This document shows positions 1 through 45,324 of a stretch of DNA of 45,324 nt, piece after piece. Position numbers and translations under genes: made by a program. The notes beneath the pieces are model-generated. The model ran no database searches. It saw nothing but the letters and a program-made list of their open reading frames with translations, and was not told where the DNA came from. Location: contig NZZV01000116.1 in NCBI GenBank assembly GCA_002698945.1, positions 1 through 45,324 on the forward strand, written 5' to 3'. Position 1 is the stretch's first letter, and every line of letters starts with the position of its first letter. The DNA is from Acidimicrobiaceae bacterium. Lineage in GTDB: Bacteria; Actinomycetota; Acidimicrobiia; Acidimicrobiales; Ilumatobacteraceae.

Positions 1-22
1 GACTTCGACCGACCGAAAACGG

Positions 23-56
23 CGAGATCCCGAGCCCTGCCGGACCCGGGATCTCG
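23..56 (-). terminator. Hairpin downstream of khpA
   Basis: A perfect 10-bp inverted repeat (CGAGATCCCG at 23-32 and CGGGATCTCG at 47-56) with a 14-nt loop begins 25 nt past the khpA stop codon. No T-run follows on the minus strand. It could be a weak terminator or a processing/attenuation hairpin between khpA and the next gene, which in this conserved cluster would be rimM but lies outside the window. Confidence 0.4.
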
Positions 57-80
57 AAGAACCTTCGGCGGGGGTGCCGA

Positions 81-335
81 TTAATCCAAGAACTCGATGT
101 CGATATCGACGCCGTCTTTGCTCGCTGCGGCGCGGGTGACGGTGCGGATGCTCGCGGCGGTGCGGCCACGGCGGCCGATCACGCGGCCGAGGTCGCCGTC
201 GGCGACCCGCACGTCGAGGCGCAGCTTGCCCTCACCGTCGACCTCGTCGACCGTGACCGACTCGGGGTGATCGACGATCGAGGTGACGATGTGGGTCAGG
301 ACGGCAACGGCGGTGGGTGCAGCCTGGTCGCTCAC
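81..335 (-). CDS. khpA: KH-domain RNA-binding protein KhpA
   Basis: An 84-residue protein with a single KH domain. The RNA-binding GxxG loop is visible as GRRG in DLGRVIGRRGRTAASIRT, about two thirds along. KhpA-type proteins bind RNA broadly and are usually encoded between rpsP and rimM, as here. The start chosen is GTG at 335, which overlaps the rpsP stop codon in a GTGA arrangement. That implies translational coupling and rules out a longer reading that would run back into rpsP. The length fits the family (about 75-85 residues). The start is inferred from overlap and family length; the KH assignment is firm. Confidence 0.92.
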   Translation of the reverse strand: MSDQAAPTAVAVLTHIVTSIVDHPESVTVDEVDGEGKLRLDVRVADGDLGRVIGRRGRTAASIRTVTRAAASKDGVDIDIEFLD

Positions 336-595
336 TTGGCGGCCTTGAACTGCTCCATCGCGCCCGAGATCTCGAGCAGCTTGGCCACTCGCTCGGTCGG
401 CTGCGCGCCCTCGCTCAGCCACTTGACGGCCTTGTCGTTGTCGACGGTGAGGCCCGACGGCTCCTGCCGCGGGTCGTAGTGACCGAGGATCTCGATGAAG
501 CGGCCGTCGCGCGGCGAGCGAGCGTCGGCCGCGACGATGCGATACTGGGGCTGCTTCTTCTTGCCGACTCGGGTGAGGCGCAGCTTGACTGCCAT
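332..595 (-). CDS. rpsP: 30S ribosomal protein S16
   Basis: An 87-residue S16 beginning MAVKLRLTRVGKKKQPQYR, the strongly conserved N-terminus, followed by the typical RIVAADARSPRDGRFIE segment. S16 is an assembly protein of the small ribosomal subunit. The ATG at 595 has a good ribosome binding site (AGGAG eight bases upstream), which argues against an in-frame start further up. It follows ffh by about 100 bp and overlaps khpA, matching the widespread ffh-rpsP-khpA-rimM-trmD order. Confidence 0.96.
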   Translation of the reverse strand: MAVKLRLTRVGKKKQPQYRIVAADARSPRDGRFIEILGHYDPRQEPSGLTVDNDKAVKWLSEGAQPTERVAKLLEISGAMEQFKAAK

Positions 596-697
596 GAACT
601 GTCTCCTACAGGCGAATTTGAGAACCACGAAAGGTTAGCGGCGTCCGACCCGATTCCGAACAGGGTCGGGCGGAACAGTGTCGACGGACGGATCCGT

Positions 698-2146
698 TCA
701 GCGGGGCGGGTTGAAGCCGCCGGGGAGCTGGCCGCCCGGAGCGCCGGGACCGCCCTGGCCCATCATCTCCTGCAGCTCGGCCATGTCGGGCATGTCCTTC
801 ATGCCGCCCAGGCCGCCGAGCCCGGGGAAGCCACCACGCTTGCCCTTGCCCTTCTTGCCGCCGCCGGTCATGCCCATCTTCTTCATCATCTTCTGCATGT
901 CGCCGAACTGCTTGACGAGACGGTTGACCTCGCCCGGTTCGACGCCGGCGCCCTTGGCGATGCGGGCGCGACGGCTGCCGTTGATGATCTGAGGACGGGC
1001 ACGTTCTTCGACCGTCATCGAGCTGATCATCGCCTCGATCGGCACGAGCATCTCGTCGTCGATCTCCGCGTTCTTCAACTCCTTCGGCATGCCGGGCATC
1101 ATCGCCATGATGTTCTTGAGCGAGCCCATCTTCTTGATGGCCTGCATCTGCTCGAGGAAGTCGTCGAGGGTGAACTCGCCCTCCATCATGCGGGCGGCGG
1201 CCTGCTCGGCCTGGTCGGCTTCGAACGCCTTCTCGGCCTGCTCGATGAGGGTGAGCACGTCGCCCATGCCCAAGATGCGCGACGCCATGCGGTCGGGGTG
1301 GAACTGTTCGAACGCGTCGAGCTTCTCGCCGGTGGACGCAAACGCGATCGGGCGGCCGATCACTTCCTTCACCGACAGGGCGGCGCCACCGCGGGCGTCG
1401 CCGTCGAGCTTGGAGAGGATGACCCCGTCGATCTCGAGCGTCTCGTGGAACGCCTCGGCGGTCTGGACCGCGTCCTGGCCGGTCATCGCGTCGATGACGA
1501 GGAACGTGTAGTCGGGCGAGACGGCACCGGAGATGAGACGGACCTGCTCCATCATCTCGGCGTCGATCGACAAGCGGCCGGCGGTGTCGACGATGACGAC
1601 GTCGCGGCCCAGCCGCTTGGCCTCCTCGACGCCTTCGTAGGCGGTGATGATCGGATCTTCGGGGTCGGAGAAGACCGGTACGTCGACCTGACGGCCGAGG
1701 GTACGGAGCTGCTCGACGGCGGCCGGACGTTGGAGGTCGGCGCCGACGAGGAGCGGCTGACGGCCGTGCGACTTGAACCACAGGGCGAGCTTGCCGGTGG
1801 CGGTCGTCTTGCCGGAGCCCTGCAGACCGGCCATCAAGATGACGGTCGGCGGCTTCGGGGCGTACTGGATCGAGAGGGTCTCGCCGCCGAGGATGCGGAC
1901 GAGTTCGTCGTTGACCGCCTTGACGACCTGCTGGCCGGGATCGAGGGCCTGGCTGCGGGTGGCGCCGATCGCGTGCTCACGGATGCGGTTGCAGACCGAG
2001 CGGACGACGGTGACGTTGACGTCGGCCTCGAGCAGCGCCGCCCGGATTTCTTTCATGATCTCGTCGACGTCGGCTTCGGTGAGGCGACCCTTGCCGCGCA
2101 GCCGTTTGACGATCCCGTCGAGTCGGTTGGACAGATTGTCGAACAT
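698..2146 (-). CDS. ffh: Signal recognition particle protein Ffh (SRP54)
   Basis: A 482-residue SRP GTPase. It has an N-terminal helical domain, then a G domain with P-loop GLQGSGKT (107-114), DTAGRL (187-192) and SKLDGDARGG (245-254), then a methionine-rich M domain that binds 4.5S RNA and signal peptides. The tail is rich in Gly, Met and Pro (GGMKDMPDMAELQEMMGQGG). It works with FtsY in co-translational targeting to the membrane. The ATG at 2146 opens MFDNLSNRLDG, the normal SRP54 start, behind a GGGGGACC ribosome binding site. The gene lies 44 bp from the lipoprotein gene that separates it from ftsY. Confidence 0.97.
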   Translation of the reverse strand: MFDNLSNRLDGIVKRLRGKGRLTEADVDEIMKEIRAALLEADVNVTVVRSVCNRIREHAIGATRSQALDPGQQVVKAVNDELVRILGGETLSIQYAPKPPTVILMAGLQGSGKTTATGKLALWFKSHGRQPLLVGADLQRPAAVEQLRTLGRQVDVPVFSDPEDPIITAYEGVEEAKRLGRDVVIVDTAGRLSIDAEMMEQVRLISGAVSPDYTFLVIDAMTGQDAVQTAEAFHETLEIDGVILSKLDGDARGGAALSVKEVIGRPIAFASTGEKLDAFEQFHPDRMASRILGMGDVLTLIEQAEKAFEADQAEQAAARMMEGEFTLDDFLEQMQAIKKMGSLKNIMAMMPGMPKELKNAEIDDEMLVPIEAMISSMTVEERARPQIINGSRRARIAKGAGVEPGEVNRLVKQFGDMQKMMKKMGMTGGGKKGKGKRGGFPGLGGLGGMKDMPDMAELQEMMGQGGPGAPGGQLPGGFNPPR

Positions 2147-2190
2147 CAGGTCCCCCACGCTACCGGCGGCCTGATGTTCGACCGGTCAGG

Positions 2191-4221
2191 TCAGCAGGCC
2201 CAGGGGTATTCGAGTTCCTCGGTGGTGAGCCAGCGGTCGAGGTTGCCGCTGTCGGAGACGAAGCGGGCGATGCCGTCCTCGTAGAGCACGAACGTGCCGA
2301 CGTCGTCGCCCGGACCGGGAGGGGCGACCCTGGCGAACCCGCTCGCCTTGGCCACTTCGTAGACCTCACGGTCGATCGTGGTCGCGGCGGCCCACAAGTC
2401 GGGGCTGACCGTCTCGTCGATCGGGTACCAGAGGACGCCGTCCAGATCGAGGATCTCGTTGCCGCAGGCCGGGTAGTACTCGACGCCCTCGGTCACCTCG
2501 GTGATCGTCATGAGCGTCACGCCGGGGATGTCGGCTTCGCCGATCAGGGTGCCGTCGTCGAGGGTGGCCCGCACGACGTACTCGGTCGGGCCGTCGCCGA
2601 CGACGGCGAGGTTGATGCGGTCGGGGCGAAGGTCCATGGTGACCGGGAGCGACTCACCGTTGCGTTCGACGACCCGCGTCTCCCAGCCCGCGCTCTCGGC
2701 GGCGGCGACGTACTCCTCGAGGCTCGCTCCGACCAGTGCGCCCAGTTCGTCGGGCACTGCCGTCGTCGCAGGAGCGGTCGTGGCCGGCGCCTCGCCGGGC
2801 ACCGTGGTCTCGACCGGGGTCGTCTCCACCGGCGCGGTGGTGGCCGGCGGTTCGACGGGCGCTGGTTCGGTCGTGACGGGCTCGGTCGTGACGGGTTCGG
2901 CCTGGATCAGGAACTCGTCGGCGACGGCGGGGACGGTGTACCAGCCGTCGTCGTCGCCGATGAACCGGTAGGCGGGCACGAGCCACGCCGAGCCGTCGGC
3001 GTCCCACACCCACCACAGGTCGGGCTGGACGTCGACGAGGGTGACGGTGATCTCCTCGGGCGCCACCGTGTCGACCGGGCCCTCCGGAACGTCGACCGGC
3101 ATCGGTTCGGGCACTGCCGAATCGCTCGACACGGCGACGTCGTCGGAACTCATCTCCTCGGACGAGACGTCGAACTCGGTGACCGCATCACGCAGGATCG
3201 CCGGCTCGGTGCCGCCGAATCCCCAGCCGCCGTACTGCTCGCTCTCGAGGCGGGCGATGGCGGCGTCGAGGTCGATCAGCGGATACGGGCCGACCGCCTC
3301 GGGCATCGCGCTGCTGCCCCACGCGTACTGGAGTTCGGCGTTCTCGCCGAACGTGAAGCCCCAGCTGCGGGCGGTGACACCGTCGACCTGGTGGTTGGCC
3401 GTGACGTTGGTGTTCCAGTCGTCGGCGTAGGTGTCGAAGGTAACGGTCGCCGGATCGACGCCCATCGCGGCGAGCAGGTCGGTGACCCGCTGCTCGGCGT
3501 CGGCCTCCGACGGCAAACCCGTCGGCAACTCCGGCTCCGAGCACACCTCGACCGGCATCGGCTCGTCGACGATCGTCTCCGCTGGCACGTCCACGGCGGC
3601 ATCGGTGCCAGGTTCCGGATCGACCAGCGCGGGATCGCCGAGTTCGGGATCGACGGCGGGTGCCTCGGCGGACACGGTGCACTCGACCATGCCGACGTCG
3701 CGACCTTCCCAGCCCCAGTCGTAGTTCCACGACTGCATGGCGTCGTCCCAGAGCGTCATCGACGGTGCGGTGCCGTCGTCGGGACCGACACGCCAGTACA
3801 CCGAGTAGCCGTCGTCGATCTGCTCCGGCTCGCCCTGCAGGCCGAGCGCACCGGCGATCGCGGCCGCGTCCTCGGCGGTCGGCATGCCGCCGGCGTCGAA
3901 GACGTAGCCCGTTGAGTTGTCGGGCAGGGGCCCGAGGTCGCCGACGACGAAGTCGGTGATCACGTATGGCGCGATCATCATGTCGGTCGCCATGTCATCG
4001 GCGGCAACCTCGGCAGTGGTCTGGCCGGCGACCCTCGAGTCGGCAGAGCCGCCGCCGGTCATCTCGATCGGCGACGGGGCGCGCATGGCGCCATCGTCGG
4101 CCGCCGAAGTCGTGTCGGGGCTGTCGATGGGATCGGACGACGGGTCGTCGCCACCACAGGCACTCAAGACGAGTGCGAGGGCGGCGGTGACGGGGACGAA
4201 ACGCCAGACGTGAGTACGCAT
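2191..4221 (-). CDS. Large secreted lipoprotein with I78-like inhibitor domain
   Basis: A 676-residue exported lipoprotein of unknown function. The N-terminus MRTHVWRFVPVTAALALVLSAC is a lipoprotein signal with lipobox LSAC. Acidic, Thr/Pro-rich low-complexity linkers separate at least three ordered segments. One of these, roughly residues 490-560 (VGASLEEYVAAAESAGWETRVV, then TMDLRPDRINLAVV), resembles the peptidase inhibitor I78 / potato inhibitor I fold with its TMDxRPDR strand. A tandem VTTEP repeat and ATTAP linker precede it. Two WY-rich segments (VYWRVGP, LWWVWDADGSAWLVPAY) are seen upstream. The start is the ATG at 4221, which gives a clean signal peptide. It sits between ftsY (19-bp gap) and ffh, an unusual place for a surface protein. 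The I78 relation is from motif memory, not a search. Confidence 0.75.
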   Translation of the reverse strand: MRTHVWRFVPVTAALALVLSACGGDDPSSDPIDSPDTTSAADDGAMRAPSPIEMTGGGSADSRVAGQTTAEVAADDMATDMMIAPYVITDFVVGDLGPLPDNSTGYVFDAGGMPTAEDAAAIAGALGLQGEPEQIDDGYSVYWRVGPDDGTAPSMTLWDDAMQSWNYDWGWEGRDVGMVECTVSAEAPAVDPELGDPALVDPEPGTDAAVDVPAETIVDEPMPVEVCSEPELPTGLPSEADAEQRVTDLLAAMGVDPATVTFDTYADDWNTNVTANHQVDGVTARSWGFTFGENAELQYAWGSSAMPEAVGPYPLIDLDAAIARLESEQYGGWGFGGTEPAILRDAVTEFDVSSEEMSSDDVAVSSDSAVPEPMPVDVPEGPVDTVAPEEITVTLVDVQPDLWWVWDADGSAWLVPAYRFIGDDDGWYTVPAVADEFLIQAEPVTTEPVTTEPAPVEPPATTAPVETTPVETTVPGEAPATTAPATTAVPDELGALVGASLEEYVAAAESAGWETRVVERNGESLPVTMDLRPDRINLAVVGDGPTEYVVRATLDDGTLIGEADIPGVTLMTITEVTEGVEYYPACGNEILDLDGVLWYPIDETVSPDLWAAATTIDREVYEVAKASGFARVAPPGPGDDVGTFVLYEDGIARFVSDSGNLDRWLTTEELEYPWAC

Positions 4222-4240
4222 GCCCGTTGGACGTCCGGCG

Positions 4241-5386
4241 TCAGCGATCGGTTCCCGAATCGAACAGTGCATTCACGAATTCGTCCGGGTGGAACGGAAT
4301 GAGGTCGCCGACCTGTTCGCCGACGCCGACGAGCTTGACCGGGATGCCGAGTTCGGTCTCGACGGCGAACACGATGCCGCCCTTGGCCGAACCGTCGAGC
4401 TTCGTGAGCACGACGCCGGTCACGTCGGTGGCCTCGCTGAACTGACGGGCCTGGGCGAGACCGTTCTGGCCGGTGGTCGCGTCGATCACGAGCAGGGTCT
4501 CGGTGACGGTGCCGGCGCCCTTCTCGGCGACGCGGCGTACCTTCTTCAGCTCCTCCATCAGATTGGTCTTGGTGTGGAGGCGACCGGCGGTGTCGGCGAG
4601 CACGAGATCGATCTGCTTCGCGGCGGCTCGCTCGATGCCGTCGAAGATCACCGACGACGGGTCGCCGCCCTCGGTGCCGCGGACGAAGTCGGTGTTCGAA
4701 CGTTCGGCCCACGTGCCGAGCTGTTCGGCGGCGGCGGCGCGGAACGTGTCGCCGGCGGCGAGCAGCACACTGCGCCCGGCGTCGGTCTGCTGGCGCGCGA
4801 CCTTGCCGATCGTGGTCGTCTTGCCGACACCGTTCACGCCGACGAACAGCCAGACATTGGGCTGACCGGCCCCCAGGGACGCGTCGTAGTGCACCTCGCG
4901 GTCGGACCCGGCGAGCTTGGCGATCATGTCCGCCTGCAACGCGTCCAGCAGCTCCGACGGCTCGGTGATCTCCTTCGCCTTCACCCGCTCCTTGAGCGGC
5001 TCGAGCAGGCCGTCGGTGACGCCGAGCCCGACGTCGGCCCGCAACAGCGCCTCTTCCAGGTCGTCCCACGTCTCGTCGGTGATCGTGCTGCGTCCGAGGA
5101 CGCTGCCGAACGCACCGCTGAACGTCGCACGAGCCTTCGACAGACGGTCGCGCAACGACAGCGGCTTGACCGGCTCCGGCTCGGGTGCCGGCTCGACGAC
5201 CGGCGGCTCTTCGACGAGGGTGTCGCCCGTCTCGGGTTCGCGTTCGGGAACGGCCGGCGGCGTCGGGCGGGGCGGCAGCTCGGTGCGCTGTCCGGTGTCC
5301 ATCTTGCGACGGTTGGCGACGACGACACCGAGCCCGAAGACCAGAACGACGATCGCGAGGATCAGGAAAAGCCACTGGATGTCCAT
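4241..5386 (-). CDS. ftsY: Signal recognition particle receptor FtsY
   Basis: A 381-residue SRP receptor GTPase. A hydrophobic N-terminal segment (residues 5-24, WLFLILAIVVLVFGLGVVVA) anchors it in the membrane. It is followed by a Pro/Glu-rich acidic linker (30-75), the N domain and the NG GTPase with P-loop GVNGVGKT (183-190), ADTAGRL and TKLDGSAKGG. It docks Ffh-ribosome complexes. The ATG at 5386 is preferred because it begins exactly at the membrane anchor; upstream in-frame residues are unlike the family. A CGGGG ribosome binding site lies ten bases upstream. The peroxiredoxin gene is divergent from it. Confidence 0.96.
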   Translation of the reverse strand: MDIQWLFLILAIVVLVFGLGVVVANRRKMDTGQRTELPPRPTPPAVPEREPETGDTLVEEPPVVEPAPEPEPVKPLSLRDRLSKARATFSGAFGSVLGRSTITDETWDDLEEALLRADVGLGVTDGLLEPLKERVKAKEITEPSELLDALQADMIAKLAGSDREVHYDASLGAGQPNVWLFVGVNGVGKTTTIGKVARQQTDAGRSVLLAAGDTFRAAAAEQLGTWAERSNTDFVRGTEGGDPSSVIFDGIERAAAKQIDLVLADTAGRLHTKTNLMEELKKVRRVAEKGAGTVTETLLVIDATTGQNGLAQARQFSEATDVTGVVLTKLDGSAKGGIVFAVETELGIPVKLVGVGEQVGDLIPFHPDEFVNALFDSGTDR

Positions 5387-5493
5387 ATCGACCCCGACGC
5401 TAGCGGCGGGTGAGCGAGCCAAGGAGCGGACGCAGGAATGGAACGTCGACGGCGGACGTTGCCGCGGGTGCGTGTCGTTTGGCATGCTTGCAA

Positions 5494-5514
5494 TCCCGAC
5501 CAGAGCGGTCGGGA
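5494..5514. promoter_or_regulatory. Candidate operator upstream of the peroxiredoxin gene
   Basis: A perfect 8-bp inverted repeat, TCCCGACC and GGTCGGGA, with a 5-bp spacer lies 31 bp before the peroxiredoxin ATG in the divergent ftsY/peroxiredoxin gap. Size, symmetry and position suit a dimeric repressor or activator site; no regulator is identified. An mRNA leader hairpin is the alternative. Confidence 0.45.
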
Positions 5515-5544
5515 AGTCCGAACAACGACTCGAGGGAGTACCCC

Positions 5545-6174
5545 ATGTCCATCCGTCTCGGCGACGAAGCGCCCAACTTCACTGCGGTCACCACCGATGG
5601 TGAGATCACGTTCCACGACTGGAAGGACGGCTCATGGGCCGTGTTCTTCAGCCACCCGGCCGACTTCACGCCGGTCTGCACGACCGAACTCGGTCGCACC
5701 GCCGCGCTGAAGGACGAATTCGGCAAGCGCAACACCAAGGCGATCGCCGTGTCGGTCGATCCGATCGAGGATCACCACGGTTGGGCGCCCGACATCGGTG
5801 AGGTCGGCGGCACCGACCTCAACTTCCCGATCATCGCCGACCCCGACCGCAAGGTCTCCGAGGCCTACGACATGATCCACCCGGGCGAGGGCGACACCTC
5901 GACCGTGCGCTCGGTGTTCATCATCGACCCGAGCAACAAGGTGCGGCTCACCCTCACCTACCCGAAGTCGGTGGGTCGCAACTTCGACGAGATCGTGCGC
6001 GTGATCGACGCCCTGCAGGCCACCGACGCCGCACCCATCGCCACCCCGGCCGACTGGCGCCCCGGCGACCGCGTCATCGTGTCGCCCGCCATGTCGACCG
6101 AAGACGCCAAGGCCAAGCTCCCCAACGTCGAGGAAATCAAGCCCTACCTCCGCTACGCCGACCAACCCACCTGA
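5545..6174 (+). CDS. 1-Cys peroxiredoxin (Prx6 type)
   Basis: A 209-residue thiol peroxidase that reduces hydrogen peroxide and organic peroxides. The peroxidatic motif PADFTPVCTTE gives Pro38, Thr42 and Cys45. There is no other cysteine in the protein, so it is a 1-Cys enzyme that must be reduced by an outside thiol. The C-terminal extension (DWRPGDRVIVSPAMSTEDA) is typical of the Prx6 branch. The ATG at 5545 has a GGGAG ribosome binding site nine bases upstream and begins MSIRLGDEAPNF, the usual start. It is a plus-strand gene inserted between minus-strand ftsY and the methyltransferase-like gene. Confidence 0.93.
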   Translation: MSIRLGDEAPNFTAVTTDGEITFHDWKDGSWAVFFSHPADFTPVCTTELGRTAALKDEFGKRNTKAIAVSVDPIEDHHGWAPDIGEVGGTDLNFPIIADPDRKVSEAYDMIHPGEGDTSTVRSVFIIDPSNKVRLTLTYPKSVGRNFDEIVRVIDALQATDAAPIATPADWRPGDRVIVSPAMSTEDAKAKLPNVEEIKPYLRYADQPT

Positions 6175-6268
6175 TTCGGGCCGGATCGCCCGATCGCTGC
6201 GTTGCCGTCACGTCTAATTTCACGGACTCGTCGACAACAAGTCTCGTCGACTCCGAGCCGAGCGAGCA

Positions 6269-6295
6269 CCGGGTCCACTTCGTGGGTGGACCCGG
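6269..6295 (+). terminator. Hairpin downstream of the peroxiredoxin gene
   Basis: Ten-bp arms CCGGGTCCAC (6269-6278) and GTGGACCCGG (6286-6295) with a 7-nt loop lie 95 nt past the peroxiredoxin stop and between convergent genes. There is no U-tract, so it may be a factor-dependent or bidirectional barrier, or a relic related to the palindromic element immediately to its right. Confidence 0.4.
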
Positions 6296-6307
6296 GACCC
6301 GGCCGGT

Positions 6308-6367
6308 CGGGTCGGGTGTCGGAGGGAACGGCGACGGAGTCGACGTTTCCGGAGATCACCCGACCCG
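6308..6367. repeat. 60-bp palindromic element, copy A
   Basis: Terminal 11-bp perfect inverted arms CGGGTCGGGTG and CACCCGACCCG bound a 60-bp unit. Its inside (TCGGAGGGAACGGCGA near the left arm, TTTCCGGAGAT near the right arm) matches copy B at 7836-7895, which has exactly the same length. It lies at the 3' end of the methyltransferase-like gene. REP-like or MITE-like origin is inferred. Confidence 0.7.
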
Positions 6368-6369
6368 GG

Positions 6370-7134
6370 TCAAGGGTGGGCGAGGTAGACGGTGCAGGCG
6401 GAGTTGGCACCGGTGTAGTGGTTCGGGAACTCGACGACCTCGGCACGCACGTCGGTGAAGACCCGGCCGAGCAGCGCCATGAACGCGGCGTCCGGCGGAT
6501 CGTCCGACCACAGGGCGAACGTGCCGCCCGGTACCAACTGGTCGACCACCCGCTGCAGCCCCGCCTCGCTGTAGAAGCCGGCGTGGCTGTCGTCGAGGTG
6601 GTGTCCGGGCGTGTGATCGATGTCGACCAGGATCGCGTCGAACGGCGGTCCGACTCCGGCGTCGATTCCGTCGTGCGCCATGGCGAAGAAGTCACCGTGC
6701 ACGAACGCGCAACGGTCGTCGGCCACCAGCGTCGGGCCCAGCGGCACCAGGCCGCGCTCGTGCCAGTCGATCACGGCGTAGAGCGCGTCGATCACGAACA
6801 GCTCCGCCACCCGCTCGTCTTCCAGCGCCGCGGCCGCCGTGCAACCCAGGCCGAGACCACCGACCACGACCCGCAGCTCGTCGCCCGGCGTCGCCGTCGT
6901 GCCGAGGCGCCCGACCGCCTCCTCGGTCGCCGTGAACATGCTCGACATGAGGAACTCGTCGCCGAGCTTGACCTCCCAGATGTCGATCTGCAGGACGGGT
7001 TCGAGCCGCCGCCGCAACATGATCTCGCCCATCCGGGTCGGCCGGACGTCGAGCACCTCGAACGCGCGGCTCAATTCGCTCCCGATGGCCGCGTCACGAC
7101 CGGTACTCGGGGTTCTCGAAGTCGAACCTGGCAC
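6370..7134 (-). CDS. Spermidine-synthase-like methyltransferase
   Basis: About 254 residues resembling the spermidine synthase/SAM-methyltransferase fold. It has a short beta-hairpin entry (RPTRMGEIMLRRR, WEVKLGDEFLMSSMF), a nucleotide-binding glycine loop (VVVGGLGLGCTAAAALED), and an acidic strand followed by ILVDIDHTPGHH in place of the usual polyamine-site motif. Substrate is unknown; it is probably not a true spermidine synthase because the DxxD/polyamine motif is altered. The start is uncertain. GTG at 7134 overlaps the upstream flavoprotein gene by 41 bp, while a TTG at 7074 would leave a 19-bp gap and still keep the conserved RPTRMGE segment. Likely co-transcribed with that flavoprotein. 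Confidence 0.75.
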   Translation of the reverse strand: MPGSTSRTPSTGRDAAIGSELSRAFEVLDVRPTRMGEIMLRRRLEPVLQIDIWEVKLGDEFLMSSMFTATEEAVGRLGTTATPGDELRVVVGGLGLGCTAAAALEDERVAELFVIDALYAVIDWHERGLVPLGPTLVADDRCAFVHGDFFAMAHDGIDAGVGPPFDAILVDIDHTPGHHLDDSHAGFYSEAGLQRVVDQLVPGGTFALWSDDPPDAAFMALLGRVFTDVRAEVVEFPNHYTGANSACTVYLAHP

Positions 7135-7810
7135 CGGCCGCCCAGGCGTTGCGATCGTTGCCCTCGTTGGGGATCGGGTTGGCCTGCAAGATGGCGGCCA
7201 GGTGCATCAGGTTCCACGTCATGATCGTCGTGTTGCGCTGGGTGAACTCGTTGTCGAACCCGACTCGCCCACCGTCGTCGGTCTCGTCGCCGTACGACGG
7301 TCCGGGACCGGCCTCACCGATCCACCCGCAGTCGGCCTGCGGCGGGATGGTGTAGCCGAGGTGCGAGAGCGCGTAGCCGAGCGTCATCGCCGCGTGCTTG
7401 ATGCCGTCCTCGTTGCCGGTCACGACACACCCGCCGACCTTGCCGTAGTAGACGGATTGACCCTGGTCGTTGAGCAACCCCGACATCGCATAGAGCCGTT
7501 CGATCAACACCCGACACACCGAACTCTCCTCACCGAGCCAGAGCGGGGTCCCCACGACCAAGATGTCGGCCGCCCGCACCCGTTCCCAGATGGCCGGCCA
7601 GTCGTCGCGGTCCCAGCCGTGCTCGGTCATGTCGGGGTAGACGCCCGGCGGCACCTGGTGTTCGAGGAGGTACACGTGGTCGACCGTGACCCCCTGCTTC
7701 TCCATGATCGCCGCCGACGCCCCGAGCAGCAGCCCGGTGTGACTGTCCGTCGGGTCCCGCTTCAACGACGTGTTGACGTAAAGCGCCCTGAGTCCCTCGT
7801 ACTGCCCCAT
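7094..7810 (-). CDS. Flavodoxin-fold NAD(P)H-dependent oxidoreductase
   Basis: A 238-residue protein of the NADPH-dependent FMN reductase/flavodoxin superfamily. It has an N-terminal beta strand and phosphate loop (LRALYVNTSLKRDPTDSHTG), then ADILVVGTPLWLGEESSVCRVLIER, the flavin-contacting region, and VGGCVVTGNEDGIKHAAMTLGYAL. The redox partner and substrate cannot be read from the sequence. The ATG at 7810 opens MGQYEGLRALYV; an earlier in-frame codon adds only four residues. It overlaps or abuts the methyltransferase-like gene downstream, so the two may act together. Confidence 0.82.
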   Translation of the reverse strand: MGQYEGLRALYVNTSLKRDPTDSHTGLLLGASAAIMEKQGVTVDHVYLLEHQVPPGVYPDMTEHGWDRDDWPAIWERVRAADILVVGTPLWLGEESSVCRVLIERLYAMSGLLNDQGQSVYYGKVGGCVVTGNEDGIKHAAMTLGYALSHLGYTIPPQADCGWIGEAGPGPSYGDETDDGGRVGFDNEFTQRNTTIMTWNLMHLAAILQANPIPNEGNDRNAWAAGARFDFENPEYRS

Positions 7811-7835
7811 GCACCCCAGCATGCCACGCGCTCGG

Positions 7836-7895
7836 CGGGTCAGGTGTCGGAGGTGACGGCGAGGAACGAGCCGTTACCGTCGATCACCTGACCCG
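7836..7895. repeat. 60-bp palindromic element, copy B
   Basis: Perfect 11-bp terminal arms CGGGTCAGGTG and CACCTGACCCG enclose TCGGAGGTGACGGCGAG and CCGTTACCGTCGAT. It is the same length and internal layout as copy A (6308-6367). It lies just upstream of the flavoprotein gene, so it could also affect that promoter. Confidence 0.72.
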
Positions 7896-7949
7896 GGATC
7901 GGTACGCGAACCCGAGCCCTCGAGACGCTGGGCCGACCCACAGGACCCC

Positions 7950-8016
7950 GGAGTCAGGTGACCGCCGGTAACGGGTCTCGGCTGCGCCTCGCCCGTCACC
8001 TCCGGCACCCGACCCG
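7950..8016. repeat. Palindromic element, copy C (inverted, about 67 bp)
   Basis: This is a reverse-oriented, slightly longer relative of copies A and B. Read on the minus strand it gives CGGGTCGGGTG, CCGGAGGTGACGG, then CCGTTACCGGCGGT and CACCTGACTCC. Its end lies 2 bp from the smc stop codon. One arm is degraded (CGGAGTCAGGTG instead of CGGGTCAGGTG). Copies B and C face each other across 54 bp. Confidence 0.62.
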
Positions 8017-8018
8017 AG

Positions 8019-11000
8019 CTACCTCGACGTCGCGGTGCTGGCCTTTTCGGTGACGACCTTGCTGCTGCCACCGGGTTGCATGCTCACCCCGAGCAGGCTG
8101 TCGCCGGCTTCCATCGTGCGCTTCTGGTGCGAGACGATCACCAGCTGAGCGTCCTTGCGGAACTCGTTGATGAGACCGAGGAACCGGTGCAGGTTGACGT
8201 CGTCGAGCGCCGCCTCGACCTCGTCCATCACGTAGAACGGCGACGGTCGACTCCGGAACACGGCGAACAGGAACGCCAACGCCGTGAGGCTGCGTTCGCC
8301 ACCGGACAACAGCGACAGCTTCTTCACGTTCTTGCCGCTCGGCTTTGCCTCGACCTCGATGCCCGTGTTGAGCAGATCGTCGGGCACGGTCAGCTTGAGC
8401 TTGCCGGACCCGCCGGGGAACAGGGTGGAGAACAGGCTCGTGAAGTTCTCGCTGACGTCGGCGAACGCCGAGGCGAACACCGTCTGGATCTCCTGGTCGA
8501 CGGCCTTGATGACGCGGCTCAACTCGCGGCGCGTGGACCGGACGTCGTCGAGTTGCTCCTCGAGGAAGGTGTGGCGCTGCTGCAGCTCGTTGTACTCCTC
8601 GAGCGCGAGCGGGTTGATCGGCCCCAGCAGACGCAGCTCTCGATCGAGTTCGCGAACCCGACCGGCGGCGGTCGCTCCTTCGGGGAGCTCCGGCTGTTCG
8701 GTGGCCTCGGCCACCTCGGGTTCGACGTCGAGGTCGCGACGCAGCGTCTCGATCGCCGTCTCCAGCCGCAGCTTCGCCTCGGCCTCCTCCACCTCGGACT
8801 TGTGCAGCTTGTGCCGCAGTTCCTCGAGGCGTCGCTCGGCGTCGGTGCGTCCCTTGCGCGCCGTGTCGAGTGCGGTTGTCAGCCCGCGGACCTCCTCGCT
8901 CTGCCGGCGACGGCGGGTGACGAGGTCGTCGTGTTCGACCTCGATCACGCTGCGATGAGCGTCGACGAGACCGGCGAGCCGGTCGATCGCGACGATCGCC
9001 TGCTCGACCTGCACCCGACGCTCGGCGGCCAACGCCCGGGCCTCCTTGTCGGCTTCGAGGCGCCGTTCGGTCTCGGCGATGCGATGCTCGAGCAACTGCT
9101 TGCGTTCCTGGAGTCCGGCGTTGCGCACCTCGAGTTCGCGGCGACGCGACGACAACACGGCCGCCCGGGCTTCGAGCTCGGCACGCGCCTCGCCGCGCGC
9201 TTTGGCCGCCTCGGCCTCCGCCTGCTCCTCCGCGTCGAGCGTCGGCAACACCGCTTCGAGTTCGGCGATGCGGGTCTGCTCCCCCTCGATGTACGCCGTG
9301 AGTTCCTCGATCGATCGGTCGAGGTTCTCGCACTCGGCGGCCGCTTCGCGTCGCTGCCCGAGCACGCGGGACAACCCTTCGGACGCGGCGGTGAACCGGG
9401 CGTCGTTCTGGTCGAGTTGGCGCGTCAGATCGGCCTCCGCCTGGCGGGCGGCCGACTGACGTTCACGGGCACTCCGGGCTGCTTCTTCCGCCGATGCCAG
9501 CGCACGCGAGCACTGCTCGGCACGCTCCTGTGCGTCGGCGAGCGCGGCGGCGGTCGCACCGCCGGCGGCAGCGCCGACGCGCCACCCGGTCGGGGCGAAG
9601 CGATCCCCCGTCGAGGTGACGATCACCGCATTCGGGTGATCGAGCGCCGCGGCGACAGCGGCGCCGACGGAATCGACGCGCACCGCACCGGCGACGAGCG
9701 CCTCGAGGAGACCGCTCACGCCGGGGCGCCCGGAGCGGACATGGGGCAGCACCGGGTCGCCGACCGGCGGCGGTGAGATCGACCCGGGACGGCCGCCCGC
9801 TGCGAGCACCGCCCCGCTGGTGTCGGACGACTGCAGCGCCTCGAGCGCCCGCTGCGCCGACTCGGGGTTCTCGACGACGACGGCGGTCAGCGCCTCGCCG
9901 AGCGATGCTTCGACGGCCTCCTGCCAGCCGTGGTCGATCTCGACGAGGTCGAGCAGCGTGCCGAGCACCCCGTCGACGCCGGCGAGTCGTTCGGCTCCCG
10001 CCCGGGCGTGGGCGGCGTCGAGCGCGAGCTGCAGCGCCTCGACACGGGCGGCGGCGCGCGAGGCGGCGTCGTTCGCGTCGGCGCGTTCGGCGGTGAGCCG
10101 CTCGACGGCGGCGTCGGCTTCGATCCGCTCCTGTTCGGCGGCGGCGATCTGGTCGACCAGCGGCGACTCGACCGTCTCGGCCTGGGCACAATCGGAACGC
10201 AACCGCTCCGTGTCGGCCTCGAGCTGTTCGATCCTGCGGGTCAACTCGTCGCGGCGAGCCACGCCGCGGCGGCGATCGCTCTCGCTGCGCTCGACACCGT
10301 TGCGAATCGACCGGAGTTCACCGCGCACCTCGGCGGCGGCGCTGGCCGCCTTGGCGCTGCTCTTCTCGTCGTCGAACAGGGTCGGAGCGATCTGCTCGCG
10401 CTCCTCACGGAACGCCGCCTCGTCGGCCTCGAGTTGCTCGCTCTCGGGCTGTACCTGGTCGAGCGCGGCGTCGACCTCGTCGAGTTCGGCGCGGTAGGTG
10501 GCCGCGTCGCCCTCGAGGTTGGCGATGACACCGGCGTCGAGCAGCGACCCCTTGTCCCGTTCCAGCGATCGCTTGCGCTCCGTGAGCACGGCGGCCAGAC
10601 CGCGGGCCCGTTCGCGCAACTGCTCGACCTGCATGAGCCGGTCGGCGACGTCGCTCTCGCCGCGGGCAGACAACTCGGACTCCAGCGACATGATCTCGGT
10701 GTCGAGGCGCGCGAGTTCGGCTTTCAGTTCACCCTCGCGTCGCCCGGCGTCGAGACGGTCGGTGGCGATGGACTCGAGCTTGGTGCGCAGACCGGCGATC
10801 TCGCGTCCGGCGACGAACACACGCAGGGTGCGGAGCTCGACGACGATCTCGCCGTGACGGCGGGCCGCTTCGGCCTGTCGTTCGAGCGGGCGCAGCTGTC
10901 GACGCACCTCCCGCAGGAGATCTTGCAGACGGAGCAGGTTCGCCTCGGTGGCGTCGAGGCGCCGCTCGGCCTTCTCTTTGCGGCGGCGGTACTTGAGGAC

Positions 11001-11498
11001 ACCGGCGGCCTCTTCGATGATGCCACGACGGTCTTCCGGCCGAGCGTTGAGGACGGCATCGATCTGGCCCTGACTCACGATCACGTGCTGCTGACGGCCG
11101 ACACCGGCGTCGGAGAGCAACTCCTGGATGTCGAGCAGGCGGCACGGGGCGCCGTTGATCATGTACTCGCTCTCGCCCGAGCGGAACAGCACGCGGGTGA
11201 GGGTGACCTCGTTGAACTCGACCGGTAGGAGGCCGGAGGTGTTGTCGAGCGTCAGCCCGACCTCGGCGCGGCCGAGCGCCGGGCGCTTCTCGGTGCCGGC
11301 GAAGATGACGTCGTCCATCTTCTGGGAGCGAACCGACTTGGGAGCCTGGGCGCCGAGCACCCACGCGATCGCGTCGACGACGTTGGACTTCCCGGAGCCG
11401 TTCGGCCCGACCACGACGGTGACCCCGGGTTCGAGGTGCATGGTGGTGGAGTCGGCGAACGACTTGAAGCCCTTGAGGGTGAGGCTCTTCACAAACAC
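8019..11498 (-). CDS. smc: Chromosome segregation ATPase SMC
   Basis: An 1159-residue SMC protein that dimerises and organises the chromosome with ScpA/ScpB. The head begins VKSLTLKGFKSFAD with Walker A GPNGSGKSN (31-39) and the QGQIDAVLNARPEDRR segment. Two long coiled coils flank the hinge at about residues 500-650 (VDGVLGTLLDLVEIDHGW). The C-terminal head has signature LSGGERSLTALA and Walker B YVMDEVEAALDD. Start: two in-frame GTG codons lie six bases apart (11498 and 11492). I chose 11498 because a GGGG box sits five bases before it. The region just upstream is filled with 33-bp palindromes. Its order with mutM, rnc and acpP is the usual one. Confidence 0.95.
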   Translation of the reverse strand: MFVKSLTLKGFKSFADSTTMHLEPGVTVVVGPNGSGKSNVVDAIAWVLGAQAPKSVRSQKMDDVIFAGTEKRPALGRAEVGLTLDNTSGLLPVEFNEVTLTRVLFRSGESEYMINGAPCRLLDIQELLSDAGVGRQQHVIVSQGQIDAVLNARPEDRRGIIEEAAGVLKYRRRKEKAERRLDATEANLLRLQDLLREVRRQLRPLERQAEAARRHGEIVVELRTLRVFVAGREIAGLRTKLESIATDRLDAGRREGELKAELARLDTEIMSLESELSARGESDVADRLMQVEQLRERARGLAAVLTERKRSLERDKGSLLDAGVIANLEGDAATYRAELDEVDAALDQVQPESEQLEADEAAFREEREQIAPTLFDDEKSSAKAASAAAEVRGELRSIRNGVERSESDRRRGVARRDELTRRIEQLEADTERLRSDCAQAETVESPLVDQIAAAEQERIEADAAVERLTAERADANDAASRAAARVEALQLALDAAHARAGAERLAGVDGVLGTLLDLVEIDHGWQEAVEASLGEALTAVVVENPESAQRALEALQSSDTSGAVLAAGGRPGSISPPPVGDPVLPHVRSGRPGVSGLLEALVAGAVRVDSVGAAVAAALDHPNAVIVTSTGDRFAPTGWRVGAAAGGATAAALADAQERAEQCSRALASAEEAARSARERQSAARQAEADLTRQLDQNDARFTAASEGLSRVLGQRREAAAECENLDRSIEELTAYIEGEQTRIAELEAVLPTLDAEEQAEAEAAKARGEARAELEARAAVLSSRRRELEVRNAGLQERKQLLEHRIAETERRLEADKEARALAAERRVQVEQAIVAIDRLAGLVDAHRSVIEVEHDDLVTRRRRQSEEVRGLTTALDTARKGRTDAERRLEELRHKLHKSEVEEAEAKLRLETAIETLRRDLDVEPEVAEATEQPELPEGATAAGRVRELDRELRLLGPINPLALEEYNELQQRHTFLEEQLDDVRSTRRELSRVIKAVDQEIQTVFASAFADVSENFTSLFSTLFPGGSGKLKLTVPDDLLNTGIEVEAKPSGKNVKKLSLLSGGERSLTALAFLFAVFRSRPSPFYVMDEVEAALDDVNLHRFLGLINEFRKDAQLVIVSHQKRTMEAGDSLLGVSMQPGGSSKVVTEKASTATSR

Positions 11499-11570
11499 GG
11501 CGGCCCCGAATCTACTGCCCAGTCCGCCGACCCCACCGCATGCCACCCCGAGTCGCTGCGAACCCGACCC

Positions 11571-11642
11571 GGACACCTGGTGGATTAAATCGCCTGGGTG
11601 TCCACCGGTGGACACCTGGTGGATTAAATCGCCTGGGTGTCC
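11571..11642. repeat. Paired 33-bp palindromes, left array, pair 1
   Basis: Two identical 33-bp palindromes (11571-11603, 11610-11642) are separated by ACCGGT. Each has outer arms GGACACC/GGTGTCC and a centre GATTAAATC. The pair lies 73-144 bp upstream of the smc start, on the side from which smc would be transcribed. Confidence 0.9.
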
Positions 11643-11665
11643 GGCGCATCCCGGTCCTGCCCTGC

Positions 11666-11737
11666 GGACACCTGGTGGATTAAATCGCCTGGGTGTCCAC
11701 CGGTGGACGTGTGGGCGATTAAATCGCCTGCACGTCC
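11666..11737. repeat. Paired 33-bp palindromes, left array, pair 2
   Basis: The copy at 11666-11698 is identical to those of pair 1. It is followed by ACCGGT and a variant copy (11705-11737). In the variant the outer arms changed together to GGACGTG/CACGTCC and the inner mismatches became G-C and C-G, giving an uninterrupted 16-bp stem. Pair 2 lies 31 bp from the mutM stop codon. Confidence 0.9.
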
Positions 11738-11768
11738 GGCGCCAGGTGCGGTCGACCTGCGGACAGGC

Positions 11769-12620
11769 TCAGCGTTGGCAGCGGGGGCAGTAGTGGGTGG
11801 AGCGTTGGGCGCTCACGGTGAGACGGATCCAGCCGACGCCACAGGTGCGGCACCGCTCCCCCGGCCGGCCGTACACGTGGTGCGACTCCTGGTAGCTCCC
11901 CCCATCCCCGAACAGGTCGACGTACTGCGCATCACGCAGGGTCGAGCCCCCGGCGTCGATCGCCTCGTTCAGGATGCGATGGATCGCGCCGTGCAACCGT
12001 CGTTCCGACACGGTCGGGAGCTCGTTGCTGATCCGGTCCGGCCGGAGCCGCGCCTCGTGGAGGATCTCGTCGGCGTAGATGTTGCCGATCCCGGCGATCA
12101 GGTGCTGATCGAGCAGGAGGGGCTTGAGCAGACGTCGCCGGGAGCGCAGGATCCGGCGCAACTCCGGCAGCGAGAGGTCGTCGACGATCGGGTCGATGCC
12201 GAGCTGGGCGACGTCGGGCAGCTCGACGTCGACGTGATCGGGATCGAACACCACGACCTCACCGAACGTCCTCGGGTCGACGAACCACAGCTCGCGTCGC
12301 TCCCCTGCCTCGTCCGGATCGAAGTGGAGCACGACGTGGGTGTGCGGTGGTCGGGCGGCGCCGGCGGCGGCCACGAGCACCTGTCCACTCATCCGGAGAT
12401 GGATCATCACCTCGTCACCGGAGTCGAGCGGAAGGAACAGGTATTTGCCGCGCCGGTTGGCGGCGAGGATGGTCGTGCCGGTCAGTCCGTCGATCACGGC
12501 CGCGGCCGACGTACGCCGGACGGTGCGTTCGCGTCCGACCTCGACCCGGCCGACGCGCCGGCCGACGGCGTGCTGTTCGAGACCGCGTCGGACGGTCTCC
12601 ACTTCGGGGAGTTCGGGCAT
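11769..12620 (-). CDS. mutM: Formamidopyrimidine-DNA glycosylase
   Basis: A 283-residue Fpg/MutM that removes 8-oxoguanine and other oxidised purines and nicks the abasic site. The N-terminus MPELPEVETVRRGL supplies the catalytic proline and glutamate. RRGKYLFL carries the conserved lysine. A helix-two-turn-helix follows (LLLDQHLIAGIGNIYADEIL), and a C-terminal zinc finger ends ...STHYCPRCQR. The finger spacing CxxC-17-CxxC is one residue longer than the usual 16. The ATG at 12620 lies 4 bp after the rnc stop, so the two are coupled. It is flanked on its 3' side by the left palindrome array. Confidence 0.95.
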   Translation of the reverse strand: MPELPEVETVRRGLEQHAVGRRVGRVEVGRERTVRRTSAAAVIDGLTGTTILAANRRGKYLFLPLDSGDEVMIHLRMSGQVLVAAAGAARPPHTHVVLHFDPDEAGERRELWFVDPRTFGEVVVFDPDHVDVELPDVAQLGIDPIVDDLSLPELRRILRSRRRLLKPLLLDQHLIAGIGNIYADEILHEARLRPDRISNELPTVSERRLHGAIHRILNEAIDAGGSTLRDAQYVDLFGDGGSYQESHHVYGRPGERCRTCGVGWIRLTVSAQRSTHYCPRCQR

Positions 12621-12624
12621 CGGG

Positions 12625-13308
12625 TCAGGACTCGACGAGCGACTCGTACGCGTCGGCGGCGGCCGCCTGTTCCGCCGACTTCTTCGAGCGCCCCTCGCCG
12701 CGCCCGATCGTCTGACGGGCGATCATCACCTTGGCCCGGAAGGTCTTGTCGTGATCGGGCCCTGTGGAACTCACCTTGTAGTCGGGCGTCGGCTTGCCGT
12801 CGCGGGACAGGAGTTCCTGCAGCGCCGACTTGTAGTCGAGGCGGTGCAGTGAGTCGACCGCATCGTCGAGGCGGTCGGCAAAGAGGCGGTCGATGAAGTC
12901 GAACGCCGCCTGGCGTCCGCCGTCGAGGTAGACCGCACCGATGACCGCCTCCATCGCGTCGGACAGGATCGACGTCTTGTGGCGGCCGCCGGCCGCGTCC
13001 TCACCACGGCCGAGCAACAGGTGGTCACCGATGCCCAGTTCGACGGCCACCTCGGCGAGGGCGTTCGCATTGACGACGCTCTTGCGCAGATCGGTCAGCG
13101 CCCCTTCGGCGAGGTGCTGGAAGTTGTGGAACACGAGATCGGCGACGACCCAGCCGAGTACGGCATCACCGAGGAACTCGAGACGTTCGTTGCTGGCGTG
13201 GGGCTCTGCCGACTCGGCGACCCACGAGCGATGGCACATCGCCCGATGGAGGAGGTCTCGATCGTCGAAACGGTGGCCAAGACGCTGCTCGAGTGCGTCG
13301 AGGCCCAC
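12625..13308 (-). CDS. rnc: Ribonuclease III
   Basis: A 227-residue double-stranded RNA endonuclease acting in rRNA and mRNA processing. The signature NERLEFLGDAVLGWVVAD carries the metal-binding acidic residues. A second acidic cluster lies in SILSDAMEAVIGAVYLDGG, and a C-terminal dsRNA-binding domain runs from DYKSALQELLSRDG to KKSAEQAAAADAYESL. The GTG at 13308 lies 4 bp after the acpP stop, so acpP-rnc-mutM form a tight operon. Given the hairpin repeats around this operon, its own transcript may be a substrate; that is speculation. Confidence 0.95.
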   Translation of the reverse strand: MGLDALEQRLGHRFDDRDLLHRAMCHRSWVAESAEPHASNERLEFLGDAVLGWVVADLVFHNFQHLAEGALTDLRKSVVNANALAEVAVELGIGDHLLLGRGEDAAGGRHKTSILSDAMEAVIGAVYLDGGRQAAFDFIDRLFADRLDDAVDSLHRLDYKSALQELLSRDGKPTPDYKVSSTGPDHDKTFRAKVMIARQTIGRGEGRSKKSAEQAAAADAYESLVES

Positions 13309-13312
13309 GGGA

Positions 13313-13606
13313 TCAGCCGCCGACCCGCTCGTGGACGTAGTCGACGGCGTCGCGCACGGTCTTGAGGTCTTCGAGGTCTTCGTCCTCGATGCGGAACCCG
13401 ACGGTGCGGTCGGCGAGTTCTTCTTCGAGGGATTCGACCAGCTCGATCAACGCAAGCGAATCGGCGTCGAGGTCGTCGACGAAGGACTGCCCTTCGGAGA
13501 TGGTGGCGGGCTCGATCTCGAGGATGTCGGCCAGACGGTCGCGGACGATCTCGAAGATCTCGTCGCGCCCGATCGGGTCGTTGTTGACGTGAGTCTCTGC
13601 AGGCAC
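13313..13606 (-). CDS. acpP: Acyl carrier protein
   Basis: A 97-residue ACP with the phosphopantetheine attachment serine in DDLDADSLALIELVESLEEE. The acidic helices that contact fatty-acid enzymes surround it (FRIEDEDLEDLKTVRDAVDYV). It carries growing acyl chains in fatty acid synthesis and pairs functionally with plsX nearby. The N-terminus (PAETHVNNDPIGRDEIFEI) is about 15 residues longer than minimal ACPs. I chose the GTG at 13606 because a TAGGCT hexamer ends seven bases before it, predicting a leaderless transcript. The right palindrome array begins 75 bp upstream. Confidence 0.92.
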   Translation of the reverse strand: MPAETHVNNDPIGRDEIFEIVRDRLADILEIEPATISEGQSFVDDLDADSLALIELVESLEEELADRTVGFRIEDEDLEDLKTVRDAVDYVHERVGG

Positions 13607-13613
13607 GGCCGAC

Positions 13614-13619
13614 AGCCTA
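13614..13619 (-). promoter_or_regulatory. Predicted -10 element of acpP (leaderless)
   Basis: On the minus strand TAGGCT fits the TANNNT -10 consensus. It is separated by 7 nt from the GTG start, so transcription should begin at or next to the start codon. The same spacing recurs before nine other genes in the window. Confidence 0.6.
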
Positions 13620-13680
13620 ACCACGCCCTCCGGCGAGGTCACCGGAATGGCCCAACCACCCACGGTCCGCCCGCCCGAGC

Positions 13681-13752
13681 GGACACCCAGGCGATTAAAT
13701 CCACCAGGCGTCCACCGGTGGACACACAGGCGATTTAATCGACCAGGCGTCC
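13681..13752. repeat. Paired 33-bp palindromes, right array, pair 1
   Basis: Copies at 13681-13713 and 13720-13752 are joined by ACCGGT. They are close to the reverse complement of the left-array copies: arms GGACACCCAGG, centre GATTAAATC or GATTTAATC, right end GGCGTCC. So this array is inverted relative to the one at 11571-11737. Confidence 0.9.
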
Positions 13753-13771
13753 GCCACTCGTCCGGCCGAGC

Positions 13772-13843
13772 GGACACCCAGGCGATTAAATCCACCAGGT
13801 GTCCACCGGTGGACACACAGGCGATTTAATCGACCAGGTGTCC
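13772..13843. repeat. Paired 33-bp palindromes, right array, pair 2
   Basis: Copies at 13772-13804 and 13811-13843 are joined by ACCGGT. They differ from pair 1 of this array by a right arm GGTGTCC that restores pairing with GGACACC. The array ends 5 bp before the stop codon of the PASTA/propeller gene. Confidence 0.9.
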
Positions 13844-13848
13844 GGGGG

Positions 13849-15750
13849 TCAGGAGAAGGCGGCGGTGGTGACCGTCGGGGTGGATGCTTCGGGCGGGAAC
13901 CACACCCGGAGGCGGTCGCCGAGGGACTCGAACAGGACGCCGCCGTCGAGGCGGGTCCAGATGTAGTCGCCGGCGCCGCAGCACTCGTTGGCGAAGATGT
14001 CGCTCTGCGGCCAGGCCGTCACGGGTTGGTCGTCGACCCGTTCGCCGGTCCGGAGGTCGATCAGTTCCCAGCCCTCCGCGGAGGTGACGATGCCGCGGTC
14101 ACCCTCGATCGCTGCGAACGCCTGGCCACCAGGGCGCGCCCAGAGCCGCTCACCGGTCTGGAGATCGAACGCCACCAGCTGTTCCTCAGGTGGTGTGTCG
14201 TCGACCCACTGGCAGCCCAGGTCGTCGGTCCACGTGAGGCACTCCATCACCAGGACGACCGAGTCGGTGATCGCGCTGTTGAAGCCTTCCCGGCTGATGC
14301 CGCGGAACCCGGGCACCGACCAGATCACCTCGCCGGCGCCATCGAGGAGTTGCAGCGGTTCATCCGAACCGAACGGGTGGTCGAGCGTCGGCGGCAACCG
14401 GCGCAGATCGGCGGGGTCGCTCGACCACGCTTCGCCGGTCCACACCAGATCGGGGACGGAACTGCTCATCGAGGTTCCCGCGACGAGCAGCTCGTCGACC
14501 GTCTCGATCAGTTCATAGCGGACCACGTCGGGGGCGTCGCCGATCGCGAGGTCGGGATACGGGATGTCGGTGGCGGCGAACCCGTCGAGGTCGACGACGC
14601 CGAGGCGGTCACTCGACTCGATGGCGGGCGACGTCCACGACGCACCGACCAGCAGCCGCTGGCCGCTGACGTCCTGGACGACACGATGACCGACCGTGAA
14701 CGGGGCGGAGAAGTCGGAGCCAGTCGCGAGGTCGAACGCGCGCAGCGACGTTGTGTCGTCGTCGGTGGCGACCCACAGCTCGCTCCCGGCGGGAATCAGG
14801 GCGCTCCCCCATCCGGCTCCTTCGAGGCACCGTCGCCAACGAACCGAACCATCGTCGTCGACGATGACCACGGCCAGCACCTCGGCACCGTCGGCGAACT
14901 CGTGCATCGCCAACGCCACGCCGCCGGGGACGACCGCGGTCTGGAGGTACGGCGTCACCGGTCCGGCATCGGTGTCGACCACCGGCAGGCCGATGTCGAG
15001 GGACGGTTCGCTGCCGAGCGTCGTGAAGCGGTCGGCGGCCGCAGGGACGCTGAACCGTTCGGGGTTCTCGCCGAGACGTTCGACGCAGTCCGGGTTCCAC
15101 GCCGTGACGGCGGCACCACCGGCGACGTCCGGGTCGGCATCGGGCACCGTGTCGGGCGGCGGGGCGTCCGACTCGGGCGACACGGCCACCGTCAACTCGA
15201 CGACCGAACCCGACGGGACGAGCGACCTCGGCCCGGCATCGGCGTCGCCGAGCACCGACCAGGCGACCACGACGTCGTGCCCAGCGTTCTCGTCGTCGAC
15301 TTCGACGAGCTGGTACCGCAGGCCGAGGGCCAGCAGGTCCTCGGTGGCAGCACCGACGGTCGATCCCGTCCAGTCCCGCAACTCGACGAGGTCGTCGGCG
15401 ACGGTCGGCTCGCGTGGCGACGTCGGCGACGTCGGCGACGTCGGCGACGAGAGGGTCGTGGCAGGGGTCGGCAGGGTCTCGTCGGGGGTCGTGGCCGGGG
15501 CGGGGGCGCTGTCGTCACCCGAGCGCACCGACACGGCGACGGCTGCAACGGCGACGAGTGCGATGGCGGCGGCCGCCATGAACCAGGTCGCAGGCGTCCG
15601 ACGCCTGCCGCTTGCGGGCGCCGTCGAGTCGACCTCGACACCCTCGGCACGGCGGGTGATGTCGTCCCACTGATCGGGGACGTCGACCCGGTCGAACGCC
15701 TCGAGGCCCATCCGGTCGTCGTGTTCGTGACGGTCGTTGCGATCGCTCAT
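13849..15750 (-). CDS. Membrane-anchored PASTA-like and beta-propeller protein, probable sigma partner
   Basis: A 633-residue protein whose ATG overlaps the ECF sigma stop codon (ATGA), so the two are translationally coupled. Residues 1-50 are charged and cytosolic (LEAFDRVDVPDQWDDITRRAEG). Residues 54-75 form one membrane helix. A Thr/Pro/Ser linker with a tandem SPT repeat follows (100-112). Residues 121-191 look like a PASTA module (VGAATEDLLALGLRYQLVEV, then SLVPSGSVVELTVAVSPE). The rest has repeated aromatic/GD strands (VRWRRCLEGAGWGSALIPAGSELWVATDDD, LVAFDLQTGERLWARPGGQ) of the PQQ/WD-like propeller type. By position it may be an anti-sigma factor with an outside sensor; no canonical zinc anti-sigma motif is visible. 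Confidence 0.82.
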   Translation of the reverse strand: MSDRNDRHEHDDRMGLEAFDRVDVPDQWDDITRRAEGVEVDSTAPASGRRRTPATWFMAAAAIALVAVAAVAVSVRSGDDSAPAPATTPDETLPTPATTLSSPTSPTSPTSPREPTVADDLVELRDWTGSTVGAATEDLLALGLRYQLVEVDDENAGHDVVVAWSVLGDADAGPRSLVPSGSVVELTVAVSPESDAPPPDTVPDADPDVAGGAAVTAWNPDCVERLGENPERFSVPAAADRFTTLGSEPSLDIGLPVVDTDAGPVTPYLQTAVVPGGVALAMHEFADGAEVLAVVIVDDDGSVRWRRCLEGAGWGSALIPAGSELWVATDDDTTSLRAFDLATGSDFSAPFTVGHRVVQDVSGQRLLVGASWTSPAIESSDRLGVVDLDGFAATDIPYPDLAIGDAPDVVRYELIETVDELLVAGTSMSSSVPDLVWTGEAWSSDPADLRRLPPTLDHPFGSDEPLQLLDGAGEVIWSVPGFRGISREGFNSAITDSVVLVMECLTWTDDLGCQWVDDTPPEEQLVAFDLQTGERLWARPGGQAFAAIEGDRGIVTSAEGWELIDLRTGERVDDQPVTAWPQSDIFANECCGAGDYIWTRLDGGVLFESLGDRLRVWFPPEASTPTVTTAAFS

Positions 15751-16235
15751 CGGTCGTTCTCCAGGATCTCGCGGGCTCGTTCGGTCGCTCGATGGAGTCG
15801 CACGCGGATGCGGCCGGCGGGTTCGCCGAGCACTTTCGCGAGTTCGCCGGGCTTCCACCCGCCGACGTGGCAGAGCACGATCAGTTCCCGATCCTGCTCG
15901 GAGAGCACGGCGAGCCGTACCAACAGCTCGCCGAGACCGTCGTGACCGGCGACGTCGACGTCGGCGGCGATCGGGACGACGGGTTCGACCCGCCGCCGTC
16001 GCTGCAACTCGCCGCGGGCGATCGCGAACGCCGACCGCCACACCCAGGCCGCGACGTCGCGGACCTCGTCGCCGCGTCGGAGCACCTGCGCGAAGGCTTC
16101 GGCGGTCGCCTCGTCGGCGACGTCACGCGATCCGCTGAACGCGTAGATCGACCGCCACAGACGCGCGTGATCGGTGTTGTACACCGCTCGCACCCGCTCG
16201 ACGACCTGATCGGTCTGCATCACCACTGATTCCAT
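15747..16235 (-). CDS. ECF-type RNA polymerase sigma factor
   Basis: A sigma-70 family regulator of about 162 residues. Region 2 is visible in TDHARLWRSIYAFSGSRDVADEATAEAFAQVLRRGDEVRDVAAWVWRSAFAIARGELQRRRR. Region 4 is visible in LLVRLAVLSEQDRELIVLCHVGGWKPGELAKVLGEPAGRIRVRLHRATERAREIL. It would direct polymerase to a small set of promoters, probably including its own. I start it at ATG 16235; ATG 16220 is also possible. A longer reading would run into the repeat array at 16285-16545. The downstream coupled gene is the likely partner or anti-sigma. Confidence 0.87.
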   Translation of the reverse strand: MESVVMQTDQVVERVRAVYNTDHARLWRSIYAFSGSRDVADEATAEAFAQVLRRGDEVRDVAAWVWRSAFAIARGELQRRRRVEPVVPIAADVDVAGHDGLGELLVRLAVLSEQDRELIVLCHVGGWKPGELAKVLGEPAGRIRVRLHRATERAREILENDR

Positions 16236-16284
16236 CACGCGGTACAGGACGCCACGAAGGCATTCCGTTACATCCGACGGCAAC

Positions 16285-16333
16285 GTTCTCGGTGGCTCAG
16301 CATGCGCGAACCGCAACCACAGCCACCGAGAAC
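16285..16333. repeat. 49-bp GTTCTCGGTGGC palindrome, copy 1
   Basis: Perfect 12-bp arms GTTCTCGGTGGC and GCCACCGAGAAC enclose TCAGCATGCGCGAACC and GCAACCACA. It is the best preserved member of a six-copy family in this window. Confidence 0.85.
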
Positions 16334-16359
16334 CCGACGCCGCCTCACCTGCGCGCCAC

Positions 16360-16408
16360 GATCTCGGCGGCTCGGCATGCGCAATGCGCAACCACAGCCA
16401 CCGAGAAC
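16360..16408. repeat. 49-bp palindrome, copy 2
   Basis: Arms GATCTCGGCGGC and GCCACCGAGAAC. The interior CTCGGCATGCGCAATGCGC closely matches copy 1. It lies 26 bp from copy 1, in the same orientation. Confidence 0.82.
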
Positions 16409-16428
16409 CTCATCAACACCCAACCCCA

Positions 16429-16477
16429 GATCACGGCGGCTCAGCGTGCGCGAACCGCAACCGACGCCACCGAGCAC
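16429..16477. repeat. 49-bp palindrome, copy 3
   Basis: Arms GATCACGGCGGC and GCCACCGAGCAC with interior TCAGCGTGCGCGAACCGCAA, nearly identical to copy 1 inside. It lies 20 bp from copy 2. Its outer ends are partly decayed. Confidence 0.8.
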
Positions 16478-16497
16478 CCGACGCACCCTCTCACACA

Positions 16498-16545
16498 CTT
16501 CTCGGCGGCACTCGTGCGGGAAGCCGGACCACCGCCACCGAGAAC
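16498..16545. repeat. 48-bp palindrome, copy 4
   Basis: Arms CTTCTCGGCGGC and GCCACCGAGAAC. The interior is more diverged (ACTCGTGCGGGAAGCCGG). It ends 42 bp before the GNAT start. Confidence 0.78.
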
Positions 16546-16587
16546 CCAGGGAGGGCGTGGCCGGGGTGACCGGACAGACTGGGGCGC

Positions 16588-17190
16588 ATGAGTGCACGAC
16601 TCGGGCAGATCGAGTGGCCACGGCGGACGGAACGGCTCGCCGTTCGACGAGCGAGCGTCGACGACATCGACGCGATCTTCGCGATCCGCTCGCAACCCGG
16701 GGTGAGTGAGTGGCTCACCACCGCCGCTGACGACCGCGACGTGTTCCAGGCGCACTACGCCGCACCGGACCGGCTCGCCAAGACGCTCGTCGTCGAGCTC
16801 GAGGGCGAGATCATCGGCGACACGATGGTGTCGCTGTCGAACGCCTGGTCCCAGACCGAGATCGCCGCGCAGGCGGTCGACGCCGAAGCCGAACTCGGGT
16901 GGGTGATCGCACCGGCCCATCAAGGGCGGGGCTACGCACGCGAGGTGATCGAGGAACTGTTCCGGCTCTGCTTCGACGACCTCGGCGTGCGGCGGATCAC
17001 GGCCGGATGCTTCGCCGCCAACGAAGCGTCGTGGCGACTGATGGAACGGCTCGGAATGTGGCGCGAGTACGCCGGACGTCGCGACGGTCTCCACCGCTCC
17101 GGACGATGGATGGACGGTCTCGCCTACGCCATCGACGTCGACGAATGGCGCACGGATGGGGTCAGACCAGATCCGACGTCAACGGACTGA
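16588..17190 (+). CDS. GNAT N-acetyltransferase (RimJ/RimL type)
   Basis: A 200-residue acetyltransferase using acetyl-CoA. The N-terminal TERLAVRRASVDDIDAIFAIRSQPGVSEWL, the strand AELGWVIAPAHQGRGYAREVIEEL (pyrophosphate-binding QGRGYA) and LGVRRITAGCFAANEASWRLMERLGM are typical of the RimJ/RimL branch that modifies protein or small-molecule amines. The ATG at 16588 follows CAGACT by seven bases, suggesting leaderless mRNA. The last ten or so codons (DGVRPDPTSTD) lie inside a 27-bp repeat, so its present C-terminus seems to have been supplied by repeat insertion. Confidence 0.9.
   Translation: MSARLGQIEWPRRTERLAVRRASVDDIDAIFAIRSQPGVSEWLTTAADDRDVFQAHYAAPDRLAKTLVVELEGEIIGDTMVSLSNAWSQTEIAAQAVDAEAELGWVIAPAHQGRGYAREVIEELFRLCFDDLGVRRITAGCFAANEASWRLMERLGMWREYAGRRDGLHRSGRWMDGLAYAIDVDEWRTDGVRPDPTSTD
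17152..17178 (+). repeat. 27-bp GGGGTCAGACC repeat, copy 1 (inside GNAT gene)
   Basis: Reads ACGGATGGGGTCAGACCAG then ATCCGACG. Copies 2 and 3 are exact reverse complements. It overlaps the 3' end of the GNAT coding region. Confidence 0.88.
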
Positions 17191-17206
17191 GTACCCAGAC
17201 CTGACT

Positions 17207-17233
17207 CGTCGGATCTGGTCTGACCCCATCCGT
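17207..17233 (-). repeat. 27-bp repeat, copy 2 (inverted)
   Basis: Exact reverse complement of 17152-17178. With it, this forms a 27-bp perfect stem around a 28-nt loop, placed between the convergent GNAT and DUF4097 genes where it could act as a bidirectional terminator. Confidence 0.88.
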
Positions 17234-17250
17234 CACCCGCAGACCCGTCT

Positions 17251-17277
17251 CGTCGGATCTGGTCTGACCCCATCCGT
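17251..17277 (-). repeat. 27-bp repeat, copy 3 (inverted)
   Basis: Identical to copy 2, 17 bp further on. Its final base is the first base of the complement of the DUF4097 stop codon, so the repeat abuts the gene end exactly. Confidence 0.87.
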
Positions 17278-18041
17278 CAGCTGGCTCGTTGGATGTCGAT
17301 GTCGCCGCTCACGGACTTCACCGTCAGACGCACGAGGCGACTCGGCGGTGCATCGTCCGCACCGGCGTCGCGCCGACCTTCCGGCAGTCGGGTGGTGCCC
17401 GTGAACGTGGTGAGTTCGGGACAGACCCGCGTGCCGGTCGGCAATCCGATGCGGACGTCGCCGGAGATCGTGCGCAGTGCCAACTCGGTGCCCTCCGCCC
17501 GCTGGACCCGGACGTCGCCCGACGTCGACCCGATGGTGAGGTCGCCGATGACCTGCCCCAGTCGGACGTCGCCCGAGGTCGTGGTGATCTCGACCCGGCC
17601 GCCGACGTCGCCGAGGTCGATGTCGCCGGACACGGTCGTGATCTCGGCGTCGCCGTCGACGCCGAACGAACGCAGATCTCCCGACGCGGTCGACATCGTC
17701 AACGAGGCGCACCGGCCGTGCTGGCGCAGGCTGCCCGACGCGGTGGTGACCGAGACCGAGCCGAGGTCGCCCTCGACCCGCAGATCGGCCGACGCCGACT
17801 TGAACTCCAGACGGGCGCCGCGTGGCACCTCGACCGCAACCCGTCCGGCACGCCGCCCGCGGCGTCCGGCCGGGGCGATGACGACGGCGTCGCCGACGCT
17901 CGAGACCTCCCAACGCTCGGGCTGATCGACGGTCACGACGACGCGTCCGGGCTCGCCGGCGAACACGTCGACGGCACTGGCGTGGGTGCGCACGTCGAGC
18001 GAGGCACGCTCTCCCACCGAGAACTCGTACCGTTCGGTCAC
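17277..18041 (-). CDS. DUF4097-type beta-strand repeat protein
   Basis: A 254-residue protein made of repeated short beta units of the form TTASGSL, STASGDLRSFG, TTVSGDIDLGDV, TTSGDVRLGQV and STSGDVRVQRA, each about 18-20 residues. This is the DUF4097/DUF4098 right-handed beta-helix style. No signal peptide or membrane helix is seen, so it is probably cytosolic. Function is unknown. The GTG at 18041 is preferred for its GAGGGGAT ribosome binding site; another GTG lies at 18059. It is the last gene of an operon with a ribbon-helix-helix protein (31-bp gap) and a 41-residue peptide. Confidence 0.87.
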   Translation of the reverse strand: MTERYEFSVGERASLDVRTHASAVDVFAGEPGRVVVTVDQPERWEVSSVGDAVVIAPAGRRGRRAGRVAVEVPRGARLEFKSASADLRVEGDLGSVSVTTASGSLRQHGRCASLTMSTASGDLRSFGVDGDAEITTVSGDIDLGDVGGRVEITTTSGDVRLGQVIGDLTIGSTSGDVRVQRAEGTELALRTISGDVRIGLPTGTRVCPELTTFTGTTRLPEGRRDAGADDAPPSRLVRLTVKSVSGDIDIQRAS

Positions 18042-18072
18042 CAGATCCCCTCGGGGCACGTCGCGGCCCGCG

Positions 18073-18522
18073 TCACAGATCGAACTCCTGGGTGACGGTG
18101 CCGCCGGTCGCTCCCTGACGACGGGCGTTCTTCGACAGCGCCTCGACGACCCAGGCGTTGACCGACTCGCCGTCGGTGTTGGCGAAGCGTTCGATGGTGG
18201 ACTTCAGCGTCGGCGGTAGGCGCAGCGTGATGCGGGCGTCGAAATCTTCGTCGTCGGCTGCCGGTTCGGACGACGCCGACGCATCGACGACCCGGAGCTC
18301 GAGATCGCGTCCGCTGAGGACGACGTCGACCGACTGGTCGGCGAGCTGGGCACCGATCTCGCTGGCGGCTTGCTGAGCGAGATCGACCGCTGCCTGGCGC
18401 AGCGCCGGTTCGAGCGCCTCGGCCAACCGCTCTGCGGCGAGTTCGAGGTCGGGATCGTCGCTGATCGAGATGTTGGCGTTGATCGCCGCTCGCAGCGAGG
18501 TGATGACGGGTTCGAGGTGCAT
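18073..18522 (-). CDS. Ribbon-helix-helix DNA-binding protein (HicB/Arc-like)
   Basis: A 149-residue protein. An N-terminal helical region of about 75 residues (DPDLELAAERLAEALEPALRQAAVDLAQQAASEIG) precedes a C-terminal ribbon-helix-helix domain (FDARITLRLPPTLKSTIERFANTDGESVNAWVVEALSKNARR). The strand RITLRLP is the part that enters the DNA groove in this fold. The ATG at 18522 opens MHLEPVITSLRAAINA. It is likely an autorepressor: the operon promoter carries three GATGTCA repeats spaced exactly 11 bp apart. Such proteins are often antitoxins, but no toxin is recognised; the partners here are a 41-residue peptide and DUF4097. Confidence 0.83.
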   Translation of the reverse strand: MHLEPVITSLRAAINANISISDDPDLELAAERLAEALEPALRQAAVDLAQQAASEIGAQLADQSVDVVLSGRDLELRVVDASASSEPAADDEDFDARITLRLPPTLKSTIERFANTDGESVNAWVVEALSKNARRQGATGGTVTQEFDL

Positions 18523-18571
18523 CTCAGTCGAATCGAAAGGTCGGGTCGGTGGTCGGGCGTTGGACGGGCAC

Positions 18572-18697
18572 TCAGTAGTCGCGCTCGCCGCGGCGGACCG
18601 GCTGACGGTCGTATTCGTGCCGGCGACCGAAGCGACGGTAGCGGATGCGGTCGTCGCGGATCGCTTCGACGAACTCAGGGTAGAGGAACGGGTGCAT
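18572..18697 (-). CDS. 41-residue basic, tyrosine-rich small protein
   Basis: A small open frame opens MHPFLYPEFVEAIRDDRIRY and then continues RRFGRRHEYDRQPVRRGERDY. It has an excellent ribosome binding site (AAGGAG five bases before the ATG) and is the first gene behind the promoter with the GATGTCA repeats. It is strongly charged (many Arg and Asp/Glu) with several Tyr. No family is recognised. Position suggests it is co-expressed with the ribbon-helix-helix protein and DUF4097. The strong start signal and in-operon location are the case for it being real. Confidence 0.65.
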   Translation of the reverse strand: MHPFLYPEFVEAIRDDRIRYRRFGRRHEYDRQPVRRGERDY

Positions 18698-18719
18698 GAC
18701 ATCTCCTTGACATCTGGAT

Positions 18720-18757
18720 GATGTCATCATGATGTCACATCGATGTCAGGACGTCAA
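18720..18757 (-). promoter_or_regulatory. Promoter and 11-bp spaced operator repeats of the RHH/DUF4097 operon
   Basis: GATGTCA occurs at 18720-18726, 18731-18737 and 18742-18748, exactly 11 bp apart, with a related GACGTCA at 18750-18756. On the minus strand a TTGACG -35-like hexamer (18752-18757) partly overlaps the repeats. The operon start is only 23 bp downstream of the first repeat. The helical phasing suits cooperative binding of ribbon-helix-helix dimers. Confidence 0.68.
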
Positions 18758-18785
18758 GCCCTATTCCGGTACAGCGCTGAACACG

Positions 18786-18791
18786 CATACT
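18786..18791 (+). promoter_or_regulatory. Predicted -10 element of the CBS gene (leaderless)
   Basis: CATACT ends 6 nt before the GTG start at 18798, the same layout as at 22748-22753. The promoter would lie within 30-50 bp of the operator repeats of the divergent operon, so both may be controlled together. Confidence 0.55.
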
Positions 18792-18797
18792 GAGGAC

Positions 18798-19208
18798 GTG
18801 CGAAGCGAACCGATCACCACCGTGATGACGACCGATCTCGTCTCGATCGATCTCGACCAGCCGCTCTCCGAGGCGTACCACGCGCTCCAAGGCGCGTCGT
18901 TCGAACACATCCCGGTCCTCGACGTCGATCGGCCCGTCGGCATGCTGTCGTCGACCGACATCCTCCGCCTCGTCTACGACGCGGAGGGGGCGAGCGACAA
19001 GATGCTCACGAGCATGCTGGATCACCAGTTCAACATCGAGGACGCGATGTCGTCCGAGCTCGTGACGCTGACGACCGATGCCACCGTGCACGACGCCGCC
19101 GAGATCCTCGCCGAGGGCAAGGTCCACTCGATCGTGGTGGTCGACGACGGCAAGCTGACCGGGATCGTCACCACCACCGACCTGGTGCGCTACCTGCGGG
19201 ACCTGTGA
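18798..19208 (+). CDS. Two-CBS-domain protein
   Basis: A 136-residue protein formed by two CBS motifs: VMTTDLVSIDLDQPLSEAYHALQGASFEHIPVLDVDRPVGMLSSTDILRLV and AMSSELVTLTTDATVHDAAEILAEGKVHSIVVVDDGKLTGIVTTTDLVRYL. A CBS pair (Bateman module) binds adenine nucleotides such as AMP, ATP or S-adenosylmethionine and senses energy or metabolite state. No effector domain is attached, so it probably acts on a partner. The start is GTG at 18798 on the basis of the CATACT promoter six bases upstream; an earlier start would run into the divergent operator region. Confidence 0.88.
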   Translation: MRSEPITTVMTTDLVSIDLDQPLSEAYHALQGASFEHIPVLDVDRPVGMLSSTDILRLVYDAEGASDKMLTSMLDHQFNIEDAMSSELVTLTTDATVHDAAEILAEGKVHSIVVVDDGKLTGIVTTTDLVRYLRDL

Positions 19209-19226
19209 GGGTCAGGGGTCTGAAGA

Positions 19227-20222
19227 TCAGGCGTCGAGCGGGCGGATGGCGGCGCTGATCTCGCCGACGACGTCGGCCTCGACCATTTCGCGCGCCACCT
19301 GGATCGCGTTCACGATCGCCCGCTCGCTGGACGAACCGTGCGAGATGATGCACACGCCGTCGACACCGAGCAGCATCGCCCCGCCGTACGTCTCGGGGTC
19401 GAGCGTTTCGTAGAGCGGGAGCAGTGCCGGCATCAGCGCGTCGGCGTGCTGCTGGTATTCGGGCGTCGACGAGAAGGCGTTCAGCAGCGCACCGACGACG
19501 GCCTTCATCCCGCCCTCGAGCGTCTTGAGCACGACATTGCCGGTGAAGCCGTCGGTGACGATGACGTCGGCGGTGTCGCTCATGACGTCGCGGCCTTCGA
19601 CATTGCCGACGAAGTTCAGGTCGGCGCCGGCGACCTGTTCGAGCAAGGCGTACGTCTCCTTGCGGAGCGAGTCGCCTTTGCCAGGCTCTTCGCCGATCGA
19701 CAACAGACCGACCCTCGGCGAGTCGACGCCGAAACGGTGCCGCGAGAACACGGCGCCCATCTGGGCGAACTGCACCAGCCAGTCGGCCTGGACCTCGGCG
19801 TTGGCGCCGGCATCGAGCAACACGGTCGGCTCACCGCCGGGGAACGGGATAATCGTGGCGATCGCCGGACGGTTGACGCCTTTGACCCGGCCCATACGCA
19901 ACAGCGCCGAGGCCATCGTCGCACCGGTGTTGCCGGCCGACACCATCGCCGACGCCTGCCCGTCACGCACCGCCTCGGCAGCACGCACCAATGTGGCGTC
20001 CTTCTTGCGTCGGACGGCACGACCACCGTCTTCGTCCATCTCGATGACCTCGCTCGCTTCGATGAGCGGGAGGTCGCCGATGTCGGTCAGCTCGCCCAGG
20101 TCGGGCGGGCCGACCAGGACGACGGGCGTACCGGCGGCAGCGGCGGCTCTCGCGCCGGCGACGATCGTGCCGGGTGCGTGGTCGCCGCCCATTGCGTCGA
20201 CCGCAATGGGGAGCATCGTCAT
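19227..20222 (-). CDS. plsX: Phosphate acyltransferase PlsX
   Basis: A 331-residue enzyme that makes acyl-phosphate from acyl-ACP, the first step toward phosphatidic acid with PlsY. MLPIAVDAMGGDHAPGTIVAGA at the N-terminus, SAGNTGATMASAL, and VTDGFTGNVVLKTLEGG in the middle are diagnostic. It acts at the membrane surface on acpP-bound acyl chains. The start is taken at ATG 20222 (MTMLPIAV), with ATG 20216 equally possible. It follows rpmF by about 10 bp, the classic yceD-rpmF-plsX order. Confidence 0.95.
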   Translation of the reverse strand: MTMLPIAVDAMGGDHAPGTIVAGARAAAAAGTPVVLVGPPDLGELTDIGDLPLIEASEVIEMDEDGGRAVRRKKDATLVRAAEAVRDGQASAMVSAGNTGATMASALLRMGRVKGVNRPAIATIIPFPGGEPTVLLDAGANAEVQADWLVQFAQMGAVFSRHRFGVDSPRVGLLSIGEEPGKGDSLRKETYALLEQVAGADLNFVGNVEGRDVMSDTADVIVTDGFTGNVVLKTLEGGMKAVVGALLNAFSSTPEYQQHADALMPALLPLYETLDPETYGGAMLLGVDGVCIISHGSSSERAIVNAIQVAREMVEADVVGEISAAIRPLDA

Positions 20223-20232
20223 GCGGGGGTGA

Positions 20233-20412
20233 TCAGCCGACGTCGATGACGACGCGGTTCTTGTACCAGCCACACGACGGGCACACGGTGTGCGGCGTCT
20301 TGGCGTTGCCGCAACGCGGGCAGGTGCTGCGTGCAGGTGCGTCGAGCTTCCACGCCGAGGCGCGGGTGCTCCGGCTCTTCGACTTCGACTTCTTCTTCTT
20401 CGGAACGGCCAC
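20233..20412 (-). CDS. rpmF: 50S ribosomal protein L32
   Basis: A 59-residue L32. Its basic N-terminus VAVPKKKKSKSKSRSTRAS is followed by a four-cysteine zinc site CPRCGNAKTPHTVCPSCGWY. The GTG start at 20412 has GGAG eight bases upstream. It is a structural protein of the large subunit. The gap to plsX is 10 bp and the gene follows the DUF177 protein, as in most bacteria. Confidence 0.95.
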   Translation of the reverse strand: MAVPKKKKSKSKSRSTRASAWKLDAPARSTCPRCGNAKTPHTVCPSCGWYKNRVVIDVG

Positions 20413-20498
20413 GGTGGGACTCCAGCGATATCAGGTCGTACGAGTGTCGGCAGATCGCACGACACGGCTGCGCCAGGCTAGCGGCGGATCGGGCGCGT

Positions 20499-21014
20499 TC
20501 AATCGTCGAGACGAAGGTCGTCGAGTGCAGCCCAGCGCTCGTCGCGCACCGAGGTGTCGCAGTCGCAGCTCCCGGTGTTGAGATCGACGCCGCAGACGGG
20601 GCAGATGCCGGCACACGCTTCACGGCACAGCACGTCGTCGGGCAGCTCGAGCAGCAGGTGCTCTCGCACCGCCGGGACGAGGTCGATCTGGTCGCTCTCG
20701 ATCGGGAAGGCGTCGTCGTCGGGCCCCATCTCGGCGGCGGTCTGGTACACCTCGTCGACCTCGATCGAGGCGGTTCCGTCGAGGTCGGTGAGACATCGGC
20801 GGCACTGTGCCTTCCACGGCATTCGGACCGTGCCGTGCACCACGACACTGTCGACGCCCGAGGTGGCGGTCAGGTCGATCGAGACGTCGCCGACGATCCG
20901 CTCGTCGTCGACGCCGAGATCGGACGCCGACACCGTGAAGTCGACGTGCTTCTGAAGCCCGGGTTCGCGCAGGAGCTCGCGGGAGTTGATGCGGAGGGCC
21001 TGGAGACGTGCCAT
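20499..21014 (-). CDS. DUF177 protein (YceD family)
   Basis: A 171-residue member of the YceD/DUF177 family, linked to 23S rRNA and L32 in other bacteria, which agrees with its place just upstream of rpmF. Two cysteine pairs are present: CRRCLTDLDG in the first half, and CREACAGICPVCGVDLNTGSCDC near the C-terminus, the typical signature ending. The ATG at 21014 lies 10 bp after the preceding gene, with a GAGGACG ribosome binding site, so the two are coupled. Confidence 0.9.
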   Translation of the reverse strand: MARLQALRINSRELLREPGLQKHVDFTVSASDLGVDDERIVGDVSIDLTATSGVDSVVVHGTVRMPWKAQCRRCLTDLDGTASIEVDEVYQTAAEMGPDDDAFPIESDQIDLVPAVREHLLLELPDDVLCREACAGICPVCGVDLNTGSCDCDTSVRDERWAALDDLRLDD

Positions 21015-21024
21015 CAGCTCGTCC

Positions 21025-21660
21025 TCACTGGTCTTGGTCGAAGAAGCCCTTGGTCGGGTCGTCGTCGCCCTCGTCGCCGTGTTCGAGGGGATGTCCGCCG
21101 TCACCGATCGACAGCTTCTGGCGACCGGCGGCGACCGTCCGGCCGAGCTTGTCGAGCAGGATCTCGAAGCTGGCGAGGCGCTGGTCGAGGAAGTCCTCGG
21201 TCTCGAGCTTGAGTCGGCGGGCGTCGTTGTCGGCGGTCTCGACCACGTGGCGAGCCCGTGCCTCGGCAGCTCGGACGACCTCGGTGCGCTGCACCATGCG
21301 CTCGGCCTGCACCCGCGCCGCCTCGAGCATCTCGTTGGCTTCTCGACGGGTCTTGTTGACGAACTCCTGACGTTCCTTGAGCATCCAGCGCGCCTGACGC
21401 AGCTCGTCGGGCATGCGGGCGAGCGCCTCGTCGAGCAGCTCGATCAGTTCGTGGCGGTCGACGCGAGGCGACGACGACAACGGCATCGTGGGAGCGTTCG
21501 CGACCAGATCGATGGCGCGGCGCAAGAGGGTCTCGGCATCGCCGACGTGGCCCGTGGTCTCGTGCGGATCGGGATAGTCGTCGTCGATGTCGTCGTACTC
21601 GTCGTACGGCTCCTCGGAGCCGTCGTCGTACTGCTGGTCGTACCGGTCGTCGTAGGTCAT
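21025..21660 (-). CDS. DivIVA-like coiled-coil protein
   Basis: A 211-residue protein. An acidic, Tyr/Asp-rich tail comes first (MTYDDRYDQQYDDG, YDEYDDIDDDYPDPHE). A segment LLRRAIDLVANAPTMPLSSSPRVDRHELIELLDEALARMPDEL and a long coiled coil (RQARWMLKERQEFVNKTRREANEMLEAARVQAERMVQRTEVVRAAEARARHVVETADNDARRLKLETEDFLDQRLASFEILLDKL) follow. The coiled coil resembles the actinobacterial DivIVA/ATPase-stalk-like proteins encoded next to coaD. It probably scaffolds cell-wall or division factors, but that is inference. The ATG at 21660 is the first start after the coaD stop. Confidence 0.75.
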   Translation of the reverse strand: MTYDDRYDQQYDDGSEEPYDEYDDIDDDYPDPHETTGHVGDAETLLRRAIDLVANAPTMPLSSSPRVDRHELIELLDEALARMPDELRQARWMLKERQEFVNKTRREANEMLEAARVQAERMVQRTEVVRAAEARARHVVETADNDARRLKLETEDFLDQRLASFEILLDKLGRTVAAGRQKLSIGDGGHPLEHGDEGDDDPTKGFFDQDQ

Positions 21661-21673
21661 GGTCTGGCGGCCC

Positions 21674-22162
21674 TCACTGACCGCGACCCGCGAATCTATC
21701 GGTGAGCGCCGCCGAGACCGGTGCGGGCACGAGATGATGGATGTCACCGCCGTGCGACGCGATCTCGCGGATGAACCGGCTGGAGACGAACGAGTACTCG
21801 GGCTTGCACGGCACGAAGACGGTCCGGATGCCGCTGGCCGAGCGGTTCATGTGCGCCATCTGTTGCTCGATGTCGTAGTCGGCCGCGGTGCGGAGTCCCT
21901 TGACGATGAAGTCGGCGCCGACGGCCGCGGCCACGTCGATGACGAGCCCTTCGAACGCCCCGACGGTGACGTTGGAGCGGTCGCCGAACGTGTCGACCGC
22001 GAGCGCCACTCGCTCGTCCGGCGAAAAGAGGCCGGACGGCTTGCTGAAGTTGACGAGCACGCCGAACACGACCTCGCCGAACAGTTCGAGCGCCTGGTCG
22101 ACGACGTCGACGTGGCCGTTGTGGAGCGGATCGAAGCTCCCGGGGATCAGCACCTTCGCCAT
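21674..22162 (-). CDS. coaD: Phosphopantetheine adenylyltransferase
   Basis: A 162-residue nucleotidyltransferase that adds AMP to 4'-phosphopantetheine in CoA synthesis. The adenylate-binding GSFDPLHNGHVDVV motif, KGLRTAADYDIEQQMAHMN and EYSFVSSRFIREIASHGGD are all typical of CoaD. The ATG at 22162 has a GGGGGAAC ribosome binding site. It follows rsmD by 22 bp in the common rsmD-coaD pair. Confidence 0.96.
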   Translation of the reverse strand: MAKVLIPGSFDPLHNGHVDVVDQALELFGEVVFGVLVNFSKPSGLFSPDERVALAVDTFGDRSNVTVGAFEGLVIDVAAAVGADFIVKGLRTAADYDIEQQMAHMNRSASGIRTVFVPCKPEYSFVSSRFIREIASHGGDIHHLVPAPVSAALTDRFAGRGQ

Positions 22163-22184
22163 GGGTTCCCCCACGGTAGTTCGG

Positions 22185-22727
22185 CTACTCGTCGCTGGGG
22201 TCGACCCGTTCGAAGAACGTCACCCAGGTGCGCCCGTACCGTTTCGAACGGGTGACCTGCCAGCCGAGTTCGTCCAACCCCTCGAGGCGGTCGAGCGGGT
22301 CGCCCGCCTCGGCGGCGACGAACGGGGCGTCGACTGCTGCGAGCAGTGCCGGCCAGTCGTCGAAGCCGTACGGCGGGTCGGCGAGGACGACGTCGGCGGT
22401 GATGGAACGGGCCGCGATCAACGAGTTGCCCTGCACCACACGTGAGCGGTCGGTCAGATCGAGGTTGCGGAGGTTGTCGCGCAGTGTGCGCAGCGCGGCG
22501 CGGTCGCGCTCGACGAAGATCACCTCGGCGGCACCGCGCGACAGCGCCTCGATCCCGAGACCGCCCGAGCCGGCGTACAGGTCGGCGACGACGGCGTCGC
22601 GCACGACGTCGAGGCTGCCGAGCGCGTTGAAGATCGCCTCGCGCACCTTGTCGGTGGTGGGCCGCGTGTCGTTGCCCGGGGGTGCGTCGAACAGTCGCCC
22701 TCTGAGTTCACCGGCCACGATGCGCAT
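22185..22727 (-). CDS. rsmD: 16S rRNA (guanine966-N2)-methyltransferase
   Basis: A 180-residue RsmD. SAM-binding DLYAGSGGLGIEALSRGA, the catalytic DPPYGFDDW motif, and the N-terminal MRIVAGELRGRLFDAPPG and RPTTDKVREAIFNAL are all diagnostic. It methylates G966 of 16S rRNA using S-adenosylmethionine. TAACCT (22734-22739) ends six bases before the ATG on the minus strand, predicting leaderless mRNA. That promoter is packed against the divergent one at 22748-22753. Confidence 0.95.
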   Translation of the reverse strand: MRIVAGELRGRLFDAPPGNDTRPTTDKVREAIFNALGSLDVVRDAVVADLYAGSGGLGIEALSRGAAEVIFVERDRAALRTLRDNLRNLDLTDRSRVVQGNSLIAARSITADVVLADPPYGFDDWPALLAAVDAPFVAAEAGDPLDRLEGLDELGWQVTRSKRYGRTWVTFFERVDPSDE

Positions 22728-22733
22728 CCGTCC

Positions 22734-22753
22734 AGGTTACGGCTGTGCATACT
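22734..22753. promoter_or_regulatory. Back-to-back leaderless promoters of rsmD and the zinc-ribbon gene
   Basis: The minus-strand TAACCT at 22734-22739 and the plus-strand CATACT at 22748-22753 each end 6 nt before a start codon (22727 and 22760). Only 32 bp separate the two starts, so the -10 regions sit face to back and polymerases could not bind both at once. Confidence 0.55.
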
Positions 22754-22759
22754 GGGAGC

Positions 22760-22936
22760 GTGTTGCAGCCCGACGCCCAGATCACCTGTATCGACTGCGG
22801 CGGGCGGGCCTTCCTGCTCACACCGGCTCGGGAGGACGACGTCTGGGTCGAGGGCGACATCGTCGCCTACCGCTGCGAGGACTGCCTCGACCGCTGGGAC
22901 CTGGTGCTCGAAGCCAACGACCCCACCGACTACTGA
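22760..22936 (+). CDS. 58-residue zinc-ribbon protein
   Basis: A short acidic protein with CIDCGG near the start and CEDCLDRW near the end, a two-pair CxxC zinc ribbon. The body is FLLTPAREDDVWVEGDIVAYR. The family is not recognised; it may be a small nucleic-acid-binding or protein-interaction factor. The GTG at 22760 fits the CATACT promoter. Its end is 6 bp from the end of convergent nth. Confidence 0.72.
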   Translation: MLQPDAQITCIDCGGRAFLLTPAREDDVWVEGDIVAYRCEDCLDRWDLVLEANDPTDY

Positions 22937-22942
22937 GACGAG

Positions 22943-23623
22943 CTATCGGGGACGAGCGATCGCGGGCTTGGGTCGCTTCGGCGTCATCTCGTCACGGATG
23001 CGCTTCTTCGTCGCCGCCCAGCTGCAGATCTCACACGTGCTGAGGTCGTGACGGAGCGCCGGGCAGTACTCGCGACCGAAGAAGATGATCTGGAGATGGC
23101 GGTCGTTCCACGTCTCGCGCGGGAACACGGCCTTGAGGTCGCGCTCGGTGCGCTCGACGGTCGTGCCGTTCGACAGGCCCCAGCGGGCGGCGAGCCGGTG
23201 GATGTGCGTGTCGACCGGGAACGCCGGCACGTCGAACGCCTGTGACATCACGACGCTCGCCGTCTTGTGGCCGACACCCGCGAGTGACTCGAGGAACTCC
23301 CAGTCGGGCAACACCTCACCGCCGGCGTCGATGATCTGGTTGGCCGCGGTCCACAGGTTGCGCGCCTTGGACGGTGCGAGCCCGACCTCGCGGATGTACT
23401 CGAGGATCCGGTCGGGACCGAGTTCGACCATCTTCTCCGGCGTCGGCGCCGCGTCGAACAGCGCCGGCGTCACCTGGTTGACCTTCTTGTCGGTCGTCTG
23501 CGCCGAGAGTGCCACGGCGACGAGCAGGGTGTACGGGTCGCGGTGATCGAGCGGGATCGGCACCTCCGGATACAGATCGTCGAGGATCTCCCCGATCCGA
23601 GCAGCCTTTTCCTTGCGGTTCAC
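22943..23623 (-). CDS. nth: Endonuclease III with altered iron-sulfur motif
   Basis: A 226-residue DNA glycosylase/AP lyase for oxidised pyrimidines. The helix-hairpin-helix LAGVGHKTASVVMSQAF carries the catalytic lysine, and FPVDTHIHRLAARWGL carries the catalytic aspartate. The C-terminus normally has C-X6-C-X2-C-X5-C for a 4Fe-4S cluster. Here it reads EYCPALRHDLSTCEICSWAA, which is C-X9-C-X2-C with no fourth cysteine anywhere in the protein, so cluster binding is doubtful or uses another ligand. The start is GTG at 23623 (VNRKEKAARIGEI). It is convergent with the zinc-ribbon gene. Confidence 0.92.
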   Translation of the reverse strand: MNRKEKAARIGEILDDLYPEVPIPLDHRDPYTLLVAVALSAQTTDKKVNQVTPALFDAAPTPEKMVELGPDRILEYIREVGLAPSKARNLWTAANQIIDAGGEVLPDWEFLESLAGVGHKTASVVMSQAFDVPAFPVDTHIHRLAARWGLSNGTTVERTERDLKAVFPRETWNDRHLQIIFFGREYCPALRHDLSTCEICSWAATKKRIRDEMTPKRPKPAIARPR

Positions 23624-23770
23624 GCTCCGAACCTACCGTCCGACTCGGGCCGGCTCCGGCGGTCGTCGGACGCAGTATTCGGACGACACCGTTCTCCCGA
23701 GCTGCAACAATCGAACGCGAGGCCGGTGGGGGCCGGCCCGTGCACACGTCTCGATTGCGGAGGTAGTCCC

Positions 23771-24733
23771 ATGTCCGTCTCCATCTCACGAACCCGCTGG
23801 GCTGCTGTCGGCGCAGCCGTGGCGATCACCCTCGGCGCCGGCGGCATCGGCCTCGTCGACGCCGCCAAGAGCTCCGGCGAACGAGCGGTCTACACCGCCA
23901 TCGAGCCGTGCCGCCTGCTCGACACCCGACCCAACCAGAACATCCAACGCAACACCCCACTCGGCCAAGGCGAGACCTACGACGTCACCGCCATCGGCGA
24001 CAACGGGCAGTGCAGCGGTATCCCGGCCGACACCGTCGCATTGGAACTGAACGTCACCGGCCTGCTCAACACCGCCGCCACCGACTTCGTCGTCTGGTCC
24101 GGCGCCGGCGCCCCACCCAACGCCTCACACATCAACCTCGCACTCGGCGCACCCCCAACGCCCAACAGCGTCACCACCGAACTCGACGGCAACAACTTCT
24201 CGATCCGCAACAAGTTCGGACAAGCCCACGTCATCGTCGACATCGTCGGCATCTACCAAGACCACAACCACGACGACCGCTACTACACCGAAACCGAAGT
24301 CGACGCGATGCTGAACCCGTCCTCGATCATGCTGACGCCCGGCGACTTCCGGGCGGGTGAGAATTGGACGGGGAGCGGGAACGGCGTCACCCGTCCGGGC
24401 GCTGGCGCCACAACGTGCGCGTACGCTGCGGTCTCGATTCCGGCCGGCCGGACGATCGAGTCGTTCGACATCCGATACGTCGCCCAGGCGGTCGAGGTGG
24501 AGGTTCGACTCCGCCAGGACGAGTTCGCCGAGGGGTTCATCGACGCGTCCGACCTCATCACGACCGGCCCGACCACCCTCGAGGGGGTCGGGTTGAACGA
24601 GTTCTACTACGCGCTCGACAATCTGCCGGTCTCCGGTTCGGCCACCGTGCTCCCCGGGATGCAGCACCAGCTCGAGATCTGCTCCGGCGCCCAGGTCTCG
24701 GTCAGCGGTGTTCGCATCAACTTCGCAAACTGA
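23771..24733 (+). CDS. Secreted LLDTRP-module surface protein
   Basis: A 320-residue exported protein. The signal peptide is MSVSISRTRWAAVGAAVAIT continuing LGAGGIGLVDAAK. Residues about 40-165 hold the actinobacterial module beginning AIEPCRLLDTRPNQN, with ADTVALELNVTGLLNTAATDFVVW, SHINLALG and AHVIVDIVGIYQ. A hinge HNHDDRYYTETEVDAML follows, then a different C-terminal beta-rich domain of about 135 residues ending RINFAN. It is a likely cell-surface or matrix protein; ligand unknown. The ATG at 23771 has GGAGG eight bases upstream. Codon choice shifts sharply at about 24,330, between the two halves. Confidence 0.85.
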   Translation: MSVSISRTRWAAVGAAVAITLGAGGIGLVDAAKSSGERAVYTAIEPCRLLDTRPNQNIQRNTPLGQGETYDVTAIGDNGQCSGIPADTVALELNVTGLLNTAATDFVVWSGAGAPPNASHINLALGAPPTPNSVTTELDGNNFSIRNKFGQAHVIVDIVGIYQDHNHDDRYYTETEVDAMLNPSSIMLTPGDFRAGENWTGSGNGVTRPGAGATTCAYAAVSIPAGRTIESFDIRYVAQAVEVEVRLRQDEFAEGFIDASDLITTGPTTLEGVGLNEFYYALDNLPVSGSATVLPGMQHQLEICSGAQVSVSGVRINFAN

Positions 24734-24747
24734 GCCGACACCGCAAT

Positions 24748-24795
24748 GTTCTCGGTGAGCTGAGTCCGACGTCCCGGACGGGTCCCACCGAGAAC
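24748..24795. repeat. 48-bp GTTCTCGGTG palindrome, copy 5
   Basis: Ends GTTCTCGGTG and CACCGAGAAC with interior AGCTGAGTCCGACGTCCCGG, related to the elements at 16285-16545. It lies 15 bp after the stop of the secreted-protein gene, between convergent genes. Confidence 0.82.
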
Positions 24796-24819
24796 GTGGG
24801 CAACCAACCGGACGGTGCA

Positions 24820-24867
24820 GTTCTCGGTGAATCTGGTCCGGCATCCCGGATCAGATTCACCGAGAAC
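24820..24867. repeat. 48-bp palindrome, copy 6
   Basis: Perfect 16-bp arms GTTCTCGGTGAATCTG and CAGATTCACCGAGAAC, the strongest hairpin of the family. It lies 15 bp from the end of rarD. Both convergent genes could use it as a terminator, though no T-run is present. Confidence 0.85.
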
Positions 24868-24881
24868 CGGGCGACCCGGGC

Positions 24882-25814
24882 TCAGCCGACGGCGGTCGGG
24901 ACCTGGCGGGTCCGGACGGTGCGGCGGTGCTGTCGAACCATTTCGTAGGTCACCAGGCCGAGTGCGATCCACACCAGACCGAACCCGATCGCTCGGGCGA
25001 CGGGCAGCGGCTCGTCGTAGATCACCCAGCCCAGGAGGAAGTTGATGAGCGGCACGAGGTAGTTGGTCGGCCCGAGGAGGGTGAACGGCACGCGCTGTGC
25101 CGCGTACGCGAACAGGGTGAGCGGGAAGGCGGTGATCGCCCCGGTCCCGAGCACCAGAAGCCAGTCCGCTCCCGACGCCTGCGCCCAGACGGCGTCGTCG
25201 CCTGGCCACGACGAACCGGCGCTGGCGACGACGATGACGAGCAGCGCCGGGCCGACCAGCACCAGCATCTCGGAGGTCAGACTCTCCGCCGGGGCGAGCG
25301 GGATCCTTCGCTTGATCAGCCCGTACGTCGACCACGAGCCGGCGATGAGCAGGGCGACCCACGGCACCCGACCGTAGGACGCGGTCAGGATCGTCACCGC
25401 GGTCGCCGCGAGCGCGATCGACGCCCACCGGAACGGGGTGAGCCGCTCGCCGAGCACGAACACGCCGATCGCCATCGTGCCGAGTGGCGACAGGAAGTAG
25501 CCGAGCGCCGTCTCGAGCACACGGTCGTTCATCACCGCCCACACGTACGCCGTCCAGTTCACGGTCAACAACGCGGCGGCGATGCCGAGTCGGGCGAGGG
25601 TCGGCCGGTGGCGAAAAGCCCCCAGGATCGGCGACCACCGATGCATCACCGTGACAGCGACGCCCATGATGACGAAGGCACTGGCGACCCGCCACGCGAT
25701 CAACTCGACCGGATCGAACTCGCCGAGCTGCTTCCAGTAGACGGTGAGCAGGCCCCAGGTCGTGAACGCCAGGATCGCCGCCCGCAACCCGGCCCGTTCA
25801 CGTTGATCGACCAC
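24882..25814 (-). CDS. rarD: RarD-type EamA family transporter
   Basis: A 310-residue membrane protein with about ten hydrophobic helices. GLLTVYWKQLGEFDPVELIAWRVASAF at the start and LTVNWTAYVWAVMNDRVLETALGYFLSPLGTMAIGVFVLGERL are the RarD signatures. FTLLGPTNYLVPLINFLLGWVIYDEP completes the second EamA half. RarD proteins are drug/metabolite exporters of uncertain substrate. The GTG at 25814 is chosen because TAGCCT (25822-25827 on the minus strand) ends seven bases before it, and it leaves the first helix intact. Confidence 0.88.
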   Translation of the reverse strand: MVDQRERAGLRAAILAFTTWGLLTVYWKQLGEFDPVELIAWRVASAFVIMGVAVTVMHRWSPILGAFRHRPTLARLGIAAALLTVNWTAYVWAVMNDRVLETALGYFLSPLGTMAIGVFVLGERLTPFRWASIALAATAVTILTASYGRVPWVALLIAGSWSTYGLIKRRIPLAPAESLTSEMLVLVGPALLVIVVASAGSSWPGDDAVWAQASGADWLLVLGTGAITAFPLTLFAYAAQRVPFTLLGPTNYLVPLINFLLGWVIYDEPLPVARAIGFGLVWIALGLVTYEMVRQHRRTVRTRQVPTAVG

Positions 25815-25858
25815 CGAGGGGAGGCTACGGCCCGACGCCGGTTTCTGCCCGGCCGGAT

Positions 25859-27988
25859 TCAGCTCTTGGCGAGGAAGTTCTCGTCTTCCTCCGTGATCAG
25901 GAGGTCGAGTTCGTCGAGGAGGATCGAGTGGTCGGCCATGTCGGGGTCGGCGTCGACGATCTCGAACGCTGCCTCGCGGGCCAGGGCGACGAGTTGACGA
26001 TCGCGACGAAGCGAGGCGAGCTTGAGGTCGCTGCGTCCCTTCTGCATCGTCGACATCAGGGTTCCCTCGCCGCGCAGGTCGAGGTCGACCTCGGCGAGTT
26101 CGAACCCGTCGGTGGACGCCACGAGTGCCTCGACCCTCGGGTTGCCGCCGTCGTGTTCCTGCGTCACGAGCCAACACATCGACTCGTGGCTGCCTCGACC
26201 GACGCGACCGCGCAGCTGGTGCAGCTGGGCGATGCCGAACCGGTCGGCGTCGAGGATCACCATGACCGTCGCGTTCGGCACGTCGACGCCGACCTCGATC
26301 ACCGTCGTGGCGACGAGCACGTCGAGCTGCCCCGACCGGAACAGGTTCATCGTCATCTCCTTCTCGGCCGGGGTGAGCCGACCGTGGAGCAGCCCGATCC
26401 GAAGTCCATGCAGCTCGTCGTTGGACAGACGCTGGTACGTCTCCTCGGCCGAGGCGACCTCGAGCTTCTCGCTCTCGTCGATGAGCGGACAGACGACGTA
26501 GGCCTGACGCCCCTCCCCCACCTCGTGGCGGACATCGGCCCACACCTCCGCTTCGAGCATCGGGCCGTTCGCCCACTTCGTGACGATCGGTGTCCGTCCG
26601 GGTGGCAGCTCGTCGAGCACACTCACGTCGAGGTCGCCGTACACCGTCATGGCCGCGGTGCGCGGGATCGGGGTCGCGGTCATGACGAGCACGTCGGGAA
26701 CCCGACCGTTCGACTTGTCGCGCAGCGCGGCCCGCTGTTCGACCCCGAATCGGTGCTGCTCGTCGACGACGACGACGCCGAGCGACGAGAACTCGACGCC
26801 CTCCTGGATGAGCGCGTGGGTACCGATCGCTATGTCGACGGTGCCGTCGGCAAGTCCGGCCAGCACGTCCTTGCGCTCGGAGCCCGTCACCCGGTTGGTG
26901 AGCAGCTCGACGCGCAGCGGCCGATCGCCGAACAGGTTGCCGGGATCGGGTACCCGGAGGTCGCCCAACATCTGCCGGACGCCGGTGGCGTGCTGCTCCG
27001 CGAGCACCTCGGTCGGCGCCATCAACGCGCCCTGATGGCCGCCCTGCACGGCGGCGAGCAGGGTCGACACGGCGACGACCGTCTTGCCCGCGCCGACGTC
27101 GCCCTGCAGGAGGCGATGCATCGGCTGCGCGGTCGCGAGGTCGACCTCGATCTGGGCGATCGCTCGACGCTGCGCGTCCGTGAGCGGGTACGGCAACGCC
27201 TCGTGGAAGCGTCGCACCAGCTCGCCGTCGACCTCATGGGCGATGCCGCGCGAGCCCCGCTCGAGTTCGCGCTTGCGGAGCACGAGCACCAGCTGCACTC
27301 GCAGCAGTTCGTCGAAGGCCAGCCGTCGGCGAGCCGCCTCCTTCTCGCGCATCGTCTCGGGTGCGTGGATCGACGTGAACGCCTGCCCTCGCGCCATCAG
27401 ATCGAGCCGATCGGTGATCTCGTGTGGGACCGGGTCCGCGATGCCGCGTTCGCTGGAGCGTCGCAGCGCCTCCTCCACGAACGAGGCGATCTCCCACGTG
27501 GTCAACTGGACCTTCTCGCTCTGCGGGTAGATCGGCACGATGCGCCCGGTGCGGTCGCCGATCAGGTCGACGATCGGGTTCGCCATCTGGAGCCCGCCCT
27601 GGTACGTGTCGGCCTTCCCGTAGAGGGCGATCTGCAGCCCTTCTTTGAGCTGGCGCTCGCGCCACGGCTGGTTGAAGAACACCACGTGCATCCGGCCCGA
27701 CCCGTCGCCGACCTGGACGGTGACCATCGCCCGCCGGTTGCGGGTCATCCGCTTGGTGACCGAACGAACGGTGACGAGCACGAGGGCCTCCTCGCCGGGG
27801 ACGAGGTCGGCGATGCGAGCCTCGTTCGTGCGGTCGACCCAGCGACGTGGATAGTTGGTGACGAGATCGAGCACGTTGTGGACGTCGAACGCCGCGAGGG
27901 CGGTCCGCTTCTTCTCCCCGACGCCACGAAGCTGCCCGACGTCGATCGCCGCCAGCTCGCGCAGCGTGATCGGTGGACGTTCGCTCAC
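25859..27988 (-). CDS. recG: ATP-dependent DNA helicase RecG
   Basis: A 709-residue RecG that remodels stalled forks and Holliday junctions. It has an N-terminal wedge/OB domain (PLITLREL region, then KRMTRNRRAMVTVQVGDGSGRMHVVFFNQPW), Walker A QGDVGAGKT at about 290-299, DEQHRFGVEQR (motif II, about 405), VMTATPIPRTAAMT (motif III), ATTVIEVGVDVPNATVM (motif V) and QLRGRVGRG (motif VI). The GTG at 27988 opens VSERPPITLREL. It starts 13 bp after the FakA-like stop and is probably co-transcribed with it, as in many bacteria. Confidence 0.96.
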   Translation of the reverse strand: MSERPPITLRELAAIDVGQLRGVGEKKRTALAAFDVHNVLDLVTNYPRRWVDRTNEARIADLVPGEEALVLVTVRSVTKRMTRNRRAMVTVQVGDGSGRMHVVFFNQPWRERQLKEGLQIALYGKADTYQGGLQMANPIVDLIGDRTGRIVPIYPQSEKVQLTTWEIASFVEEALRRSSERGIADPVPHEITDRLDLMARGQAFTSIHAPETMREKEAARRRLAFDELLRVQLVLVLRKRELERGSRGIAHEVDGELVRRFHEALPYPLTDAQRRAIAQIEVDLATAQPMHRLLQGDVGAGKTVVAVSTLLAAVQGGHQGALMAPTEVLAEQHATGVRQMLGDLRVPDPGNLFGDRPLRVELLTNRVTGSERKDVLAGLADGTVDIAIGTHALIQEGVEFSSLGVVVVDEQHRFGVEQRAALRDKSNGRVPDVLVMTATPIPRTAAMTVYGDLDVSVLDELPPGRTPIVTKWANGPMLEAEVWADVRHEVGEGRQAYVVCPLIDESEKLEVASAEETYQRLSNDELHGLRIGLLHGRLTPAEKEMTMNLFRSGQLDVLVATTVIEVGVDVPNATVMVILDADRFGIAQLHQLRGRVGRGSHESMCWLVTQEHDGGNPRVEALVASTDGFELAEVDLDLRGEGTLMSTMQKGRSDLKLASLRRDRQLVALAREAAFEIVDADPDMADHSILLDELDLLITEEDENFLAKS

Positions 27989-28001
27989 CCGCTCGTTTCC
28001 A

Positions 28002-29699
28002 CTACTCGACGCCGAAGAGGTACGGATACAGCGGCTGCCCACCGCGATGGATCTCGACCTGCAGATCGCCATGATGCTGGGTCAGCCACGACTCGATCAG
28101 TTCGGTGACGGCAGGTTCGGCGTCGGTGCCGGTGATGATCGTCAACAACTCACCGTCGGCGCCGATCAGGTGGCCGAGCAGGTCCTGCACGACGAGCAGC
28201 AGCTCGCTGTTGACCGCGACGATGCCGTCGCCTTTGACGATGCCCATCCAGTCGCCCACCTGGATCGGGCCGGCGTCGCTGTTGCTCGACCTGACCGCCT
28301 GGGTGACCTCACCGGTGCGGACGGCCTCGACCGACTCGGTCATCTCGGCGACGTTGTCGTCGGCGTCGGCCTCGGGGTCGTAGACCACGAGTGCGGCGAG
28401 CGCTTCGGGCATCGTCCGGGTCGGGACCACCGACACCGATTTCGACGAGAGCGCATCGACCTGTTCGGCCACCGGGATGATGTTCTTGTTGTTGGGCAAG
28501 ATGACGACCTGGTCGGCGTTCACGTGCTCGACCGTGTCGAGCAGCTCGGCAGTCGACGGGTTGAGCGTCTGGCCGCCGGTGACGATGCCCTGCACCCCGA
28601 GGTTCGAGAACAACTCGGCGAGACCGTCACCCGAGCACACGGCGACGACAGCGGTCGTGACGGGTGGAAGACCGGCTCCGGCACGCGACCCGACGTGCGC
28701 ACCGTGCATCGCCGCTTCGCGGTGAGCGTGCACGTCTTCGCCGTGCTGGGCGACCTCCTCGAACAGGTCGGTCACCCGGATCTGCTTCGGGCGACCGTCG
28801 AGATCGATCGCCACTTCGATCGCCGCGCCGATGTCGTTGGTGTGGACGTGGCAGTTCCAGATGCCGTCGCCACCCACCACGACGATCGAGTCGCCGATCG
28901 CGCCCCAACCGGCCTTGAATTCGTCGATTCGCTCGTCCGCGAGGTCGAGGAAGTACATCACCTCGTACCGCTGCTCGCTGACGTCGATCTCGCCGTCGTG
29001 GGCCGCAGCCCGGTGGGCCACTCGCTCGAGCTGGTCGGCGCTCGGCCCCGCCGGGTCGTCGTCGGGTTCGGGCAGCGGCTCGCCGTCGACGACGTGGAGC
29101 GCTGCGTCGAGCAGGAGGAGGTAGCCGGCACCGCCGGCGTCGACGACACCGGCGTCCTTGAGCACCGGGAGCAGATCGGGGGTCGAGGCCAGTGCCCGAC
29201 GGCCCGCCTCCCGGGCGGCGCGCAACACGTCGACGAGTGGCGCGTCGTCGGCCGACGCGGCCTTGGCGGCGTCAGCGGACTCTCGAACCACCGTGAGGAT
29301 CGTCCCCTCGATCGGCTTCAGCACTGCCTGGTAGGCACCGACGCTGGCCGCCGACAAGGCGTCGGCGACGCGCTCGCCCGTGCCTTCCGTTTTGTCCTTC
29401 AGGGTCGTCGCGAGTCCGCGCAGGATCTGGCTGAGGATGACGCCGGAGTTGCCGCGGGCGCCCATGAGAGAACCGTGGCTGATGGCGTCGCAGGTGGCGT
29501 CGAGGCTGTCGGCGTCGGCGCCTTCCATCTCGGCGACGACCGCCTCGAGTGTCCGGGCCATGTTGGTGCCGGTATCGCCGTCGGGCACCGGGTACACGTT
29601 GAGTCGGTTGAGACCACCGGCGTGATCGCGCACGGCGTCGCGAAACGTGGTGATGACGTTCCGGAGCGCGTGGACATCGAGCCGTTCGAGCGTGGACAC
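28002..29699 (-). CDS. DAK2-domain FakA-like fatty acid kinase subunit
   Basis: A 565-residue protein of the YloV/FakA family. The N-terminal DAK2 nucleotide-binding domain shows NVYPVPDGDTGTNMARTL (conserved Asp residues for ATP-Mg), HGSLMGARGNSGVILSQILRG and GAGGYLLLLDA. A middle and C-terminal domain (DEDD-like) includes VILPNNKNIIPVAEQV. With a FakB partner it phosphorylates exogenous fatty acids for phospholipid synthesis, which fits plsX and acpP in this cluster. No FakB is seen in the window. The GTG at 29699 follows TAGCCT by seven bases (leaderless). Confidence 0.92.
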   Translation of the reverse strand: MSTLERLDVHALRNVITTFRDAVRDHAGGLNRLNVYPVPDGDTGTNMARTLEAVVAEMEGADADSLDATCDAISHGSLMGARGNSGVILSQILRGLATTLKDKTEGTGERVADALSAASVGAYQAVLKPIEGTILTVVRESADAAKAASADDAPLVDVLRAAREAGRRALASTPDLLPVLKDAGVVDAGGAGYLLLLDAALHVVDGEPLPEPDDDPAGPSADQLERVAHRAAAHDGEIDVSEQRYEVMYFLDLADERIDEFKAGWGAIGDSIVVVGGDGIWNCHVHTNDIGAAIEVAIDLDGRPKQIRVTDLFEEVAQHGEDVHAHREAAMHGAHVGSRAGAGLPPVTTAVVAVCSGDGLAELFSNLGVQGIVTGGQTLNPSTAELLDTVEHVNADQVVILPNNKNIIPVAEQVDALSSKSVSVVPTRTMPEALAALVVYDPEADADDNVAEMTESVEAVRTGEVTQAVRSSNSDAGPIQVGDWMGIVKGDGIVAVNSELLLVVQDLLGHLIGADGELLTIITGTDAEPAVTELIESWLTQHHGDLQVEIHRGGQPLYPYLFGVE

Positions 29700-29706
29700 T
29701 CGTCAC

Positions 29707-29712
29707 AGGCTA
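29707..29712 (-). promoter_or_regulatory. Predicted -10 element of the fakA-recG operon
   Basis: TAGCCT on the minus strand ends 7 nt before the GTG at 29699. This would make the fakA-recG transcript leaderless. The identical hexamer and spacing precede rarD. Confidence 0.55.
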
Positions 29713-29777
29713 GTGGCGCATGTCTCATGGCGCTCCGACCGCGGGCCGCGCCGCGCCGCTGACCCATCCAGTGCCCG

Positions 29778-29805
29778 TAGGGTGGTGCGTTCCCGTTTTT
29801 CGGGA
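29778..29805 (+). promoter_or_regulatory. Promoter and leader hairpin of the DEAD-box helicase gene
   Basis: TAGGGT at 29778-29783 is a candidate -10. It would start a leader of about 36 nt that opens with a small hairpin TCCCG-TTTTT-CGGGA (29791-29805). No clear Shine-Dalgarno precedes the ATG, so the hairpin could influence stability or cold response. Confidence 0.45.
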
Positions 29806-29825
29806 CCGAGCAGAACGAGCAGTGA

Positions 29826-31706
29826 ATGAGTAACGAAGACACGCCCGACGGCACCGCGAGCGACGCGGGGACCGACGAACCGAATCGGCACGACACGGGA
29901 CCCGATCAGCCCACCGAGCTCGGCGATGGGAGCACCGACGACGGCGAGGGCACGGTCCGGTTCGTCGACCTCGGGTTGCGGCCCGAACTCCTCGCGGCAC
30001 TCGACGAACTCGGGTACGAGGAGCCGACGCCGATCCAGGCCGAGACGATCCCGCCCCTGATCGAGGGCAACGACCTGCTCGGACAGGCCGCGACGGGCAC
30101 CGGCAAGACGGCCGCGTTCGCGCTGCCCATCCTGCAGCGCATCGAGCCCCACACCGGTCGCCGCGAGGCACCTGCTGCGCTCGTCCTCGTCCCGACCCGT
30201 GAACTCGCGATGCAGGTGAGCGAGGCGATCTTCAACTACGGCCGTCACCTCGGCGTGCGGGTCGTGCCGATCTACGGTGGCCAACCCATCCATCGTCAGT
30301 TCAAGCAGCTCGAGCGCGGCGTCGACGTCGTCGTCGCCACCCCGGGCCGGGCCGTCGACCACATCGGCCGCGGATCGCTCCCCCTCGACGAGGTCGAGAT
30401 GGTGATCCTCGACGAGGCCGACGAGATGCTCGACATGGGTTTCGCCGACGACCTCGAGGCGATCCTCGCTGCGACCCCGGAGACACGGCAGACGATCCTT
30501 TTCTCGGCGACCATGCCACCGAAGATCAACTCGATCGCCAAGAAGTACCAGCGTGATCCGGTTCGCATCAAGATCGCCAAGGGGAAGGGCGCCGGCACGA
30601 GTGCCAGCATCCATCAGCGTGCGTATGTCGTGAAGCGGAGCCACAAGGCAGCGGCGCTCGGCCGGATCCTCGACATGGAGGGGCCGACGGCGGCGATCGT
30701 GTTCTGCCGGACCCGCGGCGAGGTCGATCAGCTGACCGTCACCATGAACGGCCGCGGCTATCGGGCCGAGGCGCTCCATGGCGGCATGGACCAGCTCCAA
30801 CGCGACCGGGTGATGTCCCGGCTGCGCGACGGCACTGCCGAGCTGCTGATCGCAACCGACGTGGCCGCCCGCGGCCTCGACGTCGACACGCTCACCCACG
30901 TCGTCAACTACGACGTGCCGTCAGCCGCCGAGAGTTACGTCCACCGCATCGGACGCGTCGGTCGCGCCGGCCGCGACGGCGTGGCGATCACGTTGGCGGA
31001 GCCGCGCGAGCAGCGCCAGCTCGGCAACATCGAGCGGCTCACGAAGCAGAAGATCGAGTTCGCGTCCGTGCCGACACTGTCGGATCTGCGTGATCAGCAG
31101 GTGTCCACCACGGCGGAGGCGCTGACCGCCGCACTCGAACGTGACGACGATGACAGCGACCTCGCGGCCGTGATCGACGACCTCGCCAACCATCACGACC
31201 TCCGCTCACTCGCCATCGCCGCGCTCGCGCTGGCCCACGAGGCGAACGTCCCCGACGAACAGGACCACATCGAGATCCCCGATGCGCGACGTTCGGATGA
31301 GCCACGCGGTCGGGAGCACAAGCGTGAGCGGTCCGGCACGTTCGACGAGCGCGCCCGCGACAACAGCGAACCGACCGGCTTCCTCTACATCGGACTCGGT
31401 CGACGAGCCGGCGTGCGGCCGGGTGACCTGGTCGGGGCGATCGCCAACGAAGCCGACCTGCCGGGTCGCCTGATCGGACCGATCCGCATCTCCGACCACT
31501 ACAGCGTCGTCGGCGTCCCGGAACGCAAGGTCGACGAGTCGATCAAGGCGTTGAACAACTCGATGATCCGCGGCCAGTCGGCCAAGGTGCGCCGGTTCGT
31601 CGACAACGACGGTGGCGGCTCGGGCGGTCGTGAAGATCGCGGTCGTGACGATCGCGGTCGCGGTGGCAAGCCACACCGGAAAGGGCCACGCCGCGACGCG
31701 AGGTAG
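29826..31706 (+). CDS. deaD: DEAD-box RNA helicase, DeaD/CsdA type
   Basis: A 626-residue ATP-dependent RNA helicase. An acidic N-terminus precedes Q-motif YEEPTPIQAETIP, motif I ATGTGKT (about residue 90), PTRELAM, TPGRAVDHI, motif II DEADEMLDMGF (about 195), SAT, ATDVAARGLDVDTLTHV and HRIGRVGRAGRDG. The C-terminal part has a DbpA-like RNA-binding domain (FLYIGLGRRAGVRPGDLVGAIANEADLPGRLIG) and a Gly/Arg/Asp-rich tail. Such enzymes help ribosome assembly and mRNA turnover, often in the cold. The ATG at 29826 gives the full acidic lead. It is divergent from the fakA-like gene. Confidence 0.93.
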   Translation: MSNEDTPDGTASDAGTDEPNRHDTGPDQPTELGDGSTDDGEGTVRFVDLGLRPELLAALDELGYEEPTPIQAETIPPLIEGNDLLGQAATGTGKTAAFALPILQRIEPHTGRREAPAALVLVPTRELAMQVSEAIFNYGRHLGVRVVPIYGGQPIHRQFKQLERGVDVVVATPGRAVDHIGRGSLPLDEVEMVILDEADEMLDMGFADDLEAILAATPETRQTILFSATMPPKINSIAKKYQRDPVRIKIAKGKGAGTSASIHQRAYVVKRSHKAAALGRILDMEGPTAAIVFCRTRGEVDQLTVTMNGRGYRAEALHGGMDQLQRDRVMSRLRDGTAELLIATDVAARGLDVDTLTHVVNYDVPSAAESYVHRIGRVGRAGRDGVAITLAEPREQRQLGNIERLTKQKIEFASVPTLSDLRDQQVSTTAEALTAALERDDDDSDLAAVIDDLANHHDLRSLAIAALALAHEANVPDEQDHIEIPDARRSDEPRGREHKRERSGTFDERARDNSEPTGFLYIGLGRRAGVRPGDLVGAIANEADLPGRLIGPIRISDHYSVVGVPERKVDESIKALNNSMIRGQSAKVRRFVDNDGGGSGGREDRGRDDRGRGGKPHRKGPRRDAR

Positions 31707-31722
31707 TGCTCCGATCGGCCGA

Positions 31723-31728
31723 TAGCAT
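31723..31728 (+). promoter_or_regulatory. Predicted -10 element of rpmB
   Basis: TAGCAT in GATAGCATGTG precedes a leader of about 60 nt before the L28 ATG. Unlike its neighbours, rpmB has a normal leader with a Shine-Dalgarno site. The leader holds a small inverted pair CCCGATCGGG (31748-31757). Confidence 0.4.
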
Positions 31729-31793
31729 GTGTCAGCTGTGTGGACAGGCCCGATCGGGCGTCCTCAGAACGAAGTCGCAGGAGAAGCAGTCAA

Positions 31794-31982
31794 ATGGCAT
31801 CGGTTTGTGAAGTGTGTGGCAAGGGCCCATCGTGGGGCATGTCGGTGTCGCACTCGCACCGTCGCACGAAGCGCCGCTGGAACCCGAACATCCAGCGCGT
31901 TCGCGCCTCGGTGAAGGGCTCGACGAAGCGCCTCAACGTCTGCACCAGCTGCATCAAGGCCGGCAAGGTCCAGAAGGCCTGA
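31794..31982 (+). CDS. rpmB: 50S ribosomal protein L28
   Basis: A 62-residue L28 of the zinc-binding (C+) type with [20 protein letters not shown] at the N-terminus and [10 protein letters not shown] at the C-terminus. [13 protein letters not shown] is the conserved rRNA-binding stretch. The ATG at 31794 has AGGAG ten bases upstream. L28 genes commonly sit beside fakA-recG, which is the case here with the helicase inserted between. Confidence 0.96.
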
Positions 31983-32071
31983 CGGGCCTCACCGGCCCGG
32001 CACGCCACGCCGATCGCACGACGTGTGCGTTCGGCGTTCGTCGCGTCTGGGCCGATGTCGTCGTCGAGCGA

Positions 32072-32077
32072 TAGTCT
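32072..32077 (+). promoter_or_regulatory. Predicted -10 element of the CSD-like gene (leaderless)
   Basis: TAGTCT ends 7 nt before the ATG at 32085. There is no purine-rich Shine-Dalgarno in between (only CTCCCGC), so translation of a leaderless mRNA is the simplest reading. Confidence 0.6.
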
Positions 32078-32084
32078 CTCCCGC

Positions 32085-32309
32085 ATGCAAGGTGTCGTGA
32101 AGGCGTACGATCCGGCAACGGGCATCGGTGTCGTGATGTGCGACACCGATCTCGGCGACTACGACCTGGCCGCCGACGCGATCCGCAACTCCTTGTTCCG
32201 GATGCTGCGCCCCGGCCAGCGGGTCGTGTTCGATCTCGACGACTCCGGTCGCGCCACCAGGTTGCGTCTCGGTTCCGAGATCGACATGGGCACCCCCGGC
32301 GTCAACTGA
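32085..32309 (+). CDS. Small cold-shock-domain-like protein
   Basis: A 74-residue protein with MQGVVKAYDPATGIGVVMCDTDLGDYDLAADAIRNSLFRMLRPGQRVVFDLDDSGRATRLRLGSE. The opening VVKAYDPATGIGVV resembles the first strands of a cold-shock (S1-like OB) domain, and the GQRVVFDLDDSGRATRLR end resembles its last strands. The aromatic RNP motifs of true CspA are weak or absent. It may bind RNA as a distant relative; no firm family. The start is ATG 32085 after a TAGTCT promoter. Confidence 0.72.
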   Translation: MQGVVKAYDPATGIGVVMCDTDLGDYDLAADAIRNSLFRMLRPGQRVVFDLDDSGRATRLRLGSEIDMGTPGVN

Positions 32310-32329
32310 CGCGTCCCCGATTCACCGTC

Positions 32330-32367
32330 ACGGCCGCATCGGCCGTCAGGGGCGGGCCCTTCCGCCC
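32330..32367 (+). terminator. Two adjacent GC hairpins after the CSD-like gene
   Basis: ACGGCC-GCATC-GGCCGT (32330-32346) is followed by GGGCGG-GCCCTT-CCGCCC (32350-32367). They lie 20-58 nt past the stop codon, and the second is followed by a pyrimidine-rich run. Together they probably insulate pckG. Confidence 0.5.
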
Positions 32368-32558
32368 TCCTCCCGCTTCCAGCGATTCAGGAGTGATCGT
32401 CGATCTGTTTTTCAGATTGCACATCTGCACAAACTCCTCGGCCTGTGCCATCCGGCCTCCCCTGACCGTTCACGAATCGGTCACACTGGGTACACGCGAC
32501 CCCAGACGCGGCCCCGGGCAAGGACGCCCGAGCAGCGAGATACCCACGGGAGAAGAAC

Positions 32559-34355
32559 ATGGCAGCAACCACGTCCAACGAACGGCTCCAGGCTTGGGTC
32601 GACGAATGGGCCGAGATCCTGCAGCCCGACGACATCTACTGGTGCGACGGCAGCGCCGAGGAGTACGACGCACTGGCACAGTCGCTCGTCGACTCGGGCA
32701 CCTTCACCCGCCTCGACGAGGCCAAGCGGCCGAACAGCTACTGGGCCCACTCCGACCCCGGTGACGTCGCCCGCGTCGAAGACCGCACGTTCATCTGCTC
32801 GGCCACCGAGGAAGAGGCCGGCCCGAACAACAACTGGCGTGACCCCGACGAGATGCGCGCCGAGATGAAACGGCTGTACACCGGCGCCATGCAGGGCCGC
32901 ACGATGTACGTGATCCCGTTCTCGATGGGTCCGCTCGGCTCGCCGATCGCCCACATCGGGGTGCAGCTCAGCGATTCGGCCTACGTCGCCACCAACATGC
33001 GCATCATGACCCGCATGGGCCAGGGCGCACTCGACGTGCTCGGCCCGAACGGCGAGTTCGTCCCGTGCGTCCACTCGGTGGGTGCCCCTCTCGCCGAGGG
33101 CGAGGCCGATGTGCCGTGGCCGTGCGACGCCGAGAACAAGTACATCGTCCACTTCCCCGAGACCCGCGAGATCATGTCGTACGGGTCGGGCTACGGCGGC
33201 AACGCCCTCCTGGGCAAGAAGTGCTTCGCGCTGCGCATCGCCTCGGTGATGGCACGCGACGACGGCTGGCTCGCCGAGCACATGCTGATCCTCAAGCTCA
33301 CGAACCCCGAAGGTGAGTCGAAGTACATCGCCGCCGCGTTCCCGTCGGCGTGCGGCAAGACGAACCTCGCGATGCTGGTGCCCACGATCCCGGGCTGGAC
33401 CGCCGAGACGATCGGCGACGACATCTGCTGGATGAAGTTCGGTGACGACGGCCGGCTCTACGCGATCAACCCCGAGGCCGGATTCTTCGGGGTCGCGCCG
33501 GGCACGAGCCACAGCACGAACCACAACGCGATGGAGACCCTGGCTCCCGGCAACTGCATTTTCACCAACACCGCCCTCACCGAGGACAACGACGTGTGGT
33601 GGGAGGAGATGACGCCCGAGCCTCCGGCGCGTGCGACCGACTGGCGCGGCAACCCGTGGACGCCCGAGGTCGAGACACCGGCCGCGCACCCGAATGCACG
33701 CTTCACCGCCCCGGCGTCGCAGTGCCCGTCGATCGGCGAGGAGTGGGAAGACCCGAAGGGCGTGCCGATCTCGGCAATCCTGTTCGGTGGCCGCCGCCGC
33801 ACCACGGTCCCCTTGGTGACCGAAGCGTTCGACTGGGAGCACGGCGTGTTCCTCGGCTCGATCATGGCGTCGGAGAAGACCGCTGCCGCCGAAGGCGCCG
33901 TCGGCGAGCTGCGCTTCGACCCGATGGCGATGCTGCCGTTCTGCGGGTACAACTACGCCGACTACTTCGCCCACTGGTTGACGATCGGCAAGGCCACCGA
34001 CCCCAACAACCTGCCGAAGATCTTCTTCGTCAACTGGTTCCGTCGTGACGACGACGGCCGGTTCCTCTGGCCGGGGTTCGGCGAGAACAGCCGCGTCCTC
34101 AAGTGGGTGTTCGAGCGCTGCGACGGCGGCGGCGAGGTCGTCGACACCGCGATCGGGCGCCTCCCCACCAAGGACTCGCTCGACATCGACGGGCTCGACA
34201 TCGACGACGCCGACCTCGACACGATCCTGTCGGTCGACGCCGAGGGTTGGAAGGCCGCGATCCCCCAGATCCGCGACCACTACGCGAAGTTCGGCGACAA
34301 GCTCCCCGCCCAGCTCCAGATGGCCGTCGACACCATGGAAGCCCAGCTCTCGTAG
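32559..34355 (+). CDS. pckG: Phosphoenolpyruvate carboxykinase (GTP)
   Basis: A 598-residue GTP-dependent PEPCK converting oxaloacetate to phosphoenolpyruvate in gluconeogenesis. The nucleotide/PEP site [15 protein letters not shown] (about residues 258-272, with the reactive cysteine) is diagnostic. [19 protein letters not shown], the metal-site region [21 protein letters not shown], and [23 protein letters not shown] also are. The ATG at 32559 has GGGAG six bases upstream. It stands alone with a 250-bp upstream region that should hold a regulated promoter. Carbon-source control is expected but no operator is identified. Confidence 0.97.
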
Positions 34356-34401
34356 ACGCCGAAGGGTCGGGCGACGATCTGACCCCGGCCACCAGCTGAC
34401 G

Positions 34402-34418
34402 GCCGGCAAGGAGCCGGC
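34402..34418 (+). terminator. GC hairpin after pckG
   Basis: GCCGGC-AAGGA-GCCGGC, 47 nt past the pckG stop and just before the end of the convergent gene. It is short; it could serve either strand. Confidence 0.35.
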
Positions 34419-34435
34419 GGTCACTGATCGGGTGG

Positions 34436-34735
34436 TCATCGAAACGGAGGGCCGTTCAGGCCGTACGTGCCTTCGTACCAGATCACGTAGATCGTCTGAT
34501 CGTCACGGGTGAGTTCGTACCCGCCCGTGAACGTCAGTTCGGCCGCCGACGGTGGGGTGGTGTCGCAGCCGTCCGCGCACCACCGAGCGAGTGCAGCCGC
34601 GATCTCGTCCTGGTTGTAGCTGTCGGCGCCGAGTTGCTGCAGGTCCAGGCGTTCCTCGAACGGTGCCGACGCGGCGCGCGTGAGGAGGTCGGCGGCCTCG
34701 TTCCAGTCCTCGTCGGCGAGGTGTCTGGGCGTCAA
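34436..34735 (-). CDS. Hypothetical 99-residue protein
   Basis: A small acidic protein of unknown function. A helical N-terminal half (HLADEDWNEAADLLTRAASAPFEERLDLQQLGADSYNQDEIAAALARWCADGCD) is followed by a beta-like C-terminal half (ELTFTGGYELTRDDQTIYVIWYEGTYGLNGPPFR). It appears to begin at TTG 34735, which overlaps the stop of the retropepsin-like gene (TTGA), and so is probably translated by reinitiation. It is the last member of a three-gene set with a DUF5678-like protein and a protease-like protein. Confidence 0.62.
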   Translation of the reverse strand: MTPRHLADEDWNEAADLLTRAASAPFEERLDLQQLGADSYNQDEIAAALARWCADGCDTTPPSAAELTFTGGYELTRDDQTIYVIWYEGTYGLNGPPFR

Positions 34736-35208
34736 CTGTCAGGGTGCGGGAATCGGTGCCGAAACGTCGACGCTGGCTCGAGGACGAAGCCGTCAGGACC
34801 GAGCGTCACGGTGAACGTGTCGAGGAAACCCGACTGACCGAGGATGACCGCAGTGCCCTGGTGCGGCCATGGGTCCAGAACTGCAACGATCCCACGCCAC
34901 GACACGGGATCGGCGCCCGGCGAGTCCCGCTGTGGACGAACCTCCAGCGTCAGGTCGAACAACGAAACCTCGCTCGTCGTTCCGCCGAGTCGCAGCATCA
35001 TCGTGTCGCCGCGTTCCACCGGATCGCCGCCGGTCGCCAACACTTCGGCCGCCACGACGGTGATCGGGCCGCCGGTGTCGATCATCGCCGAGAACCGAGT
35101 CGTTGACCCTGGCGTGGCGACAGCGACGACGGCACGCAGGACTGGCTGTGGGCTGCGGCCGCGTCCTTCGCCGAAGTCGGTGTACGCGTACTGCCAGGCC
35201 TCAGCCAA
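34732..35208 (-). CDS. Retropepsin-like aspartic protease domain protein
   Basis: A 158-residue soluble protein with RFSAMIDTGGPITVVAAEVL, the DTG-type catalytic loop of clan AA (retropepsin-like) proteases, and later VAVLDPWPHQGTAVILGQSGFLDTFTVTL, the ILG-x-GF-L-F region typical of this fold's second half. Family members work as homodimers. Substrate is unknown. The start is probably TTG 35208, overlapping the end of the DUF5678-like gene by 8 bp. Tight packing argues that all three genes are made together. Confidence 0.75.
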   Translation of the reverse strand: MAEAWQYAYTDFGEGRGRSPQPVLRAVVAVATPGSTTRFSAMIDTGGPITVVAAEVLATGGDPVERGDTMMLRLGGTTSEVSLFDLTLEVRPQRDSPGADPVSWRGIVAVLDPWPHQGTAVILGQSGFLDTFTVTLGPDGFVLEPASTFRHRFPHPDS

Positions 35209-35389
35209 GCCCGTAGACCACCGGGTCGTCTGGTGCAGGAGCCCGCATCACCTCGACGTCATTGAGATTCGCCTCGGCGAGCGCAGCGAGCAGTTCGGTG
35301 AGGGAGGCGGCGTCCGACCGCACGTGACTGTCCGAGTCGACTGCGACCCAACGGCCTGCCCACGGAGCCAAGTCAAGTGTGCGAGCCAT
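35201..35389 (-). CDS. DUF5678-like small protein
   Basis: A 62-residue protein MARTLDLAPWAGRWVAVDSD then SHVRSDAASLTELLAALAEANLNDVEVMRAPAPDDPVVYGLG. The pattern of a W-V-A strand, a residue about being missed or due, a helix and a closing V-x-x-x-P-x-P resembles DUF5678. Similar small proteins are often found beside clan AA protease genes, which agrees with its neighbour; this is recalled, not searched. The ATG at 35389 follows TACGCT by six bases (leaderless). A longer reading is less likely. Confidence 0.68.
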   Translation of the reverse strand: MARTLDLAPWAGRWVAVDSDSHVRSDAASLTELLAALAEANLNDVEVMRAPAPDDPVVYGLG

Positions 35390-35561
35390 GCCGCCAGCGT
35401 ACCCGGCGGGTGCCACACAGATCAGCGCAAGTACTCCGCCGGCGCAACGATCTGTCGGAGAACCGCCCCGCTGGACGTGCCGGATTGTTCAGCTCGTCGG
35501 CGCCCGGAAAGTTCGGCGGTATGGGTGGCGTTCCTGACCTCGGCCGGAAGTGACTCGTAGC

Positions 35562-36644
35562 TCAGCCGCCGACGGAGATTGTGGTGGACGCTGACGTGAC
35601 TTCGCCGTCGGGATGAGGAATTACACCCACAACGTCGTACTCGCCCGGTGGGAGGCGATAGCCGAGTTCGGGATTGCAACTGGCCGCCGACACGGTGAGC
35701 GGGAGGCCGGTCGATGCTCCGGGTTCGAGGTCGATCCACTCCTCGACCGCTGGCTGTTCCAGGACGTCGGCATTGACGACGGTTCGATCATCACCCAGCA
35801 CCACACCGCGAGCTGCGCCCGAGGAGAACTGGATGGGTTCGGACCCGACGTTGGTGAGCGTCACGGTCAACCCGAGCGACGACCAGTCGTCCGGCACGAC
35901 CGACTCGGATGGAGCGACGACCTCGATCATCAAACCGTGGAGGTTGCGCTCGGCAGGCGGGCCGGTGCACACGTCTTCCGCCGACTCGATTGGGTACGCG
36001 AGTGCTCCGACCCGCAAGTTGATCGCGTCGCCGTAGCGCTCCTTGAGTTCTCGAGCCAGATCGATCTCGTCAGCGCGAACAGCCACGTCGACGAAGCCGG
36101 AGCTGCCGCGCCCAATCGACAGGAAACGGCCGCTCAGTTCGGCGACCAACGTCGTCTCCAGTGCTTGCGCATCCCGACCGGAGATCGGAACCTGGCAGAC
36201 GATCAACTCGTCGGGAAACTCGACGGCCGACTCCAGGGCGTCGCGATACGGGTCGAGATCGCCGGTGAACGAAGCGAACACCGAGGCGTCACCGACGCCG
36301 TGCCACACCAAACCGTACGAGCCGAAGACATCGGGATGATCGGAACCGTAAGCGAGTACCTGACCCAGCATTGGTTCGAGGCGCGATGCCTCGGCGATCT
36401 GCTCGGAGCCATCACCACGTTCGAACTCCGCCGACGTCGGACAGGGCTCGGACACCTCAGCGGCCACGATCGACCCCACTGTCGGCGGACTCGCCGGAAT
36501 GGTGATGAGCGCAGTGGCGGATGGTGGCTCGGTCGATGCAGCCTGCGTTTGGGCCGTCTGCTCCGCAACAGGTTCGTCCCTAGTAGCACCGCATGCCCCG
36601 CCCAAGGCCACGACTGCTGCGACCGCGATGATCGATCCACGCAT
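35562..36644 (-). CDS. Putative lipoprotein with Thr/Pro-rich linker
   Basis: A 360-residue exported protein. MRGSIIAVAAVVALGGACGA is a lipoprotein signal with lipobox GGAC. A Thr/Ser/Ala-rich linker leads to a domain with FASFTGDLDPYRDALESAVEFPDELIVCQVPISGRDAQALETTLVAEL and RELKERYGDAINLRVGALAYP, then an immunoglobulin-like C-terminal part (SSLGLTVTLTNVGSEPIQFSSGAARGVVLGDDRTV, LEPGASTGLPLTVSAASC, LPPGEYDVVGVI). No enzyme motif is seen. The ATG at 36644 gives the clean signal. Confidence 0.78.
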   Translation of the reverse strand: MRGSIIAVAAVVALGGACGATRDEPVAEQTAQTQAASTEPPSATALITIPASPPTVGSIVAAEVSEPCPTSAEFERGDGSEQIAEASRLEPMLGQVLAYGSDHPDVFGSYGLVWHGVGDASVFASFTGDLDPYRDALESAVEFPDELIVCQVPISGRDAQALETTLVAELSGRFLSIGRGSSGFVDVAVRADEIDLARELKERYGDAINLRVGALAYPIESAEDVCTGPPAERNLHGLMIEVVAPSESVVPDDWSSLGLTVTLTNVGSEPIQFSSGAARGVVLGDDRTVVNADVLEQPAVEEWIDLEPGASTGLPLTVSAASCNPELGYRLPPGEYDVVGVIPHPDGEVTSASTTISVGG

Positions 36645-36904
36645 GTCAGTTAGACGTAGCACGAGATCGAACAGTTCCTCGACCGTCCGCACATACCAAC
36701 CGCGACCGAACTCACTTCGACCCACTCAGGCACCGGCAGAGCGAGCGGTACGTGGGATCACCCGTGTAGCCGCGCCCCCGATGTGCCTGGTTCGAGTGAT
36801 GTCGATGATGCGTTGTCTGTCACGGTCCGTGGCAACGTGGCCGTGACCTTGCGGCCGTTGTTGGCCGGCGGCGGGCAGATCCTGGTGGCCGCCCACACGC
36901 GTGA

Positions 36905-36921
36905 CACGTCCGCGGACGCGT
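36905..36921. repeat. CGTCCGCGGACG palindrome, copy 1
   Basis: The palindrome CGTCCGCGGACG is at 36907-36918, inside CACGTCCGCGGACGCGT, a slightly decayed form of the perfect 20-bp palindrome at 37082-37101. The two flank the large inverted repeat. Confidence 0.65.
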
Positions 36922-36994
36922 CGGTTTAGGTGGCGAGGGGCGCAACGATGTCATCGCCGTTGCCGTCGGTCTCCTGCGCCGCCGACGTGTCCGA

Positions 36995-37054
36995 CCCCCT
37001 GAGTAGGCTGGTGCGTCGGTGTGTGTGGGTGGTACGCACCAGCCTACTCAGGGG
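36995..37054. repeat. Perfect 21-bp inverted repeat
   Basis: The left arm 36995-37015 (CCCCCTGAGTAGGCTGG...) and right arm 37034-37054 (...CCAGCCTACTCAGGGGG) are exact reverse complements of 21 bp around an 18-nt G/T-rich loop. It is centred between two palindromes. A hairpin this exact suggests recent insertion or a structural role. Confidence 0.85.
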
Positions 37055-37081
37055 GTGTCTCAGAGTTCCCGACGTGACCAG

Positions 37082-37101
37082 ACACGCGTCCGCGGACGCG
37101 T
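37082..37101. repeat. CACGCGTCCGCGGACGCGTG palindrome, copy 2
   Basis: A perfect 20-bp palindrome CACGCGTCCGCGGACGCGTG, matching the sequence at 36905-36921. It lies 27 bp right of the inverted repeat. Confidence 0.8.
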
Positions 37102-37288
37102 GCCGGGTCGGAGCTTCGTGTCCGTCACGGCGTTGAGCACTGCATCGCGCAGGACGGCACGGTCGGGCGGCTCGACGAGGCCGCCCGAGCTCGACCCGAT
37201 CGAGACCTGAGCGACGCGCTCGACGTCGTCTCCTGAACCTGGCTGGACCGGTTCGGTGAGCGGGTGGTCGGTCTGGTAGATCGGCAGG

Positions 37289-37957
37289 GTGTTCGCGACC
37301 GATGACATCCTGCCACCGCCACCGCCGGACGCGCTCGAGGTGCTGCACGATCGCGAGTACCGGGTGCGCGCGTTCCAGGTCGCCGACGATCGGCTCCTCA
37401 TCCAGGGTGCGGTCCGTGACCAGAAGCCGCCGGGCCTCTACGTGCCCGACGACCCCGAGCCGTTGACGATGCATCACATGCAGCTCAGCTTCGGGGTCGC
37501 GTTCCCGAGCCTGGAGATCGTGGCGGCCGACGTCGACTTCGAGGCGCACCCACATGAGATGTGCCCGTCGATCGTGGAGCACTACGGCAACCTCGTCGGC
37601 CTGTCGGTCGCTCGCGGCTTCACCCATCGCGTGCGCGAGCTGTTCGGCGGTCCACGTGGCTGCACGCACACGACCGCACTGCTCCAGGCGATGGCGCCGG
37701 TGGCGGTTCAGTGCTTCTGGTCGATGAAGGCCGCCACCGCCCGTCGCAACGGCGAGCCGAACCCGTTGGTCGAGCGGGAGAGCGGCATCGGCGATGACGA
37801 CAGCACGAAGTACGTGATCAACTCGTGTCACGTGTGGGCCGAGGACGGCCCAGCGATGGCCGCGCGACGAGACGGCTCGATGTCGACGGTGCCGATCTCG
37901 ATCCGTCGACGCCTCGAGAATCTCGGCCGACCGATTCCGACCGACTTCGACGGCTGA
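37289..37957 (+). CDS. DUF2889 family protein
   Basis: A 222-residue protein of the DUF2889 type. REYRVRAFQVADDRLLIQGAVRDQKPPGLY at the start, then MHHMQLSFGVAFPSLEIVAADVDFEAHPHEMCPSIVEHYGNLVGLSVARGFTHRVRELFGGPRGCTHTTALLQAMAPVAVQCFW, with conserved His and Cys residues that may bind a metal. In many bacteria such proteins are of unknown function. The GTG at 37289 is the first suitable start after the repeat region; no strong ribosome binding site is visible. It is convergent with the CcdA-like gene. Confidence 0.85.
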   Translation: MFATDDILPPPPPDALEVLHDREYRVRAFQVADDRLLIQGAVRDQKPPGLYVPDDPEPLTMHHMQLSFGVAFPSLEIVAADVDFEAHPHEMCPSIVEHYGNLVGLSVARGFTHRVRELFGGPRGCTHTTALLQAMAPVAVQCFWSMKAATARRNGEPNPLVERESGIGDDDSTKYVINSCHVWAEDGPAMAARRDGSMSTVPISIRRRLENLGRPIPTDFDG

Positions 37958-37983
37958 ACCACCGGCACAGCCACCGACGAGCG

Positions 37984-38901
37984 TCAGACGGTCTCGACGT
38001 CAGCGTCGGTGTCCGCGGCGACGACGGGCTCGTGCGCTGCGACGGGCTCGTGGCCCGCGCGACGCGACCGGTACACGGTCCAGCCGATGCCGGCGCCGAG
38101 CAGGACGATCGCACCGATCACCCACTGCCAGTAGTTGCCGGTGTCGGGCATCAGCCCCTGCAAGCGTGACTGCAGGTTCTCGCCGGCGTCGATGATCGGA
38201 TCGTCGAGCTCGCCGTCGAAGAAGAACAGCTGCACCTCGTAGTACCCGTAGTAGGCGACGTACAGACCGGCCACGACGAGCAGCACACCCGCGATCTTGT
38301 TCATCTTCGGCAGCAGTGACCGGAACTTGGCGACCATGCCGTCCTTGGCCAACGCGACCCCCATCGTCAGGACGCTGACGACGAGCCCCATGCCGAGCCC
38401 GTAGAGCACGAACACCAGCACGCCGGACAGATAGTTCTCGTTGCGGAAGGTCGTCGAGGTGACGGCGAGGAACGGGCCGATCGTGCATGACAGCGACGCC
38501 ACGGCGTAGGACACGCCGAACAGGAACATCGACAGCATCGTGCCGTCGGTACCACCCTTCTGGAGCTTGGGGATGTTGAGGATCAACTGGCGGCCGGCGA
38601 GCAGGTAGATGCCGAGCCCGACGAGGCCGATCCCGATCACGATCGTCGCCCACGGCAGGTACCGCTGGAGTTCGCTGGCCACGCCGGAGATGACCAGGCC
38701 GAACACGCCGAACACCGTGATGAAGCCGGCGGTCAGCACGACGGACACCTTCATGCCCCGGGCAACGGCGGTGGTGCGGGCGGTACTGTCGTCCAGGCCG
38801 ACGAACGCCGACAGGTACGCCGGCAGGAGCGCGAACCCGCAGGGGTTCACGGTCGCCGCCATGCCGGCGGTGAGAGCGAGGGCGAAGGGTCCGTTCAGCA
38901 C
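37984..38901 (-). CDS. ccdA: CcdA-type thiol-disulfide transporter
   Basis: A 305-residue membrane protein. The redox cysteines sit in NPCGFALLPAYLSAFVG (helix 1) and SLSCTIGPFLAVTS (helix 4), the CcdA/DsbD hallmark. Six hydrophobic helices, then an extra segment of about 50 residues (FFFDGELDDPIIDAGENLQSRLQGLMPDTG) and another helix (YWQWVIGAIVLLGAGIGWTVY) extend it beyond the usual 220-250 residues. It moves reducing equivalents across the membrane for cytochrome c maturation or extracytoplasmic thiol proteins. The GTG at 38901 is the start. Confidence 0.88.
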   Translation of the reverse strand: MLNGPFALALTAGMAATVNPCGFALLPAYLSAFVGLDDSTARTTAVARGMKVSVVLTAGFITVFGVFGLVISGVASELQRYLPWATIVIGIGLVGLGIYLLAGRQLILNIPKLQKGGTDGTMLSMFLFGVSYAVASLSCTIGPFLAVTSTTFRNENYLSGVLVFVLYGLGMGLVVSVLTMGVALAKDGMVAKFRSLLPKMNKIAGVLLVVAGLYVAYYGYYEVQLFFFDGELDDPIIDAGENLQSRLQGLMPDTGNYWQWVIGAIVLLGAGIGWTVYRSRRAGHEPVAAHEPVVAADTDADVETV

Positions 38902-39012
38902 GACAGGACAACACGGTAGGGCGGTGCCGTGTTCCGTGCATGCGCGTCGTGCGAAACAAACGCGAAAAGGGTCGAAGGGCCCGGTGGCGACGGCCGCTGT
39001 GTCGACGCCGGG

Positions 39013-40170
39013 TCAGCCGGCCATCGTCGTGACCAGATCACGCAACACTGCCGGACTCGTGGCGAAGTTGAGCCGTACGTGACCCTCGCCACCACGGCCG
39101 AACTGAGCTCCCGGACTCAGCTCGACGCCGCGCTCGCGGAACACTGCGGCCGGGTCGTCTCCGAGGTCGAGTGTCGACACGTCGAGCCACGCGAGGTACG
39201 TCGCGTCGGGCGGTCGGTAGCCGACGCCCGGCAGATGCTCGGCGAGCAGATCCACCAGCAGGTGGCGGTTCCCGTCGAGCACGTCGACGACGGCGTCGAG
39301 CCAGCCATCGCCCTCCGTCCATGCCGCTGCAGCGGCGGTGACACCCATCAGGTTCGGGGCGCCGAGGTAGTGGCCGGGCAGTGCGTCGAGGGCGTCGTGG
39401 AACTCCCGGTCCCCGGCGTGCACGACCGCCCATCGGAGGCCGGCGAGATTGAACGCCTTCGAGGCAGACGTGACCGTGATCGTCCGGGCCGCGACCTCCG
39501 ACGACAGCGAGGCGAACGGCACGTGAGTGTGCCCCGGCAGGGTCAGATCGGCGTGGATCTCGTCGGAGACGACGACCAAGTCGTGCCGGAGCGCGATCTC
39601 GGCGATCCGCTCCAACTCCGGCACGTCGAACCCGTGACCGAGCGGGTTGTGCGGATGGCACAGGATCCACAACCGCGCACGCCGATCGTGGCCCAGACGC
39701 TCGTCCAGGTCGTCGTAGTCGAAGCCGTCACCCGTGTGCCCGACACCGATCAGGTGGCGTCCGGCAGGCTCGATCGAGTCGAGGAACGGGTGATACGCCG
39801 GGAGGTGGAGCACGATGCCGTCACCGGGTTCGGTCCGATGGTGGATCGCGGCCCGAACACCTTGGATCACGTCGACCAGATCGTGCACGCGGCCGGAGTC
39901 GAGATCCCAGCCGTACCGCTCCGCCATCCGAGCCGGGAACAGCTTCGCCGCCGGCGACCGGGCGTACGGCCCACCCCAGTTCGGATAGCCGAGTTCGTGC
40001 GCGTCGACGAGTTCGTGAAGCGCCGCCGCGATCGGTGGTGCGACCTCGAAGTCCATGTCGGCGACCCACGCGGCGAACGGCGCGGGGTGCGCCTGCCACT
40101 TCGCGCCGCGCCGGCGGCGCAACGCGTCGATGTCGAGCGATCGGAGGCCGAACGGGTCGTTGCTCGCCAT
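39013..40170 (-). CDS. MalY/PatB-type PLP aminotransferase
   Basis: A 385-residue fold-type I PLP enzyme. The PLP lysine lies in SASKAFNLAGLRWA (about residue 238). PAYHPFLDSI and CHPHNPLGHGFDVPELERIAEIALRHDLVVVSDEIHADL carry the cofactor-binding residues, and VRLNFATS near the end is the substrate-carboxylate arginine. The MalY/PatB group cleaves cystathionine or other Cys conjugates, or acts as an aminotransferase; the exact reaction is not certain. The ATG at 40170 (MASNDPFGLRSLDIDAL) is used. It is divergent from the GNAT gene by 54 bp. Confidence 0.9.
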   Translation of the reverse strand: MASNDPFGLRSLDIDALRRRRGAKWQAHPAPFAAWVADMDFEVAPPIAAALHELVDAHELGYPNWGGPYARSPAAKLFPARMAERYGWDLDSGRVHDLVDVIQGVRAAIHHRTEPGDGIVLHLPAYHPFLDSIEPAGRHLIGVGHTGDGFDYDDLDERLGHDRRARLWILCHPHNPLGHGFDVPELERIAEIALRHDLVVVSDEIHADLTLPGHTHVPFASLSSEVAARTITVTSASKAFNLAGLRWAVVHAGDREFHDALDALPGHYLGAPNLMGVTAAAAAWTEGDGWLDAVVDVLDGNRHLLVDLLAEHLPGVGYRPPDATYLAWLDVSTLDLGDDPAAVFRERGVELSPGAQFGRGGEGHVRLNFATSPAVLRDLVTTMAG

Positions 40171-40212
40171 CGCGGGAGTGTGGCACATCGTCGGGCCGTG
40201 ACCGTGCACGAC

Positions 40213-40218
40213 TAGGTT
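40213..40218 (+). promoter_or_regulatory. Predicted -10 element of the GNAT-quinone reductase operon (leaderless)
   Basis: TAGGTT ends 6 nt before the ATG at 40225. It would drive the three overlapping genes that follow. Confidence 0.6.
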
Positions 40219-40224
40219 GGCGGC

Positions 40225-40845
40225 ATGGCGGCTCCCCTCCCACCCGTCACCCTGACCGGATCACGGGTCCGACTCGAGCCGCTCTCGCTCGATCACGCCG
40301 ACGACCTCCACGCCGCCGCGTCGGCCGAGCGTTCCACGTACGACTTCACGTGGGTGCCCGACGGCCCCGACGAGGCCCGCGAGTACATCGCATCGCTGCT
40401 CGCCGACCACGCCGCAGGAGCGGTCCTGCCGTTCGCCCAGATCGACGTCGCCTCGAATCGAGCGGTCGGTTGCACTCGGTTCCTCGAGATCCGCCGATGG
40501 CGCGGGCGCGACGTTCCCGACGAGGTCGAGATCGGCGGCACCTGGCTCGCGCGTGCGGCCCAAGGCACCGGGATCAACACGGAGGCGAAGTATCTGCTGC
40601 TCGGCCACGCGTTCGAGGCGTACGGGGTGTGGCGGGTGCAGATCGTCACCGATGCCCGCAACGCACTCAGCCGCGGCGGCATCGAGTCGATCGGGGCGAC
40701 GTTCGAGGGCATCTTGCGCAACCATCGCTTCGCCTCCGACACACCGGAGCCCTCGCCGAGACAGACGGCGGTCTACTCGATCATCCGTGACGAGTGGCCC
40801 GACGTGCGAGCACACCTCCGCCGCAAGATCGGGCTCGACGCGTGA
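40225..40845 (+). CDS. GNAT N-acetyltransferase
   Basis: A 206-residue acetyltransferase of the RimJ/RimL group. GSRVRLEPLSLDHADDLHAAASAERSTYDF opens the fold. EIGGTWLARAAQGTGINTEAKYLLLGHAFEAYGVWRVQIVTDARNALSRGGIESIGATFEGI holds the acetyl-CoA loop (AQGTGIN) and the second core strand. Substrate unknown. The ATG at 40225 follows the TAGGTT promoter. Its stop overlaps the GTG of the next gene (GTGA), so it heads a coupled operon. Confidence 0.88.
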   Translation: MAAPLPPVTLTGSRVRLEPLSLDHADDLHAAASAERSTYDFTWVPDGPDEAREYIASLLADHAAGAVLPFAQIDVASNRAVGCTRFLEIRRWRGRDVPDEVEIGGTWLARAAQGTGINTEAKYLLLGHAFEAYGVWRVQIVTDARNALSRGGIESIGATFEGILRNHRFASDTPEPSPRQTAVYSIIRDEWPDVRAHLRRKIGLDA

Positions 40846-41429
40846 ACGCACTGCTGGTGCTCGCCCATCCCTGCGACGACAGCTTCTGCCACGCCGCCGC
40901 CGACGCCGCCCACCGGGGCCTCGTTGCGGCCGGTCACGATGTCACCGTGATCGACCTGTACGACGAGGGGTTCACCACGGCGATGTCGCGCGCCGAGCGC
41001 ACCGCCTACCACTCGGACGACCCGATCCTCGACGACCAGGTCGCCGCCCACGCCGAGCTGGTGCGCGCGGCGGAGGTCCTCGTGTTCGTCTACCCGACGT
41101 GGTGGGCGGGGCTTCCCGCGGTGCTCAAGGGGTGGCTCGAACGCGTCATGGTCCCAGGTGTCGGCTTCGTGTTCGACGACCGGGGCAAGGTCCGCCCCGG
41201 TCTCCCCCAGGTCCGTCGCATCGTGGGTGTCAGCACCTACGGATCGCCGCGCTGGTACGTCAGGGTCGTCAACGACAACGGGCGTCGCGTCCTCACCCGC
41301 GCCCTGCGGATGTCGTGCGGGTGGCGAGCCCGGCCGAGCTGGCTGGCGCTCTACGCCATGGACACCACGAGCGACACCGACCGGGCGGCGTTCCTCCGAC
41401 ACATCGAGGAACGGACGGCGGCGATCTGA
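40842..41429 (+). CDS. Flavodoxin-fold NAD(P)H dehydrogenase (quinone)-like, copy 1
   Basis: A 195-residue flavodoxin-fold protein of the NQO1/KefF/MdaB type. NALLVLAHPCDDSFCHAAADAAHRGL gives the phosphate-binding loop, and VLVFVYPTWWAGLPAVLKGWLERVMVPGVGF the flavin region. It is expected to reduce quinones or other electrophiles with NAD(P)H. The GTG at 40842 overlaps the GNAT stop. The next gene is the same length and clearly paralogous, so this pair arose by tandem duplication. Confidence 0.87.
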   Translation: MNALLVLAHPCDDSFCHAAADAAHRGLVAAGHDVTVIDLYDEGFTTAMSRAERTAYHSDDPILDDQVAAHAELVRAAEVLVFVYPTWWAGLPAVLKGWLERVMVPGVGFVFDDRGKVRPGLPQVRRIVGVSTYGSPRWYVRVVNDNGRRVLTRALRMSCGWRARPSWLALYAMDTTSDTDRAAFLRHIEERTAAI

Positions 41430-42016
41430 TGCGGGTCCTCGTCGTCCATGCCCACCCCGACCCCGAGTCGTTCATGGCGGCGGCACGCGACCGGGCGGTC
41501 GACGCGCTCGGCGCGGCCGGGCACGACGTCAGAGCGACCGACCTGTACGCCGACGGGTTCGACCCGACGATGAGCGCCGACGAGCGGCGGACCCATCACG
41601 TGCCGGGCGTCGTGCCCGAACTGCAGCGATACGCGGACGACCTGCGCTGGGCCGAGGCGCTCGTGCTCGTCTATCCCACGTGGTGGAGCGGCTTCCCGGC
41701 CATGCTCAAGGGCTGGGTCGATCGGGTGTGGGTCGCCGGTGTGGCGTGGGACCTCCCGGAGGGAGCGAACCGCCTCCGACCACGACTGTCGAACATCCGA
41801 CGCATCGTTGCGGTGACCAGCCACGGGTCGTCCAAGCTGATCAACGCGCTCGAGGGCGAGTCGGGCAAGCGCACCATGACGCGGTCGATCCGGCTCATGT
41901 GCTCGTGGCGCACCCGCACCACTTGGTGCGCCATCTACGGCATCGACACCTGTGACGCGGCAGACCGCGAGCGCTTCCTGACGCGGGTCGAGCGGACCAT
42001 GCGACGCCTCCGCTGA
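41429..42016 (+). CDS. Flavodoxin-fold NAD(P)H dehydrogenase (quinone)-like, copy 2
   Basis: A 195-residue paralogue of the preceding protein. MRVLVVHAHPDPESFMAAARDRAVDALGAAGHDVRATDLYADGFDP and LVLVYPTWWSGFPAMLKGWVDRVWVAGVAW align position by position with copy 1. Its ATG overlaps the stop of copy 1 by one base (TGATG), so they are made together. The last third differs more (SSKLINALEGESGKRTMTRSIRLMCSWR), pointing to a different substrate. Confidence 0.87.
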   Translation: MRVLVVHAHPDPESFMAAARDRAVDALGAAGHDVRATDLYADGFDPTMSADERRTHHVPGVVPELQRYADDLRWAEALVLVYPTWWSGFPAMLKGWVDRVWVAGVAWDLPEGANRLRPRLSNIRRIVAVTSHGSSKLINALEGESGKRTMTRSIRLMCSWRTRTTWCAIYGIDTCDAADRERFLTRVERTMRRLR

Positions 42017-42047
42017 CGCCGGCGTGCAACCGGCGAGGCGCCCGTCG

Positions 42048-43040
<993 letters not shown>

Positions 43041-43116
43041 GAAGAACTCCTGAACTCGGGGACGCAGCGAGTCTACGAGGCGGAAGCGGGGTTCCTGCGG
43101 CTACCGTGACCCGCCG

Positions 43117-44217
43117 ATGAGGGTCGCGATCGACGCCGGACCGCTGTACGGACACCGAACCGGGGTGGGCCTCGCCGCGGCCGGGTGCATCGACGCCTTG
43201 GGCCGACGAGACGACGTCGAACTCGTCCCGTACCTCGTGAGCGGCCGTGCGACGCCCCTGCCCGGTCATCGTCGGCTGCCGGTACCTGGAATCGTCGCCT
43301 CGCACCTGTGGTCGCGCCTCGACCGGCCGCGCGCCGATCGCTGGCTCGACGGTGCCGAACTCGTGCACGGCACGAACTACGTGGCCCCGCCCACGGCAGT
43401 TCCTGCCGTCGTGTCGGTGTACGACTGCTGGTTCCTCCGCCATCCCGAACTCGCATCGCCGCTCGTCCGTCGGGCCGGCGCGAACCTGCGACGTGCGGTC
43501 GCTCGCGGCGCGTGGATCCACGCCAGCTCGGAGCGCACGGCGGCGGCGGTCCGCGAGTTGCTCGCGACCGAGCGGGTCCGCACCGTGCCGCTCGGTCCGC
43601 CGCCGGCACTCGACGACGCGACCGCGGCGCCGCGCGACGATCTGCGAGGCTCACGCTTCGTGTTGACGGTCGGCACGGAGGAGCGCCGCAAGGACATCCC
43701 GTTCCTGGTCGACGCATTCGCCGAGCTCCGTCAGCGACACGTCGATCTCCGTCTGGTGCTCGCGGGAGCGTCGGGTGACGACACCGATCGGGTCACGGCA
43801 TCGATCGCTCGCCTGCCCGACCCCGAGACCGTCGTCCGCCTCGGGACGATCGACGACGCCGCCAAGTCGTGGCTGTACCGGAACGCGGCGGTGCTCGCCT
43901 ATCCCTCGATCGACGAGGGATTCGGTTTCCCGGTCCTCGAAGCACAGGCGGCGGGCACGCCGGTCGTCGCCACAGCGGTCGGTTCGATCCCGGAGATCGC
44001 CGGCGACGGTGCCGTCCTCGTCGACGATCCGGCACGCGCGGCGGTCGTGCTCGCCGACGCGATCGACGAGGTGCTCGGTGGGTCGCGACGACTGGGTCTG
44101 ATCGAAGCCGGCTATCGCAACGTCCGCCGTTTCGACTGGGACGCCACCGCCGCCGGCCTGGTCGACCTGTACCGCACCGCAGCGGAGTCCTCGGCCGCAA
44201 CGCCATCGGCCTCATGA
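43117..44217 (+). CDS. Group 1 glycosyltransferase (GT4-like)
   Basis: A 366-residue GT-B glycosyltransferase. The N-terminal acceptor half begins MRVAIDAGPLYGHRTGVGLA. The C-terminal donor half has SRFVLTVGTEERRKDIPFLVDAFAEL, and VVRLGTIDDAAKSWLYRNAAVLAYPSIDEGFGFPVLEAQAAGTPVVATAVGSIPEIAGDGA with the E-x7-E nucleotide-sugar motif (about residue 267 on). Donor probably GDP-mannose or a GDP-deoxysugar given gmd next door. The start ATG 43117 is 76 bp from the divergent gmd start. Its stop overlaps cofD (ATGA). Confidence 0.9.
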   Translation: MRVAIDAGPLYGHRTGVGLAAAGCIDALGRRDDVELVPYLVSGRATPLPGHRRLPVPGIVASHLWSRLDRPRADRWLDGAELVHGTNYVAPPTAVPAVVSVYDCWFLRHPELASPLVRRAGANLRRAVARGAWIHASSERTAAAVRELLATERVRTVPLGPPPALDDATAAPRDDLRGSRFVLTVGTEERRKDIPFLVDAFAELRQRHVDLRLVLAGASGDDTDRVTASIARLPDPETVVRLGTIDDAAKSWLYRNAAVLAYPSIDEGFGFPVLEAQAAGTPVVATAVGSIPEIAGDGAVLVDDPARAAVVLADAIDEVLGGSRRLGLIEAGYRNVRRFDWDATAAGLVDLYRTAAESSAATPSAS

Positions 44218-45197
44218 GCGGCACCAGCGCGAGCATCGCCGTCCTCTGTGGCGGTGTCGGCGCGGCCCGGTTCCTCCGCGGTCTGCTCGAGGTCGTCGAC
44301 GCTGCCGACGTCACTGCGATCGTCAACACCGGCGATGACACGGTGCTGCACGGCCTGTCGATCTCGCCCGACCTCGACACGATCACGTACACCCTGGCCG
44401 GGGCGACCGACGACGAACGCGGCTGGGGGCTCGCCGGTGAGACGTGGAACGCCATGGCGGCGCTCGCGCGCTACGCCGAGGTCCGTCCCGACGGTTCCAC
44501 CGCGGCGCCGACCTGGTTCAATCTCGGCGACACCGACCTGGCGACCCACTTCTACCGCACCGCTCGTCTCGCCGAGGGTGCCACCCTCACAGCGGTCACC
44601 GCCGAGATCGCTCAGGCGTGGGGCCTCGGGCTGCGGATGCTGCCGGTGACCGACGATCGGTTCCGCACCGTGGTCACGTTGGGTGGCGACGGTCACGAAG
44701 CGGGGCGCGAGGTGACGTTCCAGGACTATTTCGTCCGCCTCCGGCACGGCGTGCCGGTCTCCGACGTCCGATTCGAACACGATGGCGCCGAGCCGACCGC
44801 GGCGGTCGCCGACGCGCTCACGTCGGCCGACCTGGTCGTCATCGCCCCTTCGAATCCGATCGTGTCGATCGGACCCCTGCGCGCGCTCCCGGGCATCGAC
44901 GAGGCGCTGCGATCGCGGCGCGACTCCGTGGTGGCGATCTCACCGATCGTCGGAGGCGCGGCGCTCAAGGGGCCCGCTGACCGGATGCTCGCCGAACTGG
45001 GCGTCGATCCCTCGGTCGCCGGGGTCGCGGGGTTGTACGCACCGGTCGCATCGACACTGGTGATCGACACGGTCGACGCCGGCCACGCACAGGCCGTCGA
45101 GGCCGCCGGGATGCACTGCGTGGTCACCCCGACGATCATGTCGCAACCCGGCGTCGGCGCCGACCTCGCCCGCACCTGCCTCCGCTCCGCCCGCTGA
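44214..45197 (+). CDS. cofD: 2-phospho-L-lactate transferase (CofD/FbiA), coenzyme F420 synthesis
   Basis: A 327-residue enzyme that transfers the phospholactyl or phosphoenolpyruvyl group to the deazaflavin Fo to form F420-0. IAVLCGGVGAARFLRGLLEV, AIVNTGDDTVLHGLSISPDLDTITYTLAG, WFNLGDTDLATHFYRTARL and LVVIAPSNPIVSIGPLRALPG, with IVGGAALKGPADRML, are the CofD signatures. The ATG at 44214 overlaps the glycosyltransferase stop codon. It is the only F420 gene in the window. Co-translation with a glycosyltransferase is unusual. Confidence 0.94.
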   Translation: MSGTSASIAVLCGGVGAARFLRGLLEVVDAADVTAIVNTGDDTVLHGLSISPDLDTITYTLAGATDDERGWGLAGETWNAMAALARYAEVRPDGSTAAPTWFNLGDTDLATHFYRTARLAEGATLTAVTAEIAQAWGLGLRMLPVTDDRFRTVVTLGGDGHEAGREVTFQDYFVRLRHGVPVSDVRFEHDGAEPTAAVADALTSADLVVIAPSNPIVSIGPLRALPGIDEALRSRRDSVVAISPIVGGAALKGPADRMLAELGVDPSVAGVAGLYAPVASTLVIDTVDAGHAQAVEAAGMHCVVTPTIMSQPGVGADLARTCLRSAR

Positions 45198-45244
45198 CCC
45201 TCACCTTCATGTCGCGCTCAGGATCCGGGATGCTCCTATGTTTG

Positions 45245-45324
45245 TCAAGAGGTGTTTGTGGTGGGGGTGAGGTCGGTTTTGATGGCTTGGTAGACGTCGC
45301 GGGCGACGGCGCGTTTGATGATGC
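45245..45324 (-). mobile_element. C-terminal end of a probable IS110-family transposase (partial)
   Basis: The minus strand from the window edge is open and reads IIKRAVARDVYQAIKTDLTP then TTNTS and TGA. KR-x-A-R-x-VY near the C-terminus is common in IS110-type transposases. The segment is richer in A and T, with AAA, ACA and AAC codons, than its neighbours, consistent with an insertion sequence. About 20 bp past the stop, TTGACAAACATAGGAGCATC may mark the element end. Only about 25 residues are visible, so the family is tentative. Confidence 0.55.

What the first reader, a model, noticed from the sequence alone, without database searches (positions are those of the whole stretch)
11571..13843. 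Inverted arrays of ACCGGT-joined 33-bp palindromes flank the mutM-rnc-acpP operon
Eight 33-bp palindromes occur as four pairs. Every pair is spaced by exactly ACCGGT (33-6-33), with two pairs on each side of the 1.84-kb acpP-rnc-mutM operon. The left array (11571-11737) is in one orientation and the right array (13681-13843) in the opposite one. No other copies were seen in the window. A paired, phase-locked, inverted flank is unlike simple scattered REP sequences. It could be a mobile-element relic, a topological or recombination boundary, an RNase III processing system next to rnc itself, or a regulator array for smc and acpP.
Basis: partly seen in the sequence, partly recalled or inferred. 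Interest (0 to 1): 0.85.

Follow-up and report, generated by a model that had tools for sequence, protein, structure and literature searches.

The report
Dispersed paired-palindrome arrays in Ilumatobacter
The eight palindromes are real, but they belong to a repeat family scattered through the genome of this actinobacterium and two close relatives, and each array lies between two stretches whose composition resembles a transcription stop signal facing both ways.

Summary
The operon-specific reading does not. The unit occurs 110 times in the genome (up to 3 mismatches) and exactly in 2 of 9 congeners, but in none of 139 more distant genomes searched. It forms arrays of 1-8 units; 105 of 155 neighbour gaps are 6 bp.

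Many positions are inherited: 14 of 29 own-genome arrays lie on the same side of the same gene as an array in G001. The sequence has changed in concert: CCGATTNAATCGG is in 39 of 40 G004 units and in none of 181 in G000 and G001. Three RAYT-type transposases examined are flanked by other repeats.

All 59 arrays with enough flank are bordered by C-rich, G-poor sequence on the strands reading into them, whatever the gene direction. Ordinary hairpins there show this, more weakly, only on the side where a gene ends.

Best reading: a new REP/BIME-like family read by an unknown factor, acting as a two-sided, Rho-type transcription barrier. The family is shown; the barrier is inferred. The main rival is a selfish repeat. 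The RNase III, smc/acpP-regulator and composite-element ideas are not supported.

The parts
11571..11603 (+). 33-bp unit 1, left array, polarity +
11604..11609 (.). ACCGGT spacer
11610..11642 (+). 33-bp unit 2, left array
11666..11698 (+). 33-bp unit 3, left array
11699..11704 (.). ACCGGT spacer
11705..11737 (+). 33-bp unit 4, left array, nearly perfect palindrome
11493..11570 (.). C-rich/G-poor approach on the + strand to the left array (78 nt, C/G 2.24)
11738..11815 (.). C-rich/G-poor approach on the - strand to the left array (78 nt, C/G 1.95)
13681..13713 (-). 33-bp unit 5, right array, polarity -
13714..13719 (.). ACCGGT spacer
13720..13752 (-). 33-bp unit 6, right array
13772..13804 (-). 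33-bp unit 7, right array
13805..13810 (.). ACCGGT spacer
13811..13843 (-). 33-bp unit 8, right array
13603..13680 (.). C-rich/G-poor approach on the + strand to the right array (78 nt, C/G 1.76)
13844..13921 (.). C-rich/G-poor approach on the - strand to the right array (78 nt, C/G 2.05)

Best explanation
What it is (shown): members of a dispersed extragenic family of tandem paired palindromes, REP/BIME-like, found in these searches in three closely related Ilumatobacter genomes, inherited at many positions, with array-bearing and empty versions of others. How it works (inferred): the core GATTNAATC with GGA/TCC ends is read by a sequence-specific trans-acting DNA-binding factor, not identified. 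Occupied units at 39-bp period make an obstacle to RNA polymerase, and the C-rich, G-poor tracts on both sides load Rho on any transcript that runs into the array. Each array would thus be an orientation-independent, two-sided transcription terminator or insulator between neighbouring genes. In the window one such barrier lies between mutM and smc and one between acpP and the gene upstream of it.
For: Genome-wide copies: 110 units with up to 3 mismatches, reversed-pattern control 0; exact units 85 in G000, 46 in G001, 6 in G004, 0 in the other 146 of 149 genomes. Concerted change: CCGATTNAATCGG in 39 of 40 G004 units, 0 of 104 in G000 and 0 of 77 in G001, at positions not fixed by the search pattern (11, 12, 22, 23). 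Inheritance: 14 of 29 G000 arrays lie on the same side of the same gene as a G001 array, and 8 of 14 G004 arrays as a G000 array; polarity agrees in 26 of 29 such pairs, 1 opposite, 2 undecided. Barrier signature: C-G skew over 60 nt reading into the array is 0.338 on 75 sides facing gene ends and 0.347 on 48 sides facing gene starts; ordinary hairpins give 0.139 (n=96) and -0.044 (n=86); gaps without a hairpin 0.054 (n=496) and -0.002 (n=744). The adjacent 78 nt exceed C/G 1.25 on 112 of 125 array sides against 216 of 810 control sides, and on both sides for 48 of 59 arrays against 27 of 405. The halo decays over about 100 nt and extends into coding sequence facing the array. Among 57 arrays with both neighbours known, 20 lie between convergent genes (68 of 399 gaps in the same loci, p 0.0035) and 8 between divergent ones (115 of 399, p 0.017) (the baseline includes the array gaps). 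A Rho gene is found in complete G001. RhoTermPredict (PMC6407284, passages) describes Rho sites as 78 nt of C>G followed by a pause site.
Against: No transcript data. The halo is as strong between divergent genes, where no gene transcript arrives (mean 0.41, n=8), so it may belong to the element or be a mutational footprint rather than reflect selection for termination. No binding protein was identified. The near-invariance of core and ends is partly built in: units were found with a pattern containing those 16 positions, and nearly all kept units have 0-2 mismatches. One further orthologous pair found later (L087 against L119) has opposite polarity. Rho_RNA_bind was found in 6 of 10 genomes of the genus and not in G000 or G004 (82% and 79% complete), nor in G003 (98%) or G007. 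A review (PMC12288462, passages) says M. tuberculosis Rho recognises purine-rich sequences, so rut rules may not transfer. Several sites occupied in G000 or G004 are empty in G001, with gaps as short as 1-31 bp and no other hairpin evident by eye.
Confidence: 0.4

Rival explanations
1. Selfish REP-like miniature element: an imperfect-hairpin repeat that spreads by an unidentified transposase or by recombination, tolerated near gene 3' ends, without host function; the C/G halo is part of, or a by-product of, the element.
For: Arrays with empty counterpart sites in G001. One array (L063) between overlapping genes is bracketed by a 31-of-32-bp direct duplication of the site; in the 60-nt flanks 3 of 59 arrays reach a direct-repeat score of 11 against 0.3% of random flank pairs, though one of the three (L047) is unit-like sequence. 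Bias to gene 3' ends as reported for REPs (PMC3733652). The G.T-rich strand folds better in 101 of 104 units of G000 and 72 of 77 of G001.
Against: No Y1 transposase locus examined has the unit nearby, and three have their own repeats. The folding bias is absent in G004 (18 of 36). In the 120-nt flanks only 1 of 58 arrays shows a clear duplication.
Confidence: 0.33
2. Binding array for a nucleoid or chromosome-organising protein, with no role in termination.
For: Dyad core with strict spacing; pair-to-pair gaps cluster at 17-19 and 28-29 bp (26 of 38 values; 0 of 2000 jittered sets as periodic in the 9-13 bp range). In G001 polarity follows the replichore if oriC is taken at dnaA (4.68 Mb) and the terminus opposite: left 12 of 12 minus, right 9 plus and 4 minus, Fisher 0.0005.
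Against: The best-fitting gap period over 4-16 bp was 4.95, not a helical turn, and orthologous arrays are not independent. Arrays of G000 and G004 without a G001 counterpart, mapped on G001, agree with the replichore rule in 8 and disagree in 6 (my tally). It does not explain the composition halo.
Confidence: 0.15
3. The C/G halo is a strand-asymmetric mutational footprint of something that happens at the array (R-loops, outward transcription, repair), not a signal.
For: The halo is symmetric and independent of gene orientation; the two flanks of one array are not specifically complementary (own against cross, permutation p 0.21).
Against: C rises to 61% with G 20%, A 12% and T 7% on the approaching strand, which simple C-to-T deamination would not give; ordinary hairpins show a weaker halo only on the transcribed side.
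Confidence: 0.15
4. An RNase III processing or autoregulatory system, or a regulator array for smc and acpP, specific to this operon.
For: Proximity to rnc, smc and acpP.
Against: 27 other arrays analysed in the own genome next to other genes; the left array is absent in G001; polarity is not tied to gene direction (codirectional arrays 8 plus/11 minus and 5/5).
Confidence: 0.02
5. A composite mobile element with the operon as cargo.
For: Arrays on both sides in G000 and, on separate contigs, in G004; 3 of 5 close array pairs in G000 are inverted.
Against: The acpP-rnc-mutM-smc order is the same without arrays in G003, G005, G008 and G009; no transposase lies between the window arrays.
Confidence: 0.01

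Closest known systems
REP / BIME (repetitive extragenic palindromes, GTAG superfamily, with RAYT transposases)
   Same: 20-40-bp imperfect palindromes in high copy, extragenic, near gene 3' ends, clustered, lineage-specific, known as IS targets (PMC3733652 and PMC2817692)
   Different: No GTAG next to any of 221 units, no RAYT flanked by the unit among those examined, head-to-tail units instead of inverted doublets, 39-bp period, conserved centre with variable stem, strong C/G halo
CGTC-tagged REPs (Di Nocera 2013)
   Same: No dedicated transposase known; units here often end in CGTC- or TGTC-like letters
   Different: There the tag is unpaired and units form head-head dimers; here GGAC mostly pairs with GTCC and units are head-to-tail. 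The paper's main text does not contain the word Actinobacteria
Rho-dependent terminators (rut plus pause site)
   Same: About 78 nt of C-rich, G-poor sequence followed by hairpins or an obstacle (PMC6407284, passages)
   Different: Present on both strands at one locus and attached to a dispersed repeat; no experimental termination data

Membership tests
GTAG REP/RAYT system | terminal GTAG tetranucleotide | tested here: not met
   0 of 221 units have GTAG or CTAC within 6 nt outside the unit; 218 of 221 begin GGA and end TCC, partly by choice of search pattern
GTAG REP/RAYT system | RAYT gene flanked by two inverted copies of the repeat | tested here: not met
   No unit at up to 4 mismatches in the ten Y1_Tnp loci fetched of 11 matches, nor in the longer stretches L077, L078, L092, L093; G001, G004 C79 and G006 copies carry other repeats. 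The other copies were not examined for repeats of their own.
REP/BIME in the broad sense | short extragenic palindrome in high copy, clustered | tested here: met
   110 units; 29 arrays analysed in G000
CGTC REP | unpaired CGTC tag, head-head dimers | tested here: not met
   The C4-G30 pair forms in 104 of 104 G000 and 76 of 77 G001 units but only 11 of 40 G004 units; 59 of 61 arrays of two or more units have one polarity, 1 mixed, 1 ambiguous
MITE | terminal inverted repeats of a parent transposon and target duplication | tested here: inconclusive
   One 31/32-bp duplication among 58 arrays, a weaker candidate in L054; no parent transposon identified
Intrinsic terminator | hairpin followed by a run of U | tested here: not met
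   The first 15 intergenic nt beyond arrays average 61% G and 12% T reading away from the array (complement of the values)
Rho-dependent terminator | about 78 nt C>G upstream of a pause site | tested here: met
   C/G > 1.25 on 112 of 125 array sides against 216 of 810 control sides
Rho-dependent terminator | transcription ends there and depends on Rho | not testable with these tools
   needs Term-seq or RNA-seq with Rho inhibition
Replichore-polar motif (KOPS-like; name recalled) | orientation follows the replication direction | tested here: inconclusive
   G001 21 of 25 in agreement; arrays without a G001 counterpart 8 of 14 (tally)

The most novel reading that the evidence does not exclude
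A portable two-sided transcription barrier: a lineage-specific palindrome array, bound by a dedicated host protein with which its sequence co-evolves, that carries or induces Rho-loading C-rich tracts on both strands and so insulates neighbouring genes wherever it lands.
Probability: 0.25. Interest if true: 0.72.

Novelty: new variant of a known kind. Interest (0 to 1): 0.5.

Why it matters
It would be a REP-like family without an evident RAYT in a class (Acidimicrobiia) for which the listings of three searches of an open-access library showed me no description. It gives a comparative system: three related genomes with shared and unshared arrays. The composition halo makes an old question, whether dispersed palindromes end transcription, testable by comparing occupied and empty sites.

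Tried and rejected
RAYT as mobiliser of the unit: not supported for the copies examined. No unit lies in the ten loci fetched, and three copies carry their own repeats. G001 has one Y1_Tnp match.

Replichore polarity as a general rule: attractive in G001 (12 of 12 and 9 of 13), but arrays without a G001 counterpart split 8 to 6. That split is my tally, and it leaves out L060 and L082 (only paralogue-like hits), L076 (polarity near zero) and L087, which turned out to have a G001 counterpart. The binomial values printed used 8 to 7, before L087 was moved; I do not rely on them.

Completeness: place lists were capped. Two G001 arrays (3036070, 4441352) were found late; they enter the polarity count but not the composition or context counts. 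A G004 array at a contig start (C397) was seen only and not fetched. L058 and L065 are contig-end pieces that match the same G001 array, so the 14 shared G000 arrays are 13 positions in G001. By the looser test (either side of the same gene) the count is 15 of 29.

RNA-hairpin function: the G.T-rich strand folds better in G000 and G001 but not in G004; pairs 11-23 and 12-22 are mostly mismatched in G000 and G001; polarity is unrelated to gene direction.

Flank pairing: own flanks no more complementary than cross pairs. Direct-repeat scan: the first version had a trimming error and was redone. In a small sample, six GATGTCAGACATC pairs in G001 shared the halo (6 of 6) and so did GGGTCAGGTG clusters (15 of 17), but gaps holding other repeat families give only about 0.05 in the larger set. 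No match in Rfam at gathering scores, plasmids, phages or, for the pair pattern, viral contigs.
Full report
OBSERVATION. The eight units, four ACCGGT spacers and two inverted arrays are exactly as described. GATTAAATC is found 8 times in the window against 0.01 expected. The genes are smc, mutM, rnc and acpP by Pfam domains; the gene beyond the right array has no Pfam match at 1e-5, and the next one has a sigma-70 region 4.

DISTRIBUTION. The window is contig C138 of a 4.36-Mb, 226-contig, 82%-complete assembly. The exact junction GTCCACCGGTGGAC occurs 32 times. The unit GGAC-N8-GATTWAATC-N8-GTCC occurs 110 times with up to 3 mismatches, with none for the reversed control pattern. Among 149 genomes searched including the own one, exact units occur in 3: G000 (85), G001 (46, one complete 4.78-Mb contig) and G004 (6); 7 other congeners and 139 genomes of the family and order have none. 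G004 contig C275 has the length and unit positions of JAGQSS010000031.1, labelled Ilumatobacter sp. HKST-UBA13; the genus is in class Acidimicrobiia. That record was the only hit of a pair pattern in the GTDB r220 contigs, where records of the own genome or very near ones may be left out. By MutM identity G001 and G004 are the closest congeners (93% and 92%, the others 63-83%).

ANATOMY. I analysed 66 arrays (29 in G000, 23 in G001, 14 in G004), with 221 units; 28 arrays have four units and the range is 1-8. Of 155 gaps between neighbouring units 105 are 6 bp, and 62 of those are ACCGGT. Larger gaps cluster at 17-19 bp (17 of 38 per-array values) and 28-29 bp (9 of 38), but the best-fitting period in a 4-16 bp scan was 4.95 and orthologous arrays are not independent. 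Units are polar, with TGG in one half and CAG in the other; of 61 arrays with two or more units 59 have one polarity, 1 is mixed and 1 ambiguous. GATT.AATC and GGA/TCC are nearly invariant, partly because the search pattern contains them. Positions 11, 12 and 23, which it does not contain, differ wholesale between G004 and the other two genomes: CCGATTNAATCGG is in 39 of 40, 0 of 104 and 0 of 77 units.

INHERITANCE AND TURNOVER. 14 of 29 G000 arrays have an array on the same side of the same gene in complete G001 (13 G001 positions), and 8 of 14 G004 arrays have one in G000. Reciprocal best protein pairs within the fetched stretches have a median identity of 89-90%. Polarity agrees in 26 of 29 orthologous pairs, with 1 opposite and 2 undecided; a further pair found later (L087, L119) is opposite. 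In the window the left array is shared with G004 but not with G001, and the right array with both; for the right array in G004 the evidence is one unit at a contig start. The seven other congeners have no unit at this locus. At L063 two genes 1 bp apart in G001 are separated in G000 by an array with its own C-rich and G-rich flanks, between two copies of a 32-bp stretch that match at 31 positions. This is the only clear duplication among 58 arrays; at shorter range 3 of 59 exceed a score that 0.3% of random pairs reach. A general insertion mechanism is not established.

NOT A RAYT SYSTEM AS FAR AS TESTED. Y1_Tnp genes occur in 8 of 10 genomes of the genus, including 5 that lack exact units. 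Ten of the 11 matches were fetched, with up to 1.5 kb on each side; none has a unit, nor do the longer stretches L077, L078, L092 and L093. The G001, G004 (C79) and G006 copies are flanked by copies of other repeats; the rest were not examined for that. Nunvar et al. (PMC2817692, passages) state that RAYT genes are always flanked by two inverted REPs.

COMPOSITION HALO. On the strand reading into the array the intergenic flank is 61% C and 20% G within 15 nt, and the skew decays over about 100 nt; the same trend continues into coding sequence whose end faces the array. All 59 of the 66 arrays that have at least 40 nt of flank on each side show it, in every gene arrangement. Other intergenic midpoints average 0.01 (114 of 215 positive). 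To ask whether this resembles termination I fetched a further 800 kb of G001 and compared, over all stretches held for the three genomes, the strongest perfect hairpin (stem 8 or more, loop 3-8) of each gap without arrays and without five motifs of other repeat families. These hairpins show a C>G approach on the side where a gene ends (0.139, 74 of 96 positive) and not on the other side (-0.044, 37 of 86). Arrays are 2.4 times stronger and two-sided (0.338 and 0.347). By the 78-nt C/G measure modelled on RhoTermPredict (PMC6407284, passages), 48 of 59 arrays pass 1.25 on both sides against 27 of 405 other intergenic sites. Hence the two-sided terminator reading. Against it: the halo is equally strong between divergent genes, no transcripts were available, and Rho preference may differ in actinobacteria (PMC12288462, passages).

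COMPARISON. The family resembles REP/BIME repeats in size, copy number, location and lineage restriction, but fails the GTAG, RAYT-flank and inverted-doublet criteria. I therefore call it a new REP-like variant and not a member of the GTAG or CGTC superfamilies. From Di Nocera et al. (PMC3733652) I read parts 1-3 of the 8 parts of the text plus passages. For novelty I saw only search listings: 15 of 247 papers, 4 of 4, 0 found, in an open-access library.

WHAT IS SHOWN AND WHAT IS INFERRED. Shown: the repeat family, its restriction to three of the genomes searched, shared positions, concerted sequence change, polarity, halo and gene-end bias. Inferred: a binding protein, an obstacle to RNA polymerase, Rho loading, and insulation.

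Noticed in passing
L043:7301-8200 and L047:8110-8940 (G001): Nearly the same transposase (IS5-like by my recollection) sits inside or directly beside arrays at two places, as if the arrays were its target.
   Followed up: partly
L078:9884-11032 (G001), L092:3238-4276 (G004), L029:997-1925 (G006): RAYT-type genes are each flanked by a different family of palindromic or inverted repeats.
   Followed up: partly
L040, L048, L049, L053, L112, L116 (G001): Another paired palindrome family with centre GATGTC(A/T)GACATC, about 56 bp apart; 9 core matches in 321 kb of G001, none in 382 kb of G000 or 122 kb of G004.
   Followed up: no
L038, L073, L090: A gene of about 272 codons near a Clp-like ATPase gene has an array on both sides in all three genomes, at nearly the same distance (859-860 bp).
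   Followed up: partly
G001 whole contig: Array polarity follows the inferred replichore in this genome (21 of 25), although arrays of the two relatives without a G001 counterpart do not.
   Followed up: partly
L063, around 7935-8200 (G000): An array between two genes that nearly abut in G001, with a 32-bp direct duplication that keeps both the stop and the start.
   Followed up: yes
G000:C46:18491-18814 (L031): The own genome's only Y1_Tnp match has a broken reading frame.
   Followed up: no
window 13849-16235, minus strand: A sigma factor-like gene followed by a large gene without Pfam match, possibly its regulator (a guess).
   Followed up: no
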